Source: Magnetococcales bacterium (GTDB lineage: Bacteria; Pseudomonadota; Magnetococcia; Magnetococcales; JADFWU01). Taken from it: DNA of 49,588 nucleotides. Made by a program: the position numbers and the translations under genes. The notes under the pieces are model-generated. The model did not search any database. It saw only the letters and a program-made list of their open reading frames with translations, and was not told the DNA's origin. Every line of letters starts with the position of its first letter. Position 1 is the first letter of the stretch. Where the stretch lies: NCBI GenBank assembly GCA_015234045.1, contig JADFWU010000021.1, forward strand, positions 1-49,588, read 5' to 3'. Below are positions 1-49,588 of this stretch, piece after piece.

Positions 1-75
1 GAATGAGGAGCCGTGTACGGACCCGTACGCACGGTTCTGTGGGAGGACGGCGGGGATTCCCGCCTCCTACCCGAT
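1..75 (+). mobile_element. 3' end of a group II intron (domains V and VI)
   Basis: Bases 8-37 fold as a group II domain V. The lower helix GAGCCGTG/CACGGTTC contains the AGC triad, a two-base CG bulge follows on the 3' side, and a TACG/CGTA upper helix closes a short loop. Bases 38-75 form domain VI: GGGAGG pairs with CCTACCC, leaving an unpaired A at 69 as the likely branch point, and the intron ends in CCGAT at 75. Domain V and a branch A six bases from the 3' end are family hallmarks. The 3' exon starting at 76 is family A repeat sequence, so the intron lies inside that repeat. Domains I-IV and any reverse transcriptase lie outside the window, so activity cannot be judged. Confidence 0.85.
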
Positions 76-133
76 AAAAATATCACCAGGGCTGGAACGG
101 TTGACTGTTCAAATTTTAGGCGAAAGCACTATA
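76..133 (-). repeat. Family A interspersed repeat, copy 1 (interrupted by group II intron)
   Basis: This is the intron-distal half of a family A repeat in reverse orientation. It contains the conserved arm ATCACCAGGGCTGGAACG and the outer end that reads TATAGTG on the minus strand. Compared with full copies at 20792, 30901 and 39173, the intron junction falls just before the AAAAATATCACC arm of the internal palindrome. The copy ends 4 bases beyond the stop codon of the minus-strand cytochrome gene. Confidence 0.8.
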
Positions 134-137
134 ACAC

Positions 138-935
138 TCAGTGTGCATGCGGGGCACAAGGGTGTTTTGCTGCACAGGGATTCATCGGCGCACAAGGGGG
201 TTTTGCAGCGCAAGGATTCATTGCAGAGCATGGGTTTTTGGCGGCGCAGGGGTTTTTCGCTGCACACGGGTTGGCTTTGCGGAACCCTTTTTGAATATCT
301 TTGAGATAGGCAGTCATAGCGGCCAGTTCTTTAGAGTTCCATGGCAGTGGTTTGCCTTCCATGGGGCCGATTAGACAGAGTTGGACCATCTCATCCAGGT
401 GTGCTTCTCTCATACCATATTGACTATTGGCCATGTCAACAGGGTGTGGGTAGGCTAGGGCAAAGGAGTCTTGAAAAGCGCCATATTCAGAATGGCAGTC
501 CGCACAGCTCATACCGTTGGTGGAGAGTCTGGCATCGTTAAATAGTTTTTTGCCCATTCGGGCCAGTTGATCATGATTGCCTTGAAAAGGACGATAGCCT
601 TCTGGGCGCATGACTGCTTTAGCGTGGCAAGGATTGGCTGCACAAGGGTTTTTAGCGCCGCAAGGATGGCACGGATGCATTGCAGAGCAAGGGTTTTTAG
701 CTGCACAGGGGTTCTTGACTGCACAAGGATTTTTGGCCGCACAAGGGTTGCAAGGATGCGCCATCTTCGCAGCACAAGGGTTTTTAGCGGCACAAGGATT
801 GGCGCTATGGGATTGACGGCTGCGTGGAGAACAGGGGGCGCAGATCGCAGGAGCTACGCAGCCACCAAGTGCCACAGCAAAAAGACCGGCGGAGACAAGA
901 GCGGCAGTGGTGTGCGTTTTTTTAGGCTGATTCAT
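138..935 (-). CDS. Cysteine-repeat c-type cytochrome lipoprotein
   Basis: Predicted 265-aa exported c-type cytochrome. The start at 935 is chosen because a GGAGAA ribosome site precedes it and it begins a lipoprotein signal peptide with lipobox LGGC (Cys26). The upstream in-frame extension runs into a repeat element and is rejected. Residues about 46-106 and 221-265 are low-complexity (N/H)PC(A/S)AK-type repeats. Between them lies one haem-binding domain with CADCH at 144-148, preceded by a GKKLF-type helix as in peroxidase or SoxA-like cytochromes. Met207, in an ELAAMTAYL context, is a possible distal haem ligand. An electron-transfer role at the outer membrane or in the periplasm follows from the haem motif. 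The function of the Cys repeats, perhaps metal or thiol chemistry, is unknown. Confidence 0.8.
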   Translation of the reverse strand: MNQPKKTHTTAALVSAGLFAVALGGCVAPAICAPCSPRSRQSHSANPCAAKNPCAAKMAHPCNPCAAKNPCAVKNPCAAKNPCSAMHPCHPCGAKNPCAANPCHAKAVMRPEGYRPFQGNHDQLARMGKKLFNDARLSTNGMSCADCHSEYGAFQDSFALAYPHPVDMANSQYGMREAHLDEMVQLCLIGPMEGKPLPWNSKELAAMTAYLKDIQKGFRKANPCAAKNPCAAKNPCSAMNPCAAKPPCAPMNPCAAKHPCAPHAH

Positions 936-976
936 TGCGGGTTCTCCAAAATAATAGAAAAAAGAGGTGGTGAAAC

Positions 977-1120
977 TAGGGCGTGTTGACATTCGCCAGA
1001 TTTCGGTTCCTGGCAAGGCAAATCCAACGAAAAAGCGGAGCGTACTTGTAGTACGTGAGCATTTTGAGGTGGATTTAACGCCGCCAGGGGCCGAAAGATG
1101 GTGAATGTCAACAGGGCCTA
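977..1120. repeat. Family D inverted-repeat element (144 bp, MITE-like)
   Basis: The two ends are long imperfect inverted repeats. The left end runs TAGGGCGTGTTGACATTC and the right end, read on the other strand, runs TAGGCCCTGTTGACATTC. Pairing continues inward through TTTCGG, CCTGGC and AAATCCA, with a central GTACTTGTAGTAC palindrome. The element has no coding capacity and fits a non-autonomous mobile element or extragenic palindrome. It lies directly upstream of the cytochrome gene (start 935). Only this copy was seen here. Confidence 0.7.
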
Positions 1121-1201
1121 AGGTTCCAACTGTTGGTGTTGGAGATTAGTCGGTTGAGGTTATTAAATCTTACAGTGCATGCTAAAAAAAATTGATCAAT
1201 T

Positions 1202-1275
1202 TAGGTGCTACGCAGTTGCCGGTTGAAATAGGCATCAAAGCATATACCGTCATTCCCGCAGAAGCGGGAATCCAG
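1202..1275 (+). repeat. Family B repeat, partial copy
   Basis: Begins TAGGTGCTACGCAGTTGCC and continues through GGCATCAAAGC to the hairpin ATTCCCGCAGAAGCGGGAAT, matching the left part of the full family B copy at 43830-43936. The right end is missing. The gap between the cytochrome gene and dsrE2 (936-1437) otherwise holds only families D and C. Confidence 0.65.
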
Positions 1276-1355
1276 AGGGTAGATGACCAAACTGGACTCA
1301 CGCTTTCGTAGGAAGGACGGGAAAACTGAGAAATCATAAAGATGAGGGATGCTCG

Positions 1356-1431
1356 ACCGGCTTTAGCTGGTATCTGGACGTTCAATCCGAAATACGAACC
1401 CACCCGCTTTAGTAGCAGGTGGGTGTTCAGT
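1356..1431 (-). repeat. Family C double-hairpin repeat downstream of dsrE2
   Basis: A 76-bp element nearly matching 25076-25150, containing ACCGGCTTTAGCTGGT and the hairpin CCCACCCGCT/AGCAGGTGGG (1399-1408 with 1414-1423). It starts 7 bases beyond the dsrE2 stop codon, so the dsrE2 transcript would carry both stem-loops at its 3' end. No T-run follows. It may stabilise or end the mRNA, or be the remnant end of an insertion sequence. Confidence 0.6.
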
Positions 1432-1437
1432 GTTTGT

Positions 1438-1908
1438 TTACGTGTATAGCGTGATGTCTGCGTCGGAAGCGGCTTCCATAAACGCTGTTGCACCAGCATA
1501 CTCAATATCGTCAATCAGTTGTGATTGTTTAAAATCGAACAGATCCACTGTCATTTGGCAGGCAATGAAGCGTACGTCAGACTCCAGTGCCATTTCTCTT
1601 AAGTCGGCAACAGAAGCAACGCCCTTTTTTGCCAATTTGTTACGCATCATTATTGTAGCCATCTTTTCCATGCCGGGCAGAGACTGAACCAATACCGGAA
1701 GAGAGACCGGCATAGGCATGGCTGGATTGCCCAATGGAGAGAGGCGCAGATCCAGATTTTTGCGTAATACCTGAAGCCCGTAGAATGTGTAGAATATTGA
1801 GACCTCATAGTCCAATGCCGCAGCAGTGGTGGCCAGAATCAGAGGCGGGTACGCCCAATCGAGGGTGCCTTGTGTGGCGATGATCGCCATGCTTTTCTGT
1901 TCAGACAT
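1438..1908 (-). CDS. DsrE2-type sulfur-relay protein (DsrE/DsrF-like)
   Basis: A 156-aa cytoplasmic protein of the DsrE/F/peroxiredoxin-like (DsrE2) family. It opens with a SMAIIATQGTLDWAYPPLIL strand-turn segment, has a Met/Pro-rich middle (GNPAMPMP) and carries the conserved active-site cysteine in RFIACQMTVDLF (about residue 116). Family members pass persulfide sulfur to and from TusA. The gene lies 11 bases downstream of tusA on the same strand, which supports such a pair. The transcript probably also includes the upstream tetR gene. A terminator-like double hairpin follows the stop codon. Confidence 0.85.
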   Translation of the reverse strand: MSEQKSMAIIATQGTLDWAYPPLILATTAAALDYEVSIFYTFYGLQVLRKNLDLRLSPLGNPAMPMPVSLPVLVQSLPGMEKMATIMMRNKLAKKGVASVADLREMALESDVRFIACQMTVDLFDFKQSQLIDDIEYAGATAFMEAASDADITLYT

Positions 1909-1919
1909 CTCAGGTCTCC

Positions 1920-2144
1920 TTAATTCTTCTGGATTTCATAGAAATAAGTGCCCACGCTTTCCGAGGCCGACAGAAGGGTATTGCCGGTTTGGTTGCAGAA
2001 CGAGGCAAAGTCCTTGGCAGATCCAGGATCGGTGGCTTCAATTGCCAAGGTTTCACCGATATTTAGGCTTTTGAGGGCTTTTTTCGCGCGAAGGATAGGT
2101 AATGGACAGGTTAGTCCTTTGGCATCCAGTGTCATGTTGGCCAT
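1920..2144 (-). CDS. tusA: TusA family sulfur carrier protein
   Basis: A 74-aa TusA/SirA-like sulfur carrier. The N-terminal motif LTCPLPILRAKKAL contains the family CPxP signature, with the sulfur-binding Cys near residue 13. The following LNIGETLAIEATDPGSAKDF strand-helix is typical of the fold. Length matches the family (about 75-80 aa). An AGGAG-like site (GGAGATCAAAC) precedes the start. The DsrE2 gene follows after 11 bases, so the pair likely exchanges persulfide in sulfur oxidation or sulfur trafficking. Two palindromic candidate operators for the neighbouring TetR protein lie upstream of the start. Confidence 0.9.
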   Translation of the reverse strand: MANMTLDAKGLTCPLPILRAKKALKSLNIGETLAIEATDPGSAKDFASFCNQTGNTLLSASESVGTYFYEIQKN

Positions 2145-2172
2145 GTTTGATCTCCTGTTGGTATGTTATAAT

Positions 2173-2182
2173 TGACCGGTCA
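2173..2182. promoter_or_regulatory. Candidate TetR operator 1 upstream of tusA
   Basis: Perfect palindrome TGACCGGTCA in the short gap between tetR and tusA. It shares the ACCG/CGGT core with 2242-2251 and resembles ACCA/TGGT at 2893-2902. Its position over the likely tusA promoter suggests repression by the adjacent TetR protein. This is an inference from position and symmetry. Confidence 0.45.
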
Positions 2183-2241
2183 TCTAGTTGATTGGACCGA
2201 CAATTAGGCAAATAAGTAGAAGTGTTTGATCAATTTAACCG

Positions 2242-2251
2242 ACCGTTCGGT
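2242..2251. promoter_or_regulatory. Candidate TetR operator 2 in the tetR-tusA gap
   Basis: ACCGTTCGGT, an inverted repeat of ACCG with a 2-base centre, within the longer AACCGACCGTTCGGT. It lies 20 bases downstream of the tetR stop codon, on the tusA side, and shares its core with the palindrome at 2173-2182. Confidence 0.4.
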
Positions 2252-2270
2252 AAAGAATTAAGCAAAAAAA

Positions 2271-2876
2271 CTAGCTGACAACACCACACATACGCAGGGC
2301 AATCTCTTCTTGACCGCGAAGCAGTTCAGTGTCGTTACATGTCTTTGCCATCATCAGGATACCTTCCTGAAAGGAAAGCACTGCCTGAGCGGTCTGATCC
2401 GGGTCGATAAATGCGGGAATATCACCCGTTTCTTTAGCTTCTTGGATCGTGTCGCGTATCACAGCAATGATCCGGTTAAATGCTTGTTCTATACGCTGTC
2501 TGATCTCCGGTTCACGACTGCCCAACTCCAGGGCCAGATTACCAAATGGACAGCCAAGAACACAGCATCCTTGGTTCTCTTTTGTCTCAGTCTGAAAGGC
2601 GTGGCTAAGTCGAAAGAATCGTCGCAGACGTTCCAATGGTGGCACATCCTTGGCAAAAGCCGGGATGATAAGCTTCTGTGTAAGGTCTGCTTCCATCTCT
2701 TCCAATGTTGTCAGGGTCAATGCCTGTTTGGATGGGAAGAAGTGGTAAAAGCTGCCCTTTTTAATGCCTGCATGGTTACACAACTCCTGAACGCCGACAT
2801 CGGCATAACCACGGCTATGCATCAGCGCTTTTGCGCTCTCTAACAGACGCTCTTTGGATGTGTTCACTTTCGCCAT
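2271..2876 (-). CDS. TetR/AcrR family transcriptional regulator
   Basis: A 201-aa one-component repressor. Residues about 8-55 form the TetR DNA-binding domain, with recognition helix context GVQELCNHAGIKKGSFYHFFPSK. The C-terminal domain contains an unusual NQGCCVLGCPFGNLALEL segment (three cysteines near residues 103-108), which could sense electrophiles or oxidants as in NemR-like regulators. It is first in a minus-strand run tetR-tusA-dsrE2. Palindromes sharing a half-site type lie before tetR (2893-2902) and between tetR and tusA, which suggests autorepression and control of the sulfur genes. The ligand is unknown. Confidence 0.9.
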   Translation of the reverse strand: MAKVNTSKERLLESAKALMHSRGYADVGVQELCNHAGIKKGSFYHFFPSKQALTLTTLEEMEADLTQKLIIPAFAKDVPPLERLRRFFRLSHAFQTETKENQGCCVLGCPFGNLALELGSREPEIRQRIEQAFNRIIAVIRDTIQEAKETGDIPAFIDPDQTAQAVLSFQEGILMMAKTCNDTELLRGQEEIALRMCGVVS

Positions 2877-2892
2877 ATATTGATACTAGTTG

Positions 2893-2902
2893 ACCAGTTG
2901 GT
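2893..2902. promoter_or_regulatory. Candidate TetR operator 3 upstream of tetR
   Basis: ACCAGTTGGT, an inverted repeat of ACCA with a 2-base centre, inside TTGACCAGTTGGTAAAA. It lies 17 bases upstream of the tetR start codon, where autorepression sites are normally found. The half-site resembles the other two candidates. Confidence 0.45.
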
Positions 2903-2920
2903 AAAATGTCAATCCCTTTA

Positions 2921-2974
2921 TATCGTGTTTTTGTTCGAAATTTGAACAGTCAGCCGTTCTGGATCTGGTGAAGG
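2921..2974 (+). repeat. Family A repeat, copy 2 (left end only)
   Basis: The left end of the 161-bp family A element: TATCGTG terminus, then AAATTTGAACAGTCAGCCG and CTGGTGA. The internal palindrome and right end are missing. A family B copy begins 13 bases later, so the gap between tetR and dnaN is almost entirely repeat sequence. Confidence 0.65.
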
Positions 2975-2987
2975 TTTAGTTCTTTTA

Positions 2988-3090
2988 TAGGCGTTACGTA
3001 CTTGCCAGTTGAAACAGGCATCAAAGCGTGTACCGTTATTCTCGCTTCCGCAGGAATGACGAAAAAAATTATTTAGCTGCGTAATGCCTG
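2988..3090 (+). repeat. Family B repeat, near full-length copy beside dnaN
   Basis: A 103-bp element with ends TAGGCGTTACGTA and, inverted, CAGGCATTACGCA. It carries the shared core GGCATCAAAGCGTGTACCGT. The hairpin centre is degenerate (ATTCTCGCTTCCGCAGGAAT). It lies 16 bases downstream of the dnaN stop and could serve as its 3' stem-loop. Confidence 0.65.
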
Positions 3091-3106
3091 CTTTGTTTCA
3101 ATAAAA

Positions 3107-4267
3107 TCAAACACGCATAGGCATGATAACAAACAGATAGTGATCTTGATCCGGGTCGGTGACCAGCACGGGTGTTTTTTCGCCAAGCATGAGAAAACGG
3201 GTGGCTTCTCCGTCCATTGCGGCGATAACGTCTTGCAGATAGCGGGCATTAAAGCCAATCTGGAACGGCTCAGAGGTGTATACCACGCTCATCTCTTCTT
3301 CACCGATTTCTTGTTCGGGATTGTCGGTGGATATTTCAAGATGGTTGTTGGAGAGTTTGAAGCCGATGCCACGGGATTTTTCGTGGGACAACACAGCCAT
3401 CCGTTTGATTACCGAGTGAAGTTCTTGGCGACTGACGCTCAACATTCGGTTATTGCTGCGTGGGATAACCCGCTCAAAGGCCGGGAACCGTCCATCAACC
3501 AGTTTGGAAATCAAGGAGATGTCCGGGCGGCTGAATTGAATAAAATCAGCAGTGACCACAAGATCAACGGGATCATCCGTTTCATCCACCATTTTTTGCG
3601 CTTCCATCACACCTTTTTTGGGAATGATTACACCGATGCCTTCTTCCAACGTGGTGGAGAGAGCGCGTTCAATCATAGCCATGCGGTGGGTGTCGGTGGC
3701 TACCATACGCACCATGTTGCGCATTTCTCGCTCTTCGCCTTCGGCGGGAATGGGATTTTCAGGGTCAATGACCGGATGCAGTCCAATCTGGAGATGAACG
3801 CCGTTGAGGGTGTAGCGCGTATCGTCATTGGATATGGCAAACGATGTCTTGGCGAACATTTCAGAGAGAATCGGGCCATCCAGCGTGACATGAAAATCAT
3901 CGGAGGCTTCGGGAAGTTCTGGGAACTGTTCTGCGGGCAACCAAGCCAGGTTAAATCGGGCGCGACCACAGGTAAGCAGCAGTCGCGCATCGCCGGTTTG
4001 GCTTAAGCTTAATTCCTGATCCGGCAATTCTCGAACGATCTCAAACAGTTTCTTGGCCGCTACCGCCATGGCACCAGGTACGGTAACCCGAGCCGGGCAG
4101 CTGGAGCGCAATGAAACTTCCTGGTCCGTACCAGAAACATGCAGTGTGTCGCCATCGGCCTGTAACAGGGCATAGCCAAGGATGGGTTTGGTATTGCGCC
4201 GCTCTACAACACTTTGAAGGCGGGTCAATGCTTTGAGAAACGGTTCACGATCAATTTGGAATTCCAC
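3107..4267 (-). CDS. dnaN: DNA polymerase III sliding clamp (beta subunit)
   Basis: A 386-aa beta clamp, close to the family's usual 366-380 aa. It starts with GTG (positions 4265-4267). Three clamp domains follow in order: residues 1-125 with RRNTKPILGYALL, about 130-265 with MVRMVATDTHRMAMIE, and 266-386 with RFPAFERVIPR and the C-terminal VIMPMRV, part of the partner-binding cleft. It tethers the replicase to DNA as a ring dimer. No dnaA, recF or gyrB lies beside it, and I see no DnaA-box cluster in the 205 bases upstream, so the usual dnaA-dnaN-recF order is not kept here. That upstream gap is shared divergently with the hybrid kinase gene. Confidence 0.95.
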   Translation of the reverse strand: MEFQIDREPFLKALTRLQSVVERRNTKPILGYALLQADGDTLHVSGTDQEVSLRSSCPARVTVPGAMAVAAKKLFEIVRELPDQELSLSQTGDARLLLTCGRARFNLAWLPAEQFPELPEASDDFHVTLDGPILSEMFAKTSFAISNDDTRYTLNGVHLQIGLHPVIDPENPIPAEGEEREMRNMVRMVATDTHRMAMIERALSTTLEEGIGVIIPKKGVMEAQKMVDETDDPVDLVVTADFIQFSRPDISLISKLVDGRFPAFERVIPRSNNRMLSVSRQELHSVIKRMAVLSHEKSRGIGFKLSNNHLEISTDNPEQEIGEEEMSVVYTSEPFQIGFNARYLQDVIAAMDGEATRFLMLGEKTPVLVTDPDQDHYLFVIMPMRV

Positions 4268-4472
4268 GGCAGGTCTCTGAATTTGGTTCTATGTTGAGGT
4301 CGAAAAAGGGAGTCCTGATCAACCTTGGATTGTGACGTTTTTTTTCCCACTTGTCGATGTTGTGTGGTGAACAGTTTTGAAATTGCTAACCGTGAAACTT
4401 CTGCCATAATCAATATTGTTACTAGTTATCATTTAGTGCCTGTTTAGAAACGCCAAGAATTGGAAATGGATA

Positions 4473-7400
4473 ATGAGTATTCGGCAAAAATTGTTATATG
4501 GTTATTTGGGAATTTCTTTATTTGTTGTTCTCCTAGGTGCCATCGTTGTTTTTTATAGCTATGATGTTGAAGAGAAAATCGAAGAAATATCCGATAGCAA
4601 TATTGTAGAGTTCGACGCATCATCCCAGGCTGCATTCTCTATTCAAAGAATCAAGTCGAATCTCCGTGAAATACTGCTTGAACTCCATGTGCAGGCCCAT
4701 GCAGTCGCGCATTATGATAATGGTGAGGTTTCTTCTCATAGCTTGTTCAAGGCTTCGAGTGTTGAAATTGATTATGCACAACGTGTTGTTAGGACGTATT
4801 TGGAAAAATTTCCGATGCTGTTTGAAAAATGGCAGTCTGCCATCACCATCGGCCTGCATAGCGGCAAGTTTGAAGCTGAGTTGACGGTTGGACACGGTGA
4901 GGATAAAGAGCTGGAGGAGGTGGAAAAACTGCGGAAAGAGATATTTGCCTTTATTGCCAAAGTGAGTTTGCTGTTGGATGAAATTGACCGTTATCGTTTT
5001 GCGCCTGAACGCGAGGGTCAGTTGTCTTTGAAAGAGTTGTCTCTGTTGCGAAAATTGTTTGAGTCGGATATCGAACCGATTTCCAGGAAAATTCAGCGTG
5101 ACGTGGCTAAAGTGTCCCTGGAGGCTGAAGAAGAGATCCTGGAAATTCTGGAAATCATTGGTGAAAATGCTAAAGAATCAACGCAATTCAGTTTTTTTAT
5201 TTCGATTTTGGCTTGGTTGGCCTCCTTGATCGTTGGTCTCATGTTAGCCAGATCCATTTCGGATCCGTTGGGAAAACTGCGTGCTGCGGCTGTAAAAATT
5301 GGTCAGGGATCATTCAACGTTAAGGTTGATGTGGATTCGGCAGATGAGGTGGGACAGCTGGCTACCGCGTTTAATACCATGTCTTCCAGTTTGGGGTTTA
5401 TTGAAAACAGTTTGGCATCAATGACTGATTTGTTGCTGTTTGTTTCACCGGATGGAACAATTCGTCGTACCAACAGGCCCGATTTGCTGGGATATACATC
5501 CGATACGGTAAAGGGTGTTTCGTTGGATCAGGTGTTTGTTGATCATGCAGAGGCAATGGAGGTCGTTGAAACCCTGAAAAAAAAGGGAACGATTGGCAAT
5601 GTTGAAACAGAATTTCGTATCAGGAATAGTGTTGGATCCTTACAGGTACTGATTTCTGGTTCGGTGTTGCGGAACGACGTGGGATTGGTGACCGACACTA
5701 TTCTGGTTGCCAAGGAGATCGGTGAGTTCAAGAAAGCGCAGGAAGATCTGAAAATCAAACAGTCCCAACTGTTGGCAGCGGAGATGGCAAGCCGAAGTAA
5801 AGGTGCGTTTCTCGCCAACATGAGTCATGAGATCCGTACACCGATGAATGCCGTAATTGGGTTGACAGATCTGGCTTTGCAAGCGGACGTTTCAGAACAG
5901 GTGCGCGACTATCTGGAAAAAACCAGCAATGCTTCGCGTTCATTGCTGCGTCTTATCAACGATATTCTTGATTTTTCAAAAATTGAGGCAGGAAAATTGG
6001 CGTTGGAAGTCAATGATTTTCTGCTTAGGGATGTTTTTGATCATCTGTCGGATCTCTTTCGGGTCAAAGCGGATGTGTCGGGCCTTGAGTTGGTCATGCG
6101 GGTCTCGACAGAGTGTGTGTATGTTCTGTCCGGCGATGCCATGCGTTTGGAACAGATTTTGATGAATTTGATCAGTAATGCGCTCAAGTTTACTGAACAA
6201 GGGGTTGTGGAAGTCAAGGTGAGTACGTTGATTGCCCACTCGGATCATGTGGTGCTGGAGTTTTCAGTGCGTGATACGGGAATCGGCATGACGGAGGATC
6301 AGATTTCCAGGTTGTTTCAGTCCTTTGAACAGGCTGACGGCTCTACTACACGCCGCTATGGCGGCACAGGCTTGGGACTGACCATATCAAAACGTTTGAT
6401 AGAAATGATGGGCGGATCCATTCATGTTGAGAGCCGTCCCGGTCACGGCAGTGTCTTCGTGTTTACGGTGACTTTCGATCGAAAACCGGAAGAGGAGCGT
6501 GGAGATGACATGACCCCGCCCAGTGATCTTCAACAACTGCGTGCGCTGGTCATTGATGATTGTGAGGTCACCTGTTTGGCTTTGAAAGAGATGCTGCATC
6601 TCTTTACCTTTCAGGTGAGTACTGCATTATCCATTGATGATGCTGAAGCCACATTACAGCAGGCTGTTGATGATGGTTCTCCTTACGCGTTGATATTGGT
6701 TGATTGGAATATGGCTGAAACCGATATTGCCTCAACGTTACAACGTGTGTCGAAATACCGTGATCGTTCAACGGAAAAGGGCGCGGAAAAACTTATCCTT
6801 CTTACCAGCTTTGGACAGGAAAAACAGGCGCTGGAACAGATCGGTACCGAGTCTGTGGATGCCACCCTCAGCAAGCCGGTGAACTGTTCGTTGCTGTTTG
6901 ACACAACAATGGAAGTGTTTGGTCGGGATGTGGCCAGGCTGTTTAACTCACGTGTTGAATCTCCCGACTCGTCAAAAGTAGGCGCTCATATTGGTGGTAA
7001 TCGGGTGTTGTTGGTAGAAGATAATGCCATCAATCAGCAGGTGGCTCGAGAGGTGCTTGAGGGGGTGGGCTTGTTGGTAGACGTGGTTGACAATGGGCTT
7101 ATGGCGGTCGAACAAGTACAGAAAAAAAAGTATGATCTGGTCTTGATGGATATCCAGATGCCAGAGATGGATGGATATACGGCAACCCAGCAGATACGAT
7201 CCTGTCCTGCGCTAAAAGATCTTCCTATTGTGGCGATGACCGCGCATGCGTTGGTGCGGGATCAAGAAAAATGTTTGGCGGCCGGAATGGATGGTCATGT
7301 GTCTAAACCGATTGATAAAAAACACCTTTATGCAACGTTGATGAAATGGCTGAATCCGGTAGCATTGTCAGAAAAAATGTCTGTTGTCATGCCTGCTTTG

Positions 7401-8087
7401 ACACCAATAGATGAAGAGGGTGAGTTACCTGTTCCGTTAGACATTGATGGTATTGATGTTAAAACGGTTCTCGATCGCCTTAATGGCAATAAACGCCTCT
7501 TTTCGTCGATTCTCAAGGAGTTCAAGCGGGACTTTGCGGATGTTGGAGATCAGATTGAATCTGCTCTGCACAGTGAGGATGTCGCGGACAGGGAGCTGGT
7601 AGAACGTCTGGTTCACACCACCAAAGGCATGGCTGGCAATATCGCCGCTCATGAGTTGTATGATGCTGCGTCCGCTTTGGAGCGCACTCTCCATGATAAT
7701 CAATCCCAAAACCAAATGAACGATAAGCTGACTGTTTTTAAACAGCAACTTGCCCAAGTAATCTCAGCCGTTAATGGATTGGATCCCTCTATTCTGGCTC
7801 AAGCGTCGATTCGACAAGGTGATGAGCTTGTTTTTTCAGCACAATCTACAGATCCTGAAGTGTTGCGTGCGGCGATAGGTGTTTTGGCAAACTATTTACG
7901 TGAGACCAATGTCCTGGCTCAAGATGCCTTTGATGCGCTGAAAGCACTTTTGGCTGGTAGTAATAACGATATCAAGATAATCTTGACTCAATTGGAAAGT
8001 TATATTGATATGTATGATTTTGATGAAGCGCTTGTCCTTCTGGCTAAACTTGCCAAACATCTTTCACTGGATTTGGATTGGAAGTAG
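4473..8087 (+). CDS. Hybrid sensor histidine kinase (TM-HAMP-PAS-HisKA-HATPase-REC-REC-HPt)
   Basis: A 1204-aa inner-membrane phosphorelay kinase. TM1 spans about residues 7-29, an extracytoplasmic helical sensor follows, TM2 lies near 235-258 and HAMP after it ([13 protein letters not shown]). A PAS-like domain covers about 310-420. HisKA has phospho-acceptor His452 in [15 protein letters not shown], and the ATPase domain has the DTGIGM and GGTGLGL boxes. The first receiver is divergent (Asp744 in LVDWNM). The second is canonical (Asp893 in [11 protein letters not shown]). A C-terminal HPt domain carries His1048 in HTTKG. This gives a full internal His-Asp-His relay. The next gene, a REC-kinase, starts 6 bases after the stop. 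The signal is unknown. Confidence 0.93.
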
Positions 8088-8093
8088 GGTGGT

Positions 8094-9227
8094 ATGAATC
8101 CTCAATCTAAAATGAAATCAACGGTTTTGATAGTCGATGATGTACCAGGTAACATTAAAAGCTTGGTGGCTATATTGGGAGATAGCTATGCCTTGTTGAT
8201 TGCCAAAAACGGTCAAAAGGCGTTGGAGATTGTGGCATCGCGTCCTGTTGATTTGATTTTACTTGATGTCATGATGCCGGGTATGGATGGCTATGAAGTG
8301 TGTCGTCGGCTGAAGAGTAACGCCTTCAGTCAAGATGTTCCGGTTATCTTTGTCACGGCCAAAAATGAGATTGAAGATGAAACACACGCCCTGGAACTTG
8401 GTGCTGTGGATTTTTTAGCTAAACCGGTCAGTCCGCCAGTCGTTCGCGCACGGGTCCGCACTCATTTGGGCCTGAAGTTAGCGCGTGAAACATTGGAAAA
8501 ACAGCGTCAATTGCTTGAAAAACAGAATCAGGAGTTGAGAGAAGCCGCCGAACTACGCGAGGATGTGGATCGCATCATGCGCCACGATCTCAAATCACCA
8601 CTGAACTCCATCATTGGTTTTAGCGATATGTTACGGGTAGGGCTTTCTCTCGATGAAGAGCAAAAAAACATGCTCCAGACAGTAATTGATGCCGGGTATC
8701 GACTGCTGGGCATGATCAACCTGTCGCTGGATATGTATAAGATGGAAACAGGGGTATATCAGTTCCAGCCTGATTATGTTGATCTTGTAGATTTAATAAA
8801 TAAAATTAGTGCTACGTTGGTTGGACAGTTCATCGCCCGTCAGACAACCTGCCAGATAGTGGTTGATGGTCGGCCTGTTCGGCAAAATGAGAAGTTTTTC
8901 GTTCTTGCCGAGGAGTTGTTGTGTTACTCAATGTTGAACAATCTCCTGACAAACGCCTTCGATGCATCCCCCAAAAAAGCCCCTGTGACGGTATTCCTAA
9001 AAAGTGGTCATCCCGCAGTGATTGAAATACACAACTACGGTGCTGTGCCGGAACAGATTCGAGACCGTTTTTTTGATAAATTTGTCACCGTTGGTAAAGA
9101 TCATGGCACTGGGCTTGGCACATACTCGGCACGGTTGATGGTCGAAACACAGAACGGCTCCATTGCTTTCAAAACATCCGAATCGGATGGCACGACCCTC
9201 TCTATTGCGATTCCTTCAGAAAGGTGA
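8094..9227 (+). CDS. Response regulator-histidine kinase fusion (REC-HisKA-HATPase)
   Basis: A 377-aa soluble protein. An N-terminal receiver has phospho-acceptor Asp58 (LLDVMMPGMDGYEVC) and the switch Lys in FLAKPVSPP. A coiled-coil linker (residues 125-155) leads to a HisKA domain with His164 in RIMRHDLKSPLNSIIGF and an ATPase domain ending in a GTGLGTYSARLM G-box. It has no membrane segment. Such REC-kinases are themselves phosphorylation targets and often act downstream of a hybrid kinase's HPt domain. The 6-base gap to the preceding kinase implies co-transcription and a shared pathway. The final output is not encoded next to it. Confidence 0.9.
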   Translation: MNPQSKMKSTVLIVDDVPGNIKSLVAILGDSYALLIAKNGQKALEIVASRPVDLILLDVMMPGMDGYEVCRRLKSNAFSQDVPVIFVTAKNEIEDETHALELGAVDFLAKPVSPPVVRARVRTHLGLKLARETLEKQRQLLEKQNQELREAAELREDVDRIMRHDLKSPLNSIIGFSDMLRVGLSLDEEQKNMLQTVIDAGYRLLGMINLSLDMYKMETGVYQFQPDYVDLVDLINKISATLVGQFIARQTTCQIVVDGRPVRQNEKFFVLAEELLCYSMLNNLLTNAFDASPKKAPVTVFLKSGHPAVIEIHNYGAVPEQIRDRFFDKFVTVGKDHGTGLGTYSARLMVETQNGSIAFKTSESDGTTLSIAIPSER

Positions 9228-9262
9228 ATGGTGCTGATGTTCGAGGGCGTTGTGCAGGGCAA

Positions 9263-9325
9263 TAGGCCTTGTATGACGCATTCACGCCCTAATGCGTGTT
9301 TCAACTGGCAGATGAGTAACGCCTA
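9263..9325 (-). repeat. Family B repeat, shortened copy
   Basis: Runs from TAGGCCTTG to GAGTAACGCCTA. On the minus strand it reads TAGGCGTTACTCATCTGCC then AGTTGAAACA, matching the left arm of family B. The central hairpin is lost. It lies between the REC-kinase gene and the TAXI gene. Confidence 0.5.
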
Positions 9326-9402
9326 GCAATGTAGATAAGGACTTTGGAAAAAATGCAAAAAATATGAATGTGTGCAAGTCGGTTTGATTGTTGCATGCTG
9401 AT

Positions 9403-9434
9403 TGGGTTCGTGGTACTGACGCGAACCCATTTTT
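9403..9434 (+). terminator. Rho-independent terminator in front of the TAXI gene
   Basis: TGGGTTCG (9403-9410) pairs perfectly with CGAACCCA (9422-9429) across an 11-base loop and is followed by TTTTT. It lies 175 bases beyond the REC-kinase stop and only 24 bases before the preferred TAXI start. It could end the kinase transcript, terminate a short leader RNA, or attenuate the TAXI gene. Confidence 0.7.
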
Positions 9435-9458
9435 GTATGTGATTATCGGATGGTTGTC

Positions 9459-10769
9459 ATGAAAAAAAATAATAAATCAAGAACGTGGATATCAACGGTT
9501 GGTGTTGCTCTTGGGTTGATGCTCATTGGGCTTGCCATTGCCTATCGTTTTGTCGAACCATCACCGCCAATGCATTTGGTGCTGGCTACTGGATCAGAAG
9601 GAGGGGCGTATCATCGGTTTGGTCTGCTTTATCAAGAACGTCTGAAGGAAAAAGGCGTGAGTGTTGAGTTGCGTCAGACATCAGGATCGCGGCAGAACTA
9701 TGAATTACTCAGTGATGAAAAATCGATGGTTCAATTGGGGTTTGTTCAAGGTGGCGTTGGAGATGTTCAGCAGGCATCGGATCTGCGTTCGTTAGCCAGT
9801 GTCTACTATGAACCGGTCTGGGTGTTTGTTCGGCAGGGACTGACAGTTGATCGATTGACGGATCTAAGTGGAAAGCGGGTAGTGATCGGACCAGTGGGCA
9901 GTGGTAGCCATGCGTTGGCAACCCGATTGTTGGCTGATATGGAGATTGTTGTTGATGATGGTCCTGTTCATGAATTGGGGCCTGTGGATGGGGCAAAGGC
10001 GTTGATGGAAGGTGATGCCGATGCGGTGTTTTTCGTGGCAGGTATTCATGCACCAGTGGTGACAACGCTTCTGGAATCGCCGGGAATTCGACTGATGAAT
10101 TGGCGGCGTACAGAAGCCTTGGCACGCCATTACAGCTACTTGTCAGGGGTGCGACTGGCAGAAGGGGCCGTCAATCTCAAGTCTAATATTCCAGCCAAAG
10201 ATACCAATATCGTTGCGACCACTGCCACGCTTGTATCGCGTTCAGATCTGCATCCAGCTCTGGCTGGTCTGCTTCTTAATACACTTCAACAGATCCATCA
10301 AGAAGGTGACTTGCTCGCCGATCCGGGCCGTTTTCCGTCCAAAGAGAATGTGAGCTTTCAACTCAGTGGTGCGGCTGAACGCTTCTTCAAACATGGTCCA
10401 CCCTTTTTACAGCGCTATCTGCCTTTTTGGGCTGCTATCTGGTTGGATAGAATGAAGGTGATGTTGTTGCCTTTGATTACCTTGATGATTCCACTGGTCA
10501 AGATCATGCCGCCACTCTATCGTTGGCGTATTCGATCGAAAATTTACAAATGGTATCGCAAACTGGGTGAGTTGGAGTCAGCTGTATCGGGTGATGATAC
10601 ACCGGAAGCGCTGAAACAGGTTTTGGCGCGCCTTGATAAAATTGAACAAGAGGCCGCAGGTACTACAGTGCCGCTCTCCTATGCAGAGGAGTTCTATCAA
10701 CTGAGAACCCATTTCGCCTTTGTGCGTAATTTGATCCAAGAGCGGTTACATCGGGTATCGAACGTATAG
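9459..10769 (+). CDS. TAXI family TRAP-type solute-binding protein, membrane-tethered
   Basis: A 436-aa protein from the start at 9459, preferred because GGATGG precedes it; ATG at 9450 is the alternative. An N-terminal membrane anchor is followed by a TAXI-type binding domain beginning LVLATGSEGGAYHRFG, with the family's GSGSHALATRLL and GDADAVFFVAG segments. A second hydrophobic stretch (about 330-355, MKVMLLPLITLMIPLVKIM) and a basic, helical cytoplasmic tail of about 80 residues follow. TAXI proteins normally deliver organic acids or amino acids to TRAP permeases, but no permease gene is near. With kinase genes on both sides, a ligand-sensing role is possible; this is inference. Confidence 0.85.
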   Translation: MKKNNKSRTWISTVGVALGLMLIGLAIAYRFVEPSPPMHLVLATGSEGGAYHRFGLLYQERLKEKGVSVELRQTSGSRQNYELLSDEKSMVQLGFVQGGVGDVQQASDLRSLASVYYEPVWVFVRQGLTVDRLTDLSGKRVVIGPVGSGSHALATRLLADMEIVVDDGPVHELGPVDGAKALMEGDADAVFFVAGIHAPVVTTLLESPGIRLMNWRRTEALARHYSYLSGVRLAEGAVNLKSNIPAKDTNIVATTATLVSRSDLHPALAGLLLNTLQQIHQEGDLLADPGRFPSKENVSFQLSGAAERFFKHGPPFLQRYLPFWAAIWLDRMKVMLLPLITLMIPLVKIMPPLYRWRIRSKIYKWYRKLGELESAVSGDDTPEALKQVLARLDKIEQEAAGTTVPLSYAEEFYQLRTHFAFVRNLIQERLHRVSNV

Positions 10770-10815
10770 AATGAGTCGTTGATTTTCTCATTCAGCATAT
10801 CTGAGTACCATCGAA

Positions 10816-10849
10816 CAAGGAAGGCAATGTCCAATCATTGCCTTCCTTG
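10816..10849. terminator. Bidirectional terminator hairpin between convergent genes
   Basis: A perfect 14-bp stem, CAAGGAAGGCAATG with CATTGCCTTCCTTG, around a 6-base loop. It separates the plus-strand TAXI gene from the minus-strand hybrid kinase, whose stop is at 10854. The T-run is weak on both sides, but position and stem strength fit a shared terminator. Confidence 0.65.
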
Positions 10850-10853
10850 TCGT

Positions 10854-13800
10854 TCATTTGTTCAATTTTTTTTCCATTGTGTTCAGTGCGGCCAAAGCGC
10901 TTTCAAAATCATATTCTGACATGGCGCGTTCCAGATTCTGGCTGATGTGGGAGGGCTGTTCACCAAGAGCGTCCAATAGATCAGGCAGGGCTTCTGTTGC
11001 GTCGAAATTGCTCTGTTCCAGCAGGGAACGCATTCGGGCGATTTTTTGACCTAGATCTATATTGGGTTGTGCTGGCGTGGTTGGTTCTGTGGTGAAAATA
11101 AGATTGTATTGTTCAAGTCCTTTTAGTACATATGTAAGCGCTTGATCTGTTGCATTTATTTTAGACTCCCAGAGAGATTTCTCGCCTTTTCGGATGGCGC
11201 ATTCAAGCGCATAGGCACACTCTTGTAGTTGCTGGGCCCCCAAGTTTCCTGAGATGCCTTTTAATGTGTGCGCCAGCCTTTCCGCCTTATTAAACCGGCA
11301 TTCTGCCAATGCTAAGCGTATCTGTTTTGTTGTGTGTGATTGGATTTCAGAAAAGCGTTTCAACAGTTTGATGAAAAGGTCTGAGTCACCACCAAGTCGC
11401 TTTAATGTTTCTGAAACATCAATGCCGGGCAGGTTCTCCGGCAAGTTGTCGGTGTTGAATGTCTTTGGCTTCAGAAGAATTGGTGGGGCGTTGGTGTTTG
11501 GTGTGACCCATTTTAATAGTGTTGTGTAGAGATGTTCTGGTTCAATGGGTTTGGCAATATGGTCGCTCATTCCTGCCCTAAGACAGCGTTGGCGATCATC
11601 TTCCAAGGCATCCGCCGTCATGGCAATGATGGGTAGATCTTTGAATCTGGCCTGTTTTCGGATTGCTTTCGTCGCTTCAATACCGCTCATGATGGGCATC
11701 TGAATGTCCATCAATACTGCCTGAAAATGTTCGACGTCAAGTCGCTCTATCGCTTCCTGACCATTATTGGCCAGCGTTATTCGTGCGCCAGCCTGGCTAA
11801 GAATTTCTGTGGCTACCTGCTGGTTGATTTCATCATCTTCGGCCAGTAACAGGTCAACACCGGCCAGTAGGTCACGGTGTGATAGGTCAGCTCGGTGAGG
11901 CGTTGCCTTTTTGGTGTTGTTTGAAAGCAGTTCAAGAACCGCTTCTCTCAATAGCTTAGGCAGAATGGGTTTTGTCAGTATGATATCCGGGGCAGGAATT
12001 GGCGTTTCTTCAAGTGTATTGCTGAGTAGAATGGTTGGTGTTTGGCTTAATTGCGAATCCTGACGCATTTTTTTAAGTGTTGCAGGTCCATCTAGGCCGG
12101 GCATATGTCTGTCGAGAATGACAATGTCATAGGGGGTTTCAGCCCGTATGTTCAGCATGAGACTTGTTAATACATCGCTGCCAGAAGGTACGGAATCAAC
12201 AATGAAATTTTGCGCTTGAAGGGCTTGGCTAATCACTCTTCGGGAGGAGGGGTTGTCATCGGCCAGTAGAATGCGTTGACCGGCATGTATGGCGGATTGG
12301 TCGGGAACAGGTGATTCTTGAGCGCTTTTGTCCAGAATAAAGCGGGCGGAGAATTTGAAGGTGCTTCCCTGTCCAGGTGTGCTCTTAATAGTGATGTCAC
12401 CGCCCATCATTTCCACAAGGCGTTGGCAGATGGCCAATCCAAGTCCTGTGCCGCCATAGTGACGTGTGGTTGAGCTGTCGGCCTGATTGAAGGCCTGAAA
12501 CAGGCCGGATTGCTGTGCCCGGGTCATGCCGATACCCGTATCTTGAATGGTAAAGTTAAGCAGTGCTTTTTCACGTGAGCGTTTTTCAAGAGCGATATCC
12601 ACCAGAACTTGACCACGATCGGTAAATTTCACTGCATTGCCGCAGAGATTGACCAGAACCTGACTGAGTCGCAGCGGGTCGCCGATCAGATGTTCTGGCA
12701 CATCCGGTGCTGTGCTGATAATGAACTCCAACCCCTTTTCTTCTGCTTTGAATGCGGTCAGATCAGCCAGTTGGCTCAGGGTTTCAGTCAGAGAAAAGGG
12801 GATGACCTCAATGGTCAGTTTGCCTGCTTCGATCTTGGAGAAGTCGAGGATGTCATTGATCAATTTCAATAAGTTGTTGGCGGAACGGTGTACTTTTTCC
12901 ACATAATCCTGTTGCCGGCTATCCAGATCGGTTTTCAAACAGAGATAGGACATGCCGATAATGGCGTTCATGGGCGTGCGGATCTCATGACTCATATTGG
13001 CCAGGAAGTCACTTTTGGCTTTGTTGGCATTTTCAGCCATCTCTTTGGCTTGGGTGAGTTGTTGCTGTGCGGCTTTGTGCTTACGAAGATCGTGCAAAAT
13101 GGCGAAAAGAATAGGGTGTGCGCTTAGATCAATGCGAACCAGTTGGACATCTACAGGCAGAGATTCGCCGGCTTCGGATTGAAAATGCCACTCAAAGCGG
13201 TGATGGCCGGTCTTAAGTGCTTTGGTAAGCAGGGTTGAGAACCCTTTCTCTGTTTGGTGTGACTTGGAATATTGTTTGAAATGTGCGGAAAAATCGGCTT
13301 GGCTTTCTGCTTCGAACAGATCCAATGTCGCGGTGTTACAGACATCGAAGTCCAACCTGTGGTCAAAGATGATTAAGCCATTGGTGGCATGGTCAAACAG
13401 GGCCTGGAACCGCTCTTCCATGAATTTTCGTTCGGTGATGTCACGCACTGTTCCGATCATGCGTGCTGGCGTGCCGTCAGGATTGCGGCTGACTATAGCG
13501 CCTCGGGAGACCACCCACTTCAGTTGATTTTTTGCGGTTATAATTCGGTACTCAACCTGATAGCTGTCGTCATTGCTGTACCGATAGCGTTCTCCTGCCT
13601 CAAGAACGCGTTGACGATCATCGGGATGTATGCTGTCAATCCATAGGGCCTGGCTATCGGTGACCTCTTCTGATTGTACGTCCAATATTTCTGCCCATCG
13701 GGCGTTTGTTTTACCTTCCTTGGTGTTCATATCCACATCCCAGTAGCCCATGCTGCCGCCCTGAAGGGCAAATTTCAGCCGGGATTCCCGTTCTGTGATT

Positions 13801-14111
13801 GCATTTTCGGAGAGGATTAATTTTTGGTTGAGTGCGGCACTGTGTGCCAGTTGGTCTTGAATTTGTTGAACATGTTTTTTTTTGTCTGCGGTGTGTTTTT
13901 GCTCTCGTGATCGGTTGATATAGAACAATAAAATGACTGCACCCAGAAGCGTGACGACCATCAGTTCCATAAGGGCTTGGCTTGTCATCAGCTGTTCTGA
14001 AAATGCGGTGGTTTTTTCGAGGCGTGGCGTGTCGCTAAATCCAATGGATGGATAGAGAAAGAGTTGAACACTACCCATGAAAAGCAGACGTTGCGGTGAG
14101 ACGTCAGCCAT
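10854..14111 (-). CDS. Hybrid sensor histidine kinase (TM-PAS-PAS-HisKA-HATPase-REC-REC-HPt)
   Basis: A 1085-aa kinase from the start at 14111, chosen because GGAG lies 8 bases upstream; an in-frame start at 14222 would add 37 residues. A short N-terminal hydrophobic stretch and one clear TM ([16 protein letters not shown]) precede a coiled coil and two PAS domains. The first ends in the PAC-type [12 protein letters not shown]. HisKA carries His375 ([15 protein letters not shown]). The ATPase has DTGIGM and GGTGLGL. Receivers have Asp667 ([10 protein letters not shown]) and Asp802 ([11 protein letters not shown]), and HPt has His948 (AHTLKG). The order matches the kinase at 4473. It is divergent from the siaBCD genes and may share their promoter region. 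Confidence 0.93.
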
Positions 14112-14312
14112 AGAAAAAACTCCAGACCTGATAGGGGGTGTCAGAAATTCAGCCATGCTGGGAGATGATATCTTCTTTGGGTGGGGAAGGGAATTGCCAA
14201 CTTGTGACAGTCGGGTTACCATTATAGGGCGTGATGAAGTGAGAAAGTTTCTTTATGAGTGTCTGTTCGTGATGTCGAACGTTGTCGGGATAATGGACTG
14301 GAAGCCATGACC

Positions 14313-14867
14313 ATGGATCTATATTCATTGAAAGATGCTTTTGCTGGAGAAGGCATCATTTTCTCTTATGTGGGGCCTGTAACCCAGGAGATGACCGAGC
14401 GTGTGGGTGAGACGCTGAGGGCGCGTATTGAGTTGGATAACGCCAGTATGGGGGTCGGGTTGCGGGTGTTCTCTTCTTTTGTAGAGTTAGTGCAGAATAT
14501 TGGGCATTACTCCAAAGGTCGTAGCGCTGAGGAAGACAGTGACGGGCATGAGGGCGTGGTGATGGTGGGATATAAGGATGGGCGCTATTTTGTCCATTCT
14601 GGTAACGTTATTGATGCTGTGGACGGCCCTAGATTGGCAAAACAGTTGGATCACCTTAAGGGGATGGATCGTAAAACGCTTCGGGCGTATTATCGTGAGC
14701 GTCGCAGAAAAGATCCTGACTCTTCCAGTAAAGGCGCAGGGTTGGGGTTTATCGAACTGGCGAGAAATTCTTCAGATCTAACCTATGATATCCGGTCGAT
14801 TGACGATGAAAGTGCTTTTTTCTCGGTCCAGGTGTGGATATCCGCAGGACAGGAGGGGGGCTTGTGA
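14313..14867 (+). CDS. siaB: SiaB family protein kinase
   Basis: A 184-aa GHKL-fold protein kinase like SiaB of the Pseudomonas SiaABCD system, which phosphorylates SiaC. An N-box is seen at ELVQNIGHYSKG (Asn62) and a glycine loop at SSKGAGLGFIELAR (141-145). The start at 14313 has GGAAG 8 bases upstream; ATG at 14307 is close but poorly spaced. The stop overlaps the siaC start in GTGA, so translation is coupled. The usual upstream siaA phosphatase is absent; a hybrid kinase gene is divergent instead. Confidence 0.88.
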   Translation: MDLYSLKDAFAGEGIIFSYVGPVTQEMTERVGETLRARIELDNASMGVGLRVFSSFVELVQNIGHYSKGRSAEEDSDGHEGVVMVGYKDGRYFVHSGNVIDAVDGPRLAKQLDHLKGMDRKTLRAYYRERRRKDPDSSSKGAGLGFIELARNSSDLTYDIRSIDDESAFFSVQVWISAGQEGGL

Positions 14868-15250
14868 AGGACTTGGTTATTGAGGCAACAAAATCCACGC
14901 CTTTGATCCAATTTAGCGCTGAAGAAGGTGTGTTAGTGATTCGGGGGGAATCTTATCCTGAAAATGCGGTCAGTTTTTATGAGTCCGTTTTCAGTTGGTT
15001 GGAGGTCTATTTTAACCAAGATAAAAATAAGCCGATCACCTTGGATATCCAGATGGCTTATTTTAATAGCAGTAGTTCGAAAATTTTGATGGATCTGTTT
15101 GATCTCTTTGAAGAGTCCTCTTCTGAGGGGCGGTCGGTCACCATTAATTGGCGCTACCATGAGGAAAATGAAATGGCTTTGGAGTATGGAGAAGAGTTTC
15201 AGGAAGATCTCCAAGAGGCCACATTTAATCTCGTTTCCTATACCAACTGA
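14864..15250 (+). CDS. siaC: SiaC family regulatory phosphoprotein (DUF1987)
   Basis: A 128-aa protein, matching SiaC length. The GTG start at 14864 is preceded by a very strong AGGAGGGGGG site and overlaps the siaB stop. The family core is seen in GVLVIRGESYPENAVSFYE and AYFNSSSSKILMDLFDLFEE. In Pseudomonas SiaC the switch is a phosphorylated Thr in the corresponding N-[ST]-S stretch. Here that position is a run of serines (69-72), so a Ser phospho-acceptor is expected. Dephosphorylated SiaC activates the diguanylate cyclase SiaD, encoded 7 bases downstream. Confidence 0.88.
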   Translation: MKDLVIEATKSTPLIQFSAEEGVLVIRGESYPENAVSFYESVFSWLEVYFNQDKNKPITLDIQMAYFNSSSSKILMDLFDLFEESSSEGRSVTINWRYHEENEMALEYGEEFQEDLQEATFNLVSYTN

Positions 15251-15257
15251 GCTTCCG

Positions 15258-16016
15258 ATGATATCGAAAGAAGAACCTCGGAGTTTGTTTCAAAAAGAAG
15301 AATCTCTCATTGCGCAGTGCGAGCAGACTTTGGATGATTCCGATGCGTCTCGTGATGCGTTGCATGACGGCTTTTCCGCGTTGCTGGTTGGTTATCGTAA
15401 ACTGTTCCGGCAGAGTAAAAAAATGGTTCGGCTCAGTGATCGTCAACAGGCTGAACTGCGAGAGCTGAATGATCTGAAAGACAAGTATCTCAAAGAGGTT
15501 GAAGCGCTTTCAGTGACTGATGGTTTGACTGGCATTCCCAATCGACGTCGGTTTGATCAGTTCCTCGAGTTTGAATGGCGTCGTGCGCATCGGAATGCGA
15601 CCAGTATTGCGGTAATTCTGATGGATATTGATTTTTTTAAGCCATATAACGACAACTACGGCCACGCAGCGGGTGATGAGTGTTTGGTCAAGGTGGCGCA
15701 AAAATTGGCGCATACTGCCAGAAGGACAGCGGATTTGGTCGCTCGATATGGTGGAGAGGAGTTTGTTTGTGTGCTTCCCGAAGCCGACTTGACCCATGCC
15801 AGCATGGTGGCGGAAATGATGCGCTCTGCAATAGAGGGCTTGGCGCTGCCTCATGGACATTCACATGTGACCAATGTAGTCACCATGAGTATGGGGGTGG
15901 CTGCAACGATGCCTGATGGTGTCGTGCGCCCTGAACTATTGGTTCAAAAAGCGGATGCTTGTCTCTATTATGCAAAGAGCAGTGGACGAAATCAGTGTTC
16001 CATTCAACCCGAGTGA
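15258..16016 (+). CDS. siaD: SiaD-type diguanylate cyclase (GGDEF)
   Basis: A 252-aa soluble cyclase that makes c-di-GMP from two GTP. Residues about 10-90 are a coiled-coil helical segment, which in SiaD binds SiaC. The GGDEF domain follows (DGLTGIPNRRRFDQFL start) with the active-site loop GGEEF at 165-169 and an inhibitory I-site RTAD at 156-159, five residues upstream, implying product feedback. The start at 15258 lies 7 bases after siaC. Third gene of a siaB-siaC-siaD operon, with the MORN/FGE lipoprotein gene 14 bases downstream. Confidence 0.9.
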   Translation: MISKEEPRSLFQKEESLIAQCEQTLDDSDASRDALHDGFSALLVGYRKLFRQSKKMVRLSDRQQAELRELNDLKDKYLKEVEALSVTDGLTGIPNRRRFDQFLEFEWRRAHRNATSIAVILMDIDFFKPYNDNYGHAAGDECLVKVAQKLAHTARRTADLVARYGGEEFVCVLPEADLTHASMVAEMMRSAIEGLALPHGHSHVTNVVTMSMGVAATMPDGVVRPELLVQKADACLYYAKSSGRNQCSIQPE

Positions 16017-16030
16017 TAGGTGGTGTCAGA

Positions 16031-17440
16031 ATGAACTCAGGCGTGCGTTTTTTTCTGGCTGTGATGCTCGGGGTGGCTGTGGTTGGCTGTGCCTCTGCAC
16101 CGGAGCCAATTGAAAATCGGATTGTTCGCGGAAGCCGTGTCTATGATGGTGGCATCCAGTATGAAGGTGATCTGGTAGATGGTCGGCGGCATGGTTGGGG
16201 GGTGCAGGTCTGGCCGGATGGTGCCCGCTATGAAGGGATGTTCCGCAACGACCGGCGTACTGGGCGCGGTACGTTTTATTGGCCATCTGGATCACGCTAT
16301 GAGGGGGCGTTTCTTGATGGCCGCCGACATGGTGAGGGGGTCTTTTTTTGGCCGGATGGCACTCGGTTTGAAGGGCAGTATAACCAGGGCGTTAAGCATG
16401 GCACTGGCACCCATTATTCTGCCGAAGAACAGGTTGTGGTGTGTAAAAAAGAGCCTCAACAACGCGCTCAGGTCTGGGAAAATGGTCAGTTGCTCTCCCA
16501 AGTCCTCAATGCGCCTGCGACTTCTATGCCCACTGAGGTGGCTGTGCCCAGTGAGGCGGCAGGGAAGGGGCTGAATAGTAGTGCTTCTCCTATCGGCAAT
16601 TCTTTAGCCGTTGCGCCGGTCTCATCCTCTACAACGTCTGGAGTGATGCGTTCTGCACCACTTCCCAAGGCTGCGCCCGTGCAAAAGTCTATTGCCCAGA
16701 CGGTAACGCAGGCAAATAGCGTTGCAAAAAAGACCGAAAATAAGATGTCGCAGTGGAAGGAGCCTTATACCGGCCTCTCTTTTGTGCGTATTCCTGGTGG
16801 TTGTTTTGAGATGGGCAGTGATGAGGGTGCCGTTTCAGAAAGACCTGTTCATAAGGTGTGCGTAGATGGATTTTGGCTCAGTCGCCATGAAGTGACGCAA
16901 AGTCAATGGCAACGGGTGATGGGTGATAATCCCTCTGGATTCGCCAAAGGTGGGCGGTTTCCGGTAGAGCAGGTGAGTTGGCATCAAGTGCAGGCGTTTA
17001 CGAACGCTTTGACTGCACGTGGTTCAGGCGGGTTTCGTCTGCCAACTGAGGCAGAGTGGGAGTTTGCCTGCCGGGAAGGTGGAAAAAAAGGCCTGACGCA
17101 CTGTGGCTCACGCCGTTTGTCGGAGCAGGTCTGGTATGAAGATAACAGCAATAATGGGCCGCATCCGGTGGGGACGCGCACGCCCAATGCTTTGGGGCTG
17201 TTTGATATGAGTGGCAATGTTTGGGAGTGGGTTTCTGATCGCTATGATGGGCGTTACTATAACGATGCGCCTGAGAAAAACCCTCCCGGACCAGAGCAGG
17301 GGATGGACCGGTTGTTTCGCGGTGGGGCTTGGCTCAGTGAAGCTGCCTTTGTTCGGCCGACACTACGTTATCACATGGCCGCCAGTCGAGGTTACAACCT
17401 GCTTGGGTTCCGGTTGGTTTGGCGTGGTCCCACGCTGTGA
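16031..17440 (+). CDS. MORN-repeat plus formylglycine-generating-enzyme-like lipoprotein
   Basis: A 469-aa predicted lipoprotein (signal peptide ending VVGC). Residues about 35-120 hold four MORN repeats of the type YEGDLVDGRRHGWGV. A Ala/Pro/Ser-rich linker (about 150-235) leads to an FGE/SUMF1-type domain from IPGGCFEMGSDEG through GFRLPTEAEWEFACR and GLFDMSGNVWEWVSDRYDG to LLGFRLVWRG. Such domains outside true formylglycine enzymes often bind ligands or serve as effectors. The reactive Cys pair of genuine FGEs is not evident at the C-terminus, so catalysis is doubtful. It closely follows siaD, suggesting it is a periplasmic part or output of that module. Confidence 0.87.
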   Translation: MNSGVRFFLAVMLGVAVVGCASAPEPIENRIVRGSRVYDGGIQYEGDLVDGRRHGWGVQVWPDGARYEGMFRNDRRTGRGTFYWPSGSRYEGAFLDGRRHGEGVFFWPDGTRFEGQYNQGVKHGTGTHYSAEEQVVVCKKEPQQRAQVWENGQLLSQVLNAPATSMPTEVAVPSEAAGKGLNSSASPIGNSLAVAPVSSSTTSGVMRSAPLPKAAPVQKSIAQTVTQANSVAKKTENKMSQWKEPYTGLSFVRIPGGCFEMGSDEGAVSERPVHKVCVDGFWLSRHEVTQSQWQRVMGDNPSGFAKGGRFPVEQVSWHQVQAFTNALTARGSGGFRLPTEAEWEFACREGGKKGLTHCGSRRLSEQVWYEDNSNNGPHPVGTRTPNALGLFDMSGNVWEWVSDRYDGRYYNDAPEKNPPGPEQGMDRLFRGGAWLSEAAFVRPTLRYHMAASRGYNLLGFRLVWRGPTL

Positions 17441-17649
17441 AGCAAAGCGGTTAACGAACGGGTCTGACCGTCAACCATAATGGATTGATGAACCAGTGTC
17501 GCTTGAGATGTTGGTGAGGCGATGGCTTCAGTAATCAATTGAAATAGCCCTGCGAGCAGCATTACCGCTATGACGATCATATAGCTGGCATTGTTTTGCT
17601 GTTGAGACCGCATTATGGGTATGTCCTGGTGTGTTGTCTGGGTCGTCAT
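17392..17649 (-). CDS. Small single-pass membrane protein, hypothetical
   Basis: An 85-aa protein not recognised as a known family. A good AGGAG site lies 8 bases before the ATG. Residues 24-45 (MIVIAVMLLAGLFQLITEAI) form one membrane helix; both flanks are polar. The 3' end overlaps the convergent MORN/FGE gene by 49 bases, which is unusual and lowers confidence. A stop slightly earlier through sequencing or annotation differences cannot be excluded. Confidence 0.5.
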   Translation of the reverse strand: MTTQTTHQDIPIMRSQQQNNASYMIVIAVMLLAGLFQLITEAIASPTSQATLVHQSIMVDGQTRSLTALLHSVGPRQTNRNPSRL

Positions 17650-17881
17650 GGTGTTTTCTCCTGGTTTGTACCAGCTGATTCACGAAACGCGAGATTTGCA
17701 TTACCCTCATTCCATGCGTTCCGTTATTCAAAAAAATGACACAGAGATTCTGTCAACACCGTTTATTGGGTTGGCATTGTTGCGAGGTTAGTTTTTCAGG
17801 AAAATCTGTGTGTTTATTTGTCTTTGCTCAGTCACAGCCAATCAACTCGGTCTGTTTCGGACAGTCGAAATTTGATTTGCT

Positions 17882-17912
17882 TAGGAGTTACGCAATTAAC
17901 GGCGCAACTCCT
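17882..17912. repeat. Family B end fragment folding as a hairpin
   Basis: TAGGAGTTACGCAATTAACGG matches the terminal part of family B. AGGAGTT then pairs with AACTCCT at its end, giving a stem of about 10 bp. It lies 24 bases downstream of the minus-strand gene ending at 17936 and could act as its terminator. The surrounding gap 17650-17935 shows nothing else. Confidence 0.45.
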
Positions 17913-17935
17913 CTCACTGTGATAACTCTGTAGTA

Positions 17936-18295
17936 TCAGGCGAAGATATCTTCCAGCGAGTTGTTGAGCCGAATATCTTCAAGCCGGTTTACTATGGGAC
18001 CATTCTTGCCGTGGATCAGGTTTTCCAGCACTTTATCCACCAGGGTCTGGATGGCCTCATCAACCTGTTCAGGAACCACAGGTAAAATCTGGGGATCTTG
18101 TTTTTCTTCTGTCTTTTCGTCCGTAACCTGTTGTTCAGGTTGGGTGTGAACAACAACCGCAGCGGTTTGAATGGGTGCGGCGCTATTGTCCTGTGCAGGC
18201 ACAACGTTTTTTTGCACAGGGACTGCTGTTCCACCTCGGGCTGACTGGGTCAGCGCATGGGACTGAAGCGATGTTATTGTTTGCATGGTATCCAT
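17936..18295 (-). CDS. Hypothetical acidic protein
   Basis: A 119-aa protein with no recognised domain. The N-terminal two thirds are low-complexity (Gln, Val, Pro, Thr and charged residues). The C-terminal 45 residues (EQVDEAIQTLVDKVLENLIHGK and on to SLEDIFA) look like an amphipathic helical module. A GGAG site 7 bases before the ATG at 18295 supports translation; ATG at 18286 is an alternative. No signal peptide or membrane segment. It stands alone between convergent and divergent neighbours. The 277 bases beyond it to the next gene show only a probable promoter region. Confidence 0.6.
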   Translation of the reverse strand: MDTMQTITSLQSHALTQSARGGTAVPVQKNVVPAQDNSAAPIQTAAVVVHTQPEQQVTDEKTEEKQDPQILPVVPEQVDEAIQTLVDKVLENLIHGKNGPIVNRLEDIRLNNSLEDIFA

Positions 18296-18572
18296 GGCAT
18301 CACTCCGATTCCTCTCTCCTCTGTTTTCCTTTTAATTCTCAGTTTCCGGTTTGTGGGAAAATGTATGCTGTTACCTAGTTTATCGGCATAAGTTTGCAAA
18401 AGATGAAGAGAAAAATTGCGCCATGATCGGTTTGTCAATTATTTTTTGGAAAATGGAAGGGAATTTGCAGGTAGGAAAAATCAATGGTTGCCATGTTGCA
18501 TCTCTTTTGGATGTTGTGGCATAAAAAACACTGATTACTGATGGTTGAATAACCGGAACACGGGGAATCACC

Positions 18573-19097
18573 ATGTCAGACAAGGCATTGGGAAAAATAG
18601 GTTTGGCGCGATATCTCTTAATTTTATTGGTCACTTTATTGACAGCTTGTAGTGGTGAGGTAGAAATGGGCCACTTGGATGTTCGTGATGGGCTGACCTA
18701 TCTAAAAAACAGTAAAATTCCGTACACAGGTCCTGTGGTCTCCTATTTTCCGCCCAAGGATGAGGATGAAGAGCCAAAGCTTTACATGAGCGGTCAGTTT
18801 GTTTCTGGACGTCGGGAAGGGGTTTGGAATTACTACAGCTGGAATGGTGAGCGTCGGGAAGTGCGTTATGCATTGGGTCGTCAACATGGCTTGGCGCGTT
18901 GGTTTTTTACTCAGGATCGAAAAAAACGCGACCAGGAATTCCGTAATGGCCGTGCCCATGGCGGTGGTACTTGGTGGGATCAAAAGGGCGACTCAACAGC
19001 CCATGATTACTATAGATACGGCAGCAAAGTGCCTTACCCTCAACCGGAAGATCGAGCCAAGTTTGAACAGGAAGAAAAAGATCCCAAGCCATTGTAG
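18573..19097 (+). CDS. YwqK/MORN-like repeat lipoprotein
   Basis: A 174-aa predicted lipoprotein with signal peptide and lipobox LTAC (Cys26). The mature part contains YwqK/MORN-variant repeats: KLYMSGQFVSGRREGVWNYY, WNGERREVRYALGRQHGLAR and QEFRNGRAHGGGTWWDQKGD, with the GxxxGxW spacing of that family. The tail is rich in Lys, Glu and Pro. Some YwqK proteins are annotated as antitoxins, but nothing here indicates a toxin partner. A second repeat lipoprotein with MORN units is at 16031. Confidence 0.75.
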   Translation: MSDKALGKIGLARYLLILLVTLLTACSGEVEMGHLDVRDGLTYLKNSKIPYTGPVVSYFPPKDEDEEPKLYMSGQFVSGRREGVWNYYSWNGERREVRYALGRQHGLARWFFTQDRKKRDQEFRNGRAHGGGTWWDQKGDSTAHDYYRYGSKVPYPQPEDRAKFEQEEKDPKPL

Positions 19098-19177
19098 AGT
19101 ATCCCGCCCAAGCAACAACAGCAGAATGGGGATTGTCAATCTTCGGTAGATTGCGTAGAGTAATGGCCTGCCGAAAT

Positions 19178-19267
19178 GGAGGAGTGCCGGAGCGGTTGAA
19201 CGGGACGGTCTCGAAAACCGTTGTGGGGGCAACTCCACCCAGGGTTCGAATCCCTGCTCCTCCGCCA
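19178..19267 (+). tRNA. tRNA-Ser (anticodon CGA)
   Basis: A 90-base cloverleaf. Acceptor GGAGGAG pairs with CTCCTCC, followed by discriminator G and an encoded CCA (19265-19267). The anticodon stem ACGGT/ACCGT holds loop CTCGAAA, giving CGA. A long variable arm (GTGGGGGCAACTCCAC) marks a class II tRNA, and the T loop is GGGTTCGAATCCC. The 3' end abuts an integrase remnant, so it has probably served as an attachment site. Confidence 0.96.
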
Positions 19268-19339
19268 TTTTGTTCTGATAAAATCAATAACATATAAAAC
19301 GACACCGCTGTCTTGTGACCAAAGCAATTGATCACTGGC

Positions 19340-19505
19340 TGTCTGTCTTTCCTCGAACATCTTCATGATCTTTTGGCCTGCATTGGGGTTAACATCTGGA
19401 ATCCAGCGTCCATACCGTTGCCGGATCATGGCCCAATCCTTATGACCCATCTGTTGTGCTATCCATACCGGTTCTTCACCGGCTGAAAGCAGTGTTGAAG
19501 CGTAG
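19340..19505 (-). pseudogene. Tyrosine integrase remnant (C-terminal fragment) at tRNA-Ser
   Basis: Minus-strand translation gives YASTLLSAGEEPVWIAQQ then MGHKDWAMIRQRYGRWIPD, the C-terminal catalytic end of a phage-type tyrosine recombinase, with the catalytic Tyr in RYGRWIPD. The reading frame stays open into the tRNA, but everything upstream of YAS, including the catalytic Arg and Lys and the HxxR box, is missing. Integrase genes commonly sit beside the tRNA they use as attachment site. This is a decayed relic of an integrated element. I found no second copy of the tRNA 3' end in the window, so the far boundary is not visible. Confidence 0.75.
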
Positions 19506-19646
19506 CTATTCACAAGTGCTGAAGTGGATAACAGAGAGGGGGGTTGCAGCATGGGAGGGTGGTTCGGTATTTTAACTTGATGGTGCTTTGGGAAAATACG
19601 TGGTTAAAAAAATTGCTCTGATGATCTTCTACAAGGGAGAAATGGT

Positions 19647-19796
19647 GTGGCAACAAAGATTAAAATCAAAGATAAGGAACTTAGAAAAGAGCTTGGAACT
19701 GAAAAGGTAAAGCTAAAAGGTGTTGGAAAACGCGCTGGAAAAGATCTTATTAAACGTTTGCAACATGCAGCAATGCTTGGTCTTACTGCCAAATGA
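19647..19796 (+). CDS. Small basic protein (49 aa), hypothetical
   Basis: A GTG-start ORF preceded by GGGAG with 7-base spacing. It encodes a 49-aa, Lys-rich protein beginning MATKIKIKDKELRKELG and ending QHAAMLGLTAK, with the likely helical middle KLKGVGKRAGKDLIKRL. Not recognised. Composition suggests a nucleic-acid-binding or cargo protein of the element whose integrase remnant lies next to it. The strong ribosome site and continuous frame support translation, but the shortness limits certainty. Confidence 0.45.
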   Translation: MATKIKIKDKELRKELGTEKVKLKGVGKRAGKDLIKRLQHAAMLGLTAK

Positions 19797-20080
19797 CATC
19801 CTCCCCGGCCTAGGACTTCCTTTCACCCTCCTGGCCGGGTTCCAACTTCAATCCATGCCGCGCATATCCTCGAAATGATCACGAAACCACCAAACACAAT
19901 CCAGAATAAAATCAGCGCGAAGAGGATAAATACAATGCTGGCTAAAGCGAAATCCAAAATCACCGATGAAGAGGACACCGCACTCACTTTAGCGAGTGGG
20001 TGGTCAGTTGTTCCATAGCTATTATCTGGATGCTAGAGAAAATATCGAAATCAGGGGGGGTAGTGTAACTGTTTGACTTA
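19797..20080. other. Gap between the small ORF and tRNA-Arg
   Basis: No supported gene. It holds a short open frame (about 28 codons from 19935) and a CACTCACTTTAGCGAGTG hairpin near 19980 followed by GGTGGTCAGT, reminiscent of the end of family C. It is probably decayed mobile DNA. Confidence 0.35.
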
Positions 20081-20157
20081 TGGTGCGCGGTGCAGGATTC
20101 GAACCTGCGACCTTTGGCTTCGGAGGCCAACGCTCTATCCAACTGAGCTAACCGCGC
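20081..20157 (-). tRNA. tRNA-Arg (anticodon CCG)
   Basis: A 77-base cloverleaf on the minus strand. Acceptor GCGCGGT pairs with ACCGCGC and CCA is encoded. The D arm is GCTCAGTTGGATAGAGC, the anticodon stem TTGGC/GCCAA holds loop CTCCGAA (anticodon CCG), and the T arm is GCAGGTTCGAATCCTGC. Confidence 0.96.
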
Positions 20158-20366
20158 TTAACAGGTTCGCCAATATATAAAGCGATCTCCAAGATGTCAA
20201 AGGGGAATTGCCGCGCTGTCTTGACAATGGAGCCGGGCAATTTTACGCTGTCGCGTTCAGGGAGAGTTCCTCTTCGTGTTATTTAGGATTCGCCGGATAA
20301 CCTTCTTCCGGTTTCATTTGGCTTTGCCATTGCCGGTTATCGGCGGCTTTCAGGAGTATTTGTCTC

Positions 20367-20693
20367 ATGAGTGAAAATATTATCAAGGGCACTGACAGCA
20401 TGTTTGAGGAAGAAGTGCTCAAGTCAGAAATTCCCGTTCTGGTGGACTTTTGGGCTGAGTGGTGTGGTCCATGTAAGCAGATTGCACCGGTTCTGGATGC
20501 TTTGGCTGGAGAAAAGGCTGGGAAATTGAAAGTGGTCAAACTGAATATTGATCACAATCCGAATACACCGGGTCGCTATGGTGTACGTGGCATCCCAACG
20601 CTGATGCTGTTCAAGGGCGGCCAGATTGCGGCTACCAAAATCGGCGCGTTGCCAAGAACAAAATTGTATGAATGGGTAGAAGAGAATATCTAA
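20367..20693 (+). CDS. trxA: Thioredoxin
   Basis: A 108-aa thioredoxin of standard length. The redox motif WCGPC is at 32-36 and the cis-proline at Pro77 (RGIPTLMLF). It reduces protein disulfides in the cytoplasm using electrons from thioredoxin reductase. No signal peptide. It is monocistronic, with tRNA-Arg divergent upstream and a family A repeat downstream. It could supply reducing power to the sulfur enzymes in the window, but nothing links them directly. Confidence 0.95.
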   Translation: MSENIIKGTDSMFEEEVLKSEIPVLVDFWAEWCGPCKQIAPVLDALAGEKAGKLKVVKLNIDHNPNTPGRYGVRGIPTLMLFKGGQIAATKIGALPRTKLYEWVEENI

Positions 20694-20791
20694 TCGCCAA
20701 TCTCAGGAATTAGATTTGATAAATGGGCGCAGGGAGCGTTCTATGAGTTTTTTGTACTCGTTGAACGTTTTCTGTGCCCATTTTGTCGTAA

Positions 20792-20952
20792 TATAGTGGT
20801 TTCGTCTAAAATTTGAACGGTCAGTCGTTCCAGCCCTGGTGATGTTTTTGCTCTGATGATCTGCTTCGCATATCAAAAGCGGCGCAAAAATATCACCAGG
20901 GCTTCCACTCAGGTTGCTATTTATCGTCTGATTTCGGATCGAAATCACGATG
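20792..20952 (+). repeat. Family A repeat, copy 3 (full length, 161 bp)
   Basis: Ends are TATAGTGGTTTCGTC and, inverted at the right end, a CATCGTGATTTCGATC-type terminus. The centre is a long imperfect palindrome, AGCCCTGGTGATGTTTTTGC with GCGCAAAAATATCACCAGGG, around GATCTGCTTCGCATATC. No coding capacity; the open frames crossing it are by-products of its conserved sequence. Confidence 0.85.
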
Positions 20953-21030
20953 TTGTCGCACATGATAAATTTTCCTGAAATGCGTACAGCATTTCATAAC
21001 TCTTCAAGACATTGCTAAGATTGGGTTGCT

Positions 21031-21537
21031 ATGCCGAACGTTCCTCGGCACATTGAGTGTCTGGCAGATGATCGTGCTACCGGCATGGTGGTTATTATTG
21101 GTGTTGGTGTGTTCAGTCTTGGTCTGGGTGGTTTTATGGGCTGGACGGATTTCCTGGAGGCAGTACCGGTACTCTCGGTGCCTTTGATGGTGGTTGGGTT
21201 GGTCGTGGGATTGTTTGCCGGTGTTCATCTCAGGCAAGGGTGTAGACCGCTTTTACGCATCAACTTCAACGGCGTGACAGATTTTCGTAACCACCCGGCC
21301 ACCATTCCCTGGTCTGATGTCGAGTCTATCCACATGTCATCCGGTCTGTTCGGGCGCTTGTTAGGCGTTATCAAGGTCCAATTAAAGCGACCGGTACCCG
21401 TGCGTGTTGGTTTCTGGTTCTTTCTTTTCCATCTTTCGGGTCGCCTGTTTGGCAAAAGCTGCATGATTCTGCCCTGTGTGCTTCTGGATCAATCTGCACG
21501 TGATATCGCTCAGGCGATGGATTCACACCTCTCCTGA
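21031..21537 (+). CDS. Two-TM membrane protein with PH-like soluble part, hypothetical
   Basis: A 168-aa protein. Two hydrophobic helices (about residues 19-40 and 46-66) are followed by a cytoplasmic segment beginning PLLRINFNGVTDF and TIPWSDVESIHM. That strand pattern, with 'I-P-W-S-D-V', resembles STM3941-type and other bacterial PH-like membrane proteins. A further weakly hydrophobic Phe-rich stretch is seen at FWFFLFHLSGRLFG. Function unknown; assignment rests on pattern only. Confidence 0.6.
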   Translation: MPNVPRHIECLADDRATGMVVIIGVGVFSLGLGGFMGWTDFLEAVPVLSVPLMVVGLVVGLFAGVHLRQGCRPLLRINFNGVTDFRNHPATIPWSDVESIHMSSGLFGRLLGVIKVQLKRPVPVRVGFWFFLFHLSGRLFGKSCMILPCVLLDQSARDIAQAMDSHLS

Positions 21538-21555
21538 GCCTTTGTTTCCACGTTC

Positions 21556-22473
21556 TCAAGGCATGGGCAAAGCGCAGTTGGGTTTCTTGTTGGCGTTTGC
21601 TGAGGTTTTCCAGGCGTGACCAAAGATCAGGTCAATGGTGAAGGTTACCTGGCCGTTTTCATGGCTGTAGCGCTTGCGGTAGAGTTTGTCCAGGTCGGAT
21701 AGATAGCCCTTGCCAGTTAGGCCAGGGAATCGGGTTTGATGATGGTTACCCGCGCCCAATACGCGCAATCTTCGCCAAATCTCTGAAGGGGCTGGTAGTG
21801 TTGGGTGAATCAGATCCCGATCCACCACTGGTAAACCAAATCCCGATGAGCTGAGCATATCGCCGAACTGATGCAGCTCCGGCATCTTCAAGACCCGTGG
21901 CCACGCTTTTCCGTAACGGTGGCGGTCCAGATCATTCAGACAATCGCGTAGTTCACGCAGTGTTTCTTCTCCGGCGAGGGTACACAAAAACAGTCCCTCT
22001 CGACGCATGATACGACGAATCTCTCGTAAAGAGGACGGCAGGTCTGCGCTCCAGTGTAGCGCCATGTTGGAAATGACCAGGTCAAATTGATTGCGTTTGA
22101 AAGGAAGTTGAGACATCTCTGATACCACCACAGGCCGGCTACGGCGCAGTAGGCCTCTTGGAGGATGCAGGTGCTGGGCGAGTGTCTGTTCGGGCATTAG
22201 AGAGTAGACGCGTGCCTTGGGATAGCGTTTGCGCAGCAAAGAGGCCATAACACCGGATTTGTCGCCAAGATCTAAAATATTCTTCGGCTTAAGGATAATC
22301 TCCTCAAGCCGTTCTTCCAGCAGTTTCCCAACACGGCTCAGAAAATCCGCTTCATCAGGGTAGGCCTCATGCGTTTTGGCCAGAGCTCGACGTAAACGGA
22401 GTTGGCTCAGGCGAGCAATGGGGGGGTGTGGATTTAGCGGTACGCTATTGTTCATGGCATAAGATTGAGTCAT
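21556..22473 (-). CDS. bioC: BioC-like malonyl-ACP O-methyltransferase
   Basis: A 305-aa class I SAM-dependent methyltransferase. SAM motif I is ILDLGDKSG (66-74), motif II-III context YSLMPEQTL, and motif IV FDLVISNMALHW, followed by LREIRRIMRREGLFLCTLAG and ETLRELRDCL. The SNMALHW...LREI...REGLF...GEETLRELR series is typical of BioC, which methylates malonyl-ACP to start pimelate synthesis for biotin. No other bio genes are in the window, and related NDUFAF5-like methyltransferases share these motifs. ATG at 22455 is an alternative start. Confidence 0.7.
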   Translation of the reverse strand: MTQSYAMNNSVPLNPHPPIARLSQLRLRRALAKTHEAYPDEADFLSRVGKLLEERLEEIILKPKNILDLGDKSGVMASLLRKRYPKARVYSLMPEQTLAQHLHPPRGLLRRSRPVVVSEMSQLPFKRNQFDLVISNMALHWSADLPSSLREIRRIMRREGLFLCTLAGEETLRELRDCLNDLDRHRYGKAWPRVLKMPELHQFGDMLSSSGFGLPVVDRDLIHPTLPAPSEIWRRLRVLGAGNHHQTRFPGLTGKGYLSDLDKLYRKRYSHENGQVTFTIDLIFGHAWKTSANANKKPNCALPMP

Positions 22474-22610
22474 AAAATGGTGTCTGTTGTGAGTTGATGA
22501 CAGTCGAAAATGAAGGTCGATCTTTCCTTTTTAGTCCGGATGTTTCATAAAACGACCCCAGACACAATAGGCAGTCCATGTCGGTGGTTGTAACCAGACC
22601 ACTTGAACGG

Positions 22611-22781
22611 TTACGTTTCGTTGTTTGTCTTTTTCACTCGTCCACGTCCACTGCATACCGGGCATGGCGTGTAACAGCAGCCCTCTTCACACCTATCGCA
22701 ATCCTCTGGATCACCAGTGAACACTTTGCCACTGCCGTAACAGCGGGGACAAACAATCATTTCTAATCGTGTTTTGGACAT
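22611..22781 (-). CDS. Small CxxCxGxG zinc-binding protein
   Basis: A 56-aa protein with two DnaJ-type motifs, CPRCYGSGKV and CPVCSGRGRV, separated by a Cys-rich linker (EDCDRCEEGCC). These would bind zinc as in the DnaJ cysteine-rich domain, but there is no J domain. The start at 22781 follows GAAGGT; a GTG 15 bases upstream is possible. Function unknown, perhaps a chaperone-like or RNA-binding zinc ribbon. Confidence 0.65.
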   Translation of the reverse strand: MSKTRLEMIVCPRCYGSGKVFTGDPEDCDRCEEGCCYTPCPVCSGRGRVKKTNNET

Positions 22782-22910
22782 CGGCGTTACCTTCACCGGG
22801 CAGGTGTTTTTATTGTTTGTTTAACAGATTGATTACGCATAAGAAATGGCGTGTTGGCTGATTTAATGATTCGAAATTAGAATGTCCATGCCTGCTGTTT
22901 GATTTGAAAT

Positions 22911-22997
22911 TATAGTGATTCCCATCCAAAATCAGACAATCACTTGCAACCAGGGCTGGAGCGGCTAACTATTCAAATTTTAGACGAAATGACTATA
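22911..22997 (-). repeat. Family A repeat, copy 4 (internally deleted)
   Basis: Both termini are kept (TATAGTGATT at 22911 and ACTATA ending at 22997), together with CCAGGGCTGG and the TTCAAATTTTAGACGAAAT arm. The central palindrome is missing, leaving 87 bp. Its well-preserved TATAGTG/CACTATA ends define the element's true boundaries. The rest of the gap to the next gene shows nothing. Confidence 0.75.
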
Positions 22998-23019
22998 AGA
23001 CAGCTATGTCAAATGGATG

Positions 23020-23964
23020 TCAACCAACACACACGCGATTACGCCCTGAATTTTTAGCTTTGTAAAGCCCTTTGTCTGCGGATTCAAGAAGCTGCTCAGC
23101 ACTCTGTCCTTTTTTGAACTGTGCGACGCCAGCCGAGATTGTAATGTGCGGAAGCAGTATCCCGTCAGAGGATTTGATCTCTTTTTTCTCAATTTGAAAA
23201 CGCAAACGTTCCGCAATTGTCAGAGCGACATCCATTTCAGTATCTGGCAGAATGACCGCAAACTCTTCACCACCATAACGCGCCGCGATATCGGCGGGGC
23301 GTAGATGATCGCTCAAAACATGACCCAGCGAAATTAATGCACAATCGCCAGCTAAATGGCCATGAGTGTCGTTGTAATTTTTAAAATGATCCGCATCTAT
23401 TAGTATCACGCATAAAGCGCGGTCATTATCGTCACCGCGCTTGATTTGTCGCATGAGTGTTTCATCCAACCAACGCCGATTAAACAGTCCTGTCAAAGCA
23501 TCCACACGGGCGAAGTTTTCCAATAACCGTTGGCGTTTTTGTCCCTCAACAATCAATTCATTATTGTATCGCATGCGACGGGAAAGAATGTTGAGCAGAT
23601 TGCAAGAGACCCGGTGAGACGCATAGACCAAACTCCAAACCGATTTCTGATCCACGATCATTATGTCACTGTCTGATTCAGCGACTACCCATGCAGAGGG
23701 CGGATTGGCATCAATAATGGACATCTCGCCCGCACATCCTCCAGCACGAATCAGGGCGACCGCTGGTTTGTTCGGAGATTCCAAATGGACACCCAACGAA
23801 CCAGAAAGTACCAGATAAATTGACTGATTATCTTGATCTGGCGACAGAAGTATTTCTCCAGCGGAAAGCGTACGTACAGGACACCGTTCCAGAACATAAT
23901 CCACAGATTCGTGGCTTACACCTTGAAAAAGATCAATGTTTTTATATCTCTTGATAACATCCAT
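23020..23964 (-). CDS. Cyclic-nucleotide-binding-domain diguanylate cyclase
   Basis: A 314-aa soluble protein. Residues about 10-125 form a cNMP-binding (CAP-like) domain (LFQGVSHESVDYVLER start, IYLVLSGSLGVHLES, and GGCAGEMSIID in the phosphate-binding-cassette position). A short coiled coil leads to a GGDEF domain (VDALTGLFNRRWLDE) with active loop GGEEF at 231-235 and I-site RPAD at 222-225. It likely adjusts c-di-GMP synthesis in response to a small ligand bound by the N-terminal domain. The cassette lacks an obvious RTA motif, so cAMP binding is uncertain. Monocistronic. Confidence 0.9.
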   Translation of the reverse strand: MDVIKRYKNIDLFQGVSHESVDYVLERCPVRTLSAGEILLSPDQDNQSIYLVLSGSLGVHLESPNKPAVALIRAGGCAGEMSIIDANPPSAWVVAESDSDIMIVDQKSVWSLVYASHRVSCNLLNILSRRMRYNNELIVEGQKRQRLLENFARVDALTGLFNRRWLDETLMRQIKRGDDNDRALCVILIDADHFKNYNDTHGHLAGDCALISLGHVLSDHLRPADIAARYGGEEFAVILPDTEMDVALTIAERLRFQIEKKEIKSSDGILLPHITISAGVAQFKKGQSAEQLLESADKGLYKAKNSGRNRVCVG

Positions 23965-24158
23965 GCAAGCTAATTCCTAAAAAAAACAATCTGATATACG
24001 GACCATTCGCAATAAGCACGCATCCCTTTCTGCGCCTTGTGGACAAACCAATATCCTGCATGATTGGGACGATTCACTTTTTCCGAGGTCCCAAAGCTCT
24101 TAGTATGCGGTTTCCTGGATCTTTTTCAACTCTATTAATTACTGTTAATTTGGAACCT

Positions 24159-24770
24159 TTATGGCGCGTCTTGAATAAATCGTCGCCAATCTTTCGGTCG
24201 ATCGACATCCCAAGCGGCGGGAAGTTGTGCCCATGACCATCCAAGGCTGTTCAGTTGATCTATTGTCTCATGGGTAACACTGCTACAGCCCCAAGAGATA
24301 GCATTAAATAAATCCGGTGAAAATGCACAAAGACCTAACATCAGATAGCCACCATCTTCAGCTGGTAAAATAACGGCCTTGTGTGTATCCAACAGTTCTG
24401 CGGTTTGTTGAAGATGATCCTGACACAATGAACCTGCATCCGCACCCAAAACAATGACTTTGTCATGGTGTGTTAGTCCTTGCTCAACAATGGCTGAGAG
24501 TCGGGTGCCCAGGTTGCCTGTCGGTTGGATAGAGCGTTCATGATGTGACGTGAGTTGATGAAACACGGTGTGATGGTCGTGTGGTGTACACCAAAGCCTA
24601 AGTTCATGGTCTGCCTGTGTGTCACACCAGCGTCGAGCAACACTGACGACATGGCGTACCAACTGCTCATGCGCCCGCGCGGCACCAACCGGACCTAACT
24701 CTGGTATCAAGCGGGTTTTGACCACCCCTGGCTGAGGAAGTCGGGCTAAGATATTGACCGACAGACTCAT
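24159..24770 (-). CDS. TIGR04282/DUF2064 family glycosyltransferase-like protein
   Basis: A 203-aa protein with a GT-A nucleotide-diphospho-sugar transferase fold, known as the TIGR04282 'arsenosugar biosynthesis glycosyltransferase' family. Recognised from LARLPQPGVVKTRLIP at the N-terminus, GNLGTRLSAIVEQG, VIVLGADAGSL (the usual 'GTDCP' position) and PAEDGGYLMLGL. The start at 24770 is chosen because homology begins there; the upstream extension looks non-coding. No arsenosugar or sterol-like partner genes are adjacent, so its substrate is open. Confidence 0.78.
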   Translation of the reverse strand: MSLSVNILARLPQPGVVKTRLIPELGPVGAARAHEQLVRHVVSVARRWCDTQADHELRLWCTPHDHHTVFHQLTSHHERSIQPTGNLGTRLSAIVEQGLTHHDKVIVLGADAGSLCQDHLQQTAELLDTHKAVILPAEDGGYLMLGLCAFSPDLFNAISWGCSSVTHETIDQLNSLGWSWAQLPAAWDVDRPKDWRRFIQDAP

Positions 24771-25075
24771 AACACGGCTTTCAGTAGTCGAACGTAAGAA
24801 GATATGATTAATAATAAGCCATATGACTAACAAATGTGCATAAAAGGCACGTTTGTTAGTCAAGATGATGTGCTTATAATGCATCAGATAAATCTATAAT
24901 ACAATGAAATCAATAAGAAGATTAGAGTGGTACAGGAAGTGCTTTCCTGATGAGTATGAATCCTCTTTCCCTTTGACCTGTGGATTCATCCATCATAATC
25001 GGGTCTCGTTCCCCAGCGAGGCCCGACCCCAATTTTTCTGCAACGCTTTATTGATCATTCCTGTGCAAGGTTCAA

Positions 25076-25150
25076 ACCAGCGGTTATAGCCGGTATTCGG
25101 ACTTTCAGTCCGCAATACGACTCGCCCGCTTTAGCGGGTGGTTGTTCAGT
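25076..25150 (-). repeat. Family C double-hairpin repeat downstream of the PEGA-like gene
   Basis: A 75-bp element matching 1356-1431, containing the hairpins CGGACT/AGTCCG (25098-25112) and CCCGCTTTAGCGGG. It lies 17 bases beyond the minus-strand stop at 25168, in the same orientation to its gene as the first copy. The rest of 24771-25167 shows no gene. Confidence 0.6.
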
Positions 25151-25167
25151 CTAACAACAGCTTGTTC

Positions 25168-26493
25168 TTACCGAGTTGGAATCAGGTTGAACGCCACTTC
25201 AGTCTCTCTTGCTTCCATTGTAATCCAGCGTCGTTGAGTGCGGTATCCAGGTTTGGATACTTCCACATGATAATTGGTGGGCGGCAGGAGAATACCGGGC
25301 TTATAGGGCGGATGAATGTTGAGGATACGCACCTGCGCCTGTTCCGGCGTGGTCACAACGTTAAGCGGTGATAATATATCAGCTGGCTGAAGGGCAAAAT
25401 CAGTGGAGATAGCAGAATCCTCAACAGAAATCCAACGGCGTTGTGGATGATAACCAACACGGGCGACTTCCACATGGTAACGTCCTTTTGGTAACAAAAT
25501 CCCCTGCACAAACTGCGGTTTGATATTCAAAATACGAATACGGGAATCTGCTGGGTTTACGCTAATATTGACAGGTTGGCGCGAACCATCGGTGGTGTAG
25601 ATATCAACCGCAGCTGTGTTTTCGACAGGTTGAACCTTGAACGGACGATGACCACCGCGCACATGTGCGTTCAATGTGACTTGGAAACTGGTTTTGGCTG
25701 TCCACCGCTCCTCAGTGACTTCAATCTGTTCCACTACACCGTTAGTAGGATTGGTCAGACTATCGACAATATTACGCGCTTTGGGAATCTCTCCAAACCG
25801 ACTGCGTAACTGCTCAGACCAGATTTGAACCGCTTGGGCTCTGGCGTTTCTCATGGCGCGATTGATGCAGTTCCCCAAGGTTTCATCCAGTTCACAAGCT
25901 GAACGTCCTTCTGCATTAACTTCAATAGGTTGTTGGATAAAAGCGTGCAAACGGGCAAGCTGGGCCTTGGCCAGCTGTTTTTTAAGAACCACCGTCTGTG
26001 CAAGCGCATTCTGTAACGCTTTTTCTGTGCTTGCCAACTGCTCCTGATGGCGTGACATGGTTTCCATGAGAGTGGAAAACTGTTTTTGATTAGACTTGAA
26101 TGCCTTCAACGCTGCGGCATAGTCCAAACGTTCTTGCTCAATGGTAATCGTGGGATCTTGCCACATGCTTTCCGTCACAGTACGTAGTGCGTGCCATGTG
26201 GTGTTGCGTTGTTGATCCAGTTGAAAATTCTTATTCTCAGCGTCAGAGGCCTGTTGTTTCAGAAGGTCTAAGGACTCTTGAATATTGAATTTTTTCTGCT
26301 GGAGTGTTTCAATCAAAACCTGTTGTTCTTCAACGGCTTTCTTTATCGTTGACGGGTCTTGGCTTTCAATGGCTAACGCAGGTTGAATGCAGAAAAGCGC
26401 TGTTAAAAACAGCGTAAAAACCATCCATGCAGAAAGGTGACGGTGTACAGGCATAGAGAGAAATAAATGGTGGTGTTGATGTGATTTCAGCAT
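25168..26493 (-). CDS. Exported coiled-coil protein with two PEGA-like repeats
   Basis: A 441-aa predicted periplasmic protein. A signal peptide with a long n-region ends at QPALA (about residue 41). Residues about 50-170 are coiled coil. The C-terminal third has two copies of a PEGA-like unit, each of the form RILNI-P-GILLP-YHVEV-GY-QRRWI (about 320-365 and 400-436). PEGA domains are associated with cell-envelope surface layers. The start has GGAG 10 bases upstream. It follows the AAA-SPOR gene by 44 bases on the same strand, so they probably form one envelope operon. Confidence 0.78.
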   Translation of the reverse strand: MLKSHQHHHLFLSMPVHRHLSAWMVFTLFLTALFCIQPALAIESQDPSTIKKAVEEQQVLIETLQQKKFNIQESLDLLKQQASDAENKNFQLDQQRNTTWHALRTVTESMWQDPTITIEQERLDYAAALKAFKSNQKQFSTLMETMSRHQEQLASTEKALQNALAQTVVLKKQLAKAQLARLHAFIQQPIEVNAEGRSACELDETLGNCINRAMRNARAQAVQIWSEQLRSRFGEIPKARNIVDSLTNPTNGVVEQIEVTEERWTAKTSFQVTLNAHVRGGHRPFKVQPVENTAAVDIYTTDGSRQPVNISVNPADSRIRILNIKPQFVQGILLPKGRYHVEVARVGYHPQRRWISVEDSAISTDFALQPADILSPLNVVTTPEQAQVRILNIHPPYKPGILLPPTNYHVEVSKPGYRTQRRWITMEARETEVAFNLIPTR

Positions 26494-26537
26494 GAGGCAG
26501 CTGCTCCAAAGTCTACATAAACAGACAGGTTTGATTC

Positions 26538-29500
26538 TCAGCCCGCATCGGGCAGTAATTGTTGAATACCTTCAACCCAGCGCACATAGCCATATGAAAA
26601 TAGCGTATGTTCAGGCATTTGACCAAGAATGGATTGTGCTTCGGCATATGAGCCATAATGACCTAACAGTACAGCATATTGATTGTTTCTCAGGCGAACC
26701 AGGTGCATATGCTCAACGCGATCATTCAACCCTCTGTCGCGCAATACTTTTTCAAGTCGTTGAAAATCATTCTTGTTTTTACCCATATACAGCTGAATAG
26801 TAAAACGGTTGGCTGGCAAACGAGACAGCCAACTTTCGCCGGATGAGGGGGGCCAAGGTTTGGTCTCGCTGAGTTGTGTATTCATGGGGGGTGTTTGTTC
26901 AGGTTCAGTTTTTTTTAATATTTTCTGAGCAACTCTGTCAATTGTATCGGGCAGTTTCTTGGCTGTGAGGCGGGGTGGTGTCGTGCTGAGTCCTCCCTCC
27001 AACTCTGCGATCCGCTCACTGAGTGCATCCAACTCGCCGAGTAACTGCGTATCAAGCAGCAGGGAGGATTCATTTCTTGGATTTGATAGGGCGACTGTTC
27101 CGCGTTGACCATAAAGTTGGGGGGTGTCTGTAGTGCTGGTGGTTGACGATGGTGGATTGGGTGTTCGGTAGTTTGTATCTCGATTCACCTGTTGCGTGGA
27201 ACGAAGAGTACTCGGTGCTGACGTTATGGTGTCTTGGAATGTCGGAATATTGTCTTTAATCGAATTGCTTTGTGCATAGCCCGCTTTACTGGTTTCAGCT
27301 TGCTGTCTGGACTGTGCTTGTTCAGTGATGAGTGCTGTTGTGCTGGCAGTTGTGGCTTGATAGCGTGATATGTCCGTTGGCATTGGTTGTTGATATGTCG
27401 TTTGCCAATTCATACCGCCGGACTGGCTGGAATATTCTTGATTGAGATAACCGTGATCCGTTGCTGGACGGCCTATATCTTGTCGATTGGTTTGTTCCAG
27501 TCCTGGATCGGTAAGATGAAAGATCTGGTCCGATTGGTTGGGCGTGTTCAATGAAGAACTGTCTACCTGACCGATATTGTTAAGCTGTTTCTGTCGTGCT
27601 TCCTGTTTTTCTGGCGTTGTTTTTTGTTCAGTCGGCATCTGTTCGGGTGAGGGGTTAGGCGAGAGTTCTGAACCCAGCATACCGAATAGTGCTGAAGTGA
27701 TTTTCGCACTGGCAACATGTGCTTGTTTGAGCATGGCAGAGGGGGATGATGGTGCGTCACCCTCTTCTGCGGTGCGTGAAGCATAGAGCAGGCCGGTTAA
27801 CGTACGGGCATGTTTTTTGATTTGTGCAGAACCTGGACCTTTGCCCAGCACGCTGTGTAGGGCTTTTTCAGAAACGGCTTTAAATTTCTGAGGGCTTTCA
27901 AGAATTTTAAACGCTTTATGAATAACCTTGATGTTGTCTGCTTTGGTCAATTTGGCCAGAATGGGACGGGTTTCTTCCGGTAGCGTTGGAGAGTGAATAA
28001 TATCGTCCATGGCTTGTCGCACCATCCCTTGGGAGATAGTGCGACCCGCTGTTGCCATGGCGGCTAGACCAACCATTTGATCAGGAATGCCTAATCGGCC
28101 CGATTCGAAAGCATCCAAAAGTGTTACAACATCATCCGTGGGCAGGCTGGGAAAACTCTTTGCTGTGATTGTAGAAATACGTGTATTGATTTTGTCAGTA
28201 ACTGTTTCAGGCAGTACCGAAATCATGGCGCTGATTCGCTGGTTCAAACCTTCAGTTACGGCCGCCAATTCTTCTGGTGGTGGGCCATGTTCTGGTGTTA
28301 CTGAGTGAAACAGGCTCAAGGTGCGTTCAAGGAATCCATACTCACGTTCAAAATAGTCCAACACCAATCCGGTAGAGACGGCAATCGTTGCGCTGATGAG
28401 CGCGACAGCAGCCATGGATGGTCTTTTTCGCAAACTTGGTAACAGCCGGCCAATCAACCTGTGTCGCGCTATTTTGCTTGGCAGGGATAACAGCACTTTG
28501 GATGTGTTCAGACCGTGCTGGCGGATGGGATGGCTGTTATCCACAAAAACATTCATAATATTGAATGCGCGCTTTTTATTGCGCGAAGTCGGTTGTGCTC
28601 CGGGCTGGAAAGAGCGATCAGCTTGATCAGAAAAAATACTCGGTTTTCTGTTTGATAAGGAATCGGACTGTTCATCCCATTGAGTGGGTTCGGTACTGCT
28701 CTCTTCTGGCTCTATCTGTGACCGATCAGACGTAGCTGTGGATCGTGTGTTATCTGATGGGTAATCCGTTTGTAAATAGGTTTCCACATAGGAGGGGTGA
28801 TCATCGGGCCGTTCCTCTTCTTGGTCTGGAAATGCATTTTGATCGGTAGTGTAGGTGTGTGCTGTGTTGTGATAAGGCTCTTCAAACGATGTTTCGTCAT
28901 CACTTTCATCTTCCATGTCTTCCGGGTGCTGAGGTGGGCTTCCGGCCACTTGTTCGGTTGTCAGTATCAGTCCATCATCGGAGAAATCGCACTCCTCAAT
29001 GGCCTGGCGCACATGGCGTTTGAACACAAAAAGGCTGTTGTCCGCATATGCGCTTAACAGTGACTTATGCACAATAAGATTGATGCGCCGAAACAGGCCA
29101 TGCGTGGTTCGATGAATCAGTGCATAGCCTGATTTGGAAAAAAGATGATTGCCAAAATAGCCCACTGCCAATAAACGCGAGTGGATATAGTGGATGGTCT
29201 CATCCTGCGTCAATTGTGGCAGATGGAATGTATGCAGTACGCGATCCTGGGTAAAGCCCGTTACCACGTGATCAAGAAGATCATTCAATGACGGTTGTCC
29301 CAGTAGAATCACTTTGGCTAACTTTCTGGATTGGGACTCCATATTGTCCAGAAAGAATATCTGTTCAAGGTGTTCTTTAGAGAGGGTGTGGGCATCGTCA
29401 ATAATGACCAGTACCTGTTCATCATTGTCGTATAGGTGGGAGAGGGCGTTTTTCAGAACATCCGTGCAGACTTGACCTTGGTTCTCTTCAGGGCCAACCC

Positions 29501-29789
29501 CAAGTTGATTGGCAATACCACACAGCAGGCCATTCGGAAAGGCTGTGGCATTGATCAGTTTTACGATACGGCATTCACCTGCCAGGCGGGCATCAAGCAT
29601 CTGCATCATCATGGTTTTTCCAGAGCCCGTTGGGCCGAGTACTTTGATGATGCCTTGCTCTTTCTGCAACGAATAGAGAATCGCCTCCAGGATGCCCTGG
29701 CGTTGACCGCCCTTAAAAAATATCTTTGGATTCGCTGTATTGCTACAGGGCTGTTCGCGTAATCCAAAATGTTGCAGATAGAGGCACAT
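26538..29789 (-). CDS. GspA/ExeA-like AAA ATPase fused to a SPOR domain
   Basis: A 1083-aa inner-membrane protein. The N-terminal ATPase (about 1-270) has Walker A GPTGSGKT (52-59) and Walker B VLVIIDDAH (126-134), as in GspA/ExeA and MshM-type ATPases. A Ser/Glu/Asp-rich linker follows, then one TM near 459-477 (AVALISATIAVSTGLVL), placing the ATPase in the cytoplasm and about 600 residues in the periplasm. The periplasmic part is a helical region, a Gln/Ser/Thr-rich low-complexity linker and a C-terminal SPOR domain (about 990-1072, FTIQLYMG to YGYVRW) that binds denuded peptidoglycan. ExeA-like proteins help pass machines through the wall; a DamX-like septal role is the alternative. Confidence 0.88.
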   Translation of the reverse strand: MCLYLQHFGLREQPCSNTANPKIFFKGGQRQGILEAILYSLQKEQGIIKVLGPTGSGKTMMMQMLDARLAGECRIVKLINATAFPNGLLCGIANQLGVGPEENQGQVCTDVLKNALSHLYDNDEQVLVIIDDAHTLSKEHLEQIFFLDNMESQSRKLAKVILLGQPSLNDLLDHVVTGFTQDRVLHTFHLPQLTQDETIHYIHSRLLAVGYFGNHLFSKSGYALIHRTTHGLFRRINLIVHKSLLSAYADNSLFVFKRHVRQAIEECDFSDDGLILTTEQVAGSPPQHPEDMEDESDDETSFEEPYHNTAHTYTTDQNAFPDQEEERPDDHPSYVETYLQTDYPSDNTRSTATSDRSQIEPEESSTEPTQWDEQSDSLSNRKPSIFSDQADRSFQPGAQPTSRNKKRAFNIMNVFVDNSHPIRQHGLNTSKVLLSLPSKIARHRLIGRLLPSLRKRPSMAAVALISATIAVSTGLVLDYFEREYGFLERTLSLFHSVTPEHGPPPEELAAVTEGLNQRISAMISVLPETVTDKINTRISTITAKSFPSLPTDDVVTLLDAFESGRLGIPDQMVGLAAMATAGRTISQGMVRQAMDDIIHSPTLPEETRPILAKLTKADNIKVIHKAFKILESPQKFKAVSEKALHSVLGKGPGSAQIKKHARTLTGLLYASRTAEEGDAPSSPSAMLKQAHVASAKITSALFGMLGSELSPNPSPEQMPTEQKTTPEKQEARQKQLNNIGQVDSSSLNTPNQSDQIFHLTDPGLEQTNRQDIGRPATDHGYLNQEYSSQSGGMNWQTTYQQPMPTDISRYQATTASTTALITEQAQSRQQAETSKAGYAQSNSIKDNIPTFQDTITSAPSTLRSTQQVNRDTNYRTPNPPSSTTSTTDTPQLYGQRGTVALSNPRNESSLLLDTQLLGELDALSERIAELEGGLSTTPPRLTAKKLPDTIDRVAQKILKKTEPEQTPPMNTQLSETKPWPPSSGESWLSRLPANRFTIQLYMGKNKNDFQRLEKVLRDRGLNDRVEHMHLVRLRNNQYAVLLGHYGSYAEAQSILGQMPEHTLFSYGYVRWVEGIQQLLPDAG

Positions 29790-29838
29790 AGCTTTAGTTT
29801 AGACCAAATCCATAGTTGCTCTGACCATTAATAAAAAT

Positions 29839-30690
29839 CTACCGGTTTAATAAAGTGATCTGACCTAGATAGTGCAAAATCGAATTGCGTCCCCAAAGGC
29901 ACTTAACCCGAAATGAACGTCTGGCCAACATCAGTTCAATGCCGCCCAAATAGGGTGAAACAGTGTCAATCTCATTAAAAAATACAAGTTCACTCTGATC
30001 CAGAATCAAGCCCAACTCAGTAATCAGAAAGCCTTTTTTTGCTGATTTGAAATAAGCGGCATCATAGATGGCCAGAACTTGTTTGGCATTCAACCCCCGC
30101 GCATAGTGACGAATGGCGCGATTGGTTTGAAGATTGAAGCCTGAATCCATCGATGTTAAAAGTCTGACGGTGTCAGTGGGGATATTGATAATATGGGGAT
30201 AGTAGGTTTGGGCTTGCCGAGCCATGCTGCATAGGCGAGAGACGAACAGCACAAACTGCGTGTAGAGTTCTGAGGGGGCTGTGCTCTCTTCATAGAGAAG
30301 ATCTGTCAGAAAACAGACATCTTCAATGGCGTGTTTGCTGTCCATCAGTCGGGAGACCAGTTCAAGCATGGCCATGGCGGGGAAGTAACCGCCTGGAATT
30401 TTGATGAACTCATCCTGGGCAGTCTCAAACAGGGTTATTACCTGGCTTGGATCACTGCCGCGCCGTGTATGCAGCGCTTGAGCAACACGTTGCACCTCGT
30501 TGCCTTGATGATTCCCTTTGCACACCATGGACAGATAGATGCACATCAAAAGCCATTTGAGCTTTTGATCTGTGTAACGATCTGATTGCGTGTGTGGAGG
30601 TGTTTCAGAAATCCCCGGTCTATTGTTGACAGAGGTGTTACGCTCTTCTGATTGTTGAAACGCCTCCCGAACGTCTCTTTTTCCTGACAT
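29839..30690 (-). CDS. Hypothetical protein with possible PH-like C-terminus
   Basis: A 283-aa cytoplasmic protein, not recognised. ATG at 30690 is used; GTG at 30699 is in frame. The polar N-terminus (residues 1-45) is followed by an all-helical region of about 130 residues. The C-terminal part from about 205 (VLAIYDAAYFKSAKKGFLIT and ELGLILDQ, then VFFNEIDTVS) has the strand pattern of a bacterial PH-like domain. It lies 49 bases upstream of the AAA-SPOR gene on the same strand, so it may be a cytoplasmic partner of that ATPase. This is inference from position. Confidence 0.6.
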   Translation of the reverse strand: MSGKRDVREAFQQSEERNTSVNNRPGISETPPHTQSDRYTDQKLKWLLMCIYLSMVCKGNHQGNEVQRVAQALHTRRGSDPSQVITLFETAQDEFIKIPGGYFPAMAMLELVSRLMDSKHAIEDVCFLTDLLYEESTAPSELYTQFVLFVSRLCSMARQAQTYYPHIINIPTDTVRLLTSMDSGFNLQTNRAIRHYARGLNAKQVLAIYDAAYFKSAKKGFLITELGLILDQSELVFFNEIDTVSPYLGGIELMLARRSFRVKCLWGRNSILHYLGQITLLNR

Positions 30691-30900
30691 GGTACACACC
30701 CAGCAGCGTCAATAACATCCATCTCCGGTGTTAGATGCTGTAGATACGGACCTCTCCCCCCATAGAAGAAATCCAACGGTTCCAATTGGCTAAGAGTCCC
30801 GAAAAATTTGATCTCACTAGATCCAATATTCTTCGAAAAAACACAAGTTATCCCCACAACGTGTGTTTGCTTATAGCCGCTCTCAAGTTGAATCTTGGAA

Positions 30901-31061
30901 TGCTGTGGTTTCGTCTAAAACTCGAACAGTCTACCATTTTGGTCCTGGTGCTGTGTTTGCTCTGATGATCTGCATCGCATATCAAAAGCAACGCATAAAT
31001 ATCATCTGGGCTTTCACACAGCTTGGTAAATATTGTTTAATTTTGAATCGAAACCACCATA
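30901..31061 (+). repeat. Family A repeat, copy 5 (full length, 161 bp, diverged)
   Basis: Aligns end to end with copies at 20792 and 39173, with GTGGTTTCGTCTAAAA at the left and TCGAAACCACCATA at the right. The central palindrome is weakened (GGTCCTGGTGCTGTGTTTGC). It is the only recognised content of the gap 30691-31255. The rest shows no gene. Confidence 0.75.
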
Positions 31062-31255
31062 AAACAATGTGCTGTGCAGTTTGGACAGCGGAAAAGCGTG
31101 CCTGCGCTTTCCTCTACTCACCAAAAACACTCGAATGAGCACATTGCGTTCACTCACAGATGTAATTTAGCAATTACCAGACCAAAAATCTTTCAAAAAA
31201 TCGTGGAGCTATGATTTTTCTTAAACAGATCATGATTGAAAACCAGCAAGTAAAC

Positions 31256-33112
31256 CTATTTGTCTGGGGTTTTGATTGGCAGTTCTATTTCGCATACTTC
31301 AGGGCTTACCAGTTGAATGTCCTGAATAAATGCGTTGGAATTTACAAGTTTGTACTTCATCGCCTGACATTCGAGAAAAACGCCAGGGTTGGGGCAGGAG
31401 AGACAGATTTTCTGGTTCAGATGTTTGGTGACGATATCCTGGACAGCCTCAGCCTTGGACTGAAAGATATGGTTTTGGCCCAATTCTTCACCTAAACCGC
31501 TCTTACGGAGCTTGCTGCACACCTGTTTTTTGACATCGTAGATAAACAGATCGCCGCCGCGTTTTCTCAGTTGCTTGGCGAAATGGAGCAGAAATTCAAC
31601 ACCAGCCACATCCACGAAATGGATTCCCGTGGCAACCACCAGGAAATATTTCTGATCAGGATATCTGGTCATAAGACACTGAAGTGAAGAGCGCACACTG
31701 GGAACCGCACCAAAAAACAGTGATCCATCAATGCGGATAATCTTCAGCTGAGGGCATTCAGGCAGTGAGGAATCTGTGACAAACATCCGGCTTGGGTGAT
31801 GTGGGCTGGGCAAGCGGGAGACGACTTTTGGTGTGGCAGCTTTGCTCAGGTAGTGAACCAGCGACATGATGACACCAACATAGATGGCAAATTCCAGTTC
31901 AACAAACAGTGTGGAAAGACAGGTAGCGACCAATACCAGGGATTCATTGCGACTGGTGCGTAAAATGCTGCGAATGTGTTTCACATCCACCAGGTTATAG
32001 GCCACCATCAAGATCACACCGGCCATGCTTGTGATAGGCAGATGTCCGGCCAAAGGTGCAGCGATCAACACAACTGTCAACAGGGTCAGGGAGGCAAAAA
32101 TCGCGGCAAGTGGTGTTTTCGCACCTGCACGGAAATTAATACCTGAGCGGGTGAAAGAGCCCGATGAAGCATAGGAGGAAAAGAAGCTGCCGACCATGTT
32201 GGAGAGTCCCTGACCGATGAACTCCTGATTACCATTCAACTCCTGGTTGGATCGCAAAGCCACAGAACGGGCGATGGAAACCGCTTCAATGAGCCCAAGC
32301 AGAGCCACAGCAAGCGCACCGGAGGTTAGATCACGCAGCAGGTGGGGGGTCCACGTTGGTGAGGAGAGTGGTGGCAGTGAACCGGGAAAGGCAGCAACCA
32401 TCCGAACACCATGGGCTTCCGCACCCAGGACAGCGGCCAGTCCTGCGCCTGCGACCAAGGTGGTCAACATGTTTGGCCAACGTGGAAACATGTATTGTAA
32501 TAGTGCAGCAAGCCCTAGAGTGAAAAGACCAATACCCAGTTCATAGGGGTTGGTTTCGCCAATACGTAAGGCGAGAGTCATAATGGTGTCGGTAAAGTCC
32601 AATCCACGGGGCAGTGTGATGCCAACCAGGTGTTTCAGTTGGCTGCCGGCAATTAAAACCGCAGCACCGGCGGTAAATCCAACCACAACCGAGTGTGAGA
32701 CAAAGTTCACCAACGTGCCCATTCGGGCCAAACCCATGGCAAGCTGAAACGCGCCCACCATAAAGGTCAACGTTAAAGCCAGTTGGATATAGTGCGCTGA
32801 TCCTGGTTCCGCAATGGGGGCCAGGGTGGAGAATACCATGATCGAAATGGCGGTAGTGGGGCCGGATACCAGATGAAATGAGGAGCCAAATAGCGCGGCA
32901 ATGATGGCGGGTACGATGGCTGTGTAGAGTCCATACTGCGGAGGCAATCCTGCGATAGCAGCAAAGGCCACGCCTTGAGGCAACACGATCATCGCACCGG
33001 TAAGTCCGGCAAACAGGTCACCCAGAAATGTTTTCCGAGTGATGGAGTAAATCCAACGGCGAAATGGAAACCATTCCGCCCAGACTAAACGACAAACAGC
33101 ATTCTCCTGCAT
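31256..33112 (-). CDS. SulP family anion transporter with STAS domain
   Basis: A 618-aa inner-membrane transporter from ATG 33112; an upstream in-frame TTG at 33169 would add 19 residues. Sulfate_transp core with the signature LPQGVAFAAIAGLPPQYGLY, then about 12 membrane segments including SGPTTAISIMVF and a QEFIGQGLSNMVGSFF segment. A cytoplasmic STAS domain follows (PQLKIIRIDGSLFFGAV to HFVDVAGVEFLLHFA). A C-terminal tail of about 60 residues has Cys-rich KICLSCPNPG, unusual for the family. Substrate could be sulfate, bicarbonate or another anion. The alpha-carbonic anhydrase 5 kb away is not co-transcribed. Confidence 0.92.
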   Translation of the reverse strand: MQENAVCRLVWAEWFPFRRWIYSITRKTFLGDLFAGLTGAMIVLPQGVAFAAIAGLPPQYGLYTAIVPAIIAALFGSSFHLVSGPTTAISIMVFSTLAPIAEPGSAHYIQLALTLTFMVGAFQLAMGLARMGTLVNFVSHSVVVGFTAGAAVLIAGSQLKHLVGITLPRGLDFTDTIMTLALRIGETNPYELGIGLFTLGLAALLQYMFPRWPNMLTTLVAGAGLAAVLGAEAHGVRMVAAFPGSLPPLSSPTWTPHLLRDLTSGALAVALLGLIEAVSIARSVALRSNQELNGNQEFIGQGLSNMVGSFFSSYASSGSFTRSGINFRAGAKTPLAAIFASLTLLTVVLIAAPLAGHLPITSMAGVILMVAYNLVDVKHIRSILRTSRNESLVLVATCLSTLFVELEFAIYVGVIMSLVHYLSKAATPKVVSRLPSPHHPSRMFVTDSSLPECPQLKIIRIDGSLFFGAVPSVRSSLQCLMTRYPDQKYFLVVATGIHFVDVAGVEFLLHFAKQLRKRGGDLFIYDVKKQVCSKLRKSGLGEELGQNHIFQSKAEAVQDIVTKHLNQKICLSCPNPGVFLECQAMKYKLVNSNAFIQDIQLVSPEVCEIELPIKTPDK

Positions 33113-33162
33113 AGTATTGAATTCGGCTTCCGTGCTGGTCTGTTTTGAATAAAAATCCAGTG

Positions 33163-33185
33163 GAGACAATGTTCCTTATTGTCTC
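33163..33185 (-). promoter_or_regulatory. Inverted repeat in the sulP leader with an SD-like loop
   Basis: GAGACAAT (33163-33170) and ATTGTCTC (33178-33185) pair perfectly around a 7-base loop that reads AAGGAAC on the sulP strand, an SD-like sequence. It spans the alternative TTG start of sulP. It may be an operator or an mRNA hairpin affecting translation. No further gene is seen in 33113-33410. Confidence 0.4.
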
Positions 33186-33410
33186 AAATCTCACACTGCG
33201 ATTATGTACTCAGAAACAGTCGGTTGATATCAGAAAGTGCAATCCAGTCTCTGAAAGAGTCTCGGTGGGGATGCACATTAAGAGTCCTGCGTCTGACTAA
33301 CTATACAGAATTTGACCTTGAGTTTCCAGGAAGTGAGCAGGAAAATAGCACACCTTCCATGTGACAATTTTAATGATCCTGAGTGAATCGGCCTTTTAGA
33401 GGTTAAGTCA

Positions 33411-34463
33411 ATGTGGCACATGATTAAAAAAGGCGTTAATGGATTGATGGCTCAACCATTGGGTGCGTTCGGTATCATGACTAAAGATGCCAGTTATTGG
33501 CTCAGTCGTGCTTGGCAGTTGAAAAAAAGGGGGGCATGGAAAGAGGCAGAACAGGCATGCCGTAAGGCGTTAGCGTTGGATGAGACCTTGCCGGAGGCGT
33601 GGCGGGATCTGGCGGGCATTATGCGCGGCATGCATCGGAATGGAGAAGCGGTAGATTGCTACGAACGGTTTCTCGCGTTGAAACCGGATAGTGCCTGGGG
33701 TTGGTTTCAACTGGGTACGATGCAGAAAAAACAGGGCAATCAAGATGCCGCCCGTCACGCTTGGCAGACCTATTTGGACTATGATCCACAAGACCGGCGT
33801 GGTGCGGGACTTCAGTTACATGATTTGTCAGAGTCCGGACAAGGGTGGGGCAGTTCAACGGCTTATCTGCAACGCACCTACTCTGCATTGGCTGAAGGGT
33901 ATGATCGGGGTGTGACCAAGGAACATTATCATGGGCATCGCATGATCTTGGATAAAGTGGCTGAACTGATGCCAGACAGCACCATTGAGTGTGTGTTGGA
34001 TCTGGGGTGTGGCACAGGCATGTTGGGGCAGGGGCTTAAGGCGCGTTTTCCGTTTCTGAAACTGGATGGTGTGGATATCAGTGCGGATATGTTGGCTGAG
34101 GCGGACAAAAAAAATAAGTATGACCGTCTTGAATGCGGAGATATGGCGCGCTGGCTCGAACAGGCTGGCGGGTATGATCTTATCATTGCTGGTGCGTCAT
34201 TGATTCATTTAAGTGATCTGGTGCCCACACTGACAGCGGCCAATCGAGCTCTGAATCCGGGTGGACAACTGGTGTTTACGCTGTTTAGCAATGACCGGCC
34301 CGGCGTGCGGATGAAACGTCAGGTCTTTTTGCATCATCCTGATGTGGTACGAGATGCGGTATCAGCGGCAGGGTTGGTGTTGCACAGTATGGAAGAGCGG
34401 TTACATGAACGTCATTCGACCTATTTCTATATGGCTTTGTTGATACATTTGCAACAGAAGTGA
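33411..34463 (+). CDS. TPR-repeat SAM-dependent methyltransferase
   Basis: A 350-aa protein. Residues about 28-128 contain three TPR-like repeats (WLSRAWQLKKRGAWKEAEQA, AWRDLAGIMRGMHRNGEAVD, WFQLGTMQKKQGNQDAARHA). A class I methyltransferase follows, with motif I VLDLGCGTGMLG (195-206), acidic GVDISADM and motif IV YDLIIAGASLIHL. TPR-methyltransferase fusions of this kind modify unknown protein or small-molecule substrates. An AGAGG site precedes the ATG at 33411. Monocistronic. Confidence 0.85.
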   Translation: MWHMIKKGVNGLMAQPLGAFGIMTKDASYWLSRAWQLKKRGAWKEAEQACRKALALDETLPEAWRDLAGIMRGMHRNGEAVDCYERFLALKPDSAWGWFQLGTMQKKQGNQDAARHAWQTYLDYDPQDRRGAGLQLHDLSESGQGWGSSTAYLQRTYSALAEGYDRGVTKEHYHGHRMILDKVAELMPDSTIECVLDLGCGTGMLGQGLKARFPFLKLDGVDISADMLAEADKKNKYDRLECGDMARWLEQAGGYDLIIAGASLIHLSDLVPTLTAANRALNPGGQLVFTLFSNDRPGVRMKRQVFLHHPDVVRDAVSAAGLVLHSMEERLHERHSTYFYMALLIHLQQK

Positions 34464-34482
34464 TTGACCATCAGGAGGGGCA

Positions 34483-35181
34483 TCAGTGTCCTAACAGGCC
34501 GTTTGCTGCCATGCTGTAGCTCTGTTCTCCTGCGACGATCAAGTGATCGGTTACGCCGATATCAATAGGAATCAATATCCTCTGCAAAATTCTGGTCAGA
34601 GAGATGTCCGCTGGAGAGGGATCAGGATTGCCAGATGGATGATTGTGGGCCAAAATAACATTGACCGCTTGATGTCGGAGTGCCGCCTCCACCACATCAC
34701 GGGGTTGAACGACGGCCTGGCGCGCAGTACCTTCTGAAATAAGGGCCGGAAAAATCAGCCGCATGCGGCTATCAAGACAGATAACATAAAAGACCTCTTT
34801 GGACCGTCCTGACATCAGGGGCGTGATATAGTCGAGTCGTGCTGGTACGGTGTCCAAAGACTGTTTGGCACGCAGTGCTCTATCAAACAGAAAGCGCCGC
34901 GTTAGTGCGGGAATCAGACCGAGAAATACCGCTGTCTGTCGTCCGATGCCTGTAACCGTGGTTAAATCGGCTGGATCGGCTTCCAGGACATTGGAGAGTG
35001 AGCCAAATCGTTTCAATAGCAGATGGGCAAGCTGATTGGTATCTTTGCGTGGTTGGGCAGAGAATAGGACCAGTTCAAGGACTTGGTGATCATTAAAATG
35101 CTCCAATCCTTCTTGGAGAAACCGTTGACGGAGTCGGTCACGGTGTCCTTGATGGACCAGTTGGTTTGATTTTTCGCCCAT
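34483..35181 (-). CDS. radC: RadC family JAB-domain protein
   Basis: A 232-aa RadC/UPF0758 protein. The N-terminal helical part contains a helix-hairpin-helix (TTVTGIGRQTAVFLG) and the C-terminal JAMM metalloprotease-like motif is AHNHPSGNPDPSPADISL (His179, His181, Asp192). The start at 35181 gives the family's normal N-terminus (HRDRLRQRFLQEG); the open frame upstream to 35265 is not needed. Despite the name, its role in DNA repair is disputed. It is convergent with the methyltransferase and divergent from dnaB. Confidence 0.9.
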   Translation of the reverse strand: MGEKSNQLVHQGHRDRLRQRFLQEGLEHFNDHQVLELVLFSAQPRKDTNQLAHLLLKRFGSLSNVLEADPADLTTVTGIGRQTAVFLGLIPALTRRFLFDRALRAKQSLDTVPARLDYITPLMSGRSKEVFYVICLDSRMRLIFPALISEGTARQAVVQPRDVVEAALRHQAVNVILAHNHPSGNPDPSPADISLTRILQRILIPIDIGVTDHLIVAGEQSYSMAANGLLGH

Positions 35182-35313
35182 AATTTTAATAAAGCCAAAT
35201 GTCTGAATGGTAGAACGGTTATCGTTAAAATAAATGAAATTTTCAAACAAGGCAAAAATTAGCATGCATGCTGCGATATATGCGGATCAATACCGAAACA
35301 AAGGGCGGGAAAG

Positions 35314-36777
35314 ATGACTGATGTGATTGATGCGGATCAGCACATGATGCATGACGATGAGATGGCGGACATGATGGATGATCGGTCGCTGGATGATGAT
35401 TACCTCTCTGCGGATGATTCGGGCGTGGACGGTGATGTCGCCAAACTGCGCCGGCCTCCGTTTTCGAAGGAAGCGGAACAGTCGGTGCTGGGGTCGGTCC
35501 TGTTGGATAATTCAGTGCTCGACAGCGTGGCAGAAGTGCTGAAAGCGGATGATTTTTACATCGGTGCTCACCGTGTTGCTTACGATGCGATGTTGGTGAT
35601 GAGTGAGCGTGGCGAGCCGATTGATCCTATCCTTTTGCAACAGTATCTCAAGAAGAACAAAGAGTTGGATTCAGTGGGAGGGCCAGCCTATCTTGCTGAA
35701 TTAGCTACAACGGTGCCAACCACTGCCAATGCACAGGCCTATGCACGTCTGGTTGTGGAGAAGTCGATTCTCCGGTCCTTGTCCAGAGAGGCTACTGCGA
35801 TTGTTGAGGATGTTTATCAAAGTGATCAACGGGTTGATGATATTCTGGATATGGCAGAGCAGCGTATTTTCAGCATTGCTGAAAATAAAGATCAGAGCCG
35901 TTCTGAATATTATAGCCTGAAGTCCGTTTTTGTACCGGTTTTTGAACGTATTGAAACATTGATGGAGAATAGTGCTGAAGTGACGGGTGTTACTTCGGGC
36001 TTTGTCGATTTGGATAAGCAGTTAACCGGTATGCAGCCTTCAGATCTATTGATTCTGGCAGGCCGTCCGGCCATGGGTAAGACATCGTTGGCCATGAACA
36101 TTGCCGCCAATGCCGCGTTGACCGATGAGACACCTGTTGCGGTTTTTTCATTGGAAATGTCCAAAGAGCAGTTGGCTATGCGTCTGCTCTCATCCGAAGC
36201 GCGAATCAATGCACAATCTCTGCGTACTGGCGATCTGCGCGGTGACGACTATCAAAAACTGACCATGGCGGCCAGTCGGTTGGGTGCGGCACCGATTTTT
36301 GTTGATGATACACCGGCGTTGTCGGTGATGGCGCTGCGGGCTAAGGCGCGACGGTTGAGGCGTGAGAAAAAAATTGGCTTGGTTGTGGTGGACTATCTTC
36401 AGTTGATGCAAGGCAGTGGAAAGAGTGATAACCGTACCCATGAGATCGGTCAGATCAGTCAAGGGTTGAAGGCGATTGCCAAAGAGTTGAACGTGCCTGT
36501 TATTGCTCTGTCTCAGCTGTCTCGTTCGGTGGAGAGTCGGACCGATAAACGGCCTATTCTATCAGATTTGCGTGAGTCTGGTTCCATTGAGCAGGATGCT
36601 GATGTGGTGATGTTTGTTTTCCGTGAAGAGTATTACAAGCCCAATGATCCCGAATTGATTGGCAAGGCAGAGTTGATTGTTGCCAAACAGAGAAACGGTC
36701 CAACCGGTGCGATCAATCTTTCATTTCTGCATCAATACACCCGGTTTGAGAACTTTGCCCAGCCAGATTATGGTTGA
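35314..36777 (+). CDS. dnaB: Replicative DNA helicase
   Basis: A 487-aa DnaB hexameric helicase. An N-terminal collar domain starts at about residue 45 (PPFSKEAEQSVLGSVLLDN). The RecA-like motor has Walker A GRPAMGKT (250-257), a Walker B-type LVVVDYLQLMQG, and the RESGSIEQDADVVMF motif near the end. The first 45 residues are a His/Met/Asp-rich acidic extension (HMMHDDEMADMMDD) not found in typical DnaB of about 450-470 aa. A GGGAAAG site immediately precedes the ATG, so the extension is probably translated. alr follows after 12 bases, the common dnaB-alr pairing. Confidence 0.95.
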   Translation: MTDVIDADQHMMHDDEMADMMDDRSLDDDYLSADDSGVDGDVAKLRRPPFSKEAEQSVLGSVLLDNSVLDSVAEVLKADDFYIGAHRVAYDAMLVMSERGEPIDPILLQQYLKKNKELDSVGGPAYLAELATTVPTTANAQAYARLVVEKSILRSLSREATAIVEDVYQSDQRVDDILDMAEQRIFSIAENKDQSRSEYYSLKSVFVPVFERIETLMENSAEVTGVTSGFVDLDKQLTGMQPSDLLILAGRPAMGKTSLAMNIAANAALTDETPVAVFSLEMSKEQLAMRLLSSEARINAQSLRTGDLRGDDYQKLTMAASRLGAAPIFVDDTPALSVMALRAKARRLRREKKIGLVVVDYLQLMQGSGKSDNRTHEIGQISQGLKAIAKELNVPVIALSQLSRSVESRTDKRPILSDLRESGSIEQDADVVMFVFREEYYKPNDPELIGKAELIVAKQRNGPTGAINLSFLHQYTRFENFAQPDYG

Positions 36778-36789
36778 GGGAAGCCTGTC

Positions 36790-37908
36790 ATGAACGCCGA
36801 AGATCGTCCGACCTGGCTTTCCGTGGATCTGGATGCTGTTGCCTTTAATTTTCATGTGGCAAAAACAGCGGTGGGCGATTCTTGCCAGATTCGACCTGTT
36901 ATCAAGGCGGATGCTTATGGTTTGGGCGCGATTCCTGTTGCCCGTCGTTTGAGACAGGAAGGGGTTGGTGGTTTTTGTGTGGCTTTGGTAGAAGAGGCTG
37001 TCGCGCTCAGAGAGGCCGGTATTCAAGAGTCAATGGTGGTGATGTCGGGTTTCTCACCTGCGCTGACTGAAAAAGTTGTCGCGTATCGTCTTGAACCTTT
37101 TTTGACTCGGGCTGAATATGGTTTGGCTGTGTCTCAGCGGGTATCCGGTTCTACAGTGGTGCCGGTTTATCTTAAAGTGGATACGGGAATGGGTCGGTTG
37201 GGCGTACCGTTGGATCAAGCGGTGGCCGTTTATGACAGTTGGACGCGATTTGAAGGGATTCATGTGGTGGGTGTGGTGTCGCACCTGGCGTGTGCTGATG
37301 ATCCTGATAATCCTGAGACTGATAGACAGATTAAGCGCTTTGCTTCATTGGTCGAGACGCTTCGACAGCGGAATCCTGATCTGGTCGCCTCCTTGTCTAA
37401 TAGCGCGGGCATTATGGCGCATCCGGGGGCGCATTTTGACTGGGTGCGTCCTGGTGTGATGCTGTATGGCGGCTCGCCTCTGTATCCGCACACCCATTGG
37501 CAAGCACTGGGTTTGAGGCAAACCATTCATTGGGTGAGTCATATTGTTCAGATTCAGAACCTGTCAGCCGGGCGTTCCCTTGGATATGGCCACACCTTTA
37601 CCGTACAGAGAGTCTCTCGTATCGCCTGGATTTCGGTGGGGTATGGTGATGGGTATAATCGACATCTGAGCAATCGGGGAGCGGTGGTTGTCGGTGGGGT
37701 GCGTTGTCCGGTAGTTGGACGGGTTTGCATGGATCTGATTGGGGTTGATGTTACGGATGTGCCAACAGCGTGCGCGGGTGATCCGGTTGCACTGCTTGGT
37801 GGGGACGCTCCTCGCATGGTCGCGCTTGATGAAATGGCTCAGTGGCTTGATACTCTCTCTTACGAAGTGAGTTGTGCAATCGGTCAGCGGGTGCCCAGGC
37901 GCTATTGA
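36790..37908 (+). CDS. alr: Alanine racemase
   Basis: A 372-aa PLP enzyme that interconverts L- and D-alanine for peptidoglycan. The PLP lysine is Lys39 (VIKADAYGLG), the second catalytic base Tyr266 (SLGYGHTFT), and the RVCMDLIGVDV strand and WVRPGVMLYG loop are as in the family. Length is standard. Co-transcribed after dnaB (12-base gap), with the next gene starting 1 base beyond its stop. Confidence 0.95.
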   Translation: MNAEDRPTWLSVDLDAVAFNFHVAKTAVGDSCQIRPVIKADAYGLGAIPVARRLRQEGVGGFCVALVEEAVALREAGIQESMVVMSGFSPALTEKVVAYRLEPFLTRAEYGLAVSQRVSGSTVVPVYLKVDTGMGRLGVPLDQAVAVYDSWTRFEGIHVVGVVSHLACADDPDNPETDRQIKRFASLVETLRQRNPDLVASLSNSAGIMAHPGAHFDWVRPGVMLYGGSPLYPHTHWQALGLRQTIHWVSHIVQIQNLSAGRSLGYGHTFTVQRVSRIAWISVGYGDGYNRHLSNRGAVVVGGVRCPVVGRVCMDLIGVDVTDVPTACAGDPVALLGGDAPRMVALDEMAQWLDTLSYEVSCAIGQRVPRRY

Positions 37909-37909
37909 C

Positions 37910-38293
37910 GTGAAAAAAATGCTACGAGAAATCACACAAAACCATCCTGATCATCCAACGCGCCGTTGGTTCCAAAGTCGTCAACTGGATCTGTTTGTCT
38001 GGATGGATGTTGGAGGTATCAATAGTTTTCAGCTGGCCTATGATCGCAATACATCAAATGAAGGCGTGTTGAGTTGGGAGGCAGGCGGCGTTTGTCAACA
38101 CAGCCGAGTGGATGACGGCGAAGGGTTGCCGTTTAAGAATCAATCACCGATGCTTGTGGCCAATGGTGTTGTGCCAATAGATCGGATCATTGACCAATTC
38201 CAGGCCTGTAGTGAGACGTTACCAACAGCAATGAGAACGACACTACTTGCAATTCTGAGTGAATATCGAAAAAATATGGACGTGCAAAGTTGA
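37910..38293 (+). CDS. Conserved-looking hypothetical protein
   Basis: A 127-aa soluble protein starting at GTG 37910, one base after alr; ATG at 37919 is an alternative. Core segments are RQLDLFVWMDVGGINSFQLA, VLSWEAGGVCQHSRVDDGE and PMLVANGVVPIDRIIDQF, suggesting a compact alpha/beta fold. No domain recognised. The near-zero gap implies co-transcription and perhaps translational coupling with alr. Confidence 0.7.
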   Translation: MKKMLREITQNHPDHPTRRWFQSRQLDLFVWMDVGGINSFQLAYDRNTSNEGVLSWEAGGVCQHSRVDDGEGLPFKNQSPMLVANGVVPIDRIIDQFQACSETLPTAMRTTLLAILSEYRKNMDVQS

Positions 38294-38362
38294 GTTTATG
38301 GTTGAGGGTTTTCATATCCGTGGCCGCAGATACAGCCATGGTGACTTTAAGGAGAGATGTTG

Positions 38363-39151
38363 ATGAAACGGATTCAGACAATAGCCGTGGCCGCTCTGGC
38401 TGTTTTAGCCCTTCCTTTTGCCGCAGTTGCGGGTAGTGACTCTCATGGTGGCAGCCATCATGCGGCCCATTGGGGCTATAGTGGGCCGACCGGCCCGCAA
38501 CATTGGGGTGACTTGGGCTATCCTACCTGTTCAGCAGGTACGCAACAGTCACCAATCGACATCAATAAAGTGCAGGCCGCTGCGCTGGATCCGATTCAGT
38601 TCAACTATCATGAAGCACCTATCAATGTGGTGAACAATGGTCACACCATTAAGTTCAGCTACAAGCCGGGAAGTTCCATCAGTGTTGGTGGTAAGGTGTT
38701 TGAATTGTTGCAGTTCCACATTCATGCGCCCAGTGAGCATACAGTGAATGGTCGTTCCATTCCCATGGAATTGCACCTTGTCCACAAGGCGGCTGATGGT
38801 CAGTTGGGTGTCGTTGGTATCCTGATGGAAGTGGCCGAGCATGCTGCACGCGGTTGTCACAATCCCACGCTGTCAAAAATCTTCAAAGCCATGCCTCAGC
38901 TTGAGGGGTTGAAGATGACCGGTTCCGTGACTATCAATGCCAATGATCTGTTGCCGGTGAATGGTGAGTACATCAACTATTCCGGCTCACTCACCACGCC
39001 TCCCTGTTCTGAACAGGTCAATTGGATGGTGATGCGTCAGCCTGTGGGTATCAGTCAAGCGCAGTTGGATGCCTTCTTGGCCATTTACAGTGGCAATAAT
39101 CGTCCGGTCCAGGGGCTGAACGAACGTCATCCAAAATTGGGTGGTCAGTAA
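38363..39151 (+). CDS. Alpha-type carbonic anhydrase, periplasmic
   Basis: A 262-aa exported zinc enzyme that hydrates CO2. The start at 38363 has AGGAGAG at ideal spacing; ATG at 38357 is too close. The signal peptide ends near AAVAG (residue 24), followed by a His/Ser/Gly-rich segment. Zinc ligands are His119, His121 (FHIHAPSEH) and His138 (MELHLVH). SPIDI, LTTPPCSEQVNW and Cys56 with the Cys of TTPPC, a likely disulfide, match bacterial alpha enzymes. It probably supplies or removes bicarbonate at the envelope. Monocistronic. Confidence 0.94.
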   Translation: MKRIQTIAVAALAVLALPFAAVAGSDSHGGSHHAAHWGYSGPTGPQHWGDLGYPTCSAGTQQSPIDINKVQAAALDPIQFNYHEAPINVVNNGHTIKFSYKPGSSISVGGKVFELLQFHIHAPSEHTVNGRSIPMELHLVHKAADGQLGVVGILMEVAEHAARGCHNPTLSKIFKAMPQLEGLKMTGSVTINANDLLPVNGEYINYSGSLTTPPCSEQVNWMVMRQPVGISQAQLDAFLAIYSGNNRPVQGLNERHPKLGGQ

Positions 39152-39172
39152 ACATCTTGTCAGATTTAGAGG

Positions 39173-39333
39173 TGTTGTGATTTCGCCTGAAATTTGAACA
39201 GTCAGCCGTTCCAGCTTTGGTGATGTTTTTGCTCTGATGATCTGCTTTGCATATCAAAAGCGGCGCAAAAACATCACCAGGGCATCCATTCAGGTTGTGA
39301 TTTATTGTCAAATTTTGGATCGAAATAAGGGCC
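39173..39333 (+). repeat. Family A repeat, copy 6 (full length, 161 bp)
   Basis: Very close to copy 3: TTTCGCCTGAAATTTGAACA at the left, the GTGATGTTTTTGCTCTGATG arm, GCGCAAAAACATCACCAGGG, and TTTTGGATCGAAATAA at the right end. It fills the gap between the carbonic anhydrase and zntB stop codons. Its right end merges into the terminator stem at 39327. Confidence 0.85.
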
Positions 39334-39349
39334 ACGGAAAATGGCCCTT
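39327..39349. terminator. Terminator hairpin between carbonic anhydrase and zntB
   Basis: AAGGGCC (39327-39333) pairs with GGCCCTT (39343-39349), with A/T on both sides. It overlaps the stop codon of zntB and lies about 180 bases beyond the carbonic anhydrase stop, so it may serve the two convergent genes. Confidence 0.5.
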
Positions 39350-40358
39350 AAAACCATTTCATCACTCTGGCCAGAATAACACCACCGACACCCAACAGTA
39401 CGGATACGCCTACAACCAGCCAGAAAGCCATGGGATTTTCCACGCCGGGCATTCCACCAACATTGATGCCGAGCAGGCCGGTTAGAAAGCTGAGTGGAAG
39501 GAATATGCCTGTTATCACGGTCAGGCGGTACATGGTGGCGTTCATTTTTTGATCGGATTGTCGGTTGAGTTCATCCTGAACCAATAGTGCCCGGTCTCGG
39601 TAGCTGTCCAGTTCATCGACATCCTGTTGCACACGGGCAACCACCTCTTGCAGCGTGCGTCGATGATTCTTGCTGAACCAGTTGCCGTGAATCTGCTGAA
39701 TTTCACCAAATACGCGGCGTTGTGGCGCAATATGGCGACGCAATAACAGAATATCCTGCCGCAGGGCGGAAAGCCGAGCGCCCAGGGATGTGTCGGCACT
39801 GCTTAGTGTCTCTTCTTCAAGTTGATCCAGTTTGTCATCCAGCCGTGTCAGCACCGGATCCATATTGGTGACTACATTGTGCATGATGCGTACAAGAAAC
39901 CCGCCGATGGTGTGCGGCATGCCGATGCCGGTATCAATGGAGCGTCGGACATCCGCCAAAGCCTGAAGCCGGTGTGAACGGATGGTGATGATCTGTTTTG
40001 AATCTGCCCAAATATTCAAAAACACCATGTCTTCAGGATCAGCCCCGGGATTCAGATTGACTCCGCGCAACGTTAAAAACAGTCCATCAGTACGATTGAT
40101 TAATCTGGGTTGGTTGTCTTCATCCATGAGATCCGCAGCGATCATGGGATCTAAGCCACTTTTTTGGCTCAACCAATCGCCTGCCTGTTCAGACAGGTGC
40201 AGGTGAATCCATGTCAAACTTGAGTCCAATGATTCCGTGTCAGATATTTCCTGCCAGGAAAGCGCATGCCATGCGTTTTCTGATGACAAACGGTAGGCGC
40301 AGATAAGTCCCTGTTCCTGATTGTTTGTAGGCACGGTCAAGTCTCCCAAAGCGGTCAT
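39348..40358 (-). CDS. zntB: ZntB/CorA-like divalent cation transporter
   Basis: A 336-aa CorA-superfamily transporter. A large N-terminal cytoplasmic domain is followed by two C-terminal membrane helices (TVITGIFLPLSFLTGLLGIN and AFWLVVGVSVLLGVGGVIL). The loop motif is GIN, as in zinc-transporting ZntB, rather than CorA's GMN. Its start overlaps the end of the mechanosensitive channel gene by 4 bases (ATGA), so the two are co-translated. Zinc is the likely ion, though family members move other divalent cations. Confidence 0.87.
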   Translation of the reverse strand: MTALGDLTVPTNNQEQGLICAYRLSSENAWHALSWQEISDTESLDSSLTWIHLHLSEQAGDWLSQKSGLDPMIAADLMDEDNQPRLINRTDGLFLTLRGVNLNPGADPEDMVFLNIWADSKQIITIRSHRLQALADVRRSIDTGIGMPHTIGGFLVRIMHNVVTNMDPVLTRLDDKLDQLEEETLSSADTSLGARLSALRQDILLLRRHIAPQRRVFGEIQQIHGNWFSKNHRRTLQEVVARVQQDVDELDSYRDRALLVQDELNRQSDQKMNATMYRLTVITGIFLPLSFLTGLLGINVGGMPGVENPMAFWLVVGVSVLLGVGGVILARVMKWF

Positions 40359-43300
40359 TGTTCAGTTGCAGGATCAGATCCTGTGCGGGTAAATTTGCCA
40401 TTGGCCAAAATTTCGGGTGAAATTGAGCGCAAATGTACATCCTGTTGAGGAAAGGGTATCTCAATGCCCAGTTCTTTGAAGCGTTTGTTGATCAATTTGT
40501 TGAGTCGATCGGTCAGTGGTGCCCGGTGTGATATCTCGCTCAAGAAAACCCGGAACTCGTAATCCAGGGAGTTGATGCCGTGCAGCATCAGCAGGGCTTG
40601 GGGTTTTGGGTCTTTTAAGATTTCCGGTTGTTCATCAGCAATTTTCAACAGTGTTTCCGTGACCAGATCCACATCGGTGCCATAGGCCACGCCTATCATA
40701 ATGACAAGTCGTGTTTTTGTGTCCTGAAGGGTCCAGTTTTTTACCTCTTGAGTGATGAGGCTTTTATTGGGGATCATCAGTTCATGATTATCCGGTGTCT
40801 GGATTGTGGTGGAGCGGATGTTGATTTTGGTCACCTTACCCATTTCCACACCAAGAATAATGGTGTCGCCCAGCCGGATGGGTCTTTCAACCAACAGGAT
40901 AATGCCGCTGACAAAGTTGGCGACAATCTCCTGAAGACCAAACCCCAAGCCAACCGACATGGCCGCAACCAGCCAACCAATTTGAGTAAGATTGAGCTTT
41001 AAAAAAGAGAAGGCTGTGAATAAGCCAATGAAGAAGACCAGATAGCGCGACATGGTGACAACCGCATATCGCATGCCCATCTCCATGTTGCTCCTGGAGT
41101 AGTACACGATATCGAATATCTTGGGCAGGTGCTTCACCAGCCAGAATACAAAAGTCAGAGTGGCAAAAAATTTGAACAGATCAGCCAATGTGACAAAGGT
41201 TAATTTACCGTCTGGACCGGTGGTGCTGTACAGAGAATAATCCTGTAGAACCTGGAATACGCTCTCATTGATGCCCCAATATCCACTGAGAAACCAGATG
41301 CCGAGAAAAATCGAAACAAGCCGGATTGTCCGGCGCATCCGATCCAGATAGAGCGCACGTGTTTCATAGCGTTGTTGGCCAGGGCCACTGCTGGTTTTTA
41401 TGCGTCGCTTTCTGCCAACAATCTGATTGATCAGGACCAGTACAGCATGGTTGACAATGGAGAGTAAACCAATTGTGCCAATGGTGAGTAACGTGTTACG
41501 TGCCAGATAACCGGCGCCAAACCGATATCCCATCACATCCAATACGATGATGGATAACATGTAGGCAAACCCGACCAGAGAGATCCAAGTCCAGTTGCGA
41601 GAAAGGAAGCCTGGTAAGGCTTTATTCTTATCCTTGTCTGAGACAGGCGGGTCGATCCATTGCTTCACCAATGGTGATTTGCGCCGTAACAGTCCGCTGA
41701 TGATCATTACCACCGACAATTCAAACAAGGTGTAGCCCAAACGGGGTAGAGAGACGAAATTGAACGGTGTCGAGCGAAAAATCATCCATGGTAAAAGGAA
41801 AATCAAATACGCAAGGGTTGCGATTCTGATTGCCCAATGAAAAACCGCACAGATCTCAGCGGATACCATTTCATAACGGCGCAATATACCGTCAAAGCCA
41901 AGAATGAAGCGGTTAATACGCCATAGCCAGATAAATATCGCAACATGAATCAAGGTTCGTTTTATTACCGTGCCAATGGCTGCTGGTAGTGTCAGATCAT
42001 TGATCAACAGCGCTGCCGCAACGATATACAACGGCAGTAGTGAACGGCGAAGAGCGCCACGTACCATGACGCGTGAGAATTGTACGGTTGCTTCTTTAGT
42101 GTTTTTCTGTTGTTTTTCTGCTTCCTGGTTCTTGTTGGTCAGTCGTTTTCGAAGATGGAACAGTATGATTGGTGACAGGATAAACAGAAAAAAGACCATC
42201 AGGAAAAAACGAGGCCGAACCAAGGCATCGCGGACCTGTTTGACTGTCTCGCTTGATAGAACCTCTGACCACCAATTGAACAGTGAATAGTGTTTTGTGC
42301 TGGAAAACACCTCAATCCACAACCGCTTTATATCGACCAGACCAAATGATTCAGCATCTTTGATCCAGAATATTTTCGATAGAATAAAGGCTTCCATCTC
42401 CTGTTGAATATCGCGCCGTTGGTGCGGTAATAACTGAATTTTTCTGCCTTGAGACTCCACTTCCATTAACACACGTTTCTCAATGAGGAGCTGTTCTCTG
42501 AGTTGGTCGTGGCGCTCATCGGCTTTTTTATTGAATGCTTTCTGTTGGTTGGTTGGAAGCGTTGTTACAACCTCTTCAAGTGCGTTTTTCCATGTGTCAC
42601 GCAGAGTTAACAGTACTTCATTGATTTCAAACAGGCGGTTTTTTTGTTCATCAATCTGTTGAAGCAGTGTCGTAAGGTTGAGTTGATCTGCGTTACGTTT
42701 GCGTTCTTCAAGTTTTCTAAAAGCGGTAATAAGTTCGTTGGAGGCGTTTTCTGTAATGCCGGATTGTTTGATCATTTCCTGAAGGGCGCTTAACTCCTCC
42801 CGTTCCGCTTTTAGCCGCTTCTCCTCCTGTGTGATGGAGCTGATCAGTTCGGTCTTTAACTTGTTGAGTTTAGCAATACGGTGTCGGATGCGGGCTGTGT
42901 TTGCTTCCCAACTGGCCAAAAACCGATCCTGTTCAGAGAGAACATCGGTCAATTTTTTCAGGCTTTGTTCCAGGTCTGTTTCCTGTCTTTGAATCTCAAC
43001 ATTTTGCTGAGATGCCATGGCTTGCTGATAGTCGTTGTAATGTTTCTCTTGGATTCTATGGCGAAGGATGGCGAGTTGCAGTTGTTGGTCTCTGGCGTTT
43101 AGCGTCTCTTTTTCAAATAACTGCTCTTCTTCTAGTAACCGTTTTTGATAGTCTGCGACCAGAAGAGTGAGTCGTGCGTTTTCCACTTGAAGTTGTAATA
43201 GTTGTCGTTTTTCGCCACTCTCTTTTGAGTGTAGTTCTTTGAACTTGTCATGGTTTTTATTCGCCGTCCGAATGAGATCCACAATCTCTTGATTTTGGTT

Positions 43301-43813
43301 GGCAGCGTTGGCAAGAAACGCTTGGCGCTGTTTTTGAAACTGGGTCAGACGATCCAGTTCTCCAACCGCGTTTTTTAGTTCTTGATCCGCTTGAGCCAAT
43401 CCGTTCATGGAAACCGACTTGATAATGCCTGGCTCAGGCATTTTCTCCAGGCGGTCCAACTCCTTACTGATGTTTTTTGAGTCGCTGAGGAGTTGCTGTT
43501 GAGTCTGTTTGAGTTCATTCAGGCGGGCGATAATCTGCCGAATCTCTTGCAGAAGCTGAAGTCTTTCCCGATAGACCGAGCGTTTCGCACCTTCGGGCGT
43601 GTTGTCCAACGCATCCTTGGGAATGGCGGACATCTCTTTTTGCCACGCGCTCTCCGCACTGCTCATCGCCTCTGTTGTCACCTCTTTCATCGACCAAATA
43701 GGCGGCGAGGTGGCTGAATCGCTGGTTGTTGTTGATTCATTGCTCAACACGGTTAACGGTGAGATCAGTATCAGCGCCAGGGCGATTGAAGATAAAAATC
43801 GTGAGAAAATCAT
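40355..43813 (-). CDS. MscK/MscM-like mechanosensitive channel
   Basis: A 1152-aa inner-membrane channel. A signal peptide (about 1-25) and a long periplasmic coiled-coil region (about 60-500) precede about 10 membrane segments and the MscS-type pore and vestibule near the C-terminus (LGFGLQEIVANFVSGIILLVERPIRLGDTI, split here as GFGLQEIVANFVSGI then RPIRLGDT). This is the MscK layout. It releases ions on osmotic downshock. The start at 43813 has TTGAGG upstream; TTG at 43825 is rejected. zntB overlaps its end by 4 bases. Confidence 0.9.
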   Translation of the reverse strand: MIFSRFLSSIALALILISPLTVLSNESTTTSDSATSPPIWSMKEVTTEAMSSAESAWQKEMSAIPKDALDNTPEGAKRSVYRERLQLLQEIRQIIARLNELKQTQQQLLSDSKNISKELDRLEKMPEPGIIKSVSMNGLAQADQELKNAVGELDRLTQFQKQRQAFLANAANQNQEIVDLIRTANKNHDKFKELHSKESGEKRQLLQLQVENARLTLLVADYQKRLLEEEQLFEKETLNARDQQLQLAILRHRIQEKHYNDYQQAMASQQNVEIQRQETDLEQSLKKLTDVLSEQDRFLASWEANTARIRHRIAKLNKLKTELISSITQEEKRLKAEREELSALQEMIKQSGITENASNELITAFRKLEERKRNADQLNLTTLLQQIDEQKNRLFEINEVLLTLRDTWKNALEEVVTTLPTNQQKAFNKKADERHDQLREQLLIEKRVLMEVESQGRKIQLLPHQRRDIQQEMEAFILSKIFWIKDAESFGLVDIKRLWIEVFSSTKHYSLFNWWSEVLSSETVKQVRDALVRPRFFLMVFFLFILSPIILFHLRKRLTNKNQEAEKQQKNTKEATVQFSRVMVRGALRRSLLPLYIVAAALLINDLTLPAAIGTVIKRTLIHVAIFIWLWRINRFILGFDGILRRYEMVSAEICAVFHWAIRIATLAYLIFLLPWMIFRSTPFNFVSLPRLGYTLFELSVVMIISGLLRRKSPLVKQWIDPPVSDKDKNKALPGFLSRNWTWISLVGFAYMLSIIVLDVMGYRFGAGYLARNTLLTIGTIGLLSIVNHAVLVLINQIVGRKRRIKTSSGPGQQRYETRALYLDRMRRTIRLVSIFLGIWFLSGYWGINESVFQVLQDYSLYSTTGPDGKLTFVTLADLFKFFATLTFVFWLVKHLPKIFDIVYYSRSNMEMGMRYAVVTMSRYLVFFIGLFTAFSFLKLNLTQIGWLVAAMSVGLGFGLQEIVANFVSGIILLVERPIRLGDTIILGVEMGKVTKINIRSTTIQTPDNHELMIPNKSLITQEVKNWTLQDTKTRLVIMIGVAYGTDVDLVTETLLKIADEQPEILKDPKPQALLMLHGINSLDYEFRVFLSEISHRAPLTDRLNKLINKRFKELGIEIPFPQQDVHLRSISPEILANGKFTRTGSDPATEQ

Positions 43814-43829
43814 GGAGGTCCTCAATGTT

Positions 43830-43936
43830 TAGGCGTAACGCAGTTGAGTGAATTGTGTCCCCGTCATTCCTGCTGAAGCGGGAATGACGGGGACACGCTT
43901 TGATGCCTTTTTAAAACGGCAATTGCGTAACGCCTA
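43830..43936 (+). repeat. Family B repeat, reference full copy (107 bp)
   Basis: Ends TAGGCGTAACGCA and, inverted, TAGGCGTTACGCA. The core is a perfect 16-bp stem (43855-43870 with 43881-43896) around a 10-base loop. AATGTT flanks both sides, a possible 6-bp target duplication, although it partly overlaps the symmetric ends. It lies 17 bases upstream of the channel start and downstream of the GluR0-like gene, so it could end that gene's transcript. Confidence 0.8.
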
Positions 43937-43996
43937 AATGTTGACTTGCTAACATAAACAGGGCTGGGATGTCTTTTATGTTCTTGATTATGAAAC

Positions 43997-45121
43997 TCAG
44001 AGTCGGTCCACATTTGTTGTGCCCAGATAGCGATTTTGGATTCTCAACCAGTCATTCGTAGCCAGAATACTCAACAAAACACGATTGACTTGTTCTCGTA
44101 ATGGACTGCCTTCTGGAAAAGCAAATCCATAATCCTGACGGCCAAAAAAACCAGGCAGAATAGTGAATGTGTCGGTAGGGGCTTGATCAATCAGGTACTG
44201 AAGAATCGGTTCGTCATAGACAAATGCATCAAACTGTTTGTGTTGTAGCGCGGGGAGAATCTGATTGCGTTGGTTAATGGTCCGAAAACGAACCAGATGA
44301 TGGCTTAAAAATGATTCACTGCTGGAGTCTTTGATCGTGCCGACGCGCACTTTGTTCAAATCTGCAATGGTTTCGAACTCAATGCTTGAACTGCGTGTTT
44401 CGGTGAGTGCCGTGGTGATGGCCGCAGTGAAGGTCGATATGGTAATGAGTCCTACAAACATCCAAATCAGTGCGAGCAGTCGTCCACCGAATGTGATTGG
44501 TGATTTGTCGCCATAGCCTACCGTTGTCATGGTCACCGCAGACCACCAGAAGCCGGAACCTATCCCTTGCAAAGGGCGTGAATCAAACTGGGCCGCATTG
44601 CGTTTGCGCTCAAAAAGCCAGATCAAAATACCGGTCAGCAATAGTAATACAGTCAATGCCGAGATCGCTTTAATAAACTCCATCGACACCAAACGTTCAA
44701 AGAAATCAATAAGCCCATTGCTTCCCTCTGTGCGAATGGCAACACCATATCCGGTTTGGAAAAATGGGTGTGAGAAGTCGAATTTTTTCTCTCGATTGGC
44801 TGTAATGGTCAATGCCGCTGTGGCAATGTCTATATTTTTCTCGCTTATGTTTTTGATCAGGCCCGTTAAATCTGTTTCAACAAACGTATAGTCCAGATCC
44901 AATTCAGTGGCGATATGTTTCCATAGATCAATGCTGATCCCTTCGTATGACCCATCCGGCAATTGAATAACAAACGGCGGTACACTGTTAATTCCCACTC
45001 GGAGTGGCGGAGTGTTGGTCGATGTTTCAGCCTGAACCGGGAAAACTGTCAGAAATAGCGTGCATCCAATGGATAAAACTGCCATCAGGAAAAGTAGAGT
45101 GTTACGCATTTGACGGATCAT
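43997..45121 (-). CDS. GluR0-like ligand-gated potassium channel
   Basis: A 374-aa protein. A signal peptide (1-31) is followed by half of a periplasmic amino-acid-binding domain (LRVGINSVPPFVI to about 145). A two-TM potassium-channel pore comes next, with TM1 about 152-170, selectivity filter TVGYGD (200-205) and TM2 about 213-235, then the second half of the binding domain (about 250-370). This split layout is that of bacterial ionotropic glutamate receptors such as GluR0. An amino acid would bind outside and open a K+ pore. The start has AGGA 7 bases upstream. Monocistronic. Confidence 0.9.
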   Translation of the reverse strand: MIRQMRNTLLFLMAVLSIGCTLFLTVFPVQAETSTNTPPLRVGINSVPPFVIQLPDGSYEGISIDLWKHIATELDLDYTFVETDLTGLIKNISEKNIDIATAALTITANREKKFDFSHPFFQTGYGVAIRTEGSNGLIDFFERLVSMEFIKAISALTVLLLLTGILIWLFERKRNAAQFDSRPLQGIGSGFWWSAVTMTTVGYGDKSPITFGGRLLALIWMFVGLITISTFTAAITTALTETRSSSIEFETIADLNKVRVGTIKDSSSESFLSHHLVRFRTINQRNQILPALQHKQFDAFVYDEPILQYLIDQAPTDTFTILPGFFGRQDYGFAFPEGSPLREQVNRVLLSILATNDWLRIQNRYLGTTNVDRL

Positions 45122-45320
45122 GGAAATATCCTGGTCAGGTTGAAAGATGTAAAAAAATCAGTGAGTGACAGGATAAGGCGTTAAGAAGGGCGTTGCCAGA
45201 TAAAAAGAGGGCGTGGACTCATTGATCAACGAAGAAATGCTGAGTGACACCGGTCCAAGGGCTGAAAAAGATGAGTAAGCACCGTCTTTCCACGCAAAGT
45301 GGTGTTTTTGGATGTGTTGA

Positions 45321-45986
45321 TCACTCATCCAAAATAATCGGCGGCTCTATAACCGTATTGGCAGCAGCCCCTTTCCGAGCACCATACAACGTCAATATTG
45401 CCTCTTTATGCACCGCAGGATGCACCATCTTCATGCGGCAAAGCCCTAACCCAACACTATTAAAACAAACAATCAACTCAGAAATCCGTTCAGGGCGGCA
45501 GACCATATGGAGCCAGCCTTGAGGGCGTAAGTGGTGTGAACTACAGCGGATAAAATCCATCAACGTGCCATTGAGTTCAAAGCGACAGGCGGCTCTTGTC
45601 GGGTCTGGTGGCATGCGTCCTTGGCCGGCGGCGTAGTAGGGTGGGTTGCAGACCACGTGATCAAAGGGTGTGGATGAGAGGGCGGTTGGTGGTTCTCTTA
45701 CATCGCCGGTGTGGATGCGGATGCGTTCGGTGAGGGCGTGCCAGGTGATGGCGTTTTGGGCCTGTTTTGCCAGGTCGGGTTGAATCTCCAAGCCTTCGAT
45801 TTGAACGCCGGGATTGCGTTGTGCAAGATGGATGGCAACGGTGCCGCAGCCCATGCCAAGATCTAAAATATGATCACCGGCTTTGACTGTGGCAAACTCG
45901 GCTAATAGCCGTGCATCTGTGGTGGTGCCGGTGCGCCGACAAAGGGCGGTGCGCAGCGGATCTGACTCGGAAAGTGTGGGTGTCAT
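45321..45986 (-). CDS. trmN: TrmN6-like tRNA methyltransferase
   Basis: A 221-aa class I methyltransferase. SAM motif I is ILDLGMGCGTVAIHLA, the N6-adenine motif NPPYYAAGQGR, and the late segment ACRFELNGTLMDFIRCSS resembles tRNA1(Val) A37 N6-methyltransferases (RAxCRxE...L). This enzyme would methylate A37 of tRNA-Val. Assignment within the TrmN6/HemK-like group is by motif pattern. It is divergent from the cysQ operon. The 199 bases between it and the GluR0 gene show no gene. Confidence 0.8.
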   Translation of the reverse strand: MTPTLSESDPLRTALCRRTGTTTDARLLAEFATVKAGDHILDLGMGCGTVAIHLAQRNPGVQIEGLEIQPDLAKQAQNAITWHALTERIRIHTGDVREPPTALSSTPFDHVVCNPPYYAAGQGRMPPDPTRAACRFELNGTLMDFIRCSSHHLRPQGWLHMVCRPERISELIVCFNSVGLGLCRMKMVHPAVHKEAILTLYGARKGAAANTVIEPPIILDE

Positions 45987-46132
45987 GGATATTCAATCCT
46001 GAATCATGGCAATAAAGATGACATTTGGTTCAAACTTCGGTAGATTAGGCTGATTTTTTTGTCGCGTTTGTTTGCATGCTCAAATAGGCGCGGCCCGGAA
46101 CCAATCATACCTGATCGAGAGCTTGTCACCGA

Positions 46133-46993
46133 ATGTCCGATAATGACCTCACTTTAATTACAGATGCTATCCGCAAAGCCGGCAACGCCATCATGGCATA
46201 CTATCGTCCTGGAGAAACTGTCTCCTCTGATGCAGAAGTGCGTCATAAAAGCCCGGATAATCCGTTGACCAAAGCTGATCTGGAAGCAGATCGTATTCTG
46301 CATGAAATTCTGACTCAGGCACGCCCTGATTATGGTTGGCTCTCCGAAGAGACTACCGATGACGCTTCCCGACTCTCCAAAGATCGCGTCTGGGTTGTCG
46401 ATCCCATTGATGGCACTAAAGAGTACATCATGGGCATTCCTCAGTTTGCCGTTTCCGTTGGACTGGTCGAAAATGGCCTGCCCATTGCAGCAGCGGTCTA
46501 TAATCCAGCCGCAGACGAACTGTTCTCCGCAGCCCGTGGACAGGGTATTACCTTGAACGGTAAGCCGATCCACACAAGTTCCCGTGAAGAGTTGTTCGGC
46601 GCAACGTGTTTGGCCAGCCGTTCCGAAACCAAGCGCGGCGAGTGGGATCAGTTCAAGGATGAGTTGAAAGTGTCAACCATGGGTTCCATCGCCTATAAAC
46701 TGGCGGTTGTGGCCTGTGGGCGTTTGGATATGACCTTTACCCTGACCCCAAAGAACGAGTGGGATTTCTGCGCGGGTACGCTTCTGGTTGAAGAAGCAGG
46801 CGGTCAGGTGACACATAAAGATGGCTCTCCTGTTTCGTTTAATCGCACCAATCCGAAAGTGCGTTCCTTGCTGGCAACCAATGGCCCTCTGCATCAACCC
46901 TTGTTGGATCGGTTGGTTGATGTGCCTTTGAGCATTGATCGCCACGCCCTGGCCGCAGCTGAAAAGGCGAAGGCGGCTGGGAGTGAATCATGA
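46133..46993 (+). CDS. cysQ: 3'(2'),5'-bisphosphate nucleotidase (CysQ/inositol phosphatase family)
   Basis: A 286-aa Mg-dependent phosphatase. Metal-binding motifs are WLSEET (Glu72), DPIDGTKEY (Asp90-Thr95) and the C-terminal NEWDFCAGTLLVEEAGG. CysQ degrades PAP from sulfate assimilation; inositol monophosphatase is the close alternative. Its stop overlaps the adenosine kinase start (ATGA), so the two are co-translated, linking PAP-derived AMP and adenosine salvage in one unit. Confidence 0.85.
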   Translation: MSDNDLTLITDAIRKAGNAIMAYYRPGETVSSDAEVRHKSPDNPLTKADLEADRILHEILTQARPDYGWLSEETTDDASRLSKDRVWVVDPIDGTKEYIMGIPQFAVSVGLVENGLPIAAAVYNPAADELFSAARGQGITLNGKPIHTSSREELFGATCLASRSETKRGEWDQFKDELKVSTMGSIAYKLAVVACGRLDMTFTLTPKNEWDFCAGTLLVEEAGGQVTHKDGSPVSFNRTNPKVRSLLATNGPLHQPLLDRLVDVPLSIDRHALAAAEKAKAAGSES

Positions 46994-47979
46994 GTGAATA
47001 CGATGTCTATGGCGTTGGTCACGCGCTGGTGGATATGGAATTCAAGGTGGATGATGCCTTTCTGGATACAATAGGTGTCGAGAAGGGCACCATGGCTTTG
47101 GTAGACCATGACCGGCAAGAGGAGATCGTTAAAGCGCTTACCGGTCGTTCTGTTGAACGGGCGTGTGGTGGTTCAGCCGCTAATAGCATCATCGGTGTGG
47201 CACAGTTCGGTGGTCGTGCATTCCATGCCTGTAAAGTGGCGGCTGATGAAGCCGGTGATTTTTTCGCCAGCGATATGAAAGCCGATGGCGTGAATCATCC
47301 TCTGGATGGTGAGCGCCAAGCAGGCGCGACAGGTCGTTGTTTGGTATTGATTACTCCGGATGCCGAGCGCACTCTGATTACCAATCTGGGCATTTCCGAA
47401 CTGGTCTCACCGGATGATTTGGATGAAGCCGCGCTGAAACAGGCTAAATACCTCTACGTTGAAGGGTATCTGGTCTCTTCACCTTCAGCGCGCGCCGCTG
47501 CGGTGCAGGCGTTGGAGATGGCACGGGCTGCGGGTGTTAAAACCGCGCTGACCTTCTCTGATGTCAATATGATTAAATTTTTCCGTGATGGCTTTGAAGA
47601 GATGATCGGCTCAGGGCTTGATCTGATCTTCTGCAACGAAGCCGAAGCGCTGGAATTCACTGGTGCTGACGATATCAATTCCGCCTGTCAGGCATTGCGG
47701 AAACGGGCTGATCACGTTGCCATTACCCTTGGAAATAAAGGCGCTGTGCTGCACGACGGCCAACAACAAATTGATATTCCCGGTATTATGGTGGATGCTG
47801 TTGATACCAATGGCGCAGGTGATATGTTTGCCGGTGCCTTTCTCTATGGCATAACACAAGGCTTTGACTTTGAACAGGCTGGGAAATTAGCCTGTCAGGC
47901 AGCTTCTGTTTTGGTGACGCAGTTTGGCGCGCGTCTGAAAAGCGGTCAAGCTTTGGATATTTTGAAAAAATTTGGCTGA
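46990..47979 (+). CDS. Adenosine kinase (PfkB family)
   Basis: A 329-aa ribokinase-fold kinase. The N-terminal GVGHALVDMEFKV and GGSAANSIIGVAQFGG segments match bacterial adenosine kinases. The catalytic PfkB signature VDTNGAGDMFAGAFL lies near residues 275-289, with the base Asp in GAGD. It converts adenosine to AMP with ATP. It overlaps cysQ by 4 bases, and a PilZ protein gene starts 60 bases after it. Confidence 0.9.
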   Translation: MSEYDVYGVGHALVDMEFKVDDAFLDTIGVEKGTMALVDHDRQEEIVKALTGRSVERACGGSAANSIIGVAQFGGRAFHACKVAADEAGDFFASDMKADGVNHPLDGERQAGATGRCLVLITPDAERTLITNLGISELVSPDDLDEAALKQAKYLYVEGYLVSSPSARAAAVQALEMARAAGVKTALTFSDVNMIKFFRDGFEEMIGSGLDLIFCNEAEALEFTGADDINSACQALRKRADHVAITLGNKGAVLHDGQQQIDIPGIMVDAVDTNGAGDMFAGAFLYGITQGFDFEQAGKLACQAASVLVTQFGARLKSGQALDILKKFG

Positions 47980-48039
47980 CGGTCGAGGGTGTGGCCAAGC
48001 TGAAAACCGGAAACGCCGGGCGAAGGGGAGAGAACAGTT

Positions 48040-48420
48040 ATGAGTGGCACCAATGAAAAACAGTCCAATGCACCAGGCGAACGTCGTCATTTTTCACGGG
48101 TTAATTTCCGTCATGAATTGACCTTGAAAGGCAGTTCAGGTAACGAATATCCAGGCGCTTTCAATGATATCAGCCTGAAAGGAATGCTGTTCTGGGCCGA
48201 GACTCTGCCCATGGCAGAAGAAGAGGTTCAAGGCATATTGCCTTTGGGTGATCAGGAGTTGCGGATTCACGGTGTGGTTCTGTGGAGCGATGCTGAAAAA
48301 GGCTCCGCTATCCGCTTTTTGGATATGGATGTGGAAAGTTTCAGTCATCTACGCCGCCTGGTTTCGCTCAATATGGGCGATTCCGAACAGATTGATCAGG
48401 AACTGTTTAGCTCTCTATGA
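48040..48420 (+). CDS. PilZ domain c-di-GMP receptor
   Basis: A 126-aa single-domain PilZ protein. The c-di-GMP ligands are seen in GERRHFSRV (the RxxxR motif, residues 15-19) and NDISLKGMLF (D-x-S-x-x-G). The strand pattern LRIHGVVLWSD and GSAIRFLDMD is usual for the fold. It would report c-di-GMP made by SiaD or the CNB-GGDEF enzyme. Its stop overlaps the thiE start (ATGA). Confidence 0.92.
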   Translation: MSGTNEKQSNAPGERRHFSRVNFRHELTLKGSSGNEYPGAFNDISLKGMLFWAETLPMAEEEVQGILPLGDQELRIHGVVLWSDAEKGSAIRFLDMDVESFSHLRRLVSLNMGDSEQIDQELFSSL

Positions 48421-49058
48421 GTCCGTATGCTCACCTGATACAAGGACCGTATCCGATCCTTGATGCAGACTGGCTTGAAAAAGTCGCGCTGTCCTCGGAA
48501 TCGGTGTGTCAGGTATTGAACAAGTTCGCCATTCCTGTTGTGCAACTACGTTGCAAAGGGGATGGCGGACGGCATTATGACTTTTCTCGCCACTGGGTCC
48601 AACATCTCAGGGCGCATGCCCCACAAACCAAAATTATTATCAATGATCGCCTGGATATCGCTTTGGCTCTGAAAGCGGATGGTATTCATGTGGGCCAAGA
48701 TGATCTGCCGGTATCTGTCTGTCGCCAGTTGATGGGCTCGGAGTGTCTGGTTGGGCTTTCTACACATACCGTGGAAGAGATCCAGGCCGCCAATGCAGCG
48801 GATGTGGACTATGTGGGCTTTGGTCCGGTGTTCGGAACACAAACCAAACCCGATGCCTGGAGCCGTCGCGGCATTGATGCGTTGCGGCTCGCTTGTACAC
48901 ACAGCAATAAACCGCTTGTCGCTATCGGTGGAATCAGTGTGGACACTCTACAGGAGGTTCGATCCGCTGGCGCACAATCTGCCGCCATGATCAGTGGACT
49001 GTTCCATGAAAAACAGTGGGCCGAGCAGTTTCAACAGGCTGTGGATATTTTCTCCTGA
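48417..49058 (+). CDS. thiE: Thiamine phosphate synthase
   Basis: A 213-aa TIM-barrel enzyme that joins HMP-PP and thiazole phosphate. Diagnostic segments are PVVQLRCKG, IINDRLDIALALKADGIHVG, QDDLP, GLSTHTVEEI, YVGFGPVFGTQTKPDA and VAIGGIS. Length is normal. It overlaps the PilZ gene by 4 bases, an unusual partner. No other thi genes or TPP riboswitch were seen. Confidence 0.92.
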   Translation: MSPYAHLIQGPYPILDADWLEKVALSSESVCQVLNKFAIPVVQLRCKGDGGRHYDFSRHWVQHLRAHAPQTKIIINDRLDIALALKADGIHVGQDDLPVSVCRQLMGSECLVGLSTHTVEEIQAANAADVDYVGFGPVFGTQTKPDAWSRRGIDALRLACTHSNKPLVAIGGISVDTLQEVRSAGAQSAAMISGLFHEKQWAEQFQQAVDIFS

Positions 49059-49109
49059 TAGTCCGTTTCTCGGATCTGTTCAACAAGAAAAACAGTTGCT
49101 TGGCAGGCT

Positions 49110-49403
49110 CTACTCTTCGATGATATCGCCGCGCATAGCCTCTCGTGAACCCACCGGAAGCACGCCTTCATCACCGTCCACTGGATTGTACCAGTAGCGC
49201 ATGGAACCTGTTTTACCATAGTTATCAAACATGGCGCTCCAGCCGTCTTTGAAAATCTTACACTCATCATTAAAGCAAACCAGCAATAGTGGCGTGCCAA
49301 AGCCAAGGCCATCCGAAAAATTGAATGAAGAGACGCTGTACTTCTTCAGCTTCTCTTTGCAGTGAGGGCATTCACGATCCAGCGCCTCATGAGTCAATTT
49401 CAT
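49110..49403 (-). CDS. Zinc-ribbon protein, hypothetical
   Basis: A 97-aa protein. The start at 49403 has GGAG 10 bases upstream; the longer frame to 49577 runs through a family A repeat and is rejected. Two Cys pairs (ECPHCKEKL and CFNDEC, residues about 10-50) would hold one zinc ribbon, followed by MRYWYNPVDGDEGVLPVGS and a C-terminal AMRGDIIEE. It resembles an uncharacterised family of small bacterial zinc-ribbon proteins. Function unknown. Confidence 0.75.
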   Translation of the reverse strand: MKLTHEALDRECPHCKEKLKKYSVSSFNFSDGLGFGTPLLLVCFNDECKIFKDGWSAMFDNYGKTGSMRYWYNPVDGDEGVLPVGSREAMRGDIIEE

Positions 49404-49444
49404 AGGGTTGATTCTCCATTGTGACAATGCACAGGTCTGAACAT

Positions 49445-49588
49445 TATCGGTGTTTCGTCTAAAATTTGAACATTCAGCCGTTCCAGCCCGGGTGATGTTT
49501 TTGCTCTGATGATCTGCTTCGCATATCAAAAGCGATGAAAAAACATCACCAGGGCTTCCACTCAGGTTGTGATTCATTGTCTAATTTC
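49445..49588 (+). repeat. Family A repeat, copy 7 (cut by the window end)
   Basis: Left end TTTCGTCTAAAATTTGAACA, then TTCCAGCCCGGGTGATG, the TTTTTGCTCTGATGATCTGC arm and ATCACCAGGGCTTCCACTC. The last bases match the start of the right arm in other copies, and about 17 bases are missing beyond the window. It lies just upstream of the zinc-ribbon gene and may carry or block its promoter. Confidence 0.8.

Follow-up and report, generated by a model that had tools for sequence, protein, structure and literature searches.

The ATPase ExeA has a single transmembrane domain and, in the periplasm, a domain that binds peptidoglycan; it is required for the assembly of ExeD (PMC4098917). In Pseudomonas aeruginosa, PA5037, a homologue of DamX that carries a SPOR domain (PMC9712689), has an ATPase domain of the ExeA type, and its loss lowers surface piliation and twitching, PilQ multimers being formed normally without it (PMC6321873). 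SPOR domains recognise denuded septal glycan (PMC9712689). Proteins that join AAA and SPOR domains, and their link to secretin-dependent pili, are already known from the example of PA5037. A literature search gave no report of them from Magnetococcales. The way in which secretins cross the wall and are anchored in it is only partly understood.

The stretch of DNA that we analysed (49,588 nucleotides, referred to as the window) is contig C31 of the draft genome G000 of a Magnetococcales bacterium (3.65 Mb, 117 contigs). Three genes of its minus strand, transcribed in the order 283 aa, 1083 aa and 441 aa, are separated by gaps of 49 and 44 bp, respectively (Table 1). The codon use of all three reading frames resembles that of the neighbouring genes and differs from that of shifted frames, and promoter and terminator scans at the locus gave scores no better than those of shuffles. 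No secretin, GspE, pilin or GspB gene is present at the three-gene locus. Contig C31 as a whole contains no secretin gene, the four secretins of the genome being encoded on C117, C34, C29 and C44, and T2SSB gave no match above the cut-off in the genome (a single weak match of 19.6 bits is on C117). Elsewhere in the window, we observed a gene (43997-45121, minus strand) for a 374-aa protein with SBP_bac_3, Ion_trans_2 and Lig_chan domains, which resembles a bacterial ionotropic glutamate receptor, and another (15959-17440, plus strand) in which MORN repeats are fused to a formylglycine-generating-enzyme-like domain.

Table 1. Genes of the locus and features of the encoded proteins, with positions in the window.
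Feature	Position	Strand	Size or residues	Remarks
SulP anion permease gene	31256..33169	minus		one gene upstream of the AAA-SPOR gene
283-aa protein gene	29839..30690	minus	283 aa from ATG	286 aa from upstream GTG
AAA-TM-SPOR protein gene	26538..29789	minus	1083 aa	ExeA/GspA-type ATPase with SPOR tail
AAA_22 ATPase domain	29274..29663	minus	43-172	E 3e-19
Acidic low-complexity cytoplasmic linker	28416..28964	minus	276-458	missing in relatives
Transmembrane helix	28350..28415	minus	459-480	from hydropathy; sole TM helix
Periplasmic stretch	26814..28349	minus	481-992	no family match
SPOR domain	26613..26813	minus	993-1059	27.4 bits; Pfam gathering score 21
Coiled-coil/Cys-pair/PEGA protein gene	25168..26493	minus	441 aa	secreted
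Coiled coil	25933..26430	minus	~22-187	AlphaFold2 pLDDT >90 over most, up to 97
Cys-pair domain	25594..25932	minus		between coiled coil and PEGA
Two PEGA repeats	25186..25575	minus	~307-370 and ~374-436	Pfam and repeat matches

A preliminary description of the locus had recognised the AAA, transmembrane and SPOR parts in one chain, a very long periplasmic stretch between the last two, a periplasmic coiled-coil/PEGA protein as neighbour and the local absence of secretin, pilin and GspB genes; all of this is confirmed here. The first half of the periplasmic stretch has a mixed composition and the remainder is a linker with a high content of S, T, P, Q, N and G. The acidic stretch that precedes the membrane is also unusually long: the transmembrane helix lies 185 residues past the AAA domain, as compared to 5-50 in most relatives, and the length of both linkers, cytoplasmic and periplasmic, has no counterpart among them. 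At the C-terminus, neither a C39-like nor a PG_binding_1 domain is present; the SPOR domain found in their place would, judging from its homologues, bind denuded glycan.

The Walker A motif of the ATPase (GPTGSGKT) is intact, and its Walker B motif reads IIDDAH. The second acid of Walker B (position E132), which is E in 42 of 47 relatives, is D in the window protein, and position R145, an arginine in 41 of the 47, is F. Overall, the window AAA domain keeps 37 and loses 16 of the 53 conserved positions, defined as those at least 85% uniform among the 47 relatives of its clade (see below); the two changes just mentioned are among the 16. A short-peptide scan of a collection of genome contigs with the 1083-aa protein, which detects close relatives only, gave no match, and PDB sequence searches with this protein and with the 441-aa protein yielded nothing useful.

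AAA-domain matches were found in 47 of the 48 genomes of the order. In its own genome, the window domain has six further relatives, three of them consecutive on C44 and one each on C21, C117 and C29. From the best-scoring matches, 58 loci around AAA genes were retrieved, and their open reading frames were called and labelled by comparison with the secretin, TPR, GspE and GspF proteins of the window's own genome. The tree of 62 AAA domains contains an MshM clade of four members (support 100/97), a pilus-operon clade (100/100) and a third clade of 48 members (80/99). The window domain falls in the third clade, apart from MshM. Its branch is long (1.42) and its placement within the clade is loose; the nearest rows are the secretin/TPR clusters of G005 and of its own genome. 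A secretin gene lies within 5 kb in 23 of the 47 other clade members, and a secretin, MshN-like TPR or GspE gene in 33 of them, both counts being approximate, since the loci are the best-scoring ones and several contigs end nearby. By chance, a secretin gene would be expected within this distance in roughly 1-2% of the cases (our estimate, from about five secretins per 4-Mb genome). Several clade members are solitary, including L083, L096, L098, L105 and L106.

The closest paralogue of the window domain belongs to a 418-aa protein encoded on C44, the two AAA domains being 37% identical. The minus-strand run of genes on C44 codes for a SulP protein, a secreted protein of 1917 aa, three AAA proteins (418, 632 and 648 aa), a secretin (620 aa) and a TPR protein (608 aa); the corresponding run in the window codes for a SulP protein, the 283-aa protein, the AAA-SPOR protein (1083 aa) and the PEGA protein (441 aa). 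The SulP proteins of the two loci share 57-58% identity; no other close SulP pair exists in the genome, where a third relative is 27% identical. Because each of the two close SulP genes is located exactly one gene upstream of an AAA gene, on the same strand, the window locus looks like a duplicated neighbourhood, i.e., a secretin-less offshoot from whose copy the secretin and TPR genes are missing. We also considered that SulP might be a chance neighbour. This was rejected, considering that the genome holds only two close copies and that both are beside AAA genes; we estimate the chance of finding the second at the same position and strand at about one in a thousand, given some five AAA loci and about 3,300 genes. 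At the other retrieved loci, SulP was not seen beside AAA genes.

The C44 cluster deserves a description of its own (L076:3876-18975, L135). It combines a secretin and an MshN-like TPR protein with three consecutive AAA ATPases, and no GspE or pilin gene lies in the stretch. Its 1917-aa secreted protein contains Reprolysin, DUF11, RCC1-repeat, cyclophilin and TSP3 domains. AAA-secretin-TPR clusters whose retrieved stretch contains no GspE gene were also observed in G005 (L085), G015 (L086), G040 (L087) and G046 (L088).

With moderate confidence, we propose that the 1083-aa protein is an ExeA/DamX-like envelope ATPase that couples the cytoplasm to the wall for a secretin or pilus machine, either acting in trans or having been repurposed. 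The protein is more likely to be a stray component of a known secretion or pilus apparatus than to belong to a new wall-remodelling system, because the ATPase family in related bacteria usually adjoins genes for secretin or pilus pores. The ATPase domain would work in the cytoplasm, with the single helix crossing the inner membrane and the long periplasmic tether reaching towards the wall, where the SPOR domain would grip amidase-denuded glycan. Through nucleotide-driven assembly, the cytoplasmic domain might then place a trans-envelope secretin or pilus machine at denuded sites of the wall, or stabilise it there. Since the locus seems to have arisen by duplication and has no secretin of its own, the most likely target of the ATPase is one of the four secretin systems of the genome, on which it would act in trans, that of C44 being the favourite, or else a derived machine. 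Several observations speak against a secretin-linked role: the lack of local secretin, GspE and pilin genes, the divergence of the AAA domain, the existence of solitary clade members, the normal PilQ multimers in the absence of PA5037 (PMC6321873), and the fact that the SPOR-like calls in most relatives are below the Pfam cut-off and come from a profile seeded from the window (see below).

The main rival to this proposal is a DamX-like septal role, in which SPOR would target the protein to denuded septal glycan and the protein would regulate division or wall synthesis, its ATPase part being regulatory. The domain order is indeed the same as in P. aeruginosa PA5037 (PMC9712689, PMC6321873), and denuded septal glycan is what SPOR domains bind (PMC9712689). 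However, the genome encodes a separate, more DamX-like AAA-TM-SPOR protein (572 aa, on C29), which falls far outside the clade of the window protein in a tree that includes no named DamX sequence, and yet another AAA-SPOR protein on C21. Moreover, the clade members adjoin genes for secretins and pili rather than for division. We consider a septal role rather unlikely.

The distribution of wall-binding ends across the order was analysed with a SPOR-like profile that took the SPOR domain of the window protein as its seed and was refined by iteration over the C-termini. A SPOR-like C-terminal domain was found in 36 of the 62 AAA proteins, the window protein included. Among the members scanned, the Pfam SPOR cut-off is passed only by the window protein, L077, L079, L091 and L092, and for this reason the domain is termed SPOR-like in most relatives. 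L080, L081 and L086 are within two bits of the cut-off, L095 gave a weak match (15.2 bits), and the remaining members scanned gave no Pfam SPOR match. Two proteins (L091:6684-10085 and L092:7413-10277), encoded in operons with secretin, TPR, GspE and GspF genes, carry AAA, transmembrane, PG_binding_1 and SPOR parts on one chain and thus unite the ExeA-type and the DamX-type wall-binding ends. L089 and L126 are GspA forms with PG_binding_1, L089 having also a C39-like domain above the cut-off. Therefore, one ATPase family in the order bears either wall-binding end, or both. The gene of the AAA-SPOR protein of C21 (L077:163-6389, 726 aa) is directly preceded by genes for an ABC transporter and an HlyD-like protein, a pair that by eye resembles LapB/LapC of type I secretion.

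The 441-aa protein begins with a signal-like stretch, recognised by eye, and its PEGA match scores 28.6 bits against a Pfam gathering score of 20.8. Within the order it was matched through its PEGA repeats only. A search of 398 genomes of the phylum gave full-length or N-terminal matches in G110, G325, G096, G120, G339 and G347, which rules out an orphan that merely carries common PEGA repeats. The alignment of about 270 columns reaches from the coiled coil through the Cys-pair domain into the first part of PEGA; it includes nine homologues from other Pseudomonadota and shows that the Cys pair is conserved at a spacing of eight to nine residues. In some relatives a formylglycine-generating-enzyme-like domain is added. 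In G347 and G339 the relative lies directly after an mshQ-like gene and before mreB (the gap is 33 bp in G347, whose mshQ-like gene carries DUF6701), in G325 HlyD-type and LapG-like (Peptidase_C93) genes are in its vicinity, and in G040 and G046 a different, related small PEGA protein closes the AAA-secretin-TPR cluster. The neighbourhood of mshQ and the PEGA protein at the end of the G040 and G046 clusters provide a loose link between the PEGA partner and loci for pili or secretins, and the 441-aa protein is a likely periplasmic partner of the ATPase. As an observation in its own right, L138, L139, L140, L142 and L143 appear to form an unnamed family with signal peptide, coiled coil, Cys-pair domain and PEGA, with or without the formylglycine-generating-enzyme domain; in two genomes its gene has an mshQ-like gene on one side and mreB on the other, and in L138 and L140 there are HlyD and LapG-like genes nearby.

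The 283-aa protein is predicted to be cytoplasmic. No homologue was found in the order, in a collection of genome contigs or in plasmids, and no family matched. The preliminary description had suggested a possible PH-like end for this protein, which finds no support here: besides the lack of a family match, the AlphaFold2 model is too poor (pLDDT 43, and about 25 in the C-terminal third) and no PDB match was obtained at E <0.001.

The same description had raised the possibility of an undescribed system for wall remodelling or septal work; more broadly, the three genes might form a new, self-contained envelope machine for wall remodelling or another task. The close same-strand spacing, the unique 283-aa gene, the lack of a local secretin and the very long cytoplasmic and periplasmic linkers, which have no counterpart in relatives, would fit such a machine. 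On the other hand, the three-gene set that this proposal expected to be conserved occurs in none of the 47 other genomes of the order (none of which is from the same family), relatives of two of the proteins are linked to secretin or MSHA-type loci, the ATPase clade is mostly found near secretin, TPR or GspE genes, and the architecture has already been published. As for a type II secretion locus served by the ATPase, none is nearby; the link to secretion appears instead at the level of the clade (the 33 relatives mentioned above) and in the closest paralogue, which lies in the C44 secretin cluster. A wholly new machine is possible, its positive support being limited to the isolation of the locus, and we regard it as improbable. 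Still less probable is a decaying duplicate with little function left, in which the ATPase, once duplicated from a secretin cluster, lost its partner and its conserved residues: the missing secretin and TPR genes, the long branch and the changes E132D and R145F would agree with it, but the 3.25-kb frame is intact with normal codon use, Walker A and SPOR are kept, and both neighbour genes are intact and closely spaced.

Returning to an envelope ATPase that serves a secretin or pilus machine, a broader hypothesis can be advanced, tentatively and with low confidence. Magnetococcales may possess a widespread, undescribed class of secretin machine that uses a TPR protein and SPOR-tailed AAA ATPases, one to three in number, instead of ExeA/ExeB, several of its clusters having no adjacent GspE or pilin gene; the window locus would be derived from this class, would have no secretin and would have recruited a PEGA coiled-coil protein as its periplasmic partner. 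As SPOR marks amidase-processed glycan, an ExeA-type family that uses it would link the placement of secretins or pili to wall turnover or division. The swap of wall-binding ends is open to study in this order, because forms with PG_binding_1, with PG_binding_1 and SPOR, and with SPOR only coexist there. The window locus itself is a diverged, isolated member of the ATPase family.

Compared with the described systems, the AAA part of the window protein has its best NCBIfam match in TIGR03015, the XrtA/PEP-CTERM ATPase (residues 3-268), but the score of 140.7 bits is far under the cut-off of 324.5 and a PEP-CTERM system was rejected. MshM, the ATPase of MSHA biogenesis, belongs to the same AAA family, and MshL, MshN and MshE-like partners adjoin many of the clade relatives; MshM-type proteins here are about 300 aa long, are without SPOR and form a separate clade, which includes the copy of the same genome on C117, so that the tree excludes the window ATPase from MshM. 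ExeA/GspA of Aeromonas type II secretion shares with the window protein the cytoplasmic ATPase, the single transmembrane helix and the periplasmic peptidoglycan-binding end, whereas its wall-binding domain is a different one and ExeB is its partner; in the window protein, SPOR stands in place of PG_binding_1 and C39-like domains, and there is no GspB nearby. PA5037 of P. aeruginosa (PA14_66580) has, like the window protein, an ExeA-like ATPase and a SPOR domain (PMC6321873, PMC9712689). Its gene lies just upstream of pilMNOP, whereas the window gene has neither pilus nor secretin neighbours, and with respect to PA5037, as described in the literature, the window protein has an acidic linker of 183 aa before the transmembrane helix and a much longer periplasmic part.
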